A stretch of DNA of 42,823 nt. It comes from an uncultured Candidatus Berkelbacteria bacterium (GTDB lineage: Bacteria; Patescibacteriota; UBA1384; CAILIB01). This document shows, piece by piece, positions 1 to 42,823 of this stretch. The translations under genes and the position numbers were made by a program. The notes beneath the pieces are model-generated. The model was not told where the DNA came from and searched no databases. It worked only from the letters and a program-made list of their open reading frames with translations. The stretch lies in assembly GCA_903834195.1 (NCBI GenBank), contig CAILIB010000023.1:1-42823 (forward strand). The letters run 5' to 3'. The first letter of the stretch is position 1. Every line of letters begins with the position of its first letter.

Positions 1-28
1 ATTCTTATTCTTTATGGGAGGGTGAGCA

Positions 29-80
29 GACGTGCAGAGCACGTCGTTGAGAGGGAGGGTGTTTACACCTTCCCTCTCAA
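29..80 (-). terminator. Two stem-loops after groEL
   Basis: Just past the groEL stop (minus strand) there are two strong hairpins. The first has arms 47-62 and 65-80 (10 bp, one mismatch, 5 bp, AA loop). The second has 7-bp arms 29-35 and 39-45. No long T-run follows, so this may be a processing or stability structure at the transcript end rather than a classical intrinsic terminator. Confidence 0.5.
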
Positions 81-86
81 GAGCGC

Positions 87-1727
<1,641 letters not shown>

Positions 1728-1746
1728 TTATAAATGTTGTTTACGA

Positions 1747-1830
1747 AAGAAGTAAGTAAGCGAACGCAATGAACACTGTTTACTTCTTTGTCCGATAAAG
1801 TTTGTGAGTAAGAGAGTTTACTTACTTCTT
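1747..1830. repeat. 13-bp perfect inverted repeat between groES and groEL
   Basis: Arms 1747-1759 and 1818-1830 are perfect reverse complements separated by 58 bases. One arm covers the groES stop codon. A partial third copy of the arm (TTTACTTCTTTG) lies near 1779. In the bicistronic mRNA this would fold into a long stem that ends groES and precedes groEL, which suggests intercistronic processing or partial attenuation. The function is inferred; the repeat itself is directly visible. Confidence 0.7.
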
Positions 1831-2115
1831 GAGTACACCTAAAATATCGCCAGACTCTAGAATGTAGAAATCTTCATCATTCAACTTGATTTCAGTTGGA
1901 CCATACTTCGAGAACATGATCGTCTGCCCCACTTCAACACCAAGTTCCTTAAACGATACAAGCGTACCATTAACATACTTCCCCTGCCCGACGGCAACAA
2001 CTTTACCCTGCTGCGGCTTTTCTTTGGCAGTTTCTGGTAGAACGATACCCGACTTAGTGACCTCTCGTTCAGAGATTGGCATCACCAACACGTGGTCTCC
2101 AATTGGATTGAGCAT
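1822..2115 (-). CDS. groES: Co-chaperonin GroES (Cpn10)
   Basis: Ten-kDa co-chaperonin that caps GroEL rings as a heptameric lid. The 97-residue length is typical. The N-terminus (LNPIGDHVLVMP), the mobile loop region around residues 17-35 (TKSGIVLPETAKEKPQQG), the GKVVAVGQG turn and the C-terminal ESGDILGVL strand are all recognisable. The ATG is preceded by AGGAG four bases upstream, which fixes the start. It is the first gene of a groES-groEL unit read from a sigma70-like promoter at 2158-2186. A perfect palindrome in that promoter suggests control by a repressor. Confidence 0.98.
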   Translation of the reverse strand: MLNPIGDHVLVMPISEREVTKSGIVLPETAKEKPQQGKVVAVGQGKYVNGTLVSFKELGVEVGQTIMFSKYGPTEIKLNDEDFYILESGDILGVLKK

Positions 2116-2157
2116 GTGACTCCTGTGTTACGTGTAAGAATTTGTATTTACAGATTA

Positions 2158-2186
2158 AGTGTAAAGTATGCTTTACATTTCGTCAA
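2158..2186 (-). promoter_or_regulatory. groESL promoter with embedded palindromic operator
   Basis: On the minus strand, TTGACG (2181-2186) and TACACT (2158-2163) are separated by exactly 17 bp. Filling the spacer and overlapping the -10 box is a perfect palindrome, TGTAAAG-N4-CTTTACA (2160-2177). A repressor bound there would block polymerase. The classical CIRCE sequence (TTAGCACTC-N9-GAGTGCTAA) is absent. The promoter is well supported; the operator role is inferred from position and symmetry. Confidence 0.75.
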
Positions 2187-2190
2187 GACA

Positions 2191-2229
2191 GTATAAAAGT
2201 GCAAGCACCCCAGAATTTGGGGCACTTGC
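2191..2229 (-). terminator. Intrinsic terminator of the 2256-2774 gene
   Basis: On the minus strand, a hairpin (arms 2201-2212 and 2218-2229, with two internal mismatches) is followed by a short TTTT tract. It lies between the end of the unknown gene and the groESL promoter, so it would insulate the two units. Confidence 0.7.
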
Positions 2230-2255
2230 GATGGATTGCACAGGTGACACGTAGC

Positions 2256-2774
2256 TCAAGCAGAATATGCAAGATTACCGGAGATGTCTCCGATGTATCG
2301 CACTGCTTCTGTGAAGAAATGTGCTCCTTTACTATGTTCAGTACTCATATCAGTGAACCAAAACGTCGTCGGAAAGTCGCGGAACCAGACTTCTCGCGCT
2401 TCTCGGTACACCTCAACAACACCTTCAGAGATGCTTCTTAGCGGACTTGGAAGAGAAAATGTGAGTTCTCGATTTTCGGCATCCGTAAGAAGTCCAAAAT
2501 CAAGTTCATACATATCCCCTGACGACACACCAAATGGAAGATCAAGCACTGTATGATCACAATATTCTGAACAAATCCAACCCTTCAGAATGAGTGAGTT
2601 AGCAATCAGTTGAAAATCTGATGCACCTAACCCTTTGACTGAAAGTATCGGATCGGATTCGAGAACAGTGAAAACAGATAACTCACCTTGTTCGATCATG
2701 AAGCGAACCTCACGAAGAAACTGAGCATACATTGTTAAAAGGACCTGTGCCGAGGCTACTGTATTTTGCAGCAT
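2256..2774 (-). CDS. Hypothetical protein
   Basis: A 172-residue soluble protein that I do not recognise. There is no signal peptide or membrane segment. It is acidic with aromatic-rich stretches (EVWFRDFPTTFWFTD) and contains a repeated-looking pattern of short beta strands in the middle (around residues 60-110). The ATG is preceded closely by AAGGAAG, supporting the start. It has its own terminator and ends upstream of the groESL promoter, so it appears monocistronic. Its 5' side borders the non-coding RNA region. No function can be assigned; real coding is supported by length, start context and terminator. Confidence 0.7.
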   Translation of the reverse strand: MLQNTVASAQVLLTMYAQFLREVRFMIEQGELSVFTVLESDPILSVKGLGASDFQLIANSLILKGWICSEYCDHTVLDLPFGVSSGDMYELDFGLLTDAENRELTFSLPSPLRSISEGVVEVYREAREVWFRDFPTTFWFTDMSTEHSKGAHFFTEAVRYIGDISGNLAYSA

Positions 2775-2846
2775 TATCTTCCTTGCGCGTTGCGCAGGTT
2801 AGGTATAGCACATTTAGATTAATCTTTCATGAATTATAAACGACAC

Positions 2847-2870
2847 AAAAAGAGCCCCGCGACCGGGGCT
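2847..2870 (-). terminator. Intrinsic terminator of the ncRNA
   Basis: On the minus strand, a 7-bp GC-rich stem (AGCCCCG/CGGGGCT, arms 2864-2870 and 2853-2859) with a GTCG tetraloop is followed by CTTTTTG. This is a textbook Rho-independent terminator. Confidence 0.9.
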
Positions 2871-3132
2871 ACTATTTTGTAATAAAGAAGCGGTTTACAT
2901 GAACGATTGTGGGCCAAATGTTTATAAACCCTATATCGTGTAAACCGCTCTTCGACTTCAGGACGTCTTGCTTGAGTCCAAACAAAACTTAAAGTCGTAC
3001 TTAGGCTGGCGTGACATCCTGACGTATGATGCTCACGCTCGGTTTAAAGGTACAAAACGCAAAACGTATTTTTTTCTATTTGTTTTGGTCCGAGCGTCTG
3101 TTGGAGAAGCTCTGTTAATTCCTTCTCTCAAC
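2847..3132 (-). ncRNA. Candidate structured non-coding RNA, about 287 nt, class unknown
   Basis: A gene-free stretch holds a complete transcription unit on the minus strand: a TATAAT promoter just upstream, five consecutive helices, and an intrinsic terminator. Helices in transcript order are: 6+3 bp (3122-3131 with 3101-3109); 8 bp perfect (3090-3097 with 3035-3042); 6+4 bp (3028-3038 with 3009-3018); 6 bp enclosing 4 bp (2992-2997 with 2953-2958, inner 2976-2979 with 2961-2964); and 10 bp perfect (2940-2949 with 2889-2898). No minus-strand reading frame of meaningful length covers it. It lacks the RNase P core (GAGGAAAGTCC), the tmRNA T-arm and the SRP GGAAGG/GCAGCC signature. It could be a highly diverged housekeeping RNA or a new one. 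Confidence 0.65.
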
Positions 3133-3138
3133 ACATTT

Positions 3139-3167
3139 ATTATACCCAATTTAGACCACTTCGTCTA
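3139..3167 (-). promoter_or_regulatory. Promoter of the ncRNA
   Basis: On the minus strand, TAGACG (3162-3167), a 17-bp spacer, and a perfect TATAAT (3139-3144). The start would fall near 3132-3134, at the foot of the first helix. The stretch 3168-3263, between this promoter and the dnaB stop, shows nothing else I can name. Confidence 0.75.
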
Positions 3168-3263
3168 TGTATTTAGGCCCCCGATTAGGGTGTACCTAGT
3201 GATAAAATGCGCTCTTAGCCACTTATTTGTAAAAGTCAGTTAAAAAGTGAAGAATTTAGCGTT

Positions 3264-6134
3264 TTATTGACGCAGATCAATGTCATAAAAGCGTGAATAC
3301 TGAAGCTGTGCCGACAGTTTTGCATCCCCGGTTGGACCGTTACGGTGCTTCGATACAATCACTTCCAACAGGTTATCATGCTCTTCTTTGTTCTTATTAT
3401 AGTAGTCGTCACGGTAGAGGAACATCACCACATCAGCGTCCTGCTCAATAGATCCAGACTCACGCAAGTCGGACAGCATTGGGCGCTTATCATTACGAGC
3501 TTCAACTGCACGAGAGAGCTGTGAGAGCGCAATAACTGGACATTCAAGCTCCTTTGCCAATGCCTTCAACGAGCGAGAAATTTCCGATACTTCCTGCACG
3601 CGATTATCTTGGTTTCGGGCACTTCCCTGCATCAGCTGCAAGTAGTCGATTACTATCAGTTGTAGGCCATATTCAGACTGCAAGCGACGTGCTTTTGCCC
3701 GCACTTCCATAACTGAAGCCATTGGCGAGTCATCTATGAAGAGATTTGCTTCGGCTAACTGTGCCTGTGCCTCAATAAGTCGTGACATGTCGTCTTCTGA
3801 CAAGTTACCATTGCGCAATTTCCAGGCATCTACCCGACCGATTGAAGAGATTAGACGATCTACCAACTGTTCCTTTGACATTTCCAGCGAGAATACCCCT
3901 ACAACTTTCTTTTCATTCACTGCCACATGCTCGGCGATATTCATGGCAAAGGCTGTGTTGTGTACGATAATATCGTTGGCTAGAAAATTATGAGTTTCAG
4001 GGACGGTTAAATCGTAGACCTGATTTAAACCTGTAGATTCAATACTAACGATTCTATCCCAGTACACATCAGCTTGAGCTAATTGAACTAACTCAGTATC
4101 ACCAAAGTATTGCGCTAGCTTCATAACTAATTCCCGACGTGGGGCATGTTTTTGGACGTGAAAATTTGTTCCAACCGGTAAACAAAGATCCCGGTAGACT
4201 TCACTCCAGCTCTTTTCTCCTTTTAACGTCAAAACTCGATGCCAGATTTCTACCGGAATTGTATCTTTAGTCCACCCTCCCACTTTCTTCGATTGGGCAC
4301 AGCGCACCACCTTATCAAGCGCAGACTCTTTTCCGAGAATACCAATTTCGCGGGCAAACGTAAGAATATCTTCGCGAGCATGAATTTCTACTTCGTAACT
4401 TGGGCGTCGAGATCCTTTATACAAAACCTGCTTTGAGCGCAGTTTTGCCAGTATTCCAAATCGCAATAGTAGATGCTGAACATCTTGAGCCAACTGTTTT
4501 GAAACTGTTGCATACGAGATAACCGGTACGCTGTTTTCACCACAACGAGATACACAGGCAGTACCATCACAAGAAAAGAGACGATTAAGAAAGAGGGCGA
4601 TATCTTCTTTTACCAGAGTAAATACTTCCGATGGAACCTGTTTCTCGGCAGCTGTCTTCCCCCAAATACCAGCCTGCTCTAAGTATGTCCGAACTGGATT
4701 TCGATCTGAAAACAATTCTGGTAATGGAAATTCGGCAGAATGTTCACGGATTGCCTGTGCAGTCATATATGAAGGTAATGCCACACCGTTTTGCCACGCA
4801 GTCATATTAGCTGGCGACAATCCTAATTGAAGAACTGTCTGACGAATTACTGCGCGATGCATCTCACGGTACTCTGCAAACTTAACAGACCACTCCTGTT
4901 TTATGCGAGTGATTGCATTCTTATTTACTGAGACTGCAAAGCTACTTGCACGTGTTCCCCCACTCGTTGTGTGGGTAATTTGCACCCCACCAAAAGCATA
5001 CATTGCCCGAAGAAAATCACGCACAATTATAGGATTTACATTTGTAAATCGAGGTTGAGTACCAGTTACACTTCCATCAGATAGATAGTACGCCAGAGAT
5101 TTTACAAGGTGCTCAGCAATATGTTCTGTGCCAAAAAAGGCAATCTTTTTAGGTACCGCAATACGATCACTAACACTCAGATTGGCGATACTTCTCCACC
5201 CTTGAATTGTTAGAAGTGGATGCGTTGCAGTTGCTTCAATTTCCCGACCTAATGCAGTACGTACAAGAAACGTTTGCTTGATGCCATTATCGATATAGTT
5301 GGTCGGCATTGCCGGGCTAAATTGCCAGTCTGAACTCAACGTAGCAACACTTCCTTTTTGTGTTTCCACCATCGATTGAATGGTGGTTAGCGAGCCATCC
5401 GAAGCCAGTACGCGCGTGTTTCCAGTCACACATTTACCCATTGAAGGACGGGCAGCCAGAATAAGGAGGTCCGATTTCTGCAACCCACCCAAAATTCGAT
5501 CAAGGCTCCTGAAGCCAGTTGGAGTACCTCGAAGGGCGCCGTCTTGTTGAGCTAAAAGCCCCAAACGTTCAAAAGAGTCATCCAAAATTGAACGAACTGA
5601 CGTAAAATTTTGTTTAAGAAATCGTTGCGTTACTGCGAACAGTGTACGCTCAGCAGTATCCAAAATATCAGACGTACTACGCTCTTCTTGAAAGCCAATT
5701 TCACCAATTTCCCCCGCCGCCGTAATAAGTCGGCGTAACATCGCCTTTTCCCGCACAATGTTGGCGTAGTGCGCCACATTGGCTGCAGTAGAAACAGAGG
5801 AAACTAGTGAAGACAATTTAGCCGGGCCACCCACCTCTTCAAGCTTTTTCAAGCTAGCGAGCTCGTCTGAAACCGTAACCAAGTCAATCGGAATACGCTT
5901 CTCGAAGAGAATGCTCATCGCCGCATAAATTGTGGCATGTTCGGGACGGTAAAAGTCCTCACTTTTCACAACATCCACCACCTTCATTACAGATTCAGGA
6001 TCAAGTAACAGCGAACCTAGCGTTGAGATTTCAGCATCAAGATTCTGAGGTGGAATTCGACTACCCGAACGAGGCTGAACTGGCTGTTCAGCGTAATTCT
6101 GCCCCCGATTACTTCCTCGACTATTTGTTGACAT
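3264..6134 (-). CDS. dnaB: Replicative DNA helicase DnaB, intein-containing precursor
   Basis: Hexameric helicase that unwinds DNA at the replication fork. Residues 25-175 are the DnaB N-terminal domain (PPQNLDAEISTLGSLL), 205-234 start the RecA-like ATPase domain, and 727-956 complete it. The Walker A motif ARPSMGK-T is interrupted after Lys234 by a 492-residue intein, and the downstream extein starts TAFAMN. Walker B (LIVIDYLQLM) and the SQLSRAVE and DLRESGSIEQDADV motifs are intact. Without the intein the protein is about 464 residues, the normal DnaB size. It starts 9 bases after trpS ends, so the two are cotranscribed. The helicase cannot bind ATP until the intein splices out. Confidence 0.97.
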   Translation of the reverse strand: MSTNSRGSNRGQNYAEQPVQPRSGSRIPPQNLDAEISTLGSLLLDPESVMKVVDVVKSEDFYRPEHATIYAAMSILFEKRIPIDLVTVSDELASLKKLEEVGGPAKLSSLVSSVSTAANVAHYANIVREKAMLRRLITAAGEIGEIGFQEERSTSDILDTAERTLFAVTQRFLKQNFTSVRSILDDSFERLGLLAQQDGALRGTPTGFRSLDRILGGLQKSDLLILAARPSMGKCVTGNTRVLASDGSLTTIQSMVETQKGSVATLSSDWQFSPAMPTNYIDNGIKQTFLVRTALGREIEATATHPLLTIQGWRSIANLSVSDRIAVPKKIAFFGTEHIAEHLVKSLAYYLSDGSVTGTQPRFTNVNPIIVRDFLRAMYAFGGVQITHTTSGGTRASSFAVSVNKNAITRIKQEWSVKFAEYREMHRAVIRQTVLQLGLSPANMTAWQNGVALPSYMTAQAIREHSAEFPLPELFSDRNPVRTYLEQAGIWGKTAAEKQVPSEVFTLVKEDIALFLNRLFSCDGTACVSRCGENSVPVISYATVSKQLAQDVQHLLLRFGILAKLRSKQVLYKGSRRPSYEVEIHAREDILTFAREIGILGKESALDKVVRCAQSKKVGGWTKDTIPVEIWHRVLTLKGEKSWSEVYRDLCLPVGTNFHVQKHAPRRELVMKLAQYFGDTELVQLAQADVYWDRIVSIESTGLNQVYDLTVPETHNFLANDIIVHNTAFAMNIAEHVAVNEKKVVGVFSLEMSKEQLVDRLISSIGRVDAWKLRNGNLSEDDMSRLIEAQAQLAEANLFIDDSPMASVMEVRAKARRLQSEYGLQLIVIDYLQLMQGSARNQDNRVQEVSEISRSLKALAKELECPVIALSQLSRAVEARNDKRPMLSDLRESGSIEQDADVVMFLYRDDYYNKNKEEHDNLLEVIVSKHRNGPTGDAKLSAQLQYSRFYDIDLRQ
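3957..5432 (-). mobile_element. DnaB intein with LAGLIDADG homing endonuclease
   Basis: In-frame protein-splicing element of 492 residues (precursor residues 235-726). It begins with Cys (block A, CVTGNTRVLASDG), has a block-B TxxH (TATHPLL), and ends with block F/G (VYDLTVPETHNFLANDI then VHN) before Thr+1. All splicing residues (Cys1, TxxH, C-terminal His-Asn, Thr+1) are present, so splicing should work. The centre carries two LAGLIDADG-type helices (LAYYLSDGS and LNRLFSCDGT), both with their acidic residue, so the homing endonuclease may be active. Insertion directly after the Walker A lysine matches a known DnaB intein site. Borders are exact to the residue. Confidence 0.95.
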
Positions 6135-6143
6135 TCTTCAACA

Positions 6144-7103
6144 TTATATCAAGCCTGTTTTGCGGTAGACATCATCCATGGTTACAGTAGCAACCTTTCG
6201 AGCCTTCTCGGCACCACTTTTCAGGGTGTCGCGCACATAATCTTCGTTCTGATCTAGTTCAGCTTTTTTGGCACGCAACGGATCTAAAAACAAATTGAGT
6301 GCGACTGCCAAGCGATCCTTTGCTTCTTTATACCCCATTCCTCCGTTCAAATACGCATCACGCATTACAGTCAAATCTTCAGGTTTAGCGACCAGTTGAT
6401 AGAGAGAAAATAGCGTATCACTAGTATCTTTTGGCTCTTCAGGACGCTTTGAATCAGTAGTAATTTGCATCACCTTCTTGGTGACCACATCAGGAGCATC
6501 AAACAAACCAATCACATTATTGTAACTCTTGCTCATTTTCTGCCCATCAATTCCCTTAATCGTTGGAACTTCTGGAGCGTGCACAGCTTGTGGCAACACA
6601 AAGGTCTGGCCATATACATGGTTAAACCGCTCGGCAATTTCTCGAGCAATTTCGAGGTGCTGTCGCTGATCTTCTCCTACTGGAACTACTTCAGCTTGGA
6701 ATAGCAAAATATCGGCTGCCATAAGGACTGGGTAAAAGAACAGCCCAGCATTTACAGCCTTACTTTTAGCTTGCGCATCCTTAAACGCATGTGAACGCTC
6801 AAGTAGTCCTAATGAAGTAGACGACGCCAAGATAGTCGCAAGTTCAGCATTCGGCAAATGCGACTGTTGATAGAGAATCGTCCGGTTTGGATCTATCCCC
6901 ACGGCTAAGTAGGCTTTGGTAATCTCAAGAATAATTGATCGCAGCAGCGCGGGGTCCTGGATCTGGTTGAGCGCATGTATATCAGGTACAAAAATATAGC
7001 ACTCGTATTGGTCCTGCATATTCAACACTTGTTGAATTGCGCCAAAGTAGTTACCAATGTGAATTGATCCGGTCGGTTTTATTCCTGTGAGAAGACGTTT
7101 CAT
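6144..7103 (-). CDS. trpS: Tryptophanyl-tRNA synthetase
   Basis: Class I aminoacyl-tRNA synthetase charging tRNA-Trp. The 319-residue length is typical of bacterial TrpRS. The HIGH-type signature appears as SIHIGNYFGA near residue 15 and the KMSKS loop as GQKMSKSYNN near residue 190; the TrpRS marker GEDQRQHLE is also present. It is the first gene of a trpS-dnaB unit and is divergent from the Nudix gene across 79 bases. The start at MKRLLTGIKPTG matches the family N-terminus. Confidence 0.98.
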   Translation of the reverse strand: MKRLLTGIKPTGSIHIGNYFGAIQQVLNMQDQYECYIFVPDIHALNQIQDPALLRSIILEITKAYLAVGIDPNRTILYQQSHLPNAELATILASSTSLGLLERSHAFKDAQAKSKAVNAGLFFYPVLMAADILLFQAEVVPVGEDQRQHLEIAREIAERFNHVYGQTFVLPQAVHAPEVPTIKGIDGQKMSKSYNNVIGLFDAPDVVTKKVMQITTDSKRPEEPKDTSDTLFSLYQLVAKPEDLTVMRDAYLNGGMGYKEAKDRLAVALNLFLDPLRAKKAELDQNEDYVRDTLKSGAEKARKVATVTMDDVYRKTGLI

Positions 7104-7147
7104 AGGCCCATTCTAGCAGATGTAAATAGCCAGTACAGCATTTCCAG

Positions 7148-7176
7148 TTGCAATATAGAATATCGCGTCATATACT
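7148..7176 (+). promoter_or_regulatory. Leaderless promoter of the Nudix gene
   Basis: TTGCAA (7148-7153), a 17-bp spacer, and TATACT (7171-7176). Only six bases separate the -10 box from the ATG at 7183, so transcription should start at or next to the start codon, giving a leaderless mRNA. Confidence 0.75.
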
Positions 7177-7182
7177 GCAGCC

Positions 7183-7620
7183 ATGAAGCCTAGCAAAGTA
7201 CAAGTTGTCGTATTTCGCCGGCATCCAGTAGACCTGGAGCCTCAAATTCTCATTCTCGAAAAAGCCGCCCCTACTGGCACCACCTGGCACCTCGTTACTG
7301 GATTTATTGAATCTGGCGAAGAAGCGGTTGAAACTGCCCTCCGCGAAGTTGAAGAAGAAACAGGTATTGAATCACTTGGTGAACCAATTGATCTAGAGCA
7401 CGAAATCACGTTTGTTTCTCGATTTACGCATAAGCCTGAGCTTGAAAAAGCCTTCGCCATTGAAAGTCTCAATTTGAGCGAAAAAGTCGATATCTCTGAT
7501 AATCCAGATCAAGAACATACTGGATATCGTTGGGTAGATGCCGAAGAGGCTCACCTCTTATTACAGTGGGACTCGTTTAAAGACTCAATTCACAGCCTAC
7601 TTCAGCTCTTGCAAGACTAG
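7183..7620 (+). CDS. Nudix hydrolase, NudB-like
   Basis: Mg2+-dependent hydrolase of nucleoside diphosphates linked to another moiety. A full Nudix box (GX5EX7REUXEEXGU) is visible around residues 46-68 as GFIESGEEAVETALREVEEE followed by TGI. The 145-residue size and the C-terminal TGYRWVDAEEA segment resemble dihydroneopterin triphosphate pyrophosphatase (NudB/FolQ), but substrate cannot be fixed from sequence. The gene has a leaderless promoter. Its TAG stop shares the palindrome CTAG with the stop codon of the convergent M16 gene. Confidence 0.9.
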   Translation: MKPSKVQVVVFRRHPVDLEPQILILEKAAPTGTTWHLVTGFIESGEEAVETALREVEEETGIESLGEPIDLEHEITFVSRFTHKPELEKAFAIESLNLSEKVDISDNPDQEHTGYRWVDAEEAHLLLQWDSFKDSIHSLLQLLQD

Positions 7621-8399
7621 TTCTGATCTTCTGGGAAAAAGGCAGTTTCGCCGTAACCGTCTCGAGTAAAAAAGGCCTGACGGATTTTTTCGCGATACTC
7701 AGGATCAAGCATCTTGTTGATAAACTCTTCCCACTCGGTTTCACTATGTACTTTGCCGTAGGTGCGAAGATCATCAATAGCTGAATCTGAAATAGCTGGA
7801 GAGGTTTGATACCCATGTGCCTTAGTTGCAATGCGCCGCTCAACTTCCAATTCTATCAATTCCTGGTTCTGAAGCGCTTGTTCAATACGCTCAAAAATAA
7901 CCGAACGAGTATAGTTAATTTCCTCCAAATTATTCAGCGGGAAGAAAAACCCGTAGCGATACTGGGTAGGATACGAACTTGCATTCCAGTCCATGTTATA
8001 TGCCCATCCCTTTACGTGCCGAAGTTCTTTATACATCACCCCATGAACCGTATTCACCATGAGGCGAAGGATGAAACAAATGGCAATCCACTCCTCTGCC
8101 TTAATCTCTACTGAACGCAACCAGTTTAATTCAACTGAAGGCTCTGAAATATTTTCAAAATGGGTAACATGAAATTCAGGCTTCACCCAAAACGCCTCTT
8201 CAATATGCGGTGTAAACTGCAACGCTTCAGTCTTTTTAAGAGTAGAAAGAAATTGTTTAACCATTTCAACATCATGAGAACCAACACTCACAAAAACTGC
8301 ACCCTCTGTTCGCACAATCAGTTCATGGGCATGCTTAAGCGTTTCAAGGGTGACTTTTGCAAGATCCTCATCTGATCCCAAGCACTGTGCAGGAGTCAA
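7617..8399 (-). CDS. M16 peptidase, C-terminal part (frameshifted from 8396-8881)
   Basis: About 260 residues matching the second half of an M16 zinc-peptidase-like protein. It opens with a CLGSDEDLAKVTLETLKHAH segment, the 'LGT.E.i..l..dl..f' region that in M16 enzymes directly follows the first-half end. Its only upstream start would be a TTG overlapping the TGA stop of the preceding frame. At that point is a T6 run (8398-8403); a -1 slip on a Phe codon joins the two frames into a normal peptidase of about 420 residues. This may be an indel in the genome or assembly, a decaying gene, or a programmed frameshift. The half-family C-terminal domain normally has no metal site. Confidence 0.8.
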   Translation of the reverse strand: MTPAQCLGSDEDLAKVTLETLKHAHELIVRTEGAVFVSVGSHDVEMVKQFLSTLKKTEALQFTPHIEEAFWVKPEFHVTHFENISEPSVELNWLRSVEIKAEEWIAICFILRLMVNTVHGVMYKELRHVKGWAYNMDWNASSYPTQYRYGFFFPLNNLEEINYTRSVIFERIEQALQNQELIELEVERRIATKAHGYQTSPAISDSAIDDLRTYGKVHSETEWEEFINKMLDPEYREKIRQAFFTRDGYGETAFFPEDQN

Positions 8400-8881
8400 A
8401 AAACGTCGTTCAATACTTGACTATTGTAGTACTTACTCGATTGGGAAACCCCTGGGAAGAAGACTTCTTGCTTCTTGCGTTCATTACTAATTACTCCCCG
8501 CTCTCGGTCTAAATCAGTTTGATCAAAGATAGGAAAGAAGACCCGATCAACTAACGCTTGTACACCAAGATCAGCGTACTGTACCGGAATATCAATTGAA
8601 TATTCGGTGTGATTCGAGTATGTTGCCCCGTTATCTTCCCCGGCTTTCATACCAAGAAAGGTAGAAAGTTCATTTGCCTCTGACCAGGTTTTACTTCGGT
8701 TGAGTAACATATGCTCGAGAAAGTGAGGCTCACCTGGCAGGAAGCCGTTATCAGGCGTTGCATGAGCTGAACCAACCGGAAAGAGTAGTCGAAACGAGCT
8801 AATCGGAAAATCTCCTCCGTAGTGTAGAAGGGTAATGCCATTTTCCAGGGTGTAGGTGTCGAAAAGTTGTCGATCTCGCAT
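8396..8881 (-). CDS. M16 peptidase, N-terminal catalytic part
   Basis: N-terminal domain of an M16 (pitrilysin/MPP-like) metallopeptidase. The inverted zinc motif HXXEH appears as HFLEHM, and the expected downstream glutamate is in RGVISNE. The frame could extend upstream to 8986, but I chose the ATG at 8881 because the family-like N-terminus begins there (MRDRQLFDTYTLENGITLL) and a TATAAT hexamer lies within the upstream extension. Translation stops at a TGA right after a T6 run, and the rest of the enzyme continues in the -1 frame (7617-8399). Taken alone the product lacks half of the usual clam-shell. Confidence 0.8.
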   Translation of the reverse strand: MRDRQLFDTYTLENGITLLHYGGDFPISSFRLLFPVGSAHATPDNGFLPGEPHFLEHMLLNRSKTWSEANELSTFLGMKAGEDNGATYSNHTEYSIDIPVQYADLGVQALVDRVFFPIFDQTDLDRERGVISNERKKQEVFFPGVSQSSKYYNSQVLNDVF

Positions 8882-8941
8882 AGAGTGAAGAATACGCTCA
8901 ATCTGATTTTCTTTCAAGAAGTATACCCATAGAAATCGCTT

Positions 8942-8976
8942 ATTATATTGACTTTTTAGCCATTTTGCGCTATTAT
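8942..8976. promoter_or_regulatory. Overlapping divergent promoters
   Basis: Plus strand: TTGACT (8948-8953), 17-bp spacer, TATTAT (8971-8976), driving the membrane protein at 9042 with a leader of about 60 bases. Minus strand: a perfect TATAAT (8942-8947) with a poor -35, facing the M16 gene. The two would compete for polymerase. Confidence 0.65.
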
Positions 8977-9041
8977 TCGGCATCATCTACATTGAGTAGT
9001 GAATCAGCTTTGACCCGAGATAAGCGCGGGAAGGAACGAAA

Positions 9042-9524
9042 TTGACTCACATTAACAGAAATACGGGCAGAGACGATGATGCCACCACTGTTCTCCGCGC
9101 AATCGGAGCAGCAGTCCTAGCGCTTCTACTCGGATATATGATCGTAGCGAATGTATACGGTCCGGCCAACCACTACCTCCAATCCCTATTCATTAACACC
9201 GACAAGGGAATGGAAAAGATACCAGTCATCATTTCAACTGGGGCATTCCTCTGGTTGATCCTCTCAATTGCAGTAACCATTCTTGGTAACTTCGTCGAAG
9301 ATCTTGAAGGAGCAGTCCTAGTACTTCTAGCCATGTCGTTCTGTTATGCCTATAAGGAACGAGGCTGTGAGATGGACCTCTACATCATCTTGATTTGGAC
9401 AACATGGTTCGCAGGAATCATGTCAAAAGTTCCAAAGTACAAGTGGCTCAGCTGGGCGATGCTAATCATGTTTCTTCCCCTCGAAGTATTTCCATCCCCG
9501 ATCACACACGTCACCTTACGTTGA
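9042..9524 (+). CDS. Hypothetical multi-pass membrane protein
   Basis: A 160-residue integral membrane protein I do not recognise. Four to five hydrophobic segments are visible, roughly residues 18-38, 60-84, 88-104, 110-127 and 133-149, with a charged N-terminus (NRNTGRDDD). It starts with TTG; the choice rests on the well-placed AAGGA at 9031-9035 and on the hydrophilic N-terminus. It has its own promoter and a strong terminator, so it is monocistronic and probably well expressed. Confidence 0.75.
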   Translation: MTHINRNTGRDDDATTVLRAIGAAVLALLLGYMIVANVYGPANHYLQSLFINTDKGMEKIPVIISTGAFLWLILSIAVTILGNFVEDLEGAVLVLLAMSFCYAYKERGCEMDLYIILIWTTWFAGIMSKVPKYKWLSWAMLIMFLPLEVFPSPITHVTLR

Positions 9525-9529
9525 CCCTC

Positions 9530-9567
9530 GCGACCGCATCCCACCCCTGGTGATGCGGTCGCTTTTT
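9530..9567 (+). terminator. Intrinsic terminator
   Basis: An 11-bp perfect stem (GCGACCGCATC, 9530-9540, with 9552-9562) is followed by TTTTT, directly downstream of the membrane protein gene. Confidence 0.95.
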
Positions 9568-9617
9568 AATAAAAATCTAATCTGGTTAACCACTTTAAAT
9601 CGATAATAAACATCTGG

Positions 9618-9623
9618 TATAGT
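9618..9623 (+). promoter_or_regulatory. -10 box of the alpha/beta hydrolase gene
   Basis: TATAGT ends nine bases before the ATG at 9633, so the mRNA leader would be only about 2-3 bases. The -35 region is AT-rich and weak (TTAAAT). Confidence 0.5.
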
Positions 9624-9632
9624 GTAATCAGA

Positions 9633-10442
9633 ATGAAATACACTATTCAGGAAGATACCGATCGATTCAACACGCCCATATACTATAAAGGGGAAAACGG
9701 ATCGAGCGTCCTACTCTTGCACGGATTCACCAGTACTCCGGTCGTTTTTGAGGAGCTCGCACAAGAGCTAAATCGTGCAGGATACACAGTATTTGCCCCT
9801 ATTCTTGCCGGTCACGGGACCACACCAGAAGACCTTGAGACCACGGGTTGGAAAGACTGGTTTCTATCCGCTCAAGAAGGCTATGAGCGATTAGAGATAG
9901 AATCTGACAACATCTTTGTCCTAGGTTTTTCTATTGGATGCAACCTCTCCTGTTTAATTGCAGCTGAACACAAAATCGCCGGTCTTATTTTGATTGGATT
10001 CCCTCGCTGGTTACAACATCAAACCGCAGCAAAACTGCTGACCTACCACCACCAAATACGTAAAATCCGTTTCTTCGAAAAGAAAAATAAGTTTGAAGAA
10101 AACGACACAATGTTCACCACAGATACTGCAGCCTATCGTAAGATACCTACAAAGGTGATGAGTCACATTTTTCTCCTGATGAGCAAAATAACAGACCGCT
10201 CACTCGTACAAATTCAAGCACCAGTACTTATCATGCAATCGGCAAACGATGGCCTCATTGCTGCACGTAGTGCCCATCATGCAATGAAGCTCATCCCAAG
10301 CACCCATAAACAACTTATCTGGGTAGACGAGCCACACAATCGACTTCACTTAGGAAAATCGAAGCACCAGATTTTATCCTACATCATGAGTTTCCTCGAG
10401 CGCTGGCACGAAGAACAAGAAGGTACGCGAAAAGCTAAATAA
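9633..10442 (+). CDS. Alpha/beta hydrolase, carboxylesterase/monoglyceride-lipase type
   Basis: Serine hydrolase of 269 residues acting on ester bonds, probably cytosolic (no signal peptide). The oxyanion strand LLLHGFTSTP, the nucleophile elbow GFSIG (GxSxG) near residue 110, the acid segment ANDGLI near 208 and the histidine segment in EPHNRLHL near 237 form the expected triad. The arrangement resembles Est30-type carboxylesterases, whose natural substrates are uncertain. The gene has a near-leaderless promoter and overlaps the convergent PaaK-like gene by 8 bases. Confidence 0.88.
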   Translation: MKYTIQEDTDRFNTPIYYKGENGSSVLLLHGFTSTPVVFEELAQELNRAGYTVFAPILAGHGTTPEDLETTGWKDWFLSAQEGYERLEIESDNIFVLGFSIGCNLSCLIAAEHKIAGLILIGFPRWLQHQTAAKLLTYHHQIRKIRFFEKKNKFEENDTMFTTDTAAYRKIPTKVMSHIFLLMSKITDRSLVQIQAPVLIMQSANDGLIAARSAHHAMKLIPSTHKQLIWVDEPHNRLHLGKSKHQILSYIMSFLERWHEEQEGTRKAK

Positions 10443-11988
10443 GCTTCGCTTTACCCTGACGGATTCTACTAAAGGGTCCTGTTTGATAGTCGTGCACTAG
10501 GACAAGCGGGTCAAGAATCGCCTTATTGATCGAATATGCATCCTTAAAATCAAAGTTGGTTTTCAGGAGGTATTCAAGTAAATGTTTATGGTATTCAACA
10601 GTAAGCTGATGAATCACCTCTTCAGATGTAGGCACACCTGGCTGCAGCTCGAGATGTACTACAAACCGTAGATCATACCCCGGTGACTGCGTAGCTAATT
10701 TAAATGAAGCAATTCGCCCATCGTGCGCAAAAAGATGCTGGATACTCTGTGGTGCAACCTTTGCCCCAAAGAAAGAAACAGCCCAATCGCGCCGATTCAA
10801 GAATACAATAAACGGCCACTCAAACACTTGCTTAGTCCAGCCAATATTCTTGAGTTCATGAGAAAGATCAACGCCGCACTCTTTACAGATTTGCATCATC
10901 TCTTTCCAAGTAATTACGCGACCAATATCTTTAATGTTATATCGAATTATTGGAATCTTTTCGCGTTGAGTAATCACAATATCACCACCGACTTCCTCAA
11001 CCCAAGAGTTAAGCGGATTTGCCTGGAAAATTGCCCCATGCCCCTCATGATTTCCTAAAATTTTATCTGACAACTCAGCATTCTTACGACAGAGATTTTT
11101 TATTAGAGTAGTGAGCGGAGTACCAATACCCGGATTCCCCATTTCAGTGCCACCGTAAAGATCAAAAATACGACTTATGTCTGTGTCTGGGTTAGGACTT
11201 ATTTTTTCTAAAAAGTAATCATGCAATGAGTTATCGATGAGCTCACCAAAACTTGTCATCTTAACATTGTAACTCTGCCAATCAATATTTCGTGCATCAC
11301 CAAGCTCGAGAATACTTTTAAACATTGATGGGTAACTTACAATAACCACCATGTCATAGTGGTGCCCAAGTTTCTCAATAACATCTATAACCCGTTCAGC
11401 ATCTGCACCTGGAGCACAATTAGTTACACGTGGATTATCCTTTGAGAGATCCTTCAAAACATGATCCCCAATAACTCCGCCCATCCACAGCCCCAGCGCC
11501 AGCGCATTAATATACAACACCTTCTTTTCTTGACCTTCTATATCCCAGAGGTACTCTAACAACCCTCGCATCGCCGCACTAATCGATGCAAACCCTTCCC
11601 GAGAATGTAAAAAGAAATATGGAATTCCACTACTTCCACTACTCGTGGTCATGGTTTGCATACCAGCAACAGAACCATCTTCACACAGATCCTCAAGCGG
11701 GTACGCCATTAAGTACGATGACTTATCCATAATCGGAACCCGTTCCACAAAATCAGCAAAGCTTTCTATTTTCTCTGGGTGTTCTACACCGCTTTGGGTA
11801 AGAAAGGTTTTATAGGCTGGAACAGTTCGAAGTGCATGGTGATATGTTGTCAACATTTCCTTTTCACGCTGTTTTTGCCAATACGCATCCTTCATATGCG
11901 TCATAAACCAAACAAGCCGAGTTGGACTTGCGGCAATAAATGCACGAATTGACTTTTGAGTCTTTGACATTCTACGAATGATTATCAA
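10435..11988 (-). CDS. Adenylate-forming ligase, PaaK/CapK-like
   Basis: A 517-residue member of the phenylacetate-CoA ligase (PaaK/CapK) branch of adenylate-forming enzymes, which activate a carboxylic acid as acyl-AMP. The P-loop-like motif TTSSGSSGIP (around residue 118), the YGGTEMG motif, the IIRYNIKDIGRV segment and a C-terminal RQGKAKL are the family landmarks. No CoA-specific or carrier-specific feature is visible, so the acceptor is unknown. It is the last gene of a three-gene operon after a ThiF-like and an MFS gene (17-base gap), suggesting it helps build a small molecule that is then exported. Confidence 0.85.
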   Translation of the reverse strand: MIIIRRMSKTQKSIRAFIAASPTRLVWFMTHMKDAYWQKQREKEMLTTYHHALRTVPAYKTFLTQSGVEHPEKIESFADFVERVPIMDKSSYLMAYPLEDLCEDGSVAGMQTMTTSSGSSGIPYFFLHSREGFASISAAMRGLLEYLWDIEGQEKKVLYINALALGLWMGGVIGDHVLKDLSKDNPRVTNCAPGADAERVIDVIEKLGHHYDMVVIVSYPSMFKSILELGDARNIDWQSYNVKMTSFGELIDNSLHDYFLEKISPNPDTDISRIFDLYGGTEMGNPGIGTPLTTLIKNLCRKNAELSDKILGNHEGHGAIFQANPLNSWVEEVGGDIVITQREKIPIIRYNIKDIGRVITWKEMMQICKECGVDLSHELKNIGWTKQVFEWPFIVFLNRRDWAVSFFGAKVAPQSIQHLFAHDGRIASFKLATQSPGYDLRFVVHLELQPGVPTSEEVIHQLTVEYHKHLLEYLLKTNFDFKDAYSINKAILDPLVLVHDYQTGPFSRIRQGKAKLI

Positions 11989-12005
11989 ACTTAATTGTAA
12001 GTATA

Positions 12006-13307
12006 CTACGCATGAGTACGAATCCAGAAGGCTGGAATAATTCCTAGAACTGATACTACAAGTAAAATCCCTAGCGCAAGCTGATAGTTATGAACCATGG
12101 GCGTAACAACGGCGATACTAATCAAACTAGCTAAATTCTGAATTGTATTGAGTATTCCTGACGCACTACCTGCATGCTGGACATCTGCAGAACCGAGAAT
12201 GGCAGAAAACAGCGTAGTCATCAAGAAACTAGATCCTGCACCTAGTAATATTACTGCTGGAAGAACTGTAACATAGTAGGAACTATCCGAACTAATCCCC
12301 TGTAACATACACATTCCCAAGAAAATCAGCACAGCACACATAAACCCTCCTACTCTCCAACTTCGTAGCGCACTTGCTGCAAAAGAAAAGATAATTGTAG
12401 AGAGAGAAACGGGTAAAACTGCGATTGCGGTTTGAATTGGACTATACCCTCGTACATCTTGCAAATAAAAACTAAGAATAATCGAGATCCCTATTACGCT
12501 CACCATTGTCGTAAAACTGATGAGATTTGCTGCAGAAAATGTGACGTTCTTAAACAGTGTTAGCGGCACAACTGGGTGTGTGGCAAGGGCTTCTAAATAC
12601 ATAAAAAGTACAAATAAAAGTATTCCTGGTACTACCCAGATCCACTGCGCAGCAGCAAGAGCGTACACAGTAGCACCTAAAGATGCGAGTAAAACCGCAG
12701 CATTAGGCATACTTCCAAGCGGTGTACGCTGTGGATCAATTCGTGGAACAACCTTCTGCACCGCTAAAATTCCCAAGACTACAAAGGGTACGTTTATAAG
12801 AAATATATAGTGCCACCCCGATACTCCAAAAACCATTTGACTTGCAAGCACACCTCCAATAACTGGTCCTACAATCATTCCAGCTGCAAACATACTCGAA
12901 GTGACTGCAAAAGCCTTTTCAGATCTCTCATGCCAGATCGTTCGAATAATGGCCATTGGCATTGTATACAGGATTGCTGTCCCCAAGCCTTGAACAGCAC
13001 GGAAAGCAATTAATAATGGAACAGAATTTATGAATCCGAGAGCTAGTGAAGCTGCACCAAACAACCCTAATCCGACAACGTACATCTTTTTTACGCCAAT
13101 CCGATCTCCAAGTCTTCCTATGAAGAGCAAGCTACATGTGAGCACAAGAATATACGCACTCGGTATCCATTGTAAAAGCGAAAGGCCAATGTGCAAATCC
13201 CGACTAATAGTAGGAAGTGCAACCGTTACAGAGGTCGAATCTATAGCACCTAAAAAATCAGCGACACCTAAACTTACGAGTAAGAGGACGCTATGCCAAC
13301 GTTTCAC
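12006..13307 (-). CDS. MFS drug/metabolite exporter, DHA2-like
   Basis: Major facilitator of 433 residues with about 12-14 hydrophobic segments. The N-terminal AIDSTSVTVALPTI resembles the D1 motif of DHA2 multidrug exporters, GRLGDRIGVKK is motif A, and GMIVGPVIGGVLA is motif C, the antiporter signature. These suggest proton-driven efflux across the inner membrane. It sits between the ThiF-like and PaaK-like genes (8- and 17-base gaps), so it may export their product. The substrate cannot be deduced. Confidence 0.88.
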   Translation of the reverse strand: MKRWHSVLLLVSLGVADFLGAIDSTSVTVALPTISRDLHIGLSLLQWIPSAYILVLTCSLLFIGRLGDRIGVKKMYVVGLGLFGAASLALGFINSVPLLIAFRAVQGLGTAILYTMPMAIIRTIWHERSEKAFAVTSSMFAAGMIVGPVIGGVLASQMVFGVSGWHYIFLINVPFVVLGILAVQKVVPRIDPQRTPLGSMPNAAVLLASLGATVYALAAAQWIWVVPGILLFVLFMYLEALATHPVVPLTLFKNVTFSAANLISFTTMVSVIGISIILSFYLQDVRGYSPIQTAIAVLPVSLSTIIFSFAASALRSWRVGGFMCAVLIFLGMCMLQGISSDSSYYVTVLPAVILLGAGSSFLMTTLFSAILGSADVQHAGSASGILNTIQNLASLISIAVVTPMVHNYQLALGILLVVSVLGIIPAFWIRTHA

Positions 13308-13315
13308 TATATGTA

Positions 13316-14125
13316 CTAATTACCTGGGGTAAGCATTTCATTCGGATCAAAACTTACAAACTCTGGCGCAACTTTAACTGGCAAACCAAGCGCAATCCGC
13401 TTCATTGCAACAACAGCAAGTGCAGCAACAATATACGCTGCAGAAACTGGTTGAGGAAACTTGGCAATCTTACCTTCTACAAACTGCATTGTAACTGCTT
13501 GTGCATAGGGTGGCATAAATTGTAAGTAGTGCTCTACAATTCGACCCAACACTTCTTCAGGTGAAATTTGCTCCAATGGAGTTTCACTCGTATATCCAAG
13601 CAACTCTTCATATGTTGCCGATTCACCTGAAAATATGTGAAGAAGTGCACCCCAGCCAATATCTGAAGGTTGAATAATATACTTGTTTGCAGATCGAGCC
13701 ACCCGATGAAGTGCAATCTCAACAATTGATGCCTCAGGATCGATAGCATCAATAATAATGTCCGCCTTACTCACAAAGTCCCCAACATTTTCGACATCAA
13801 GAAAGATTGAATGAGTTTCAATTTGAGCATGTGGATTAATATGACGCATGCGCTCTGCCAAAGCATCCACCTTAAATTTTCCAACGTCACTAGCCCCGTA
13901 GCCCTGTCGATTGATATTTGATAACTCAACAGTGTCACCATCTACGAGTACAAAATTATCAAAACCTATACGTACGGCTGAAATTGCTATGAGTGAGCCA
14001 ACACCACAACCTGCAATAAGAATTCGCTTATTTCGAAGCATTTGCTGCTCATCTGTAGTAAGTAATCCTTCATGTCGAGAATGGGTATGCTGAAGAAAAT
14101 CTAAATGCTCTTGAGAATAAGTCAT
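13316..14125 (-). CDS. ThiF/MoeB/HesA-family E1-like adenylyltransferase
   Basis: A 269-residue E1-like enzyme that adenylates a peptide or protein C-terminus. The Rossmann loop AGCGVGS is at residues 38-44, the Asp after strand 2 in VDGDTVE, the arginine-finger motif NINRQ at 71-75, and the DAIDP segment near 126-130. The only cysteine is Cys40 in the nucleotide loop: both the zinc CxxC pairs of MoeB/ThiF and any catalytic cysteine are missing, so it probably stops at adenylation or hands on non-covalently. First gene of an operon with an exporter and a ligase. No ubiquitin-like or precursor-peptide gene is seen upstream. Confidence 0.85.
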   Translation of the reverse strand: MTYSQEHLDFLQHTHSRHEGLLTTDEQQMLRNKRILIAGCGVGSLIAISAVRIGFDNFVLVDGDTVELSNINRQGYGASDVGKFKVDALAERMRHINPHAQIETHSIFLDVENVGDFVSKADIIIDAIDPEASIVEIALHRVARSANKYIIQPSDIGWGALLHIFSGESATYEELLGYTSETPLEQISPEEVLGRIVEHYLQFMPPYAQAVTMQFVEGKIAKFPQPVSAAYIVAALAVVAMKRIALGLPVKVAPEFVSFDPNEMLTPGN

Positions 14126-14239
14126 ACGGTAAAAAGGCTTTATAAAAATAAATCCGGATTTGGAGGCTAATTAAACTATACTACTATTAGGTTGCCTAAG
14201 AAAACCTGATACAATATTTAGTATACAACTGGAGAGGCA

Positions 14240-16444
14240 ATGATCGAGGTTATAAACTTAATTCTGATCGCACTTGTTATATCTTTTACCGCATACTTGG
14301 GTATAAAGGTATACATGTCCAAGTCTGACCGAGAGGTTAACCGTGTTTTTGGGCTCCTCTGCATCGTCTTCAACTCTTGGATCATTGTAGATCACTTTCT
14401 CTATACAGATTATCTCACTTCATCGCAAACGTTCCTGAATCGACTCGATTTAGCCATCGTCTCAATAGGAGTAATACTATTGATTCGTTTCGTAAGAATA
14501 TTTCCTAAAGAGATCTTTCCCTTACCACGATGGTTGATTACCCTTGCCGATTATTACTTTGTCGTTCTTAGCATAGTTACTCTGGGAACTCCATTCATCG
14601 TTGAAAGTGCATACCAGCAATCGTACGGCTCTAATTTTAACCAGGGGCCGCTTTTTTATGTGTATATTGCATCGGTGAGTTTACTTGCTCTGTACGTCAT
14701 TGCAATACTCATTCTTAAGAATGTTATGCTTCGGGGGAAACTACGCACACAAAACCGTTTAGTATCCTATGGAATTGCAATAGTTGTAGTTGCCAATCTT
14801 GTTCTCAATGCCCTTCTTCCTCTCACTACCGGAACGTTCGCATATTCTCGTTTTGGAACCTCATCAATTGTTTTCTTCGTATTCCTTACCACCTACGCAA
14901 TCGTAACTACACACCTATTCGATATACGTGTTTTTATACGTCGTACAATTGTATATTCAACACTTCTTTTAGTTGTATTCGTAAGCTACTCATTGATCGT
15001 ATTCTTAGCAACTTCACTCTTTCAATCAGGTGTTGAAGGAACATTTGACTACCGAACCTTCATAGCAAGCATGATAGCTGCACTAGTTGTAAGTGTTAGT
15101 TATGACCCTCTTCGACGATGGCTCCAAGACCGAACCGACAAGTGGCTCTTCAAAAAAGAATTCGAACAGCAAGCTGTAATCAGTGGCCTCGGTAAACACC
15201 TCAACGACGTTATCGCCATGGACGAAGCCCTGGAAATCGTGATGCAGACCATTAGTCATGTACTTCACTTACATCACGCTGTCACCTACGTATTCCAACC
15301 AGCAGAAAATAGCGGCATCGCTGTTAAACGGGTTAAACAAACCGGGTACAGCAACACTGCAAACCTGATTTTGGATGATAAAGACTTCACCCTCAGCTAC
15401 TTCAGTCAGAACGGTCAGACCCTCCTCACCCAGGATCTCGCCATGGACGTAGAGCGCGAGAAGATCCTTTTTGAGCGAAATAAGAACAAACAAGACGGCC
15501 AGTTAGTTCGAGAACATGCAATTAAGCAGGCTGTTTTACGCAAACTAGAACAGCTCGATGTTGCCGTAGCAGTTCCTCTCCAATTAAATAACCAACCGAT
15601 TGGTCTTATTTTCCTTTCTGAAAAGCTCAACGGCGAAGGATACCATCAGCAAGATCTCGCCCTTCTAGAACTCGTTGGTGCACAGGCAATTTCTTCGATT
15701 CAAAAGGCGAAGCTCTACGAAGGTGATCAGATGAAGAGCGAGTTCGTTTCAATTGCTTCACACGAACTTCTTACTCCTGTTTCTGCCATTGAAGGCTACC
15801 TCTCAATGATTCTTGAAGAGCACATTGGAAAGGTGGATCCTCAAGCAGAAGAATATCTTACTAAGGTGTACTCTTCAGCTAAACGTCTTTCTGCCCTGAT
15901 TAAGGACCTTCTCTCTGTATCTCGTATTGAGTCAGGCAAGATGAAAGTTGTACAACAGCAGCTTGATATTGATAAAGCAATCAAGGAAACCCTTGATCAA
16001 CTTCATTTCATTGCCGAGAATAAGAAATTGGAACTTATTTATCACCAGCCATACCAAGCTCTTCCCCCTGTTTGGGCAGATCCTGATCGTACTGCTCAAA
16101 TCCTGGTTAACCTGGTTTCGAATGCAATTAAGTACACCCCAAGCGGATCTGTAACTATTACTCCTAAACTTGACCCTCACACAGGCATGGTAAGCATCTC
16201 AGTAGCCGATACAGGCCTTGGGATGAGTAAAGTGGCAATTCAGCACCTCTTCAACAAGTTCTACCGTGTAGATACCCCAGAAACAGCCGGAATCCTTGGA
16301 ACAGGACTTGGACTATACATCACCAAGTCTCTGGTTGAGAAAATGGGTGGCACTATTACGGTTAAGAGTACTGAAGGAAAAGGAAGTAATTTCACCTTCA
16401 CACTCCCCCTCTTTAAGATTGAAACCTCACTTCCATCGGCATAG
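14240..16444 (+). CDS. Membrane sensor histidine kinase (7TM-like, GAF, HisKA, HATPase)
   Basis: A 734-residue sensor. The first 290 residues hold about seven to eight membrane helices, similar to the histidine-kinase 7TM input domain. Residues about 315-490 look like a GAF domain (LDVAVAVPLQLNNQPIGLIFL). The H box ASHELLTPVSAIEGY has the phosphorylated His508. The N box (LVNLVSNAIKYTP, near 624), G1 (ADTGLGM) and G2 (GTGLGLYI) are intact, so it should be an active kinase. A GGAGAGG ribosome site precedes the ATG. A receiver gene follows 65 bases later, and the pair faces the pilus operon, so a link to pilus control is possible but unproven. Confidence 0.93.
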   Translation: MIEVINLILIALVISFTAYLGIKVYMSKSDREVNRVFGLLCIVFNSWIIVDHFLYTDYLTSSQTFLNRLDLAIVSIGVILLIRFVRIFPKEIFPLPRWLITLADYYFVVLSIVTLGTPFIVESAYQQSYGSNFNQGPLFYVYIASVSLLALYVIAILILKNVMLRGKLRTQNRLVSYGIAIVVVANLVLNALLPLTTGTFAYSRFGTSSIVFFVFLTTYAIVTTHLFDIRVFIRRTIVYSTLLLVVFVSYSLIVFLATSLFQSGVEGTFDYRTFIASMIAALVVSVSYDPLRRWLQDRTDKWLFKKEFEQQAVISGLGKHLNDVIAMDEALEIVMQTISHVLHLHHAVTYVFQPAENSGIAVKRVKQTGYSNTANLILDDKDFTLSYFSQNGQTLLTQDLAMDVEREKILFERNKNKQDGQLVREHAIKQAVLRKLEQLDVAVAVPLQLNNQPIGLIFLSEKLNGEGYHQQDLALLELVGAQAISSIQKAKLYEGDQMKSEFVSIASHELLTPVSAIEGYLSMILEEHIGKVDPQAEEYLTKVYSSAKRLSALIKDLLSVSRIESGKMKVVQQQLDIDKAIKETLDQLHFIAENKKLELIYHQPYQALPPVWADPDRTAQILVNLVSNAIKYTPSGSVTITPKLDPHTGMVSISVADTGLGMSKVAIQHLFNKFYRVDTPETAGILGTGLGLYITKSLVEKMGGTITVKSTEGKGSNFTFTLPLFKIETSLPSA

Positions 16445-16509
16445 TATGTACGCTTTGGTTGCGTAATAGGAAAATGCATCTTACAATAAGGTCAAACTAA
16501 TACAGGAGT

Positions 16510-16965
16510 ATGGCATACGAAGGAACAACAATTCTCTTGGCAGAAGATGACATCATCTTAGCTGAACTGTACACAGAGCGATTAAAACAAGAAGGTTTTA
16601 CCGTCGTTCACGCATCTAATGGTGAAGACGCGTTACGTTATGTTGGTGAGTACTCACCATCTTTGATTATTCTCGATATCATGATGCCACGCATGAACGG
16701 TTTAGACGTTCTGAAGGCAATCAAGGAAAACCCTGAAACTAACCACATTCCAGTAATTATCGTTACTGCCCTGGTTCAGGAAATTGAGAAGATCAACAAG
16801 ATTATGAACCCTGCCGACGCATATATTGTGAAGTCAGAAGTTCTCCCAGGAGAGATAATTGAAGAAGTAAAGAAGCGATTGAATACAGAGGTACCCGCAG
16901 CCGCAGCCGCACCTAGTGCACCAACTCCTCCCACTCCACTTCCCCCAACTGAACCATTGATCTAG
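16510..16965 (+). CDS. Single-domain response regulator (CheY-like)
   Basis: Receiver domain of about 120 residues plus a Pro/Ala-rich tail. The acidic pair is in LLAEDD, the phospho-acceptor Asp in LIILDIMMPRMNG, the Thr in IIVTA, and the Lys in YIVKSE (Lys-Ser replaces the usual Lys-Pro). There is no DNA-binding output domain, so it must act through protein contacts. It is the probable partner of the kinase just upstream. An AGGAG sits only one base before the ATG. Confidence 0.93.
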   Translation: MAYEGTTILLAEDDIILAELYTERLKQEGFTVVHASNGEDALRYVGEYSPSLIILDIMMPRMNGLDVLKAIKENPETNHIPVIIVTALVQEIEKINKIMNPADAYIVKSEVLPGEIIEEVKKRLNTEVPAAAAAPSAPTPPTPLPPTEPLI

Positions 16966-16972
16966 CAGACAA

Positions 16973-16998
16973 GAAAACCGCCCGAAGGGGCGGTTTTC
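16973..16998. terminator. Bidirectional terminator
   Basis: Stem GAAAACCGCCC (16973-16983) with 16988-16998 and a short loop; T-runs are present on both strands. It ends the kinase/receiver unit (plus) and the pilus operon (minus). Confidence 0.93.
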
Positions 16999-17001
16999 AG
17001 T

Positions 17002-17295
17002 TTAGTTGAACGGGTTAGGTTTACCGATATCACCCGGATTAACGGTTATAACTGGACCTTGTCGCGAATGGTCCTGGTGTAGTTTAAGCTTAGCTTGATC
17101 TGGAGTTGGCACTGGAGTAGCAACCACTACAGTCTCAATTGTTGTATCCTGACTAATACTGACGAACCGATATCCAGTTGCTAAAAGGGCTAATACAATA
17201 ACACCCAACACACCAGCATCTAGTGTGCTGAAAATAGCTTTCGATGTTCGTTTGACTACCTTTTGTTTAGGAGTACCCTGAGCTTCTTGTGTCAT
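17002..17295 (-). CDS. PilP-like small membrane protein of the type IV pilus operon
   Basis: 97 residues with one membrane helix (about 28-46), a Thr/Pro-rich linker, and a C-terminus ending DIGKPNPFN. The 'GxxNPF' tail after a short periplasmic stretch resembles truncated PilP-like proteins, which link the inner-membrane PilN/PilO platform to outer parts. Sequence support is thin and rests mainly on position as last gene after pilO (9-base gap). It could instead be an unrelated pilus accessory protein. Confidence 0.6.
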   Translation of the reverse strand: MTQEAQGTPKQKVVKRTSKAIFSTLDAGVLGVIVLALLATGYRFVSISQDTTIETVVVATPVPTPDQAKLKLHQDHSRQGPVITVNPGDIGKPNPFN

Positions 17296-17304
17296 ATGAA
17301 TTTC

Positions 17305-17868
17305 TTACTTTCCACCAGGTAGATAGTAGGCACTTGCAGTAATATCAGCACTGAGCACTGTACCTTTTCCAGATGGCTCTGTGATCGCCAATGTATCAAC
17401 TTGAATAAAGCGGTTTAGAGCTGTTAAGCCAACCACGGTTTGCTGAATAGCTGCGTATGTTCCACTAATACTCAAGCTGAGAGACAATTTCTTAACTGCA
17501 GTACTTGTTGCAGGAGCTGTTCCTGCCACTGGAGCAGTTGTTGGTAACGGATCGCCACCACCTGAAAATCCAAGTGTCAAAATTTGGACATTATTTTGTC
17601 TACACAATGCCTCAACTTGAACAGAAAGATCATACTGATGATCATCTCGAGGAAGAAGCGCAAGGACAAGATCACTATTTTGAGTAACGGTTGGTGTAGG
17701 AGTTGCTTTAACCACCGGCTTTGTACTCGTAGAAGTGAGTGAATCAAGCGTATGGAGCTTCAAGGTTACAGTAGCGAATGCAGGCAAAATCACCACCCAG
17801 ACACCAACAATAAATGTGAGTGTAAAAGCAGAAGTCACTATAAGTGGAGTTGAGTAAGTATACTTCAT
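17305..17868 (-). CDS. pilO: Type IV pilus inner-membrane platform protein PilO
   Basis: 187 residues: one membrane helix near residues 9-32, a Thr/Pro linker, then a periplasmic domain of ferredoxin-like character (LSLSISGTYAAIQQTVVGLTALNRFIQVDTL), which is the PilO hallmark. PilO pairs with PilN to form the alignment complex around the pilus motor. The ATG overlaps the pilN stop (ATGA), indicating coupled translation. Confidence 0.85.
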   Translation of the reverse strand: MKYTYSTPLIVTSAFTLTFIVGVWVVILPAFATVTLKLHTLDSLTSTSTKPVVKATPTPTVTQNSDLVLALLPRDDHQYDLSVQVEALCRQNNVQILTLGFSGGGDPLPTTAPVAGTAPATSTAVKKLSLSLSISGTYAAIQQTVVGLTALNRFIQVDTLAITEPSGKGTVLSADITASAYYLPGGK

Positions 17869-18407
17869 GGGTAGGCCAATTTTCCTCGAGGTACAACTGC
17901 ACTTACTACAAAGGTAACCACACCTGTTGTTGGTAAGTAACTATACGCATCTACCTTCGGAGTTGTAAGCGTACTATTCTGTTGAATTGATTCAACAAAA
18001 GCTGCAAAACTTACGTTTGAAGGTGCTGTTCCTGCTAATTTTAAGGTAACTCCACTCGTGGTAGTTGCGTACGAATACGATGTCAACTTCACCTCTTGAG
18101 GTGTAAGTGTACTTACTAAATTAAATGCGGTGAGCCACTGGATATCAGTGGTTGAGAGTGTATTTAACTGCGATACACGTGCCACTGTATCCGAATCTGT
18201 GACAGGCGTTGATACAACTTGAGTAACTGCCTTGGTTTCAGTCGCAGTAACCTGATTAGTAAGTGCTGATACCTCTTGATTACCAACAACTAACAACCCT
18301 GCAACCATCCCGATTGCCACAACCACGGCAGAGACCACACCAGTAATGATGCGCTGCTGACTCTCGTGAGTAAGTACCGAATCTGGAATGAAGTTAATCT
18401 GTTTCAT
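17865..18407 (-). CDS. pilN: Type IV pilus assembly protein PilN
   Basis: About 180 residues. The cytoplasmic N-terminus MKQINFIPDS is the PilN motif that docks on PilM, followed by one membrane helix (about 23-42) and a periplasmic domain. I chose the ATG at 18407 because it overlaps the pilM stop as ATGA and because the family N-terminus starts there; the frame is open upstream to 18437. PilN works with PilO and PilM in the inner-membrane platform. Confidence 0.9.
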   Translation of the reverse strand: MKQINFIPDSVLTHESQQRIITGVVSAVVVAIGMVAGLLVVGNQEVSALTNQVTATETKAVTQVVSTPVTDSDTVARVSQLNTLSTTDIQWLTAFNLVSTLTPQEVKLTSYSYATTTSGVTLKLAGTAPSNVSFAAFVESIQQNSTLTTPKVDAYSYLPTTGVVTFVVSAVVPRGKLAYP

Positions 18408-19366
18408 ACGAGGTCGTACAACGTATATAGAGCACATCCAAGTGCACCAATAAATCGACTATCTGCGCCTTGAGGAAGCGGCAGAATTGGAGATCCAAGC
18501 AACACTTCTTGTTTCACCTGATTCTTAATTGCCACAACAACACCTTCAAGTAACGCACCACCACCGCTCAAGCGGATCTGTTTTATTTCTTGCTCACCAC
18601 TTGCACGATTTTGGTAAAACTTAACAACGTGTGTTAACTCGTCCACAATTCCATCCACAAGGCGTTCAAGTTTCACCTCTTTTTTAGGATCTAGCTCACC
18701 CGTTTCTGGATTACGAATAGTATCACTCCCCATATTCACTGAACCTGTTACCCACACTGCATGCTGAGCATAAATCGAAATACTGGTCATTTGCGCACCA
18801 ATATCAACCAGTATCACCGGGCTCGTATCTCGCGGAAGTACAATAGCTCTTCCAACTGCTGATGGTTTAGGGTCAAGTGCCTTCAGCTTTAATTTGGCAA
18901 GTTTTGCGATTTCTAGAAAATTTGAAACCACTTTTTTATCAACTGCCACAACCATGACTTGCTGAAGTTCGCCCGGAAGCTCTCCAAGAATCTGATAGTC
19001 AATTTCCAGGTTTGCAATATCATCAGGAAGGTACTCAACTACTTCAGCCCGTACCACATTTGCCATTTCGTCTATAGTAACTGAAATTGGCACTTCTAGA
19101 ATTTTCCGAAAGACAATACCTTCTGACACACTCGCATATGCTTCTTGCGCATGAATTGCCCGAGGAAACGCAGTACGCATCGCTTGTTGAAGGGCTTGGG
19201 CAACAAGTGCAGGATCAACTGTGCCCTCTTTTGCAAGATACTTTGTATCTACAGGTACATCAGCAAAGCCAACAACCCTAGGTCGTCGAGATACACTAAC
19301 TCCGACCACTTTGACCGAAGCGTGTCCGATATCTATCCCCACAATAGTACGAGAAAATAGCCCCAT
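18404..19366 (-). CDS. pilM: Type IV pilus assembly ATPase-like protein PilM
   Basis: Actin-like protein of 320 residues that binds the PilN tail under the membrane. Visible are phosphate-1 (TIVGIDIGHASVKVV), phosphate-2 (VILVDIGAQMTSIS) and the adenosine loop (IRLSGGGALLEG). The start at 19366 (MGLFSRT) is preferred over an upstream ATG at 19384 because a TATACT -10 box lies between them. This gives an internal, almost leaderless promoter for pilM-pilN-pilO in addition to readthrough from pilB-pilC. Confidence 0.94.
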   Translation of the reverse strand: MGLFSRTIVGIDIGHASVKVVGVSVSRRPRVVGFADVPVDTKYLAKEGTVDPALVAQALQQAMRTAFPRAIHAQEAYASVSEGIVFRKILEVPISVTIDEMANVVRAEVVEYLPDDIANLEIDYQILGELPGELQQVMVVAVDKKVVSNFLEIAKLAKLKLKALDPKPSAVGRAIVLPRDTSPVILVDIGAQMTSISIYAQHAVWVTGSVNMGSDTIRNPETGELDPKKEVKLERLVDGIVDELTHVVKFYQNRASGEQEIKQIRLSGGGALLEGVVVAIKNQVKQEVLLGSPILPLPQGADSRFIGALGCALYTLYDLV

Positions 19367-19374
19367 ATACAGAT

Positions 19375-19380
19375 AGTATA
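19375..19380 (-). promoter_or_regulatory. Internal -10 box before pilM
   Basis: TATACT on the minus strand ends eight bases before the pilM ATG, with TTAAGA about 16 bp upstream as a weak -35. It allows pilM-N-O to be expressed apart from pilB-C with a leader of about 1-2 bases. Confidence 0.55.
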
Positions 19381-19413
19381 CCACGCGTCGGCAAAATCTT
19401 AACCAAATCAGCC

Positions 19414-20631
19414 CTACCCGTTTGTGTTCACTAAGCCATAAATTGGCTGCAATACTGAAATAAGAATAAATCCAATTACCACACCCATAATAATCATAAT
19501 AACAGGCTCAAGCAGAGTCGAGAGATTCTTTGCCATACCGTCAACTTCTTTCTCAAAAAACTCACCAAGCACTGCAAAAACACCGCCGAGATCACCAGAC
19601 TGTTCACCCACACTAACGAGCTGACCAATCATGGCTGGGAAGTACTTACTTTTACGAATAGCAGTTGAAACCTTCACCCCGTTTTCAACGTCTTTGGCGA
19701 TCATATCAACTTCCCGCTCGTATACTACATTTCCGATAACCCCACGCAAAATTACGAAGGCATCTAAAACCGGAATACCAGCCTCAGCTAGCGAGGCAAA
19801 ACTCTGAGTAAACCGCGCCATGTAACTCTTTTTGAAAAACGAACCAAGCACAGGGACTTTGATAATAAACGAATCAAGTGCCCAACGTCCCTTAGGTGTT
19901 TTAATAACTTGTTTAGCTGCAAAAACGAAACCAATCAAACCAAGTAACACTAAATACCAATACGAACCAAGAAAGCTTGATAACCCAAGTAATATTCGCG
20001 TACTCAGTGGTAGCGCCGTACCAGAACTTAAGAATAACCCTGTAAGTTTTGGCAGAATGAAGGTAATCACAACTAAAATCACTGCTATCAAAAGCACCAT
20101 AACGACAGCAGGGTACATCAGAGCACCTCGAACTTTACCCTTTAGCTCGTACTCTTTTTGCTGCTGAATGGTAAGTTTTGAAAGAATATCTGCTAAGTTT
20201 CCAGTTTTTTCTGCCGACTTCACCATTTGGCAAAATATTCGAGAAAAAATGAGTGGATACTTTTCTAATGCAGCTGAGAACTGAATACCACTCTCAACAT
20301 CAGCAATAACCTGCTCAAGCATGGCTTTCTCAGTCTTGTTGGTACATTCTTCTGCAAGACCGCGCAGAGCTTGAATAAGAGTAATTCCTGCATTTAACAT
20401 TACTGAAAGCTGCTCAGTAAGAATGATTCGTTCCTTGAGTGGAATCTTCTTGCTTTTCAGCCCCTTAACCGTACCGCTTGATACATTCTTCTGCTTCTTT
20501 TCAGTAAGTTCTAGGAGAATTCCACCAAGCTTTCGAGTATTTAAAAGCGCATCAGTCTCGGTTCGAGCATCCATGATACCCTTAAGTACCTTACCTTCAG
20601 CGGTTCGAATTTTATAGGTGTAGGTTGGCAT
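19414..20631 (-). CDS. pilC: Type IV pilus inner-membrane platform protein PilC
   Basis: Polytopic platform protein of 405 residues on which the PilB motor acts. The N-terminus (MPTYTYKIRTAEGKVLKG) and two T2SSF repeats, each ending in membrane helices, are typical (FSAALEKYPLIFSRIFCQMV and VSTAIRKSKYFPAMIGQLV). Three to four membrane helices lie near residues 170-190, 210-240 and 375-398. It begins one base after pilB ends. Confidence 0.96.
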   Translation of the reverse strand: MPTYTYKIRTAEGKVLKGIMDARTETDALLNTRKLGGILLELTEKKQKNVSSGTVKGLKSKKIPLKERIILTEQLSVMLNAGITLIQALRGLAEECTNKTEKAMLEQVIADVESGIQFSAALEKYPLIFSRIFCQMVKSAEKTGNLADILSKLTIQQQKEYELKGKVRGALMYPAVVMVLLIAVILVVITFILPKLTGLFLSSGTALPLSTRILLGLSSFLGSYWYLVLLGLIGFVFAAKQVIKTPKGRWALDSFIIKVPVLGSFFKKSYMARFTQSFASLAEAGIPVLDAFVILRGVIGNVVYEREVDMIAKDVENGVKVSTAIRKSKYFPAMIGQLVSVGEQSGDLGGVFAVLGEFFEKEVDGMAKNLSTLLEPVIMIIMGVVIGFILISVLQPIYGLVNTNG

Positions 20632-20632
20632 A

Positions 20633-22645
20633 TTACTCGCGCGTTACTCGCCAGACTTCTTCAATAGTAGTTAACCCTTTTAGTGCTTTGAGCACACCAT
20701 CTTGTGCCATGGTCACCATACCTTCTTTAACTGCCTGTGCAGTAATATCAGCCCCTGATGAACGGCTTGCTATTAAGCTCCTAATCGCCTCTGTGACGTT
20801 CAGAACCTCAAAGATGCCGATTCGCCCCTTGTAGCCTTTTCCTGCACATGCAGGACATCCTACACCATGGTAGAACGTTCGCGATTTACCAAGTGTCTCG
20901 CGAACTTCTGCTGGCATGTGCTCGATATCTTTTTCAATATCACTCATTTCCTCTTTTGTAAGTGTCACTTCTTGCTTACACTCCTGACAGATTTTGCGCG
21001 CCAAGCGCTGTCCAATTGCAGTGTGAACTGAAGAAGTAACTAAAAACGGTTCAATTCCCATATCGAGTAAGCGAGGGAATGTTCCAGCAGCATCATTCGT
21101 GTGCAGTGTAGATAGTACGACGTGACCAGTAAGTGCAGCATGAATTGCCATATCTGCAGTTTCGCTGTCACGAATTTCACCCAACATGGCGATATCTGGG
21201 TCTTGACGCACTAAGGCGCGCAGACCAGCTGCAAATGTATAGCCAATATCAGCATGCACCTGACTTTGATTGATACTTTCAACTCGATACTCAACCGGAT
21301 CTTCAAGCGTAAGAATATTCACATCCGGCGACATCATTTTCCCAAGAACAGCGTACAGCGTAGTAGTTTTTCCTGACCCGGTTGGACCAGTTACCAGAAT
21401 CATTCCATGTGAACGTTTAAGGTTCTTCATGAGTACTTTATACCCTGCATCTATCAGACCAACTGATTCAAGTTCGATAATACCAACCGATTTATCCAAG
21501 ATACGCATTACCACTTTTTCACCGTACACCACTGGAATTGTAGAGAGACGGAAATCAACTTGTCGCTTATCTATGAGTAAACTAAAGCGACCATCTTGCG
21601 GAAGACGCTGTTCATCAATCTTTAAACTAGCCAAAATTTTTAAGCGAGCAACAATTGCCGACTGAATCTCTTTGGGTAATTCTAATTTTTGAACTAATAC
21701 ACCATCTTCACGAAAACGCACAACAACCCGACCTTCATATGGCTCGATGTGAATATCTGAAGCCCGCTCTTTAACTGCCCGGCGCAATAACGAGTACACA
21801 ATGTGAATAGTTGGCGCGTTCTCGTTCTGATTATTTACATCTTCTTCACTTGCCCGCGCGATATCCTTTGAAGTAATGCCAAAATCAGATTTAGAGATAA
21901 CTTCCTGCACCTCAGCCTGCAGTCCGGTGTACTGATCCAAAACGGCTGAAATACCATCTCGAGTGGTAAGCGCAGGCTTGATTGTAAGACCAGTCTCTTT
22001 GCGAATGGTTTGCAGCGCGTCAAAATCTTCCGGATCGATCATCGCCACGGTTAAAATCCCCTCCTTAAGCGCAATTGGGACGGCTTTATACCGTTTTGCC
22101 AAATCTTGGGGAAGCAACATGAGCACGTCGCGCTCGACTCGCAGCGACGTAATATCTACAAACTCAACTTCAGAAACTCGATTCTTTGCAGCTTTTTCTT
22201 CAGTTGTAACTTCATCCTTTTTTGCCGGCACAACAGGTTGAACTGTATCATCTGGCATGTCTGGAAGTTTTGTAACCACCTCTGCTGTAACCGGTTGAAG
22301 CTGCTCGTCACCTTCTTCGTCATCTTCAGTGCCTTCTGCTGGCTCAGCAAATAATTCTGGATGATCAGTAATTGCAGCTGTAATACTCTTAACTAGATCA
22401 GGATCAGGTTCAAATTCAATTTCAATCGTTGGTAAGGTAATATGTTCACCTTGAGTTTCACTCGGAACCTTTACCGTATAAAAGCTTCCCAGACCTTCAA
22501 ATTCTACTTTTTCAGCTACAGAAAGCTCTCTGCCGATTACGTCAGTTATCGCCTCAACTAGTGCCGAGGCTTCTTTTTCAGTTAGCGGTTGTTCAGTTGG
22601 TTTAAGCACTGCACGTAGCTGCTCTACCAAACTCGTAGTCGTCAC
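20633..22645 (-). CDS. pilB: Type IV pilus extension ATPase PilB with N-terminal HU-like domain
   Basis: Motor ATPase of 670 residues powering pilus extension. The C-terminal two thirds are classical: MshEN/GspE-N domain (about 165-240), Walker A GPTGSGKTT (Lys426), Walker B (DIAMLGEIRD), and the zinc tetracysteine (CQEC...CPAC). Residues 1-100 are unusual: EKVEFEGLGSFYTVKV and ITLPTIEIEFEPDPDLVKSI match the body of HU/IHF proteins but lack the long DNA-binding arm. An acidic linker (EDDEEGDE) follows. Translation starts at GTG after a GGGGGGA ribosome site. First gene of the pilus operon; no prepilin gene is visible nearby. Confidence 0.95.
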   Translation of the reverse strand: MTTTSLVEQLRAVLKPTEQPLTEKEASALVEAITDVIGRELSVAEKVEFEGLGSFYTVKVPSETQGEHITLPTIEIEFEPDPDLVKSITAAITDHPELFAEPAEGTEDDEEGDEQLQPVTAEVVTKLPDMPDDTVQPVVPAKKDEVTTEEKAAKNRVSEVEFVDITSLRVERDVLMLLPQDLAKRYKAVPIALKEGILTVAMIDPEDFDALQTIRKETGLTIKPALTTRDGISAVLDQYTGLQAEVQEVISKSDFGITSKDIARASEEDVNNQNENAPTIHIVYSLLRRAVKERASDIHIEPYEGRVVVRFREDGVLVQKLELPKEIQSAIVARLKILASLKIDEQRLPQDGRFSLLIDKRQVDFRLSTIPVVYGEKVVMRILDKSVGIIELESVGLIDAGYKVLMKNLKRSHGMILVTGPTGSGKTTTLYAVLGKMMSPDVNILTLEDPVEYRVESINQSQVHADIGYTFAAGLRALVRQDPDIAMLGEIRDSETADMAIHAALTGHVVLSTLHTNDAAGTFPRLLDMGIEPFLVTSSVHTAIGQRLARKICQECKQEVTLTKEEMSDIEKDIEHMPAEVRETLGKSRTFYHGVGCPACAGKGYKGRIGIFEVLNVTEAIRSLIASRSSGADITAQAVKEGMVTMAQDGVLKALKGLTTIEEVWRVTRE

Positions 22646-22721
22646 GGTTTCTTCCCCCCCTTTATTGAGAATCAGGCTCTGAAATACGCAGTTAATATTC
22701 TTATCGCATTTACCTGCTGAT

Positions 22722-22750
22722 AGTATACCATTTTTTTGATACGCTGATCA
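22722..22750 (-). promoter_or_regulatory. Promoter of the pilus operon
   Basis: On the minus strand, TATACT (22722-22727) lies 17 bp from a weak -35, TGATCA (22745-22750). The leader of about 70 bases ends in the G-rich ribosome site before the pilB GTG. The -35 overlaps the start of divergent dnaX. Confidence 0.45.
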
Positions 22751-22751
22751 T

Positions 22752-24308
22752 ATGACACTATACCGCCAGTACCGCTCATCTTCGTTCCAAGAACTCATCG
22801 GCCAAGACACCGTTGTAACCCTGTTACAAAATGCCCTCGCCCAAGGCAGGCTTGCTCATGCCTATTTGTTCAGTGGACCACGTGGTACCGGCAAAACATC
22901 AACCGCGCGCTTGCTTGCAAAAGCTGCGACGTGTTTAGAGCCCATCCGTGAGAAAAAAGGTGATAAAATTACGACCTTCGAGGCATGTAATATATGCGCT
23001 TCCTGTGTCAGTCAAATCGAGAATCGTGCCCAAGATATAATTGAGATAGACGCAGCCTCTAACAGGGGTATTGAAGACATTCGTGAGCTCAGAGAGCAGG
23101 CTTCCTACCCTCCAGTACAGTTACGGTACAAGATTTACATCATCGATGAAGTCCATATGTTGACCACCGAGGCATTCAATGCCTTGTTAAAGACATTGGA
23201 AGAACCAGCTCCACAAACCATTTTTATTCTTGCAACCACTGAACTTCATAAAGTACCTGCAACCATACGTTCGCGTTGCCAACTACTCCGTTTTCAGTCC
23301 GGAACCATTGCTGCAATCACCACCAAATTGGCAAAAATTGTTGCAGCCGAGAAATGGAATGTTGAATCTGAGGCACTCACCTTAATTGCAGAACACGCCC
23401 AAGGAGGTTTCCGTGATGCTGAAACTTCTCTCGAACAGCTTGCAACTCAAATTCAACCCCTTACTGCGAGTGCAGTTACCAATGCTTTTGGCGTACTCCC
23501 ACAACAAAGTGTTGAGGAATTACTCACATTGTTACTGGCAAAAGACGCTCAGGCAGCCTATACCCAACTCGCGACCCTCACAGCTCTTCCCTCAGTTCGA
23601 CCAGAGCAACTCACACTTCAGCTTATAACTACGATACGTCGTCGTATTGGAGCTCCTGGCATAGATGATCTCCATCTTACCTATGGACTGAGCCAACTAC
23701 TCGAAGCTTATATTCTTCACCGGAGCAGCCCAACCCCAACATTACCATTAGAGATCGCCTGTCTAAATATCGCCCAATTCGGTTCAACTAGGGCTGAAAT
23801 TCAACCAATAGTTCAGCAACCACAGGCAAAGCCAATCCTTCCAGCCATTGAACAACATGTCGGAATTGTTGAAGCCCCTCCCCGAAAGCAAACTCCTCCT
23901 CACCGAACCACTCTTCCAGAAGTCATGATTAGCACCACGCCGTCACCACGCTCAGACGTGCCTGTGGTTGAACTTCGTGAAGTAGCCATCTCCGATATCC
24001 GCACAGCTTGGAAAGAAATGATCTTAGATATGGGACGCGAGCATCAAGCCCTCGCCCAAATGCTCCGAGAAACCATCTTCCACAGTGTTGAAGAAGTTGG
24101 TATTACTATTCATGTCCGCTTTAAATTTCACGTTGAAAAGTTAAGTGAAAAGAAAAATAAGGCCCGCGTCGAAGACCTTCTGTACAAACTTACCCACACC
24201 AAATGGGGCATCACCTATCTTCTGACTGAAAATATGCCAAAACGAGCAGCCACAAAAGAAATACATGCCAACGCAAGCGATGCCGCCGCTGTATTTGGAT
24301 CTAATTAA
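22752..24308 (+). CDS. dnaX: DNA polymerase III subunit gamma/tau
   Basis: Clamp-loader ATPase of 518 residues. Walker A SGPRGTGKTS is at 41-50, the zinc cysteines at 61, 79, 82 and 85, Walker B (YIIDEVHML) near 131, and the SRC motif (ATIRSRCQ) near 178. Domain III and a Pro-rich tail with a short C-terminal domain follow. No clear A-rich slippage site is seen in the linker, so a short gamma form is not predicted. Divergent from pilB; the ferredoxin gene follows five bases later. Confidence 0.97.
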   Translation: MTLYRQYRSSSFQELIGQDTVVTLLQNALAQGRLAHAYLFSGPRGTGKTSTARLLAKAATCLEPIREKKGDKITTFEACNICASCVSQIENRAQDIIEIDAASNRGIEDIRELREQASYPPVQLRYKIYIIDEVHMLTTEAFNALLKTLEEPAPQTIFILATTELHKVPATIRSRCQLLRFQSGTIAAITTKLAKIVAAEKWNVESEALTLIAEHAQGGFRDAETSLEQLATQIQPLTASAVTNAFGVLPQQSVEELLTLLLAKDAQAAYTQLATLTALPSVRPEQLTLQLITTIRRRIGAPGIDDLHLTYGLSQLLEAYILHRSSPTPTLPLEIACLNIAQFGSTRAEIQPIVQQPQAKPILPAIEQHVGIVEAPPRKQTPPHRTTLPEVMISTTPSPRSDVPVVELREVAISDIRTAWKEMILDMGREHQALAQMLRETIFHSVEEVGITIHVRFKFHVEKLSEKKNKARVEDLLYKLTHTKWGITYLLTENMPKRAATKEIHANASDAAAVFGSN

Positions 24309-24312
24309 TCAT

Positions 24313-24630
24313 ATGCCTGAAAATATCCCACACTCAGTCGCCGTTGATCGTGAAATGTGTCAAACTGCTGCAATTTGTTTGGCGTATAATATTTACGAAC
24401 TAGATGACGAGTCAAAAGCCATCCTTTTAACCAAGAACGGCTCAAATTCTGATGACCCATCAAATATTCTTGCCACCCGAGACGGCTTCGTGAATATTAC
24501 CGATCTACTGAATGGTGAGAGCAAAACTCTTGAGGAAATGCAGGAGATGGTTTTAGAATCTGCCAAACTATGTCCTTTCAATGCGATTATTGTGCGCGAT
24601 GCCGAAGGTAATCAACTGTGGCCGATCTAA
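24313..24630 (+). CDS. Ferredoxin, single-cluster three-cysteine type
   Basis: Small electron carrier of 105 residues. Cysteines occur as MCQTAAIC (Cx5C) near residues 16-22 and as LCPFNAI near 88, the layout of single-cluster ferredoxins in which the middle ligand is missing, so a [3Fe-4S] cluster or a fourth non-Cys ligand is expected. The centre carries a long insert (about residues 35-75) with no cysteine. I chose the ATG four bases after the dnaX stop; the frame is open further upstream inside dnaX. The role is unknown, and no redox partner is adjacent. Confidence 0.85.
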   Translation: MPENIPHSVAVDREMCQTAAICLAYNIYELDDESKAILLTKNGSNSDDPSNILATRDGFVNITDLLNGESKTLEEMQEMVLESAKLCPFNAIIVRDAEGNQLWPI

Positions 24631-24703
24631 AGTAGCCACGATAACTTGCTGGTCCTCACACCAAAAATGGTGTTCCGGAGGCAAGTTATCGTGGCTACTT
24701 TTT
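24629..24703 (+). terminator. Large hairpin 1 of 3, also a likely intrinsic terminator
   Basis: A 21-bp perfect outer stem (24629-24649 with 24681-24701) starts at the ferredoxin stop codon and ends in a TTTTT run. Inside, TCC (24653-24655) pairs GGA (24677-24679), then TC and TCC form an internal loop, then a 6-bp stem ACACCA/TGGTGT closes an AAAA loop. The inner architecture repeats in the next two hairpins. Confidence 0.9.
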
Positions 24704-24722
24704 CCTTCAGAACAAAGGACTG

Positions 24723-24768
24723 TTCACTACTGTCCTCGTCATAAAAATATGACTCCGGAGGTAGTGAA
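24723..24768 (+). repeat. Hairpin 2 of 3 with the same internal loop
   Basis: Outer stem TTCACTAC/GTAGTGAA (24723-24730 with 24761-24768), then TCC/GGA pairing, the TC and TCC internal loop, and a 6-bp inner stem GTCATA/TATGAC closing AAAA. Stem sequences are unrelated to hairpin 1, but loop positions are identical. Confidence 0.85.
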
Positions 24769-24799
24769 AAGCTCTATTTATTTCGACCTATTACACTTG

Positions 24800-24847
24800 A
24801 TTACACTAGTCCTCGCATTGGAAAGAATAATGCTGCGGAGTTGTAAT
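24800..24847 (+). repeat. Hairpin 3 of 3 with the same internal loop
   Basis: Outer stem ATTACA/TGTAAT (24800-24805 with 24842-24847), TCC/GGA (24810-24812 with 24837-24839), internal loop TC and TGC, and a 5-bp inner stem GCATT/AATGC with a 9-base loop. It is slightly degenerate compared with the first two and ends 11 bases from the mscL stop. Confidence 0.75.
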
Positions 24848-24857
24848 TTACTAAAAG

Positions 24858-25232
24858 TTACTTCTTTGTAAGAAGCGTTTCGTTTTTCAGCACCAATTTT
24901 GCCACAACATATACAATTGCAGCGATAATCAGAAAGGTCAGCAACGCACTCAGCACTGCCCCCACCTTAAACACCGCAGCACCAACTGAGAACTGGAGTG
25001 TTTGTAGGGCTGTCTGTGGCGCCAGAAGCGAAATAAGCGGGGTTACAATATCATCTGCCAGCGCTTTTACGAAATCATTAACCGAATTTGCAAGAATCAC
25101 ACCAACGGCTAGCGGCAAGATTCCATAATCTCGCACAAAATCAAAGAAGCCCCGGGCAATGCCCGAGCGCTTCTTTGGTGGACGCTGATTTTCTTGAACC
25201 GCAGATTGTGTGTGGTCAACAGCAGAATCCAT
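24858..25232 (-). CDS. mscL: Large-conductance mechanosensitive channel MscL
   Basis: Pressure-release channel of the inner membrane, 124 residues. The TM1 signature GILPLAVGVILANSVNDFVKAL and the ADDIVTPL segment identify the family; TM2 is near residues 90-113. The N-terminus carries an extra charged stretch of about 25 residues (HTQSAVQENQRPPKKRS) before the usual amphipathic helix. I chose the ATG at 25232, five bases after the upstream gene ends; the frame is open further upstream but overlaps that gene. It is the second gene of an operon with an exported multi-pass protein. Confidence 0.93.
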   Translation of the reverse strand: MDSAVDHTQSAVQENQRPPKKRSGIARGFFDFVRDYGILPLAVGVILANSVNDFVKALADDIVTPLISLLAPQTALQTLQFSVGAAVFKVGAVLSALLTFLIIAAIVYVVAKLVLKNETLLTKK

Positions 25233-25237
25233 AGAAC

Positions 25238-26335
25238 TTATACTCGAGCCAAGAAGATGCTCAAGAATGTTACAAGAGAACCAAAGCCGAGGAATGAAAC
25301 AAAGAAATATGCATACAACCATTTACGAATAGTAACTGGAATTGTTGCTTCTTGTTTTGTAACTTCGAGAGCAGCAAGTTTGCGACTCATTGTGAAGCTG
25401 TACACCAGCTGAAGTGCAGCCAAGAGTACATAAATAACTACTAAGACAAAGGCAATGCCAACCCAACCAACCTTATTTAAGTAGGTATACCCACCAATGA
25501 ATGTAAGAAACAGTCCGACCCAGGTAAAGATTCGGCTATATGGTTGAAGTTTGATAAGTACATATCCTGCCATCTTCATACGGTTTGCAAGGAAGGAGAA
25601 GATTTGTTCAATCAACCAGATTCCCATAAGAACTGCGAAACCAACGAAGAACATCAACGCACCAAAGGTTGCAGGCTTAAATGTGAATGGTGTAACACCA
25701 CCGTACGAATCAGTCTTTACACGAATCCAAGCACCAAGGTGTGTGAATAGGTCTCCAGCTGTCCAGGATGCTCCATCACCAAACTTAATTGTAAAACTTG
25801 AGGTAAGACCAGTCTGATCAAGAACAATAAGGTAATATGTCTTACCCTTACTAAGCTTGTAATGACCACTCGCATACTGAGTAAAGCTCTCCATAAGTAC
25901 AGGCTCGTTCACTACTGCAGTAGTAGCTGTAACAAGCACACTGTGATAGCCACCAGTTGTTGGAAGTGGAATTTGAAGACCGCTGTCGGTTGTATTTGCT
26001 GTTGAGTCAACCATGATAAGGGTTGGTTGTGCAGCAGAACTTTCTGTACTAGGTACAAGGAGTGAGAATGTTTGCTCACCATCTTGACTCGGCACAAAAC
26101 TGTAAATATCGACAGGAGTTGGTGCTAAAAGCTTACCGTACAAGGCATGATTCCCATACACATCACCAATTGCCTCAAGTGACCCACCTGTATCACTTAC
26201 GTATGGATTGTTACCACTTCCAATCTGAGTACCAGTATCAAACTGTGGTGAAGCAGCCAAAACTGCCGCGGACGGGATGGCAAATGTTGCCAGCAAGGCC
26301 ACTACTGCTAAAAGAGAACGACTGCGCTGCTTCAT
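25238..26335 (-). CDS. Exported multi-pass membrane protein, unknown function
   Basis: 365 residues. A signal peptide (about 1-28, ending PSAAVLAA) precedes an extracellular domain of about 190 residues that looks like a beta sandwich (YSFVPSQDGEQTFSLLVP, HYKLSKGKTYYLIVLDQTG), similar in style to pre-peptidase C-terminal domains. Four membrane helices fill residues about 220-363. A good ribosome site (AGGAG) precedes the ATG. It is cotranscribed with mscL, so it may sense or protect the envelope. I do not know the family. Confidence 0.8.
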   Translation of the reverse strand: MKQRSRSLLAVVALLATFAIPSAAVLAASPQFDTGTQIGSGNNPYVSDTGGSLEAIGDVYGNHALYGKLLAPTPVDIYSFVPSQDGEQTFSLLVPSTESSAAQPTLIMVDSTANTTDSGLQIPLPTTGGYHSVLVTATTAVVNEPVLMESFTQYASGHYKLSKGKTYYLIVLDQTGLTSSFTIKFGDGASWTAGDLFTHLGAWIRVKTDSYGGVTPFTFKPATFGALMFFVGFAVLMGIWLIEQIFSFLANRMKMAGYVLIKLQPYSRIFTWVGLFLTFIGGYTYLNKVGWVGIAFVLVVIYVLLAALQLVYSFTMSRKLAALEVTKQEATIPVTIRKWLYAYFFVSFLGFGSLVTFLSIFLARV

Positions 26336-26420
26336 AATATGTCTCCTAGTATTTCTAGAGTTATCGGTGAAAAATGTGCTTCCATGAGCCTAATAGTAGC
26401 AAAACAGTGATGCACGTCTA

Positions 26421-26465
26421 GTCTTTATGAGTAATAAAGACAATGACTATTATGTTGATAATAGT
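26421..26465. repeat. Two adjacent perfect 8-bp inverted repeats
   Basis: GTCTTTAT-N5-ATAAAGAC (26421-26441) and ACTATTAT-N4-ATAATAGT (26446-26465) lie side by side in the 277-base divergent gap. A weaker third one, TTACAG-N4-CTGTAA (26516-26531), lies next to the promoter of the plus-strand gene. They could be operators for one or both units. Apart from these and the promoter, the gap shows nothing else. Confidence 0.6.
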
Positions 26466-26535
26466 AAACATAAACGGAAAAAGGCTACCATAGCATATTC
26501 GACTAAATTAGACATTTACAGTTAGCTGTAACTCA

Positions 26536-26564
26536 TTGATTATCAGGTTTGTATAGATTATCAT
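26536..26564 (+). promoter_or_regulatory. Promoter of the glycosyltransferase-GH57 operon
   Basis: TTGATT (26536-26541), 17-bp spacer, TATCAT (26559-26564). The inferred start near 26571 leaves a 42-base leader containing a hairpin and a ribosome site. Confidence 0.6.
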
Positions 26565-26584
26565 TATTGCGAAAAGAAATTAGC

Positions 26585-26608
26585 CGCGCATTTTGCGCGC
26601 GAAAGGAG
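26585..26608 (+). promoter_or_regulatory. Leader hairpin directly before the ribosome site
   Basis: A 6-bp stem CGCGCA/TGCGCG with a TTT loop (26585-26599) abuts AAGGAG (26603-26608). The ribosome site lies 4 bases from an ATC codon but 16 from the first ATG, which puts the true start in question. Confidence 0.65.
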
Positions 26609-26624
26609 TGGCATCAAAGTCCTG

Positions 26625-27908
26625 ATGTTTGGCTGGGAACTCCCACCATTCAATTCGGGGGGTCTCGGAACGGCAAGTTTAGGTTTAACCCAAGGGTTAG
26701 CCTCTCTTGGCACAGATATCCGTTTCGTCGTCCCAAAACTATTCGGTCCGCTTCCCTATAACCACATGGATGTAGTAAGCGCCGCCGATATCTCTACACC
26801 TGAAGAGGTTGAGAAGTTTTTGAAGATGACATCTACCCAACAGGAACTCGCTACTCGGACTCTAGCGTATGGCAATGTATTGTCTACATCTCTAACTAAA
26901 ACTGTTGGAATAGACGAACGTCGCCAGCTCATTTTAGATGGTGAACAAACCCTCTCTCCCAATCTCCAAGCTAACTGGTATGCACACCAGGCTATGCAAA
27001 TCGCTTCAACTGGAGAATACGACGTTATTCATACACACGACTGGTTCACCTATTACAGTGGTATGGCCGCCCGAAAAGTTGCTCGCTCACGTGGCATGAA
27101 CGCACCATTTATTGCTCAAGTACATGCAACAGAAATTGATCGCTGCGGGTCAAATGGCGATCCAGCAATTCTCGAGATTGAGCAAAAAGGCCTTGCAGCA
27201 GCTGATCATGTCATCGCTGTAAGTCACTACACCAAGGAAGTAGTTCATAAAAACTACAACGTACCTCGGTCAAAAATCTCTGTTGTATATAACGGTGTTC
27301 CAACTCAAAAAGAGCCAAAGCACTTCGATCTACATGAGTTAAAGAAGCGTCACAAGATCGTTCTCTTCATGGGACGAATCACCTATCAAAAAGGCCCAGA
27401 CTACTTTGTGAAGCTTGCTAAAGCTGTAACTGATGTAGATCCTTCTGTTCGATTTGTCATGGTTGGTACAGGAGATATGGAAAAGCGCTGCATTGAAGAA
27501 TCAGCTCGTCTTGGATTAACTGGTAAAATGCTCTTCTCAACTTTCTTACGTGGAGCTGACGTTGACCATGCCTATCAACTTGCCGATCTTTTTGTCATGC
27601 CTTCAGTTTCTGAACCATTTGGCATTGTAGCCCTTGAAGCAATTCAAAATGGCACACCTGCACTTGTCTCAAAGCAGTCTGGAGTTGCTGAAGTATCCGA
27701 ACATCTTATTAAAACAGACTTCTGGGATTTGAACGGAATGCGCAATGCAGTTCTCACAGTGCTCCATAATCAGGATCACGCTGAAAAGCTCAAAAAAGGG
27801 GCGATGAACGATCTCTCTCACCTCTCTTGGACCCACGCTGCTAAAAGTCTCCACAACGTTTACGCTTCTCTTATGCCAGCTGAAATGGCAGTACCAATTT
27901 TCAACTAA
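26625..27908 (+). CDS. Glycosyltransferase, glycogen synthase-like (GT4/GT5, GT-B fold)
   Basis: Retaining glycosyltransferase of 427 residues or slightly more. The N-terminal GWELPPFNSGGLGTASLGLT loop binds the acceptor, and VMPSVSEPFGIVALEAI is the EX7E donor site. It probably extends an alpha-glucan from a nucleotide sugar. The coordinates use the first ATG, but the family N-terminus 'MKVLMFGWE' and the ribosome site point to initiation 12 bases earlier, at an ATC codon at 26613. The next gene is a GH57 enzyme 8 bases on, a pairing known from archaeal and candidate-phylum glycogen loci. Confidence 0.9.
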   Translation: MFGWELPPFNSGGLGTASLGLTQGLASLGTDIRFVVPKLFGPLPYNHMDVVSAADISTPEEVEKFLKMTSTQQELATRTLAYGNVLSTSLTKTVGIDERRQLILDGEQTLSPNLQANWYAHQAMQIASTGEYDVIHTHDWFTYYSGMAARKVARSRGMNAPFIAQVHATEIDRCGSNGDPAILEIEQKGLAAADHVIAVSHYTKEVVHKNYNVPRSKISVVYNGVPTQKEPKHFDLHELKKRHKIVLFMGRITYQKGPDYFVKLAKAVTDVDPSVRFVMVGTGDMEKRCIEESARLGLTGKMLFSTFLRGADVDHAYQLADLFVMPSVSEPFGIVALEAIQNGTPALVSKQSGVAEVSEHLIKTDFWDLNGMRNAVLTVLHNQDHAEKLKKGAMNDLSHLSWTHAAKSLHNVYASLMPAEMAVPIFN

Positions 27909-27916
27909 TATCTTGC

Positions 27917-29155
27917 ATGCCGAGTATTTGTTTTTACTTCCAAGTTCATCAACCGTATCGCATGCGTCCGTATCGTGTATTCGACATCGGCACAGATGAA
28001 ACATATTTTGATGACAAGCTGAACCGCGAAGTGTGTCGCAAGGTTGCAGATAAGTGCTACCTACCGACTAATAAAACAATGCTTGAACTTATAAAAAAGC
28101 ATCCAGGCGCATTTAAAATTAGTTACGCGATTTCTGGTATTACATTAGAACAGTTTGCTGAATACACCCCTGAAGTCCTCGATAGCTTTAAAGCCCTCGC
28201 TGCTACTGGTCAGGTCGAGTTTGTTGCTGAAACCTACTACCATTCACTCTCAGCTTTATTTAATGGAGATGAGTTCCGTTCCCAGGTTAAAAAACATGTT
28301 GATTCTATTAAACATTATTTTGGTGTAACCCCTACTACGTTCCGAAATACCGAGTTAATTTACTCCAACGGTATCGCCGATATGGTTGAAGATATGGGTT
28401 TCAAAACAATGCTTACTGAAGGCCCAGACCACGTACTCGATTGGCGCTCACCAAACTTTGTCTACGAGCCCTGGAACGGTCGCGGCATGAAACTCCTCTT
28501 AAAGAACTTCAAACTTTCTGACGATATTGCGTTTAGGTTCTCTCAGAAATCTTGGAAAGAATGGCCACTTACCACAGAAAAATTCGCCAAATGGGTACAC
28601 TCAATTAATGGGTCTGGCGATACAGTTAATCTCTTCATGGACTATGAAACCTTTGGTGAACACCAGTGGGCTGATACTGGAATTTTCGATTTTCTACGAC
28701 ATCTTCCTGAGGCAATTTGGCAAAACTCTGAGTTTGACTTTGCCCTTCCATCTGAAGTAGCGACCAAATACCCACCAATCGGAAAGGTAGATATTCCCGA
28801 TGCCATTTCCTGGGCTGACCTTGAGCGCGACACATCTGCATGGCTCGGCAATCCACTACAAGACTCAACTATCGAATGGGTATATCGTCTTGGTACTGCA
28901 GTACTTGAAACCGAAGATGAACACCTGATTCACCAGTGGCGTAAATTACAAACTTCCGACCATTTCTATTACATGTGTATGAAACACTGGGAAGATGGCG
29001 ATGTACACAAATACTTCTCTTGTTACGATTCACCACATGAGGCGTACGTTATTATGAATAACGTCCTCACTGATTTAGAGATTAAGCTTGAAGATACACC
29101 TAAGAAAAAGGTTCACGAAGCACCAAAAAAGGTTCCTGTTTCGAGCAAAAAATAG
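27917..29155 (+). CDS. GH57 alpha-glucan-acting enzyme
   Basis: Family GH57 glycoside hydrolase or transferase, 412 residues, TIM-barrel-like. The five conserved regions are seen: FQVHQPYRM, an AETYYHSLSALF stretch, the nucleophile Glu in FRNTELIYSN, and the acid Asp in FMDYETFGEHQW. The family includes alpha-amylase, 4-alpha-glucanotransferase and branching enzyme; length and context allow amylase or branching activity, which cannot be separated by eye. The Lys/Pro-rich tail is disordered. Cotranscribed with the glycosyltransferase. Confidence 0.92.
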   Translation: MPSICFYFQVHQPYRMRPYRVFDIGTDETYFDDKLNREVCRKVADKCYLPTNKTMLELIKKHPGAFKISYAISGITLEQFAEYTPEVLDSFKALAATGQVEFVAETYYHSLSALFNGDEFRSQVKKHVDSIKHYFGVTPTTFRNTELIYSNGIADMVEDMGFKTMLTEGPDHVLDWRSPNFVYEPWNGRGMKLLLKNFKLSDDIAFRFSQKSWKEWPLTTEKFAKWVHSINGSGDTVNLFMDYETFGEHQWADTGIFDFLRHLPEAIWQNSEFDFALPSEVATKYPPIGKVDIPDAISWADLERDTSAWLGNPLQDSTIEWVYRLGTAVLETEDEHLIHQWRKLQTSDHFYYMCMKHWEDGDVHKYFSCYDSPHEAYVIMNNVLTDLEIKLEDTPKKKVHEAPKKVPVSSKK

Positions 29156-29159
29156 AAAA

Positions 29160-29189
29160 GCGGCACGAATGGTTTATTATTCGTACCGC
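29160..29189 (-). terminator. Intrinsic terminator of the lipoprotein gene
   Basis: Stem GCGG-ACGAAT / ATTCGT-CCGC with one mismatch (29160-29170 with 29179-29189), followed on the minus strand by TTTTC and then a TTTTTT run. Confidence 0.85.
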
Positions 29190-29201
29190 CAGTCGAGAGA
29201 G

Positions 29202-30092
29202 CTATTTCGTTCCCTCGAAGAGTTCTGAGTGGTTCTCCCTTATATACGCATATAACGAGCCAAGTGGTTTGAAATTCGCCAGATCGCTGAGCGAATACCC
29301 TGCTCCATATTTATCATCACAGCGCATTTCGCCAGCCTTTTCGAAATCCTTCGCAATCACGTGACCTAAATCATTTCCCTCGTAGTATCGGACAATTGGT
29401 TGGGAACTTTTTCCTGCCCGTTTTCCATGTGAAAAGTACACCGTGTACAGTGTTCCTTTTTGTGAAAGGTTCTTATGCCTATCGACAGTCAGAAACTGCA
29501 CACCCACCTCACAATGCGAATCAAGATTTTCCACTAATAGATTGGTACTTTCAAGATTCACAAGATCATCCACGAAGATATTGATCTGATCCCAGAGTGC
29601 AAGACCAGTTCTCACGTCTACACAGAGCAGCGTACTCTCGTAATTCAGCATAAGCTTTGAAGTGTACGGCACAAACGCGTAATTGAATCCTTGATGCAGA
29701 CTAAGCAAGCCAGAACCAACATGCTTGGAAAAGATTTTCCGGAATAGTACCGGCTTTCCAAGCTCTACCTTTGCCCACGCCAGATCGCCCACTCCGTCTT
29801 TTACGTCAGTAAGACCAACCAGATATTCAGATTGATCATGTAAAACGTAACGTCGAACATCAGAGAGAGATTTCACGTTGCAGCTTGCTTCAACCCACCC
29901 TGTTGACGTCATCAGAAACAGCAATCCACCTTCAGACCAAGCTACGCTTGGTGCGACATAGATAACTGTATTCTTAGACAATCTACCTGAAGGTGTTTCA
30001 TGCCCTTCATTTCCAGTTCCGCACCCACATAAAGCGAGTGCAAAAGCACACACGACGAGTAGAATGCCGGTTCGCAACGTAGCAAACAACAT
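29202..30092 (-). CDS. Putative lipoprotein, unknown function
   Basis: About 296 residues. The N-terminus is a lipoprotein signal: basic start, hydrophobic core (GILLVVCAFALALCGCG) and a lipobox-like ALC. The rest is a soluble exported domain with beta-rich WD/PQQ-like features (LLCVDVRTGLALWDQINIFVDD), which hints at a propeller, but no repeats are clear. I chose the ATG at 30092 since it starts the signal sequence; a TTG at 30164 would add 24 residues. It follows the alkyltransferase-like gene on the same strand. Confidence 0.75.
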   Translation of the reverse strand: MLFATLRTGILLVVCAFALALCGCGTGNEGHETPSGRLSKNTVIYVAPSVAWSEGGLLFLMTSTGWVEASCNVKSLSDVRRYVLHDQSEYLVGLTDVKDGVGDLAWAKVELGKPVLFRKIFSKHVGSGLLSLHQGFNYAFVPYTSKLMLNYESTLLCVDVRTGLALWDQINIFVDDLVNLESTNLLVENLDSHCEVGVQFLTVDRHKNLSQKGTLYTVYFSHGKRAGKSSQPIVRYYEGNDLGHVIAKDFEKAGEMRCDDKYGAGYSLSDLANFKPLGSLYAYIRENHSELFEGTK

Positions 30093-30180
30093 CCCTGTTT
30101 TTCGAATTTTCAACTCGAAGCTCCTTACCGAAAACTTTGCTAATGCAAAGTATGCGATGGCCAATCATAGCATTTTTTTC

Positions 30181-30525
30181 TCAAGTATTCAACCTAAACA
30201 GGTTAACTGAACAGTATAAATCGGCCCATTCATTCCCTTGAACAACAAACCACCCACCAACTTCTGAAATAATGAGACCCTCTTCTTCGAGAAGTCGTGC
30301 TTGCTCAGACTTCGGAATGTGCCGATTCACAATACTAATCTGCCGCTTCATATTTATAACACGCCACCATGGAACCGTAGTTCCTGCCGGAAGTGAACGC
30401 ATTGCCCAACCCACTAAACGGGCTCCATTCTTGAGACCTACCATCCGTCCAACTTGACTATAGCTTGCAACCTTCCCATACGGAATATTGTTTACCACAG
30501 CATATATCTGCTCATACATATTCAT
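30181..30525 (-). CDS. Alkyltransferase-like protein (ATL), DNA alkyl-lesion recognition
   Basis: 114-residue relative of the DNA-binding domain of O6-methylguanine methyltransferases. The helix-turn-helix part (IPYGKVASYSQVGRMVGL) and the Arg finger in GARLVGWAM are present. The active-site PCHRV is replaced by PWWRVIN, so the methyl-accepting cysteine is gone. Known ATLs have PWHR and flag lesions for nucleotide-excision repair; the second Trp here is uncommon. Role inferred from family. Confidence 0.92.
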   Translation of the reverse strand: MNMYEQIYAVVNNIPYGKVASYSQVGRMVGLKNGARLVGWAMRSLPAGTTVPWWRVINMKRQISIVNRHIPKSEQARLLEEEGLIISEVGGWFVVQGNEWADLYCSVNLFRLNT

Positions 30526-30532
30526 AGACCAA

Positions 30533-30561
30533 TTGTATCAGTGATCAAGTTGATGTACAAT
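30533..30561 (+). promoter_or_regulatory. Promoter of the glycogen synthase operon
   Basis: TTGTAT (30533-30538), 17-bp spacer, TACAAT (30556-30561). The leader of about 50 bases ends in AAGGAGG (30607-30613), the best ribosome site in the window. Confidence 0.75.
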
Positions 30562-30617
30562 AAAATCAAACTTTGTTTAACTATTTCAACATTAGTCGCT
30601 TTCCTTAAGGAGGAACC

Positions 30618-30938
30618 ATGTCGATTCTAACCGGCGTTGAGGACAAACGCCATTTCCAAGTAACTGAGGAACAGTCCTTCCGTCTCAATGACGGTGAAGT
30701 ACTACGTAGCCTAGATGACCTCAGCGAGGCCATCAATTTAATCGAACCTGAGCTATTCATGTTTCACGTCAACGCTGAGAAGAACGACTTCGCAGCCTGG
30801 ATTGATAGCGTATTCGGTGAGAGCGACCTTGCACAACAACTACGCGAACACCCTACTCCACTTCGCATGATGGTAAGCATCGAAAAGTTTCTTCGTGGCG
30901 CAGCGCAGCCTGCAGCTCAAGATCAGGCAGCAGCCTAA
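30618..30938 (+). CDS. DUF5752-like small protein
   Basis: 106 residues. The segment FMFHVNAEKNDFAAWIDSVF and the preceding SLDDLSEAI resemble the DUF5752 family, small alpha-helical proteins often found beside alpha-glucan enzymes in archaea and candidate phyla. The tail is Ala/Gln-rich. A very strong ribosome site suggests high expression. It begins an operon with GT3 glycogen synthase (8-base gap), so a regulatory or granule-associated role is plausible. The family assignment is from memory of its motif, not a search. Confidence 0.7.
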   Translation: MSILTGVEDKRHFQVTEEQSFRLNDGEVLRSLDDLSEAINLIEPELFMFHVNAEKNDFAAWIDSVFGESDLAQQLREHPTPLRMMVSIEKFLRGAAQPAAQDQAAA

Positions 30939-30946
30939 CCGATCAC

Positions 30947-32698
30947 ATGACTGAACTGCGTTCCGCCTACCTCATCGAGGCGGCCTGGGAAGTGTGCAAT
31001 AAAGTTGGAGGAATCCACACAGTTATTACCAGCAAACTTTCCCACGCTACTTCAACCTTTGGAGACCGATACCTCCTTGTCGGTCCTTGGTTAGGTGAGC
31101 AGCAACGCGCTGTTTTCCGTGAAGAGACTGCGCCTTCTGACATGGCAGGTGCACTTAAAGCACTTGAGAAACGCGGTGTTACCGCACATTATGGCACTTG
31201 GCTTCTTCCTGAAGAACCAAAAGCTCTCCTTATTGCCTGGGATGGCATGATTGGCGAACTCAACTCTATTAAAGCCGATCTTTGGGAACGATTTAAACTA
31301 GACACACTCGGTACTAATTTCTACGATGTTGACCAACCACTACTCTGGAGTACTGCAGTAGGTGCTTTTGCCCAATCATATGCTGCCAGCGCACCAAACC
31401 AAGTAATTCTTCACGCTCACGAATGGATGACTGGCGCCGCAGTTCTTACTGCAACGCACGAAAATCTCGCCACAGTATTCACCACACACGCAACAGTTCT
31501 TGGCCGAGCCCTTTCTTCACAAGATATTTTCATCTACGACAAGTTAGGTGTTTTTAAACCTGAAGACGAAGCCCATCGGTTGAATGTGCTGGCAAAGCAT
31601 CAAATTGAGCGCCTTTCAGCGCAGAATGCCACCGTATTCACCACAGTAAGTGATATCACCGCCACTGAGGCAGCTGCATTTCTAGGACGCCAAGCTGAGG
31701 TTGTTACTGAAAATGGTATCGACTCTACCCATATCGCAACGTACGACGAATTGGCAATTAGTCGTACTAAAATGCGCCATGTTCTCGACGATTTTATTGC
31801 CGCCTATTTCTTCCCTTCGTACCGTTTTGATATTACAAAAACCCGCTACCAGTTCACCATGGGGCGCAACGAAGTTCATAATAAAGGTGATGATCTCTAC
31901 ATTGAATCCCTCCGTGCGCTCGATGAAAAGATGCGGGCTGAAAAGAGTGATCAAACCGTTGTTGCCTTCATTCTCGTGCCTGCCGATGCCCTCCGTCTTC
32001 GCCCTGAGGTAGCTCTCCAAATGACGGTTGCCCGCCAAATGGATGAAGTTCTGCACCAGTACAGCGCCACGCTACCACGCACACTGTATACTAATTACCT
32101 CGAGCACTCTACGAAGCCACTCGAACTTCCAGCTGAGCTCATTGAACATCTTGAGGAACTGCGTTCCCGACTTCCTCATATCAACCAACCCGCCGTATCT
32201 CCGTATGATATGCGCACCGGTGAAGATACAATGCTCCGCCTTGCTCGTGAAAACGGCTTAGTAAACAGCGCTGAAAATCGAGTTAAAATTGTCTACCTAC
32301 CAATTTACATCGACGGGTTTGATGGTATTTTCAACCTTCCTCTGTACACCATTATTTCAGGATGTGATCTAGGCGTATTTCCTTCCCTGTACGAGCCGTG
32401 GGGCTATACACCAATGGAAAGCATGATGATGGGAGTTCCCGCAATTACCAGTACAGTTGCCGGTTTTGGCCAAGCCATTTCACGCGACAAACTTGAAAAC
32501 GCTGGTGTAAGCGTCTTAAACAGAAGTAAGAATAATCACGACACTGAACTTGCCGCACTAACCAAACTTATCGATGCCGACCGATCTACAAGTAGTCAGC
32601 AGATGAGTGTCCGTCGTTTCAATGCCTACCAAACTGCCCTCCACTTTGGCTGGGACCGTTTGTATGCCCGTTACATCGAAGTGTATAGCCAGCTTTAA
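30947..32698 (+). CDS. Glycogen synthase, GT3 (eukaryote-type)
   Basis: Retaining glucosyltransferase of 583 residues, elongating alpha-1,4-glucan. The N-terminus AAWEVCNKVGGIHTVITSK and the C-terminal SLYEPWGYTPMESMMMGVP with TSTVAGFG are the GT3 signatures, distinct from the bacterial GT5 GlgA. GT3 enzymes usually take UDP-glucose. The eukaryotic phosphorylation tails are absent. Cotranscribed with the DUF5752-like gene and the debranching enzyme, and it lies near a second glycosyltransferase of a different family. Confidence 0.93.
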   Translation: MTELRSAYLIEAAWEVCNKVGGIHTVITSKLSHATSTFGDRYLLVGPWLGEQQRAVFREETAPSDMAGALKALEKRGVTAHYGTWLLPEEPKALLIAWDGMIGELNSIKADLWERFKLDTLGTNFYDVDQPLLWSTAVGAFAQSYAASAPNQVILHAHEWMTGAAVLTATHENLATVFTTHATVLGRALSSQDIFIYDKLGVFKPEDEAHRLNVLAKHQIERLSAQNATVFTTVSDITATEAAAFLGRQAEVVTENGIDSTHIATYDELAISRTKMRHVLDDFIAAYFFPSYRFDITKTRYQFTMGRNEVHNKGDDLYIESLRALDEKMRAEKSDQTVVAFILVPADALRLRPEVALQMTVARQMDEVLHQYSATLPRTLYTNYLEHSTKPLELPAELIEHLEELRSRLPHINQPAVSPYDMRTGEDTMLRLARENGLVNSAENRVKIVYLPIYIDGFDGIFNLPLYTIISGCDLGVFPSLYEPWGYTPMESMMMGVPAITSTVAGFGQAISRDKLENAGVSVLNRSKNNHDTELAALTKLIDADRSTSSQQMSVRRFNAYQTALHFGWDRLYARYIEVYSQL

Positions 32699-32707
32699 GC
32701 CGCCCAA

Positions 32708-34456
32708 ATGCGTATCCGTCACCTTCTCTCTGAGACAAGTGCCCGTCGCGATACCGAGCAAGCCGGCAATTTTTTCCTAAAAAATGAAGGTTCGTTTTTC
32801 ACGATGCGACCTAATCGTAATAGCCGCTATGACGGATGGTTTATTGAAGATACTCGCCCTACCCCAAGCCATTTCACGAAGCTGATTGAGCGAATTACCT
32901 ATGTTAAAGGTGATGACAACGTCTCTCCAGACCCAGTTGGTATTACCATTGCTGATCATGCGGCTTTTTGGGAGTACGGCGACGGAGCCAAACTCGGGTT
33001 CCAACTTGCACCCGATCACCTCGGCATGCAGATTCGTGCCTCTCGCCCGTTTACCCTACAAATTACGCTTGATATCCGGGATATGTACAAGATTCCTGAG
33101 TTTGGTCGTGATTACCAGATTAGTCGAGTTGCCGGTGCAGTTGTCGTAAAGTACACCGACAGTATTTTGAGCCAACCGATCTATCTCCATATTTCATCCA
33201 ACGATTACATCGAAGTTGAAGGAAGTTGGAGCCAAGTTTCCTATCCGTGGGATGCTGGCCGAAACTCTTCCCCGAGCCAATTGTACGCCTTCAACTTTGG
33301 CCAAGTTACTACCGACACACTTTCTATTGGTGCTGGATACTCACCTGAAGAAGCGCAAGCTGCTGCCCATGCTGCCCGCCGCATTCCCCTCGAAATTGTG
33401 GGCATTGGCATTAGCTATGTTGAAGACGACTTTAACGCTGAAATTCTCTGCGCTAAAGAGAGTACTCGTCGCGCCCTCGGTTGGCTACAGGGGCCTAAAG
33501 GCACATACGCTGGCCTGCCATGGTTCCACCAAACTTGGTCTCGCGATGAACTCATTGCCGCCCTTGGTATGGATGCAGCCGGGCAACGCGAAGTCATTCA
33601 ACGCTACATTTCAAACCCATTACAAAACGGCGAATTACCAACATTTATTGGCTCTGGTACGTATAGCGCTGATGGAATTGGCTGGCTCTGTCTCCTCTTG
33701 CGCGAACATGGAATTGAACACTTAAGCCAAGCTGGCAAAGATGCCCTCGCTGAATTTTTTCTCACTGCTAAAACAGGTCTATCCGAAGGTCGCACCGGCA
33801 TTCACGGCTTTATTCATTCTGGCCACAACGCCACCTGGATGGATACTATCGGCCGAACTGGTTACCGTATCGATGTCCAGTGTATGTATGCCCTGCTATT
33901 AGAAGTTCTCGGCAAACTGACTGACGAACCTGCTTTTGAAGAAGAGCGATTGGCTTTCCTTGAAAATATCCGAGGCAGCTTTTTCCGCGATGGATACCTC
34001 TGGGACGGCGTTGATGATGCAAGTAAACGACCAAATGTATTCCTCGCCTACCTCCTCCAGCCTGAGCTACTCAGTAGTGAGGACTGGAAGCTCACATTCA
34101 GTGAAGTCATTGCAGTTACTGGAACACCGTGGGGTGGGTTAACCTCGCTTGATCGTAATGATAACGCCTTCCAACCTGAAAGTACGGGTGAAAATAACTT
34201 GAGCTACCACAATGGCGACTCCTGGTTTTTTGTAAATAACTTGGCTGCCGTTGCCCTGCATCGCTGCGATAACCATGTCTACGCACAAACTATTAGCCGC
34301 CTCGTACGCAGTTCAACTGATGAAATTCTTTGGAAGAATATGCTTGGCCAACCCGGTGAAATCGCTTCTGCTGATAGTGGAACGTCGTGGGGGTGTGGTA
34401 TTCAGGCTTTTTCAGCTGGAACCTATCTCTTTTTGTTGGAAGAGTTAGCCAAGTAA
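32708..34456 (+). CDS. Glycogen debranching enzyme, GH133 amylo-alpha-1,6-glucosidase type
   Basis: 582 residues. An N-terminal beta domain (about 1-230) precedes an (alpha/alpha)6 barrel. Barrel motifs include GLPWFHQTWSRDELIAALGM, ATWMDTIGRTGYRIDVQCMY, the ENNLSYHNGDSWFFVNN segment and SWGCGIQAFSAGTYLFLLEE, matching the C-terminal half of eukaryotic debranching enzyme and archaeal homologues. It should cleave alpha-1,6 branch points. Starts 9 bases after the GT3 gene. Confidence 0.9.
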   Translation: MRIRHLLSETSARRDTEQAGNFFLKNEGSFFTMRPNRNSRYDGWFIEDTRPTPSHFTKLIERITYVKGDDNVSPDPVGITIADHAAFWEYGDGAKLGFQLAPDHLGMQIRASRPFTLQITLDIRDMYKIPEFGRDYQISRVAGAVVVKYTDSILSQPIYLHISSNDYIEVEGSWSQVSYPWDAGRNSSPSQLYAFNFGQVTTDTLSIGAGYSPEEAQAAAHAARRIPLEIVGIGISYVEDDFNAEILCAKESTRRALGWLQGPKGTYAGLPWFHQTWSRDELIAALGMDAAGQREVIQRYISNPLQNGELPTFIGSGTYSADGIGWLCLLLREHGIEHLSQAGKDALAEFFLTAKTGLSEGRTGIHGFIHSGHNATWMDTIGRTGYRIDVQCMYALLLEVLGKLTDEPAFEEERLAFLENIRGSFFRDGYLWDGVDDASKRPNVFLAYLLQPELLSSEDWKLTFSEVIAVTGTPWGGLTSLDRNDNAFQPESTGENNLSYHNGDSWFFVNNLAAVALHRCDNHVYAQTISRLVRSSTDEILWKNMLGQPGEIASADSGTSWGCGIQAFSAGTYLFLLEELAK

Positions 34457-34486
34457 TAACTCCCGTAGTCACGTTCAGTTTACAAA

Positions 34487-35047
34487 ATGGCCATTTTTTG
34501 TTACACATTTAGTGTGAACACACTTCATAATCTTGCCCCTTGTAGGGCTATTTTGTACCGTTCCGACCCCCACCTAGCAGACCCTACTCAGGGATGCGGA
34601 TCAGGTCACGCTACCGCCGAACTGCGACTTAATCGCTTCTTGGAAAGGTTGAACACATTCCTTAACGGACGACCCCTTCGCGTCCATCATGCCGGCGGCG
34701 AAAACATCCTGACCAGCATCACTGTCTCAGCGCTCGTGGAACACTTCCCCTCGGTCATTCTTAAGCAAAATGATCAGCTCGGGTTAATCGGCAATTGCGC
34801 CGATGATGTAAAAGGAAAAACAATTGATGCCTTTCTGAATACAGAAAACACAGAAAATCTCACCGACCTTTTCCTTCCATCGCAGCGTGTGCTCGAATAC
34901 ACCCTGAACGACTTGGCAGAAGTACCAGGACCAATCAAAACCAAAGCGGGGGTTGTAAATCAGGGAGAAGCAATCGCTCTTACCTGGATCACAATGGACT
35001 ACCTTTTTCCCTCAGAAACTGGTGACTACACTGTCACCCTTCTATAA
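34487..35047 (+). CDS. Hypothetical protein at the end of the glycogen synthase operon
   Basis: 186 residues, soluble, not recognised. Most sequence is a mixed alpha/beta domain (FLERLNTFLNGRPLRVHHAGGENILTSI is shortened here to its first part, FLERLNTFLNG, and a GGENILTSI segment). The first 25 residues are doubtful: the ATG lies in the palindrome AAAATGGCCATTTT, and later GTG (residue 10) or TTG (residue 23) starts are possible. A strong terminator follows, marking the operon end. Confidence 0.65.
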   Translation: MAIFCYTFSVNTLHNLAPCRAILYRSDPHLADPTQGCGSGHATAELRLNRFLERLNTFLNGRPLRVHHAGGENILTSITVSALVEHFPSVILKQNDQLGLIGNCADDVKGKTIDAFLNTENTENLTDLFLPSQRVLEYTLNDLAEVPGPIKTKAGVVNQGEAIALTWITMDYLFPSETGDYTVTLL

Positions 35048-35053
35048 ATTAAG

Positions 35054-35086
35054 ACGCGCCAGGCTACATCTAGCCCGGCGCGTTTT
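35054..35086. terminator. Bidirectional terminator
   Basis: Stem ACGCGCC/GGCGCGT extended by GGCTA/TAGCC with a CATC loop (35054-35083) and a TTTT tail; on the other strand CTTAATTT follows. It separates convergent units. Confidence 0.9.
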
Positions 35087-35087
35087 G

Positions 35088-35570
35088 CTACTCGCAACTT
35101 CTATTTTGAATATCAGTTTTCGAAGCGTTTACTGCAGCATCAACAGCGGTAAGATTTTTCAAATAAGGCTGGTACTGGTCATCAATCAATTTATCAAGCG
35201 AAGCTTTCTCAGTTGCAATACTTTCAGGAGTGCCAGTAAGCGCAGTTTCGGCAGCTTTATACCCTGCTACTGAACTCTCATACGTGGCAAGCAGATTCTT
35301 CTTTTTACCATCGTAAAACAGCTGCAAATTAGATAAGTCCTTCTGTTTAGTAGCCTCACATACAGCCGGACTTACAGGCTGTGCAACGTCAGCAGCTTGG
35401 ATGGTATTCTGAGGTGAAGCAGTTGTAGTTACCCCGGCGACAGAGTTATCTGAACCATTTCCAGAGTTATTCAAGGCATATTGGGCCAACGGCAAAATGC
35501 ACAGCGCAAAAAGGAAACCGCTAGCGGCAACAACTTTGTGCAGGAACTGTTCTTTCTTGAGGTTTGGCAT
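35088..35570 (-). CDS. Membrane-anchored exported protein, unknown function
   Basis: 160 residues: N-terminal anchor or signal (about 12-31, VVAASGFLFALCILPLAQYA), a Ser/Thr/Gln-rich linker, and a C-terminal helical stretch (about 78-160) with coiled-coil character. Two cysteines (Cys70 and Cys159) bracket the helical domain and could form a disulfide. It lies just downstream of the ABC permease on the same strand and may belong to that operon (38-base gap). Confidence 0.7.
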   Translation of the reverse strand: MPNLKKEQFLHKVVAASGFLFALCILPLAQYALNNSGNGSDNSVAGVTTTASPQNTIQAADVAQPVSPAVCEATKQKDLSNLQLFYDGKKKNLLATYESSVAGYKAAETALTGTPESIATEKASLDKLIDDQYQPYLKNLTAVDAAVNASKTDIQNRSCE

Positions 35571-35608
35571 ACAGATTCATCATACGCCAGCAGCCCTGGC
35601 CATGCAAT

Positions 35609-36985
35609 TTATTCGGCCCGCAAGGCTTTAATTGGATCTTTACGAAGTAGGTTACTGAGCGGGATAATCGTCCCTAGTAGTGAGGCTGCAAGAATTGCCC
35701 CAAATACTTCTATCAAGTTAAGCCAGTTAACCGCAAATAGCGTTACTCGAGTAGTTAGGTTTAGTGAACCTGTTACAGTCAATAACTCGTACGTCAAATT
35801 AGCACTGTAGGCATGAGTTAAGTAAGCACATACCCCAAGTGCAATCAACACAGCCACGAGCATTGCAAGTACCGAAACAAGAGCGCTGTATGAGAAGTAA
35901 ATCTGCATGATGTCACTGCGCTTTGCTCCAATTGCCCGGAACACACCTGTTTCACGCTCACTATCAGCGATGATCTTAGAGAGTGTTGTCATCATAGCAA
36001 TGACAACTGCTGCAAGCAGGACAAGAATAACGTACTTTAAGACACTCGCAACACTATCTTCAAGCTCCTGAAATTGCATCATTGGGTTACCAAATACGTG
36101 AGCACTCATGTACGTAGTCAAATTAGACTGGAACGAATTACTAATCCCATCTACAAACTTGAGCAAATCAGTCTGATTAGCAAACGAGGCATAGTAGGTC
36201 GTATTAGATTCATCATATACAGGAAAATCTGGATAAACCTTATGTGCAGTTTCAAGCGGGAAAAGAACTGCACTTCCGCCGCCTTCACCAAAGATTCCCC
36301 CACTAGAGATGAACCCTACAACCGTTCCTTTTAAGGTAGGTAATTTTGCAGTTTGATCATCATTTGTAAGAGTTATTTCCTTTCCACGCCAGACGTTCTC
36401 AGCTTCGAGTGTTTTAGAAACACGATACTCGGCAGTATCCGAATCTTTAAACTTAATCTTCTGCAATGAAAGAATGACATCTGTACTTACAGCAAATGGA
36501 ATTGTTCCAGGTAAAACAGCTGCGGGAGTTGAAGTATCTAGAGATGCAGCAAAGAACTCATCCGAACGCCCATTCACCATCTTCAAGCTACTACTATCGT
36601 TGCTAGTTGGACTTTGAGCAGTGCTACCAGGTAAGCTGTATGATCCAAACGCAATTTCATAGAATACTGACTGTGGATGATACGAATCGATACTCTTCTT
36701 GTAATCTGCCAAACTAAGCGATACTTTTGGCTTTGGAACTGTTGTTGAATCAGTTGGAGCAGCCTCAAAAAATGAATTATCAAAAATGGTTTCCTCTGCC
36801 ATATTCATTTGCGAAATCTTGGTCTCGCTTACACCTTGAATACTCGATCTCACACCTGTAACTACAAAGGAGGCAATCAACATAATACTTGCAACCAGTG
36901 ATGCAGCCACAACAGTAATAATACTGCGCCCAAGGCGGGTTCGGAATTTAGTTGCAGCTAGTACACTTGCATATTTAATTGTCAT
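35609..36985 (-). CDS. ABC transporter permease, MacB/FtsX type
   Basis: 458 residues. One N-terminal membrane helix (about 19-45), a large extracytoplasmic domain (about 46-315), then three membrane helices typical of FtsX-like permeases (VLVLLAAVVIAMMTTL, LVSVLAMLVAVLIALGV, FGAILAASLLGTIIPLSNLL). Family members couple ATP hydrolysis to extracytoplasmic movements (export of lipoproteins, toxins or peptides). Its ATG overlaps the ATPase stop as ATGA. The substrate is unknown. Confidence 0.88.
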   Translation of the reverse strand: MTIKYASVLAATKFRTRLGRSIITVVAASLVASIMLIASFVVTGVRSSIQGVSETKISQMNMAEETIFDNSFFEAAPTDSTTVPKPKVSLSLADYKKSIDSYHPQSVFYEIAFGSYSLPGSTAQSPTSNDSSSLKMVNGRSDEFFAASLDTSTPAAVLPGTIPFAVSTDVILSLQKIKFKDSDTAEYRVSKTLEAENVWRGKEITLTNDDQTAKLPTLKGTVVGFISSGGIFGEGGGSAVLFPLETAHKVYPDFPVYDESNTTYYASFANQTDLLKFVDGISNSFQSNLTTYMSAHVFGNPMMQFQELEDSVASVLKYVILVLLAAVVIAMMTTLSKIIADSERETGVFRAIGAKRSDIMQIYFSYSALVSVLAMLVAVLIALGVCAYLTHAYSANLTYELLTVTGSLNLTTRVTLFAVNWLNLIEVFGAILAASLLGTIIPLSNLLRKDPIKALRAE

Positions 36986-37779
36986 ACCAGCCTCCCATCT
37001 TTCAATTCAATTATGCGATCGGCCCGCGCCGCTACCCGCTGATCATGTGTTACCACTACAATTGTGGTTCCCCGCTCTGTTCTAATCTGTTCAAACAGAT
37101 CCATAATTGCATCAGCATTGGCACTATCCAGGTTACCAGTAGGTTCATCAGCAAGAATAAGGTTCGGATGATTCATTAGTGCCCGTGCAATTGCTGCCCG
37201 CTGCATCTGCCCACCAGAGAGCTCTCGTGGTAAGTGATCAGCGCGATCGGAAAGGCCTACAGCTTCAACAAACATTTTAGCCCGCGTTTCGCGCTCTAAT
37301 TCTGTCATCTTCACAAACATCGTTGGCACTTTAATATTCGTTTTCAAAGTTAGAAATGGCTGGAGGTAGAAAAACTGAAACACAAAGCCAAGCTTTTCGG
37401 CTCGATACGTTGCCATCGAATTCCCCTTCAACTGATCAACCCGCACCCCATCTACAGTTACAGATCCACTGGTTGGATGATCCAAGCCAGCAACGAGCTG
37501 CAACAGTGTGCTTTTTCCACTTCCACTAGGCCCTGTGAGCGCGACAATTTCACCTTGGTGAACCTGGAGAGATACTCCTTTTAGAGCATCTACAGTTGTT
37601 TTACCTAACTTATACGTTTTAGTTGTATCTTCCAATGTAATAATCGCCGGGCCAGCTAACGTTCGCTTGTTTTTAGCCGGTTTTTTTACACCCTGAAGAA
37701 CAGATAAATCCTTCAGAAGTTGTTCGGTATTGTCACCGTATAATTCGCGAATTTCTTTGAGAAGTTTATTTCGGTCCAT
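36982..37779 (-). CDS. ABC transporter ATPase, MacB/LolD type
   Basis: 265 residues. Walker A TGPSGSGKST, Q-loop in the QFFYLQPFLT region, signature LSGGQMQRAAIARAL, Walker B LILADEPTGNLD and the H-loop in VVVTHD are all intact, with the LolD-like order. About 40 extra residues at the N-terminus precede the ABC domain. Partner of the FtsX-type permease downstream. Confidence 0.95.
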   Translation of the reverse strand: MDRNKLLKEIRELYGDNTEQLLKDLSVLQGVKKPAKNKRTLAGPAIITLEDTTKTYKLGKTTVDALKGVSLQVHQGEIVALTGPSGSGKSTLLQLVAGLDHPTSGSVTVDGVRVDQLKGNSMATYRAEKLGFVFQFFYLQPFLTLKTNIKVPTMFVKMTELERETRAKMFVEAVGLSDRADHLPRELSGGQMQRAAIARALMNHPNLILADEPTGNLDSANADAIMDLFEQIRTERGTTIVVVTHDQRVAARADRIIELKDGRLV

Positions 37780-37818
37780 GCAAATATGCTACCAGGAGTT
37801 TTTCACCCGTGCTATGCA

Positions 37819-37847
37819 TTGCCCTGGCGAATCTGTCGACGTATACT
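37819..37847 (+). promoter_or_regulatory. Near-leaderless promoter of the phosphorylase operon
   Basis: TTGCCC (37819-37824), 17-bp spacer, TATACT (37842-37847), nine bases before the ATG at 37857. The leader would be about three bases. Confidence 0.75.
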
Positions 37848-37856
37848 GTATACAAT

Positions 37857-39593
37857 ATGATATTCAACCACAACCAGAAAAGAGGGGCTTCTGCGTTGCC
37901 GGCTAACCAGCTGGTTGCGTACTTTTGCGCCGAGTACGCAATAAGTGATACCCTTCCCATTTACTCAGGAGGACTCGGCGTTTTAGCCGGAGACATCGTA
38001 CAAGAAGCTGCTGAACGCAGCCTCAATTTTGTGGCCATTGGCCTGTTCTATAAGCTGGGGTATTTCCACCAACGCGTGGACGCTTCCGGCCAGCATGAAA
38101 GTGTTACCCAAATTAACCCTGTTGATGCCCCGCTCGAGCTCGTTCTTGATGAAAAAGGTGAAACCCTTCTAATCGAAGTTCCGTACCATGAGCGAAAAAT
38201 TGTTGCTCAGGTTTGGAAGTACAAAGTTGGTCCAGTAAACCTCTATTTACTCGATACCGACCACTGGAAAAACAGCGAAGCTGATCGTCAGATCACCAAC
38301 CAGCTCTATTCAGGCGATCAACCTCACCGTATTGCCCAAGAATTAGTGCTCGGTGTTGGAGGGTTCCGTCTCCTGAAAGCCCTCAAAATTGAGCCAACCA
38401 TTTACCATATGAACGAGGGGCACTCAGCCTTCTTGTCTCTGGAACTGACAGAGCAAATCATGCGCACTCAAAAGGTAAGTTTGGAAGCTGCGATTGCTCA
38501 GGCTCGTTCTCACCTCGTTTTCACCAATCACACCCTGGTTGCTGCCGGAAATGATGCATTTCCACATGAAATGATCCGCTACTATTTGGGTTCCTATGCG
38601 TTTGAAAGTGGTCTCGGTATTGATACCATTCTTGGTTTGGGAAATGCAGATCAACCTGGAACATTCTCAATGACCATGCTTGCCTTGCGAATGGCACGAG
38701 TCAGTAATGCTGTAAGCCGTTTACACGCTGAAAAGGCACTATCTTTGTGGCCTGGTTTTCCCCTCTCTGATGTTACAAACGGTGTTCACCTTCCTGCCTG
38801 GATCGCTCCAGAAATGCAGGCTCTCTATACTGAAGCCGCTTCTGATTGGAGATTGTACGCTTCTGACGCTAAGGCATGGAAGCCAATTCGCAATATCCCC
38901 TACGAAAAGGTTTGGGAAACTCACGTTGAGCTACGTAAAAAGATGCTTGAGGAAGTATATAAACGCACCGGCGTACAGCTTCAGGACGATGTTCTCACTG
39001 TTGTATGGGCTCGTCGTTTTGCAACCTATAAGCGCCCTGATCTGTTATTTAGCGATCTCGAACGTCTTAAGAAGTTACTTTTCAGCTCTGATAAACCAAT
39101 ACAAATTATTGTATCAGGGAAGTCACATCCTGCTGATGGACAAGGTAAAGCAATTATCCAAGCCATTGAGAACCTCTCAAACGAAGACCTTAAACACCGC
39201 GCAGTATTCGTTGATGACTATTCAATTACCCTGGCAAAGTACTTAGTATCGGGGGCCGATGTATGGCTCAATACCCCTATCTACGGGTTAGAAGCCAGTG
39301 GAACTAGCGGAATGAAGGCTTCAGCAAATGGTGTTGTTCAATTTACGACGCCCGATGGGTGGGCACATGAAGTTGATTGGTACGGCATGGGCTATACCCT
39401 TCCACTCGACCAAGCCGAAACCGGCATTTACGATCTATTCGAGAAAGAGATTATTCCAACTTTCTACCGTACGGGCAAAAACGGTATTCCAGAGCTCTGG
39501 GTAGCCATGATGAAGGAAACAATTGCAGCTGTATCCCCTCAATTTTCCAGCCAACGCATGCTTAACGATTATGTAGACCTTTATTTGTCATGA
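37857..39593 (+). CDS. Alpha-glucan (glycogen) phosphorylase, GT35
   Basis: PLP-dependent phosphorylase releasing glucose-1-phosphate from alpha-1,4-glucan. At 578 residues it is of the short type, smaller than the 800-residue classical GlgP. LPIYSGGLGVLAGD near the N-terminus and EASGTSGMKASANG are diagnostic; the PLP lysine would be Lys487. I chose the ATG at 37857 because the promoter's -35 and -10 boxes lie inside the alternative upstream extension (ATG at 37809). First gene of an operon with an exported protein (ATGA overlap) and a GH15 enzyme. Confidence 0.93.
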   Translation: MIFNHNQKRGASALPANQLVAYFCAEYAISDTLPIYSGGLGVLAGDIVQEAAERSLNFVAIGLFYKLGYFHQRVDASGQHESVTQINPVDAPLELVLDEKGETLLIEVPYHERKIVAQVWKYKVGPVNLYLLDTDHWKNSEADRQITNQLYSGDQPHRIAQELVLGVGGFRLLKALKIEPTIYHMNEGHSAFLSLELTEQIMRTQKVSLEAAIAQARSHLVFTNHTLVAAGNDAFPHEMIRYYLGSYAFESGLGIDTILGLGNADQPGTFSMTMLALRMARVSNAVSRLHAEKALSLWPGFPLSDVTNGVHLPAWIAPEMQALYTEAASDWRLYASDAKAWKPIRNIPYEKVWETHVELRKKMLEEVYKRTGVQLQDDVLTVVWARRFATYKRPDLLFSDLERLKKLLFSSDKPIQIIVSGKSHPADGQGKAIIQAIENLSNEDLKHRAVFVDDYSITLAKYLVSGADVWLNTPIYGLEASGTSGMKASANGVVQFTTPDGWAHEVDWYGMGYTLPLDQAETGIYDLFEKEIIPTFYRTGKNGIPELWVAMMKETIAAVSPQFSSQRMLNDYVDLYLS

Positions 39594-40222
39594 AGCTATA
39601 CACACTTTCTATTCTGCCTGTGCTTGCCGTTGCTGCAATTGTCGGAATTCCAAGAATTACTTCTGGAAATGACGCAGCACCTGTACCAACTGGCGCGACC
39701 ACACAAGTCGGAGAATTTACCAGAATTCCAGACACCGATACTACTGTTCTAAATCCTGGTACTACGTACGGAAAGTTCATCACCTTTGATCTAAAGCAAT
39801 TAGCACCCAAAAACCCCGGCACTGGACTTACCAGTCTTCACGCCACAGTAACTACGACTGAAGCCGGACTCTACTCTTTTAACTGCAGTGCCTGGACTCG
39901 CATGCCAAGTGGTGCACCTGGCCTTGTGAACGATGATCCGTTTAATCTAAGTACTGTACTACCAGTTGGTGTAACTACAATCAACCTGCCATTTCCTGCA
40001 ACAAAAACTGTTTATAACACAGTTGTTTGTTCAGCAACCTTTCAAAATGGTACTGATCTGATCAATAACCTTGTTTCAGATAAGCCAACCTACCAACTTG
40101 CACCAGCCGGTTGGGAGAATGATCAGATGCTTGGCGCACCAGAAATGCTCTATGCGCAAAAGAACGAAGGTAAGACATATTACGCCGCCGATTATATCCT
40201 CAGTGACACCCAGACTAATTAA
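39590..40222 (+). CDS. Exported protein of unknown function
   Basis: 210 residues with a signal peptide or anchor (about 1-24, YTLSILPVLAVAAIVGIP) and a Thr/Pro-rich mature domain that looks beta-rich (SLHATVTTTEAGLYSFNCSAW, TTINLPFPATKTVYNTVVC). Two cysteines about 45 residues apart (Cys106 and Cys147) could form a disulfide. It sits between phosphorylase and GH15 with an ATGA overlap, so a link to extracellular polysaccharide is possible. Confidence 0.7.
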   Translation: MKLYTLSILPVLAVAAIVGIPRITSGNDAAPVPTGATTQVGEFTRIPDTDTTVLNPGTTYGKFITFDLKQLAPKNPGTGLTSLHATVTTTEAGLYSFNCSAWTRMPSGAPGLVNDDPFNLSTVLPVGVTTINLPFPATKTVYNTVVCSATFQNGTDLINNLVSDKPTYQLAPAGWENDQMLGAPEMLYAQKNEGKTYYAADYILSDTQTN

Positions 40223-40227
40223 TACTT

Positions 40228-41343
40228 ATGCCGCTTGTCCGCATCGACTACGATAAAGTTCTTCGCCATCACCTCCACAACCTCAAGAAGCTTCAGTCTG
40301 AGAAGGGTTTATTTCTGGCGTCACCACAAGGTGTAGGCACTGGTTATGACAAAGCGTGGTTACGTGACAACTTCTACGAGTGTCTTGCCTTTGAGTACGT
40401 TGGTCGCTGGGATATTGTTCACACTACCTACCGCGCTATTCTGGATATCTTCCTGCATCATGAGGAGAAGATTGACTGGGCAATTGCCAACAAACCAACC
40501 TCAAAGTTTCAATATATTCACCCGCGCTACAACCCAGAAAACTTTGACGAGTTTTGGGAAGAGTGGGGCAACAAGCAGCACGATGCAGTCGGTGCTATCC
40601 TCTTCCGCATTGGTGAGCTCGAGCAGCACGATGGGTTTAGTATCATCGAAACTGCCGATGATAAGCGCATAATTCAGAAGCTCGTCTACTACTTACGCTC
40701 AATTGAATACTGGATGGATCCAGATAACGGCATGTGGGAAGAGGCCGAAGAGGTTCATGCATCGAGCGTCGGGGCATGTGTAGCTGGTCTGAAAAAGATC
40801 AATGAACTCGACTTTATCGAAGTCCCCCAAGATCTGATTGAAAACGGAGAAGCAGTACTACGCAAGCTCCTTCCCCGTGAGTCAGAGAAGAAGTTTGTTG
40901 ATTTAGCACTCCTTTCACTCATCTTCCCGTATAACATTGTTACTGAAGAAGAACGTGATTCTATCCTTGAAAACGTTGAGTATCACCTGGTCAAAAACCT
41001 CGGTGTGATGCGCTACAAAAATGACATGTACTACAACCGCGACCCTGTCGACGGTGTGTCACAAGAAGCAGAGTGGACGTTTGGTCTCGCCTGGATGGCA
41101 ATTATCTACGAACGTATGGGTAACAAGCCAAAGGCTGAAGAATACATTCAACATGCAATGTCGACCATCGACTCAGTGGGTGATATTCCAGAATTGTACT
41201 TTTCGAATAGTGAGGAACACAACGAAAACTCCCCGCTCGGCTGGAGCGAGAGCATGTTCATTGTGGCGCTCTACCTCTTCTATAATAAGTACATAAAAAA
41301 GGGAGAGGGCGAAGATTCGCTCGACATTTCCCTGAGTAAATAG
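40228..41343 (+). CDS. GH15 glucoamylase-like (alpha/alpha)6 enzyme
   Basis: 371 residues, no signal peptide, so cytosolic. Motifs of the GH15 family: WLRDNFYE, WGNKQHDAVGA, the acid region MWEEAEEVHASSVGACVAGL and the base region SPLGWSESM. The N-terminal beta-sandwich domain common in bacterial glucoamylases is missing, leaving only the catalytic barrel; the same fold occurs in phosphorylase-kinase-alpha-like proteins. It probably trims glucose or acts on small glucans from phosphorylase. Confidence 0.88.
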   Translation: MPLVRIDYDKVLRHHLHNLKKLQSEKGLFLASPQGVGTGYDKAWLRDNFYECLAFEYVGRWDIVHTTYRAILDIFLHHEEKIDWAIANKPTSKFQYIHPRYNPENFDEFWEEWGNKQHDAVGAILFRIGELEQHDGFSIIETADDKRIIQKLVYYLRSIEYWMDPDNGMWEEAEEVHASSVGACVAGLKKINELDFIEVPQDLIENGEAVLRKLLPRESEKKFVDLALLSLIFPYNIVTEEERDSILENVEYHLVKNLGVMRYKNDMYYNRDPVDGVSQEAEWTFGLAWMAIIYERMGNKPKAEEYIQHAMSTIDSVGDIPELYFSNSEEHNENSPLGWSESMFIVALYLFYNKYIKKGEGEDSLDISLSK

Positions 41344-41354
41344 GTATGAAAAGA

Positions 41355-41377
41355 GCCGCCTGATATGGGCGGCTTTT
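41355..41377. terminator. Bidirectional terminator
   Basis: GCCGCC (41355-41360) pairs GGCGGC (41368-41373), flanked by AAAAGA and TTTT. It ends the phosphorylase operon and the convergent 41399-41746 gene. Confidence 0.9.
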
Positions 41378-41398
41378 CGGGTAATGGGAGAACTACAT

Positions 41399-41746
41399 TT
41401 AGCCTACGTAATGAGTTTGCACAACTACAAACGTAAACGAATCTTTTAACCCTTTAATCGGATGTACCTCTAACAAATACATGGCTTTTAGCATGTTCTC
41501 GAGCGCAATATCGTGTGCACGATCAAATCGTATTAGTTCAGGAACGGCTTCAGGGTCAAACTCTAAAACAGCCATCCTATCTGCATACATAACGTCATTA
41601 AAACAAGCAAGGCCGTCACCAAGCTGACCGTATCTTCGTGCATACTCACCAGTAGAAAGTTGTAGCACATAGAATTGTTGATTAAACCATTCATCCAGAC
41701 CAGAAAGGATTGCCGGAGCGGCAACGAAATCAATTGTTAAACTCAT
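41399..41746 (-). CDS. Hypothetical protein
   Basis: A 115-residue soluble protein that I do not recognise. It has mixed alpha/beta character, is acidic, and has no signal or membrane segment. It ends next to a shared terminator and starts opposite the nucleotidyltransferase gene across 114 bases. No function can be assigned. Confidence 0.65.
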   Translation of the reverse strand: MSLTIDFVAAPAILSGLDEWFNQQFYVLQLSTGEYARRYGQLGDGLACFNDVMYADRMAVLEFDPEAVPELIRFDRAHDIALENMLKAMYLLEVHPIKGLKDSFTFVVVQTHYVG

Positions 41747-41805
41747 TTTTTCTCACCAGTAGAGCGATACTACAGGTTCAGCTCTCTTTTTTCAAGTATT
41801 GTTGC

Positions 41806-41833
41806 TTGACGACCTCTTCTCGCCTGCTAGGAT
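41806..41833 (+). promoter_or_regulatory. Promoter of the nucleotidyltransferase gene
   Basis: TTGACG (41806-41811) and TAGGAT (41828-41833) with a 16-bp spacer, about 27 bases before the GTG start. Confidence 0.55.
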
Positions 41834-41860
41834 GAAAACAAATAGGCATAGCATATTACC

Positions 41861-42550
41861 GTGTCAGCAAGTGTGTACCGAGACATCTTCGGACCTGGCT
41901 CTCGCCTCGAAAGCCGTTTCATCGAAGACTACGATCGACTAAAGGAGGTAATAGACTCACTGCGCAGCATTGACCCTACTATTCGTGTAGTTCTTGTTCT
42001 AGGGACGTACGATCTACTTCATATTGGTCACGCTCGGTATATGGAGCGCTGCAAAGAACTGGGAGATGTGGTTCTGGTTGCTGTTGATACTGACGCAGCA
42101 GTACGCAAGGCAAAAGGATCAAATCGCCCGATTGTTCCGCAAGAAGAGCGCGTTGAGATGCTCACCCACCTACGCCACGTTGATCTTGTCACCCTGGTCC
42201 ACGACTACAGTGAAAAAGGGCTTTGGACCTACGGTTTAATTAAAAACTACATTCGTCCAGATACGATTGTTATTTCCCACCGCCCACCAAGTGATGAAAT
42301 TCATATTAAAGAAGTTGAACCATACTGCGGTCAAGTTGTCGTTCTCGATTCGCAAGCCCAAACTTCGACTTCAGCAAAGATTCGCCTCCTGATGGTTGAT
42401 TTTGCTACAACTATTAAATCAGCGATTGAGAGTTTAGATATTCCAGGTAATTTAGCTCGTGCAATAGATACAATTGTAGACCCAAGCAGCATCGCAGAAG
42501 TACCAAAAGATGAATCAGAACACACTACTAAGGGAGGAAGTAAATGGTAG
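41861..42550 (+). CDS. Cytidylyltransferase-like nucleotidyltransferase (HxGH family)
   Basis: 229 residues. The signature LVLGTYDLLHIGHARYMERC holds the HxGH motif, and RPIVPQEERVEML is the conserved second region, as in glycerol-3-phosphate cytidylyltransferase, RibL and the RfaE C-terminal domain. It transfers a nucleotide onto a small phosphorylated substrate, whose identity is open. The first 40 residues and the last 70 are extra relative to the minimal 130-residue domain. Starts with GTG without a clear ribosome site. The next gene overlaps its end by 7 bases. Confidence 0.88.
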   Translation: MSASVYRDIFGPGSRLESRFIEDYDRLKEVIDSLRSIDPTIRVVLVLGTYDLLHIGHARYMERCKELGDVVLVAVDTDAAVRKAKGSNRPIVPQEERVEMLTHLRHVDLVTLVHDYSEKGLWTYGLIKNYIRPDTIVISHRPPSDEIHIKEVEPYCGQVVVLDSQAQTSTSAKIRLLMVDFATTIKSAIESLDIPGNLARAIDTIVDPSSIAEVPKDESEHTTKGGSKW

Positions 42551-42823
42551 ACCAAGTACTCGTACTCTACGTACCCGCAATTCATCAAGGTTTCATTACA
42601 TTATTCAAAAAATACGCAGGTACAGTTTCGACGTTATACATTCTTGGTGACAGTCTTGTAACTGAAGTTCCAAAAGTTGAACGCGAAGTAAGTCGAGTTA
42701 GTGCTACTGAAATCTGCAAAGCAATTGCTGGACTTGGTCTCTTTAAAGAAGTAGTTGTTCTTGAAAAAGATTCGATCAAGACACTCGCAAAAAAGCAGGT
42801 TACAAGTGTAGAGCACGAAGTTG
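42544..42823 (+). CDS. Unknown protein, partial (runs off the window)
   Basis: The first 93 codons of a gene that continues past the window end. The ATG overlaps the stop of the nucleotidyltransferase gene (ATGGTAG) and follows GGGAGG by six bases, so both features support the start. The sequence (MVDQVLVLYVPAIHQGF...) has alternating hydrophobic beta strands and charged helices, as in a nucleotide-binding alpha/beta fold, but no signature is visible yet. It is translationally coupled to the upstream gene and likely acts with it. Confidence 0.75.
   Translation, partial: MVDQVLVLYVPAIHQGFITLFKKYAGTVSTLYILGDSLVTEVPKVEREVSRVSATEICKAIAGLGLFKEVVVLEKDSIKTLAKKQVTSVEHEV

Follow-up and report, generated by a model that had tools for sequence, protein, structure and literature searches.

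What holds together three hairpins that share their internal loops but not their stems, and what do such structures do at the end of a gene? The question is raised by a locus in an uncultured Candidatus Berkelbacteria bacterium, analyzed here as a window, i.e., the whole stretch of 42,823 nucleotides, that corresponds to contig 23 of its genome assembly (G000; 1.13 Mb, 46 contigs, 76% complete). Genes were called as longest open reading frames. Profile matches identified the two that flank the hairpins as a ferredoxin-like gene on the + strand (24265–24630; PF13459, E 3e-5), whose 3′ end adjoins the array, and mscL on the − strand (24858–25322; PF01741, E 1.5e-14), convergent on the far side of the array, in agreement with the first-pass annotation of this DNA.

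Read directly from the + strand, the hairpins have outer stems of 21, 8, and 6 bp and inner stems of 6, 6, and 5 bp around fixed loops, just as that annotation had described. The left arm of the outer stem of hairpin 1 begins AAAGTAGCC and spans positions 24629–24649, overlapping the 3′ end of the ferredoxin-like gene; all of its 21 bp are paired. It is followed by the left part of the module, TG-G-TCC-TC (24650–24657, with TCCTC at 24653–24657), the inner stem-loop ACACCA-AAAA-TGGTGT (24658–24673, arms at 24658–24663 and 24668–24673), the right part of the module, TCC-GGA-G (24674–24680), and the right arm of the outer stem (24681–24701), which ends in TTTTT and is the predicted terminator of the + strand gene. 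Hairpin 2 (24723–24768; 52.7 bits with the covariance model) has an outer stem of 8 bp (24723–24730/24761–24768), the left module T-G-TCC-TC (TCCTC at 24733–24737), the inner stem GTCATA/TATGAC, and the right module TCC-GGA-G (TC-CGGAG at 24754–24760). Hairpin 3 (24800–24847; 61.0 bits) has an outer stem of 6 bp (24800–24805/24842–24847), the left module CTAG-TCC-TC (TCCTC at 24810–24814), the inner stem GCATT/AATGC, and the right module TGC-GGA-G (TG-CGGAG at 24834–24840). Neither hairpin 2 nor hairpin 3 carries a strong T-run. The module common to the copies reads CUNG-UCC-UC-[inner stem]-U(G/C)C-GGA-G, and the asymmetry below UCC/GGA, with a longer left side (CUNG) and a single nucleotide on the right (G), is also conserved, a feature absent from the earlier description.

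The 261-nt hairpin region folds far more stably than its shuffles (z = −8.3 for the + strand and −9.8 for the − strand). Hairpin 3 is the weakest of the three, and the minimum-energy fold of the + strand holds only its inner stem. Within the window the core pattern was found three times against 1.1 expected, and three or more times in 10 of 100 shuffles, which is not significant alone. A simple terminator-consensus scan, which allows loops of up to 8, passed over the window hairpins because theirs are longer. At gathering scores the window had no match in Rfam 15, the hairpin region and other copies gave only irrelevant weak matches, and searches for the motif found no account of it in the literature covered; the annotation had likewise known no named motif with this loop. 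The skipping-rope RNA (RF02924), a hairpin motif that accompanies terminators and has long, variable stems, is similar in this general respect. Tested separately, its covariance model had no match in the window's genome even at E 10, and cmscan of the copies returned none. Hairpins 1–3 are members of a stem-loop family of gene ends that lies outside Rfam.

Across the window's genome, the pattern GTCCTC..TSCGGAG had 15 matches versus none for a reversed-pattern control. The inner stem was perfect in all 15, with 4–6 bp and loops resembling AATAAT, TAAATAYT, or GGAAWARAAT, and nearly all had an outer stem, the longest of 26–28 bp. A covariance model (R1) retrieved 20 copies at E ≤ 1, and nearly identical tips were carried on unrelated outer stems. 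One copy (L005; contig 15, 23171–23200) is a flipped motif hairpin at a 3′ gene end, opposite AT-rich DNA that contains DnaA-box-like sequences, possibly the dnaA/oriC region. The annotation had also suggested that the triplet might work as a unit, which is not borne out here, as nearly all other copies are single, and tandem pairs or triples (contig 29 of the same genome, L154 in G003, L284 with three units in G160, and L310/L315 in G167/G169) are a minority. The window triplet may instead have arisen by local multiplication of one unit 3′ of the ferredoxin-like gene. Its closest parallel, between rnhB and yraN in G160 (L284:2140–2290), has three tandem units with a period of about 50 nt.

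A covariance-model search of related genomes, which the annotation had proposed as a check, yielded further copies with paired stem changes. In the taxonomic family of the window's genome, two other genera clearly carry the motif, one with a longer conserved tip, GGAnC..TTTSGARTCC (G002), and one whose inner stems are minimal, as in GG-TTTTA-CC (G003). A third (G001) has a variant in which UCCUC..USCGG and the AAAAAT/AATAAT loops recur. Nothing else was found at E ≤ 1e-4 among 55 genomes of the window's class, which range from 0.5 to 1.3 Mb. Across genome contigs the short gapped pattern gave many chance matches, of which a stem filter left one real case, in Mageeibacillus (L114), and through this case a Bacillota clade was found. 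A good-looking match on another contig (L111) was rejected as a further carrier, as the rest of its genome had no second copy. Mageeibacillus sp. UBA3781 (Bacillota, Oscillospiraceae) holds about 16 to 22 copies in its genome. A second model (R2), for which 51 copies from the two groups were combined, yielded at least 401 matches (E ≤ 1e-3) across 23 genomes, i.e., UBA3781 and 22 others of its genus, with per-genome counts from at least 1 to at least 41 (lower bounds, 51 candidates being scored per genome). The Bacillota family was represented by 92 further genomes, most of which had none and 17 of which had one to four, again with 51 candidates scored in each. These scans covered the window's own class and family and one Bacillota family; 16 stretches of viral contigs were also matched, none with both stems, and nothing convincing was found on the plasmids and phages searched. 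The module is therefore present in two very distant phyla, with dozens of copies per genome in the Bacillota clade. The outer junction takes two forms, each present in both phyla: GC-UGG-UCC .. GGA-G-GC (type A) and UCRCURG-UCC .. GGA-RUCGYUCC (type B). Two sites (L313:8430–8530 and L336:9900–9990) are composite, with the left half of a type A hairpin and, immediately behind it, a complete type B hairpin, as if one had replaced the other.

Paired changes were frequent in every set of copies, in inner as well as outer stems. Double-change cells numbered 63 against 22 ± 4 after shuffling for the 15 copies of the window's genome, 206 against 78 for the Bacillota genus, and 269 against 89 for the 51 copies from two phyla. 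UCC/GGA was invariant in the 15 copies and paired in 100%, 100%, and 98.7% of cells, respectively, although this invariance is partly built in, the copies having been found by searching with that core. The earlier reading of fixed internal loops within freely varying stems as a real, conserved, and dispersed structural motif is borne out by these copies.

Where the copies lie points to their function. The typical distance from a stop codon to a copy is 10–50 nt. According to ARAGORN predictions and the 3′ flanks as read, many tRNA genes of the window's genome have a near-perfect hairpin of about 15 bp within 1–2 bases of CCA, and the motif hairpin occupies that slot behind tRNA-Leu (CAG, CAA, and TAG, with TAA degenerate), tRNA-Ser (CGA), and tRNA-Arg (GCG and CCT), in every case oriented so that the module lies on the same strand as the tRNA. 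Other copies lie directly 3′ of protein genes. Among 103 copies of the Bacillota genus (80 regions), 40 were between convergent, 48 between codirectional, and 7 between divergent genes. Four or more T were present in the 3′ arm of 82 of 100 Bacillota copies versus a background of 14%, and 69 copies had both A4+ and T4+. At one orthologous locus, G156 carries a plain hairpin with a T-run behind it in place of the motif hairpin of G162. Gene neighbors, the other check that the annotation had proposed, were diverse, with copies at the 3′ ends of both protein and tRNA genes; these unrelated genes with no common pathway argue against the ligand-binding, riboswitch-like role that it had considered. 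The family displays what is expected of intrinsic terminators, i.e., a GC-bearing hairpin with a U-run inside or behind it, 3′ of a gene. It resembles them in its position behind stop codons and tRNA 3′ ends, in its A-run and T-run arms, and in its enrichment between convergent genes, but plain intrinsic terminators do not have the conserved interior double loop and second stem near the tip. The A-run/T-run palindromes, the stop-codon and tRNA slots, and the convergent sites therefore amount to the anatomy of bidirectional terminators, and this anatomy strongly suggests that the copies are mostly bidirectional intrinsic terminators, so that the family probably consists of two-way transcription stop signals. 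The suggestion that hairpin 1 doubles as a terminator agrees with this, as the motif overlaps predicted terminators and the right arm of hairpin 1 ends in a T-run. The generalization that the module always lies on the transcript strand did not hold after uninformative convergent contexts had been excluded and flipped codirectional copies counted.

The manner in which the stems change bears on what maintains them. In the Bacillota genus, the position of orthologous copies is often kept while their stems differ, as with the inner GGTC/GACC of G055 versus GGCC/GGCC in G162 and G156, where the outermost arms also differ. Structured RNA is expected to show paired changes in conserved helices, and these are present; an excess of GU over AC, expected of an RNA structured on one strand, is not. 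Specifically, GT:AC mismatches in the outer stems of motif hairpins were about equal (19:27 and 104:83) and the inner stems had almost no GU. For isolated mismatches in the window's genome, tRNA-linked motif hairpins had 0 GT and 4 AC versus 12 GT and 0 AC in plain tRNA terminators (p 0.0005), a comparison of small numbers from two slightly different aligners, and in the Bacillota genus alone motif hairpins had 20:15 versus 33:17 in plain terminators (p = 0.5, no clear difference). Opposite orientations were seen in 14 of 90 orthologous pairs (pairs that are not independent). Between G155 and G161 (L341 versus L348), which are 96.4% identical over 3 kb and collinear over 18 kb, the hairpin is inverted in place, so that the spacer between near-perfect arms is reversed relative to a close relative, as template switching would leave it. 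Two loci offer filled and empty forms, namely rnhB-yraN (filled in G167 and empty in G169, with flanks 91–94% identical) and a second locus (G156 versus G167). At both, the left arm is present in the empty form, to which the core and an inverted copy of this arm are added in the filled one; deletion of the core and right arm would leave the same pattern. A GAAAAT direct repeat at rnhB-yraN fits insertion with target duplication and deletion between repeats alike.

Template switching in DNA is documented to generate perfect stems in one step, to homogenize arms, and to invert spacers (PMC8794818; PMC8604942), and the wobble symmetry, the occurrence of both orientations, and the filled and empty pairs fit such a process. 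Since template switching can make compensating stems, paired changes are weaker evidence for RNA selection, and the argument that unrelated stems around fixed loops indicate a selected RNA is weakened accordingly by the lack of an RNA-type wobble bias, the two orientations, and the one in-place inversion. The likeness to the documented hairpins extends to perfect stems, multi-base paired changes, and inversion of spacer or loop. On the other hand, those hairpins reflect a mutational process, whereas here a specific internal loop survives in hundreds of copies. Homogenization should erase such asymmetric loops, and their retention therefore indicates selection; it is the best evidence both for selection and for a putative recognizing factor.

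We consider it somewhat better than an even chance that the family is a dispersed, mostly bidirectional class of terminators in which an asymmetric double internal loop is conserved close to the tip and the stems are shaped by template switching. The outer stem with its A-run and T-run would end transcripts, as its anatomy strongly suggests. Template switching in DNA would make the outer stems and keep them perfect, one arm being templated by its partner or by flanking DNA, and would also invert the tip in place, so that the stem sequence could drift freely while pairing stays. The fixed loops would still need selection, probably by a bound factor; a candidate factor might recognize the folded tip, with the transcript 3′ end or extruded or single-stranded DNA as its putative target. 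Several points speak against this explanation. Such a tip is unnecessary for terminator function, strong selection by a putative agent has to be assumed for the asymmetric loops, and the filled and empty pairs can be read as deletions. Paired stem changes are the usual proof of a selected RNA structure, and if DNA template switching may largely produce them here, the constraint may be carried by the unpaired loops, with in-place inversion visible between close relatives. With its hundreds of copies, the family offers a natural setting in which these two causes of covariation can be told apart, and it marks a non-Rfam hairpin motif at the gene ends of small-genome bacteria and of a Bacillota clade.

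A possible alternative, though clearly a less probable one, is an RNA-level 3′-end element, the tip of which would bind a protein or nuclease in the transcript (in 3′-end protection, tRNA trailer processing, or sRNA-like recruitment) and the stems of which would be under RNA selection. The uniform orientation of the tRNA-linked copies and the sense lean of codirectional Bacillota copies (31 sense to 17 flipped, not independent) suit such a role better than they suit the terminator explanation, and paired changes at orthologous sites (L263 versus L274/L277) are also in its favor, but the missing GU excess, the wobble-poor inner stems, and the flipped or inverted orthologous loci oppose it. The wobble symmetry, the tolerated inversion, and the scarcity of GU in inner stems speak instead for a role in DNA. 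Still more tentatively, the tip could be the recognition site of a candidate reader of folded DNA (a cruciform or single-stranded hairpin) at gene ends in two distant phyla, with outer stems derived from fold-back copying of the flanks. If true, this would define a class of intergenic elements by a code of unpaired loops rather than by sequence or stem.

It seems unlikely that the copies are a mobile or selfish palindromic repeat (REP-, BIME-, or MITE-like) that inserts at gene ends and is a terminator by chance. Many sites are orthologous across species, no copies were found on the phages, plasmids, and viral contigs searched, and the copies have no common outer-stem sequence, which a copied repeat would require, although the presence or absence of a copy at rnhB-yraN in close relatives, the patchy distribution, and the near-identical tips on unrelated outer stems in the window's genome would suit a repeat. 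A REP/RAYT system was rejected specifically. REP/BIME elements with a RAYT (TnpA-REP) are likewise dispersed, palindromic, and placed at gene ends in tens of copies per genome, but here the stems are unrelated between copies, no foot tetranucleotide was seen, and no Y1/RAYT transposase (PF01797, E 1e-5) was found in the motif-rich genomes G000, G002, G003, and G055 or, within the Bacillota genus, in 19 of 23 genomes. Folded single-strand recombination sites used by an integrase, like attC sites of integrons, are very improbable: structure conserved over sequence, variable stems, fixed unpaired bases, and tandem copies are shared features, but the conserved bases differ, the attC R-box consensus (RYYYAAC/GTTRRRY) was not visible by eye in the copies read, and the copies sit at terminator positions behind conserved housekeeping genes and tRNA genes, the order of which is stable, with no cassettes seen by eye. 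A coincidence of ordinary terminators with look-alike tips, as the non-significant count within the window alone might suggest, is refuted by the genome-wide and Bacillota counts and retains a negligible probability.

Other conserved sequences were observed at gene ends. Behind the terminators of tRNA-Ser(GGA), -Pro, -Ile, -Glu, and -Met in the window's genome lies a conserved block of about 110–190 nt containing GGGAAAGGGGTCGGGAAAAC..GTTTTCCCGTGGAGGAAAGCAG (L193:6480–6660, L178 behind 3797, L182 behind 9770, L194 behind 16830, and L177), which starts as the antisense of the T-arm of that tRNA, ends as a copy of the tRNA 3′ end, and in several cases is followed by another hairpin. An Rfam search of this block gave no match; such blocks are perhaps tiny gene-less elements integrated at tRNA genes. 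A second, different conserved block, ..CCAGGTTCGACCACGCC..AGTTAGCGCAACRCTTCT..GTGAGCGTCC, whose start likewise resembles an antisense T-arm, lies behind the terminators of about 10 other tRNA genes of this genome (L180:8140–8290, L183, L186, L191, L198, L196, L188, and L177). On contig 45 (L193:6560–6650) a pseudo-tRNA that ends in a tRNA-Ser 3′ end (TTCGATTCCTCTCCCTCTCCGCCA) precedes a motif hairpin that differs little from the one behind tRNA-Ser(CGA) on contig 15. Finally, another gene-end hairpin with a conserved tip, GAGACTCGGACAGTTTTTGCTTCGCAAAAAACTCGTCTC, was observed in the Bacillota genus (L296/L299 and L302), from which several families of conserved-tip terminators may exist.
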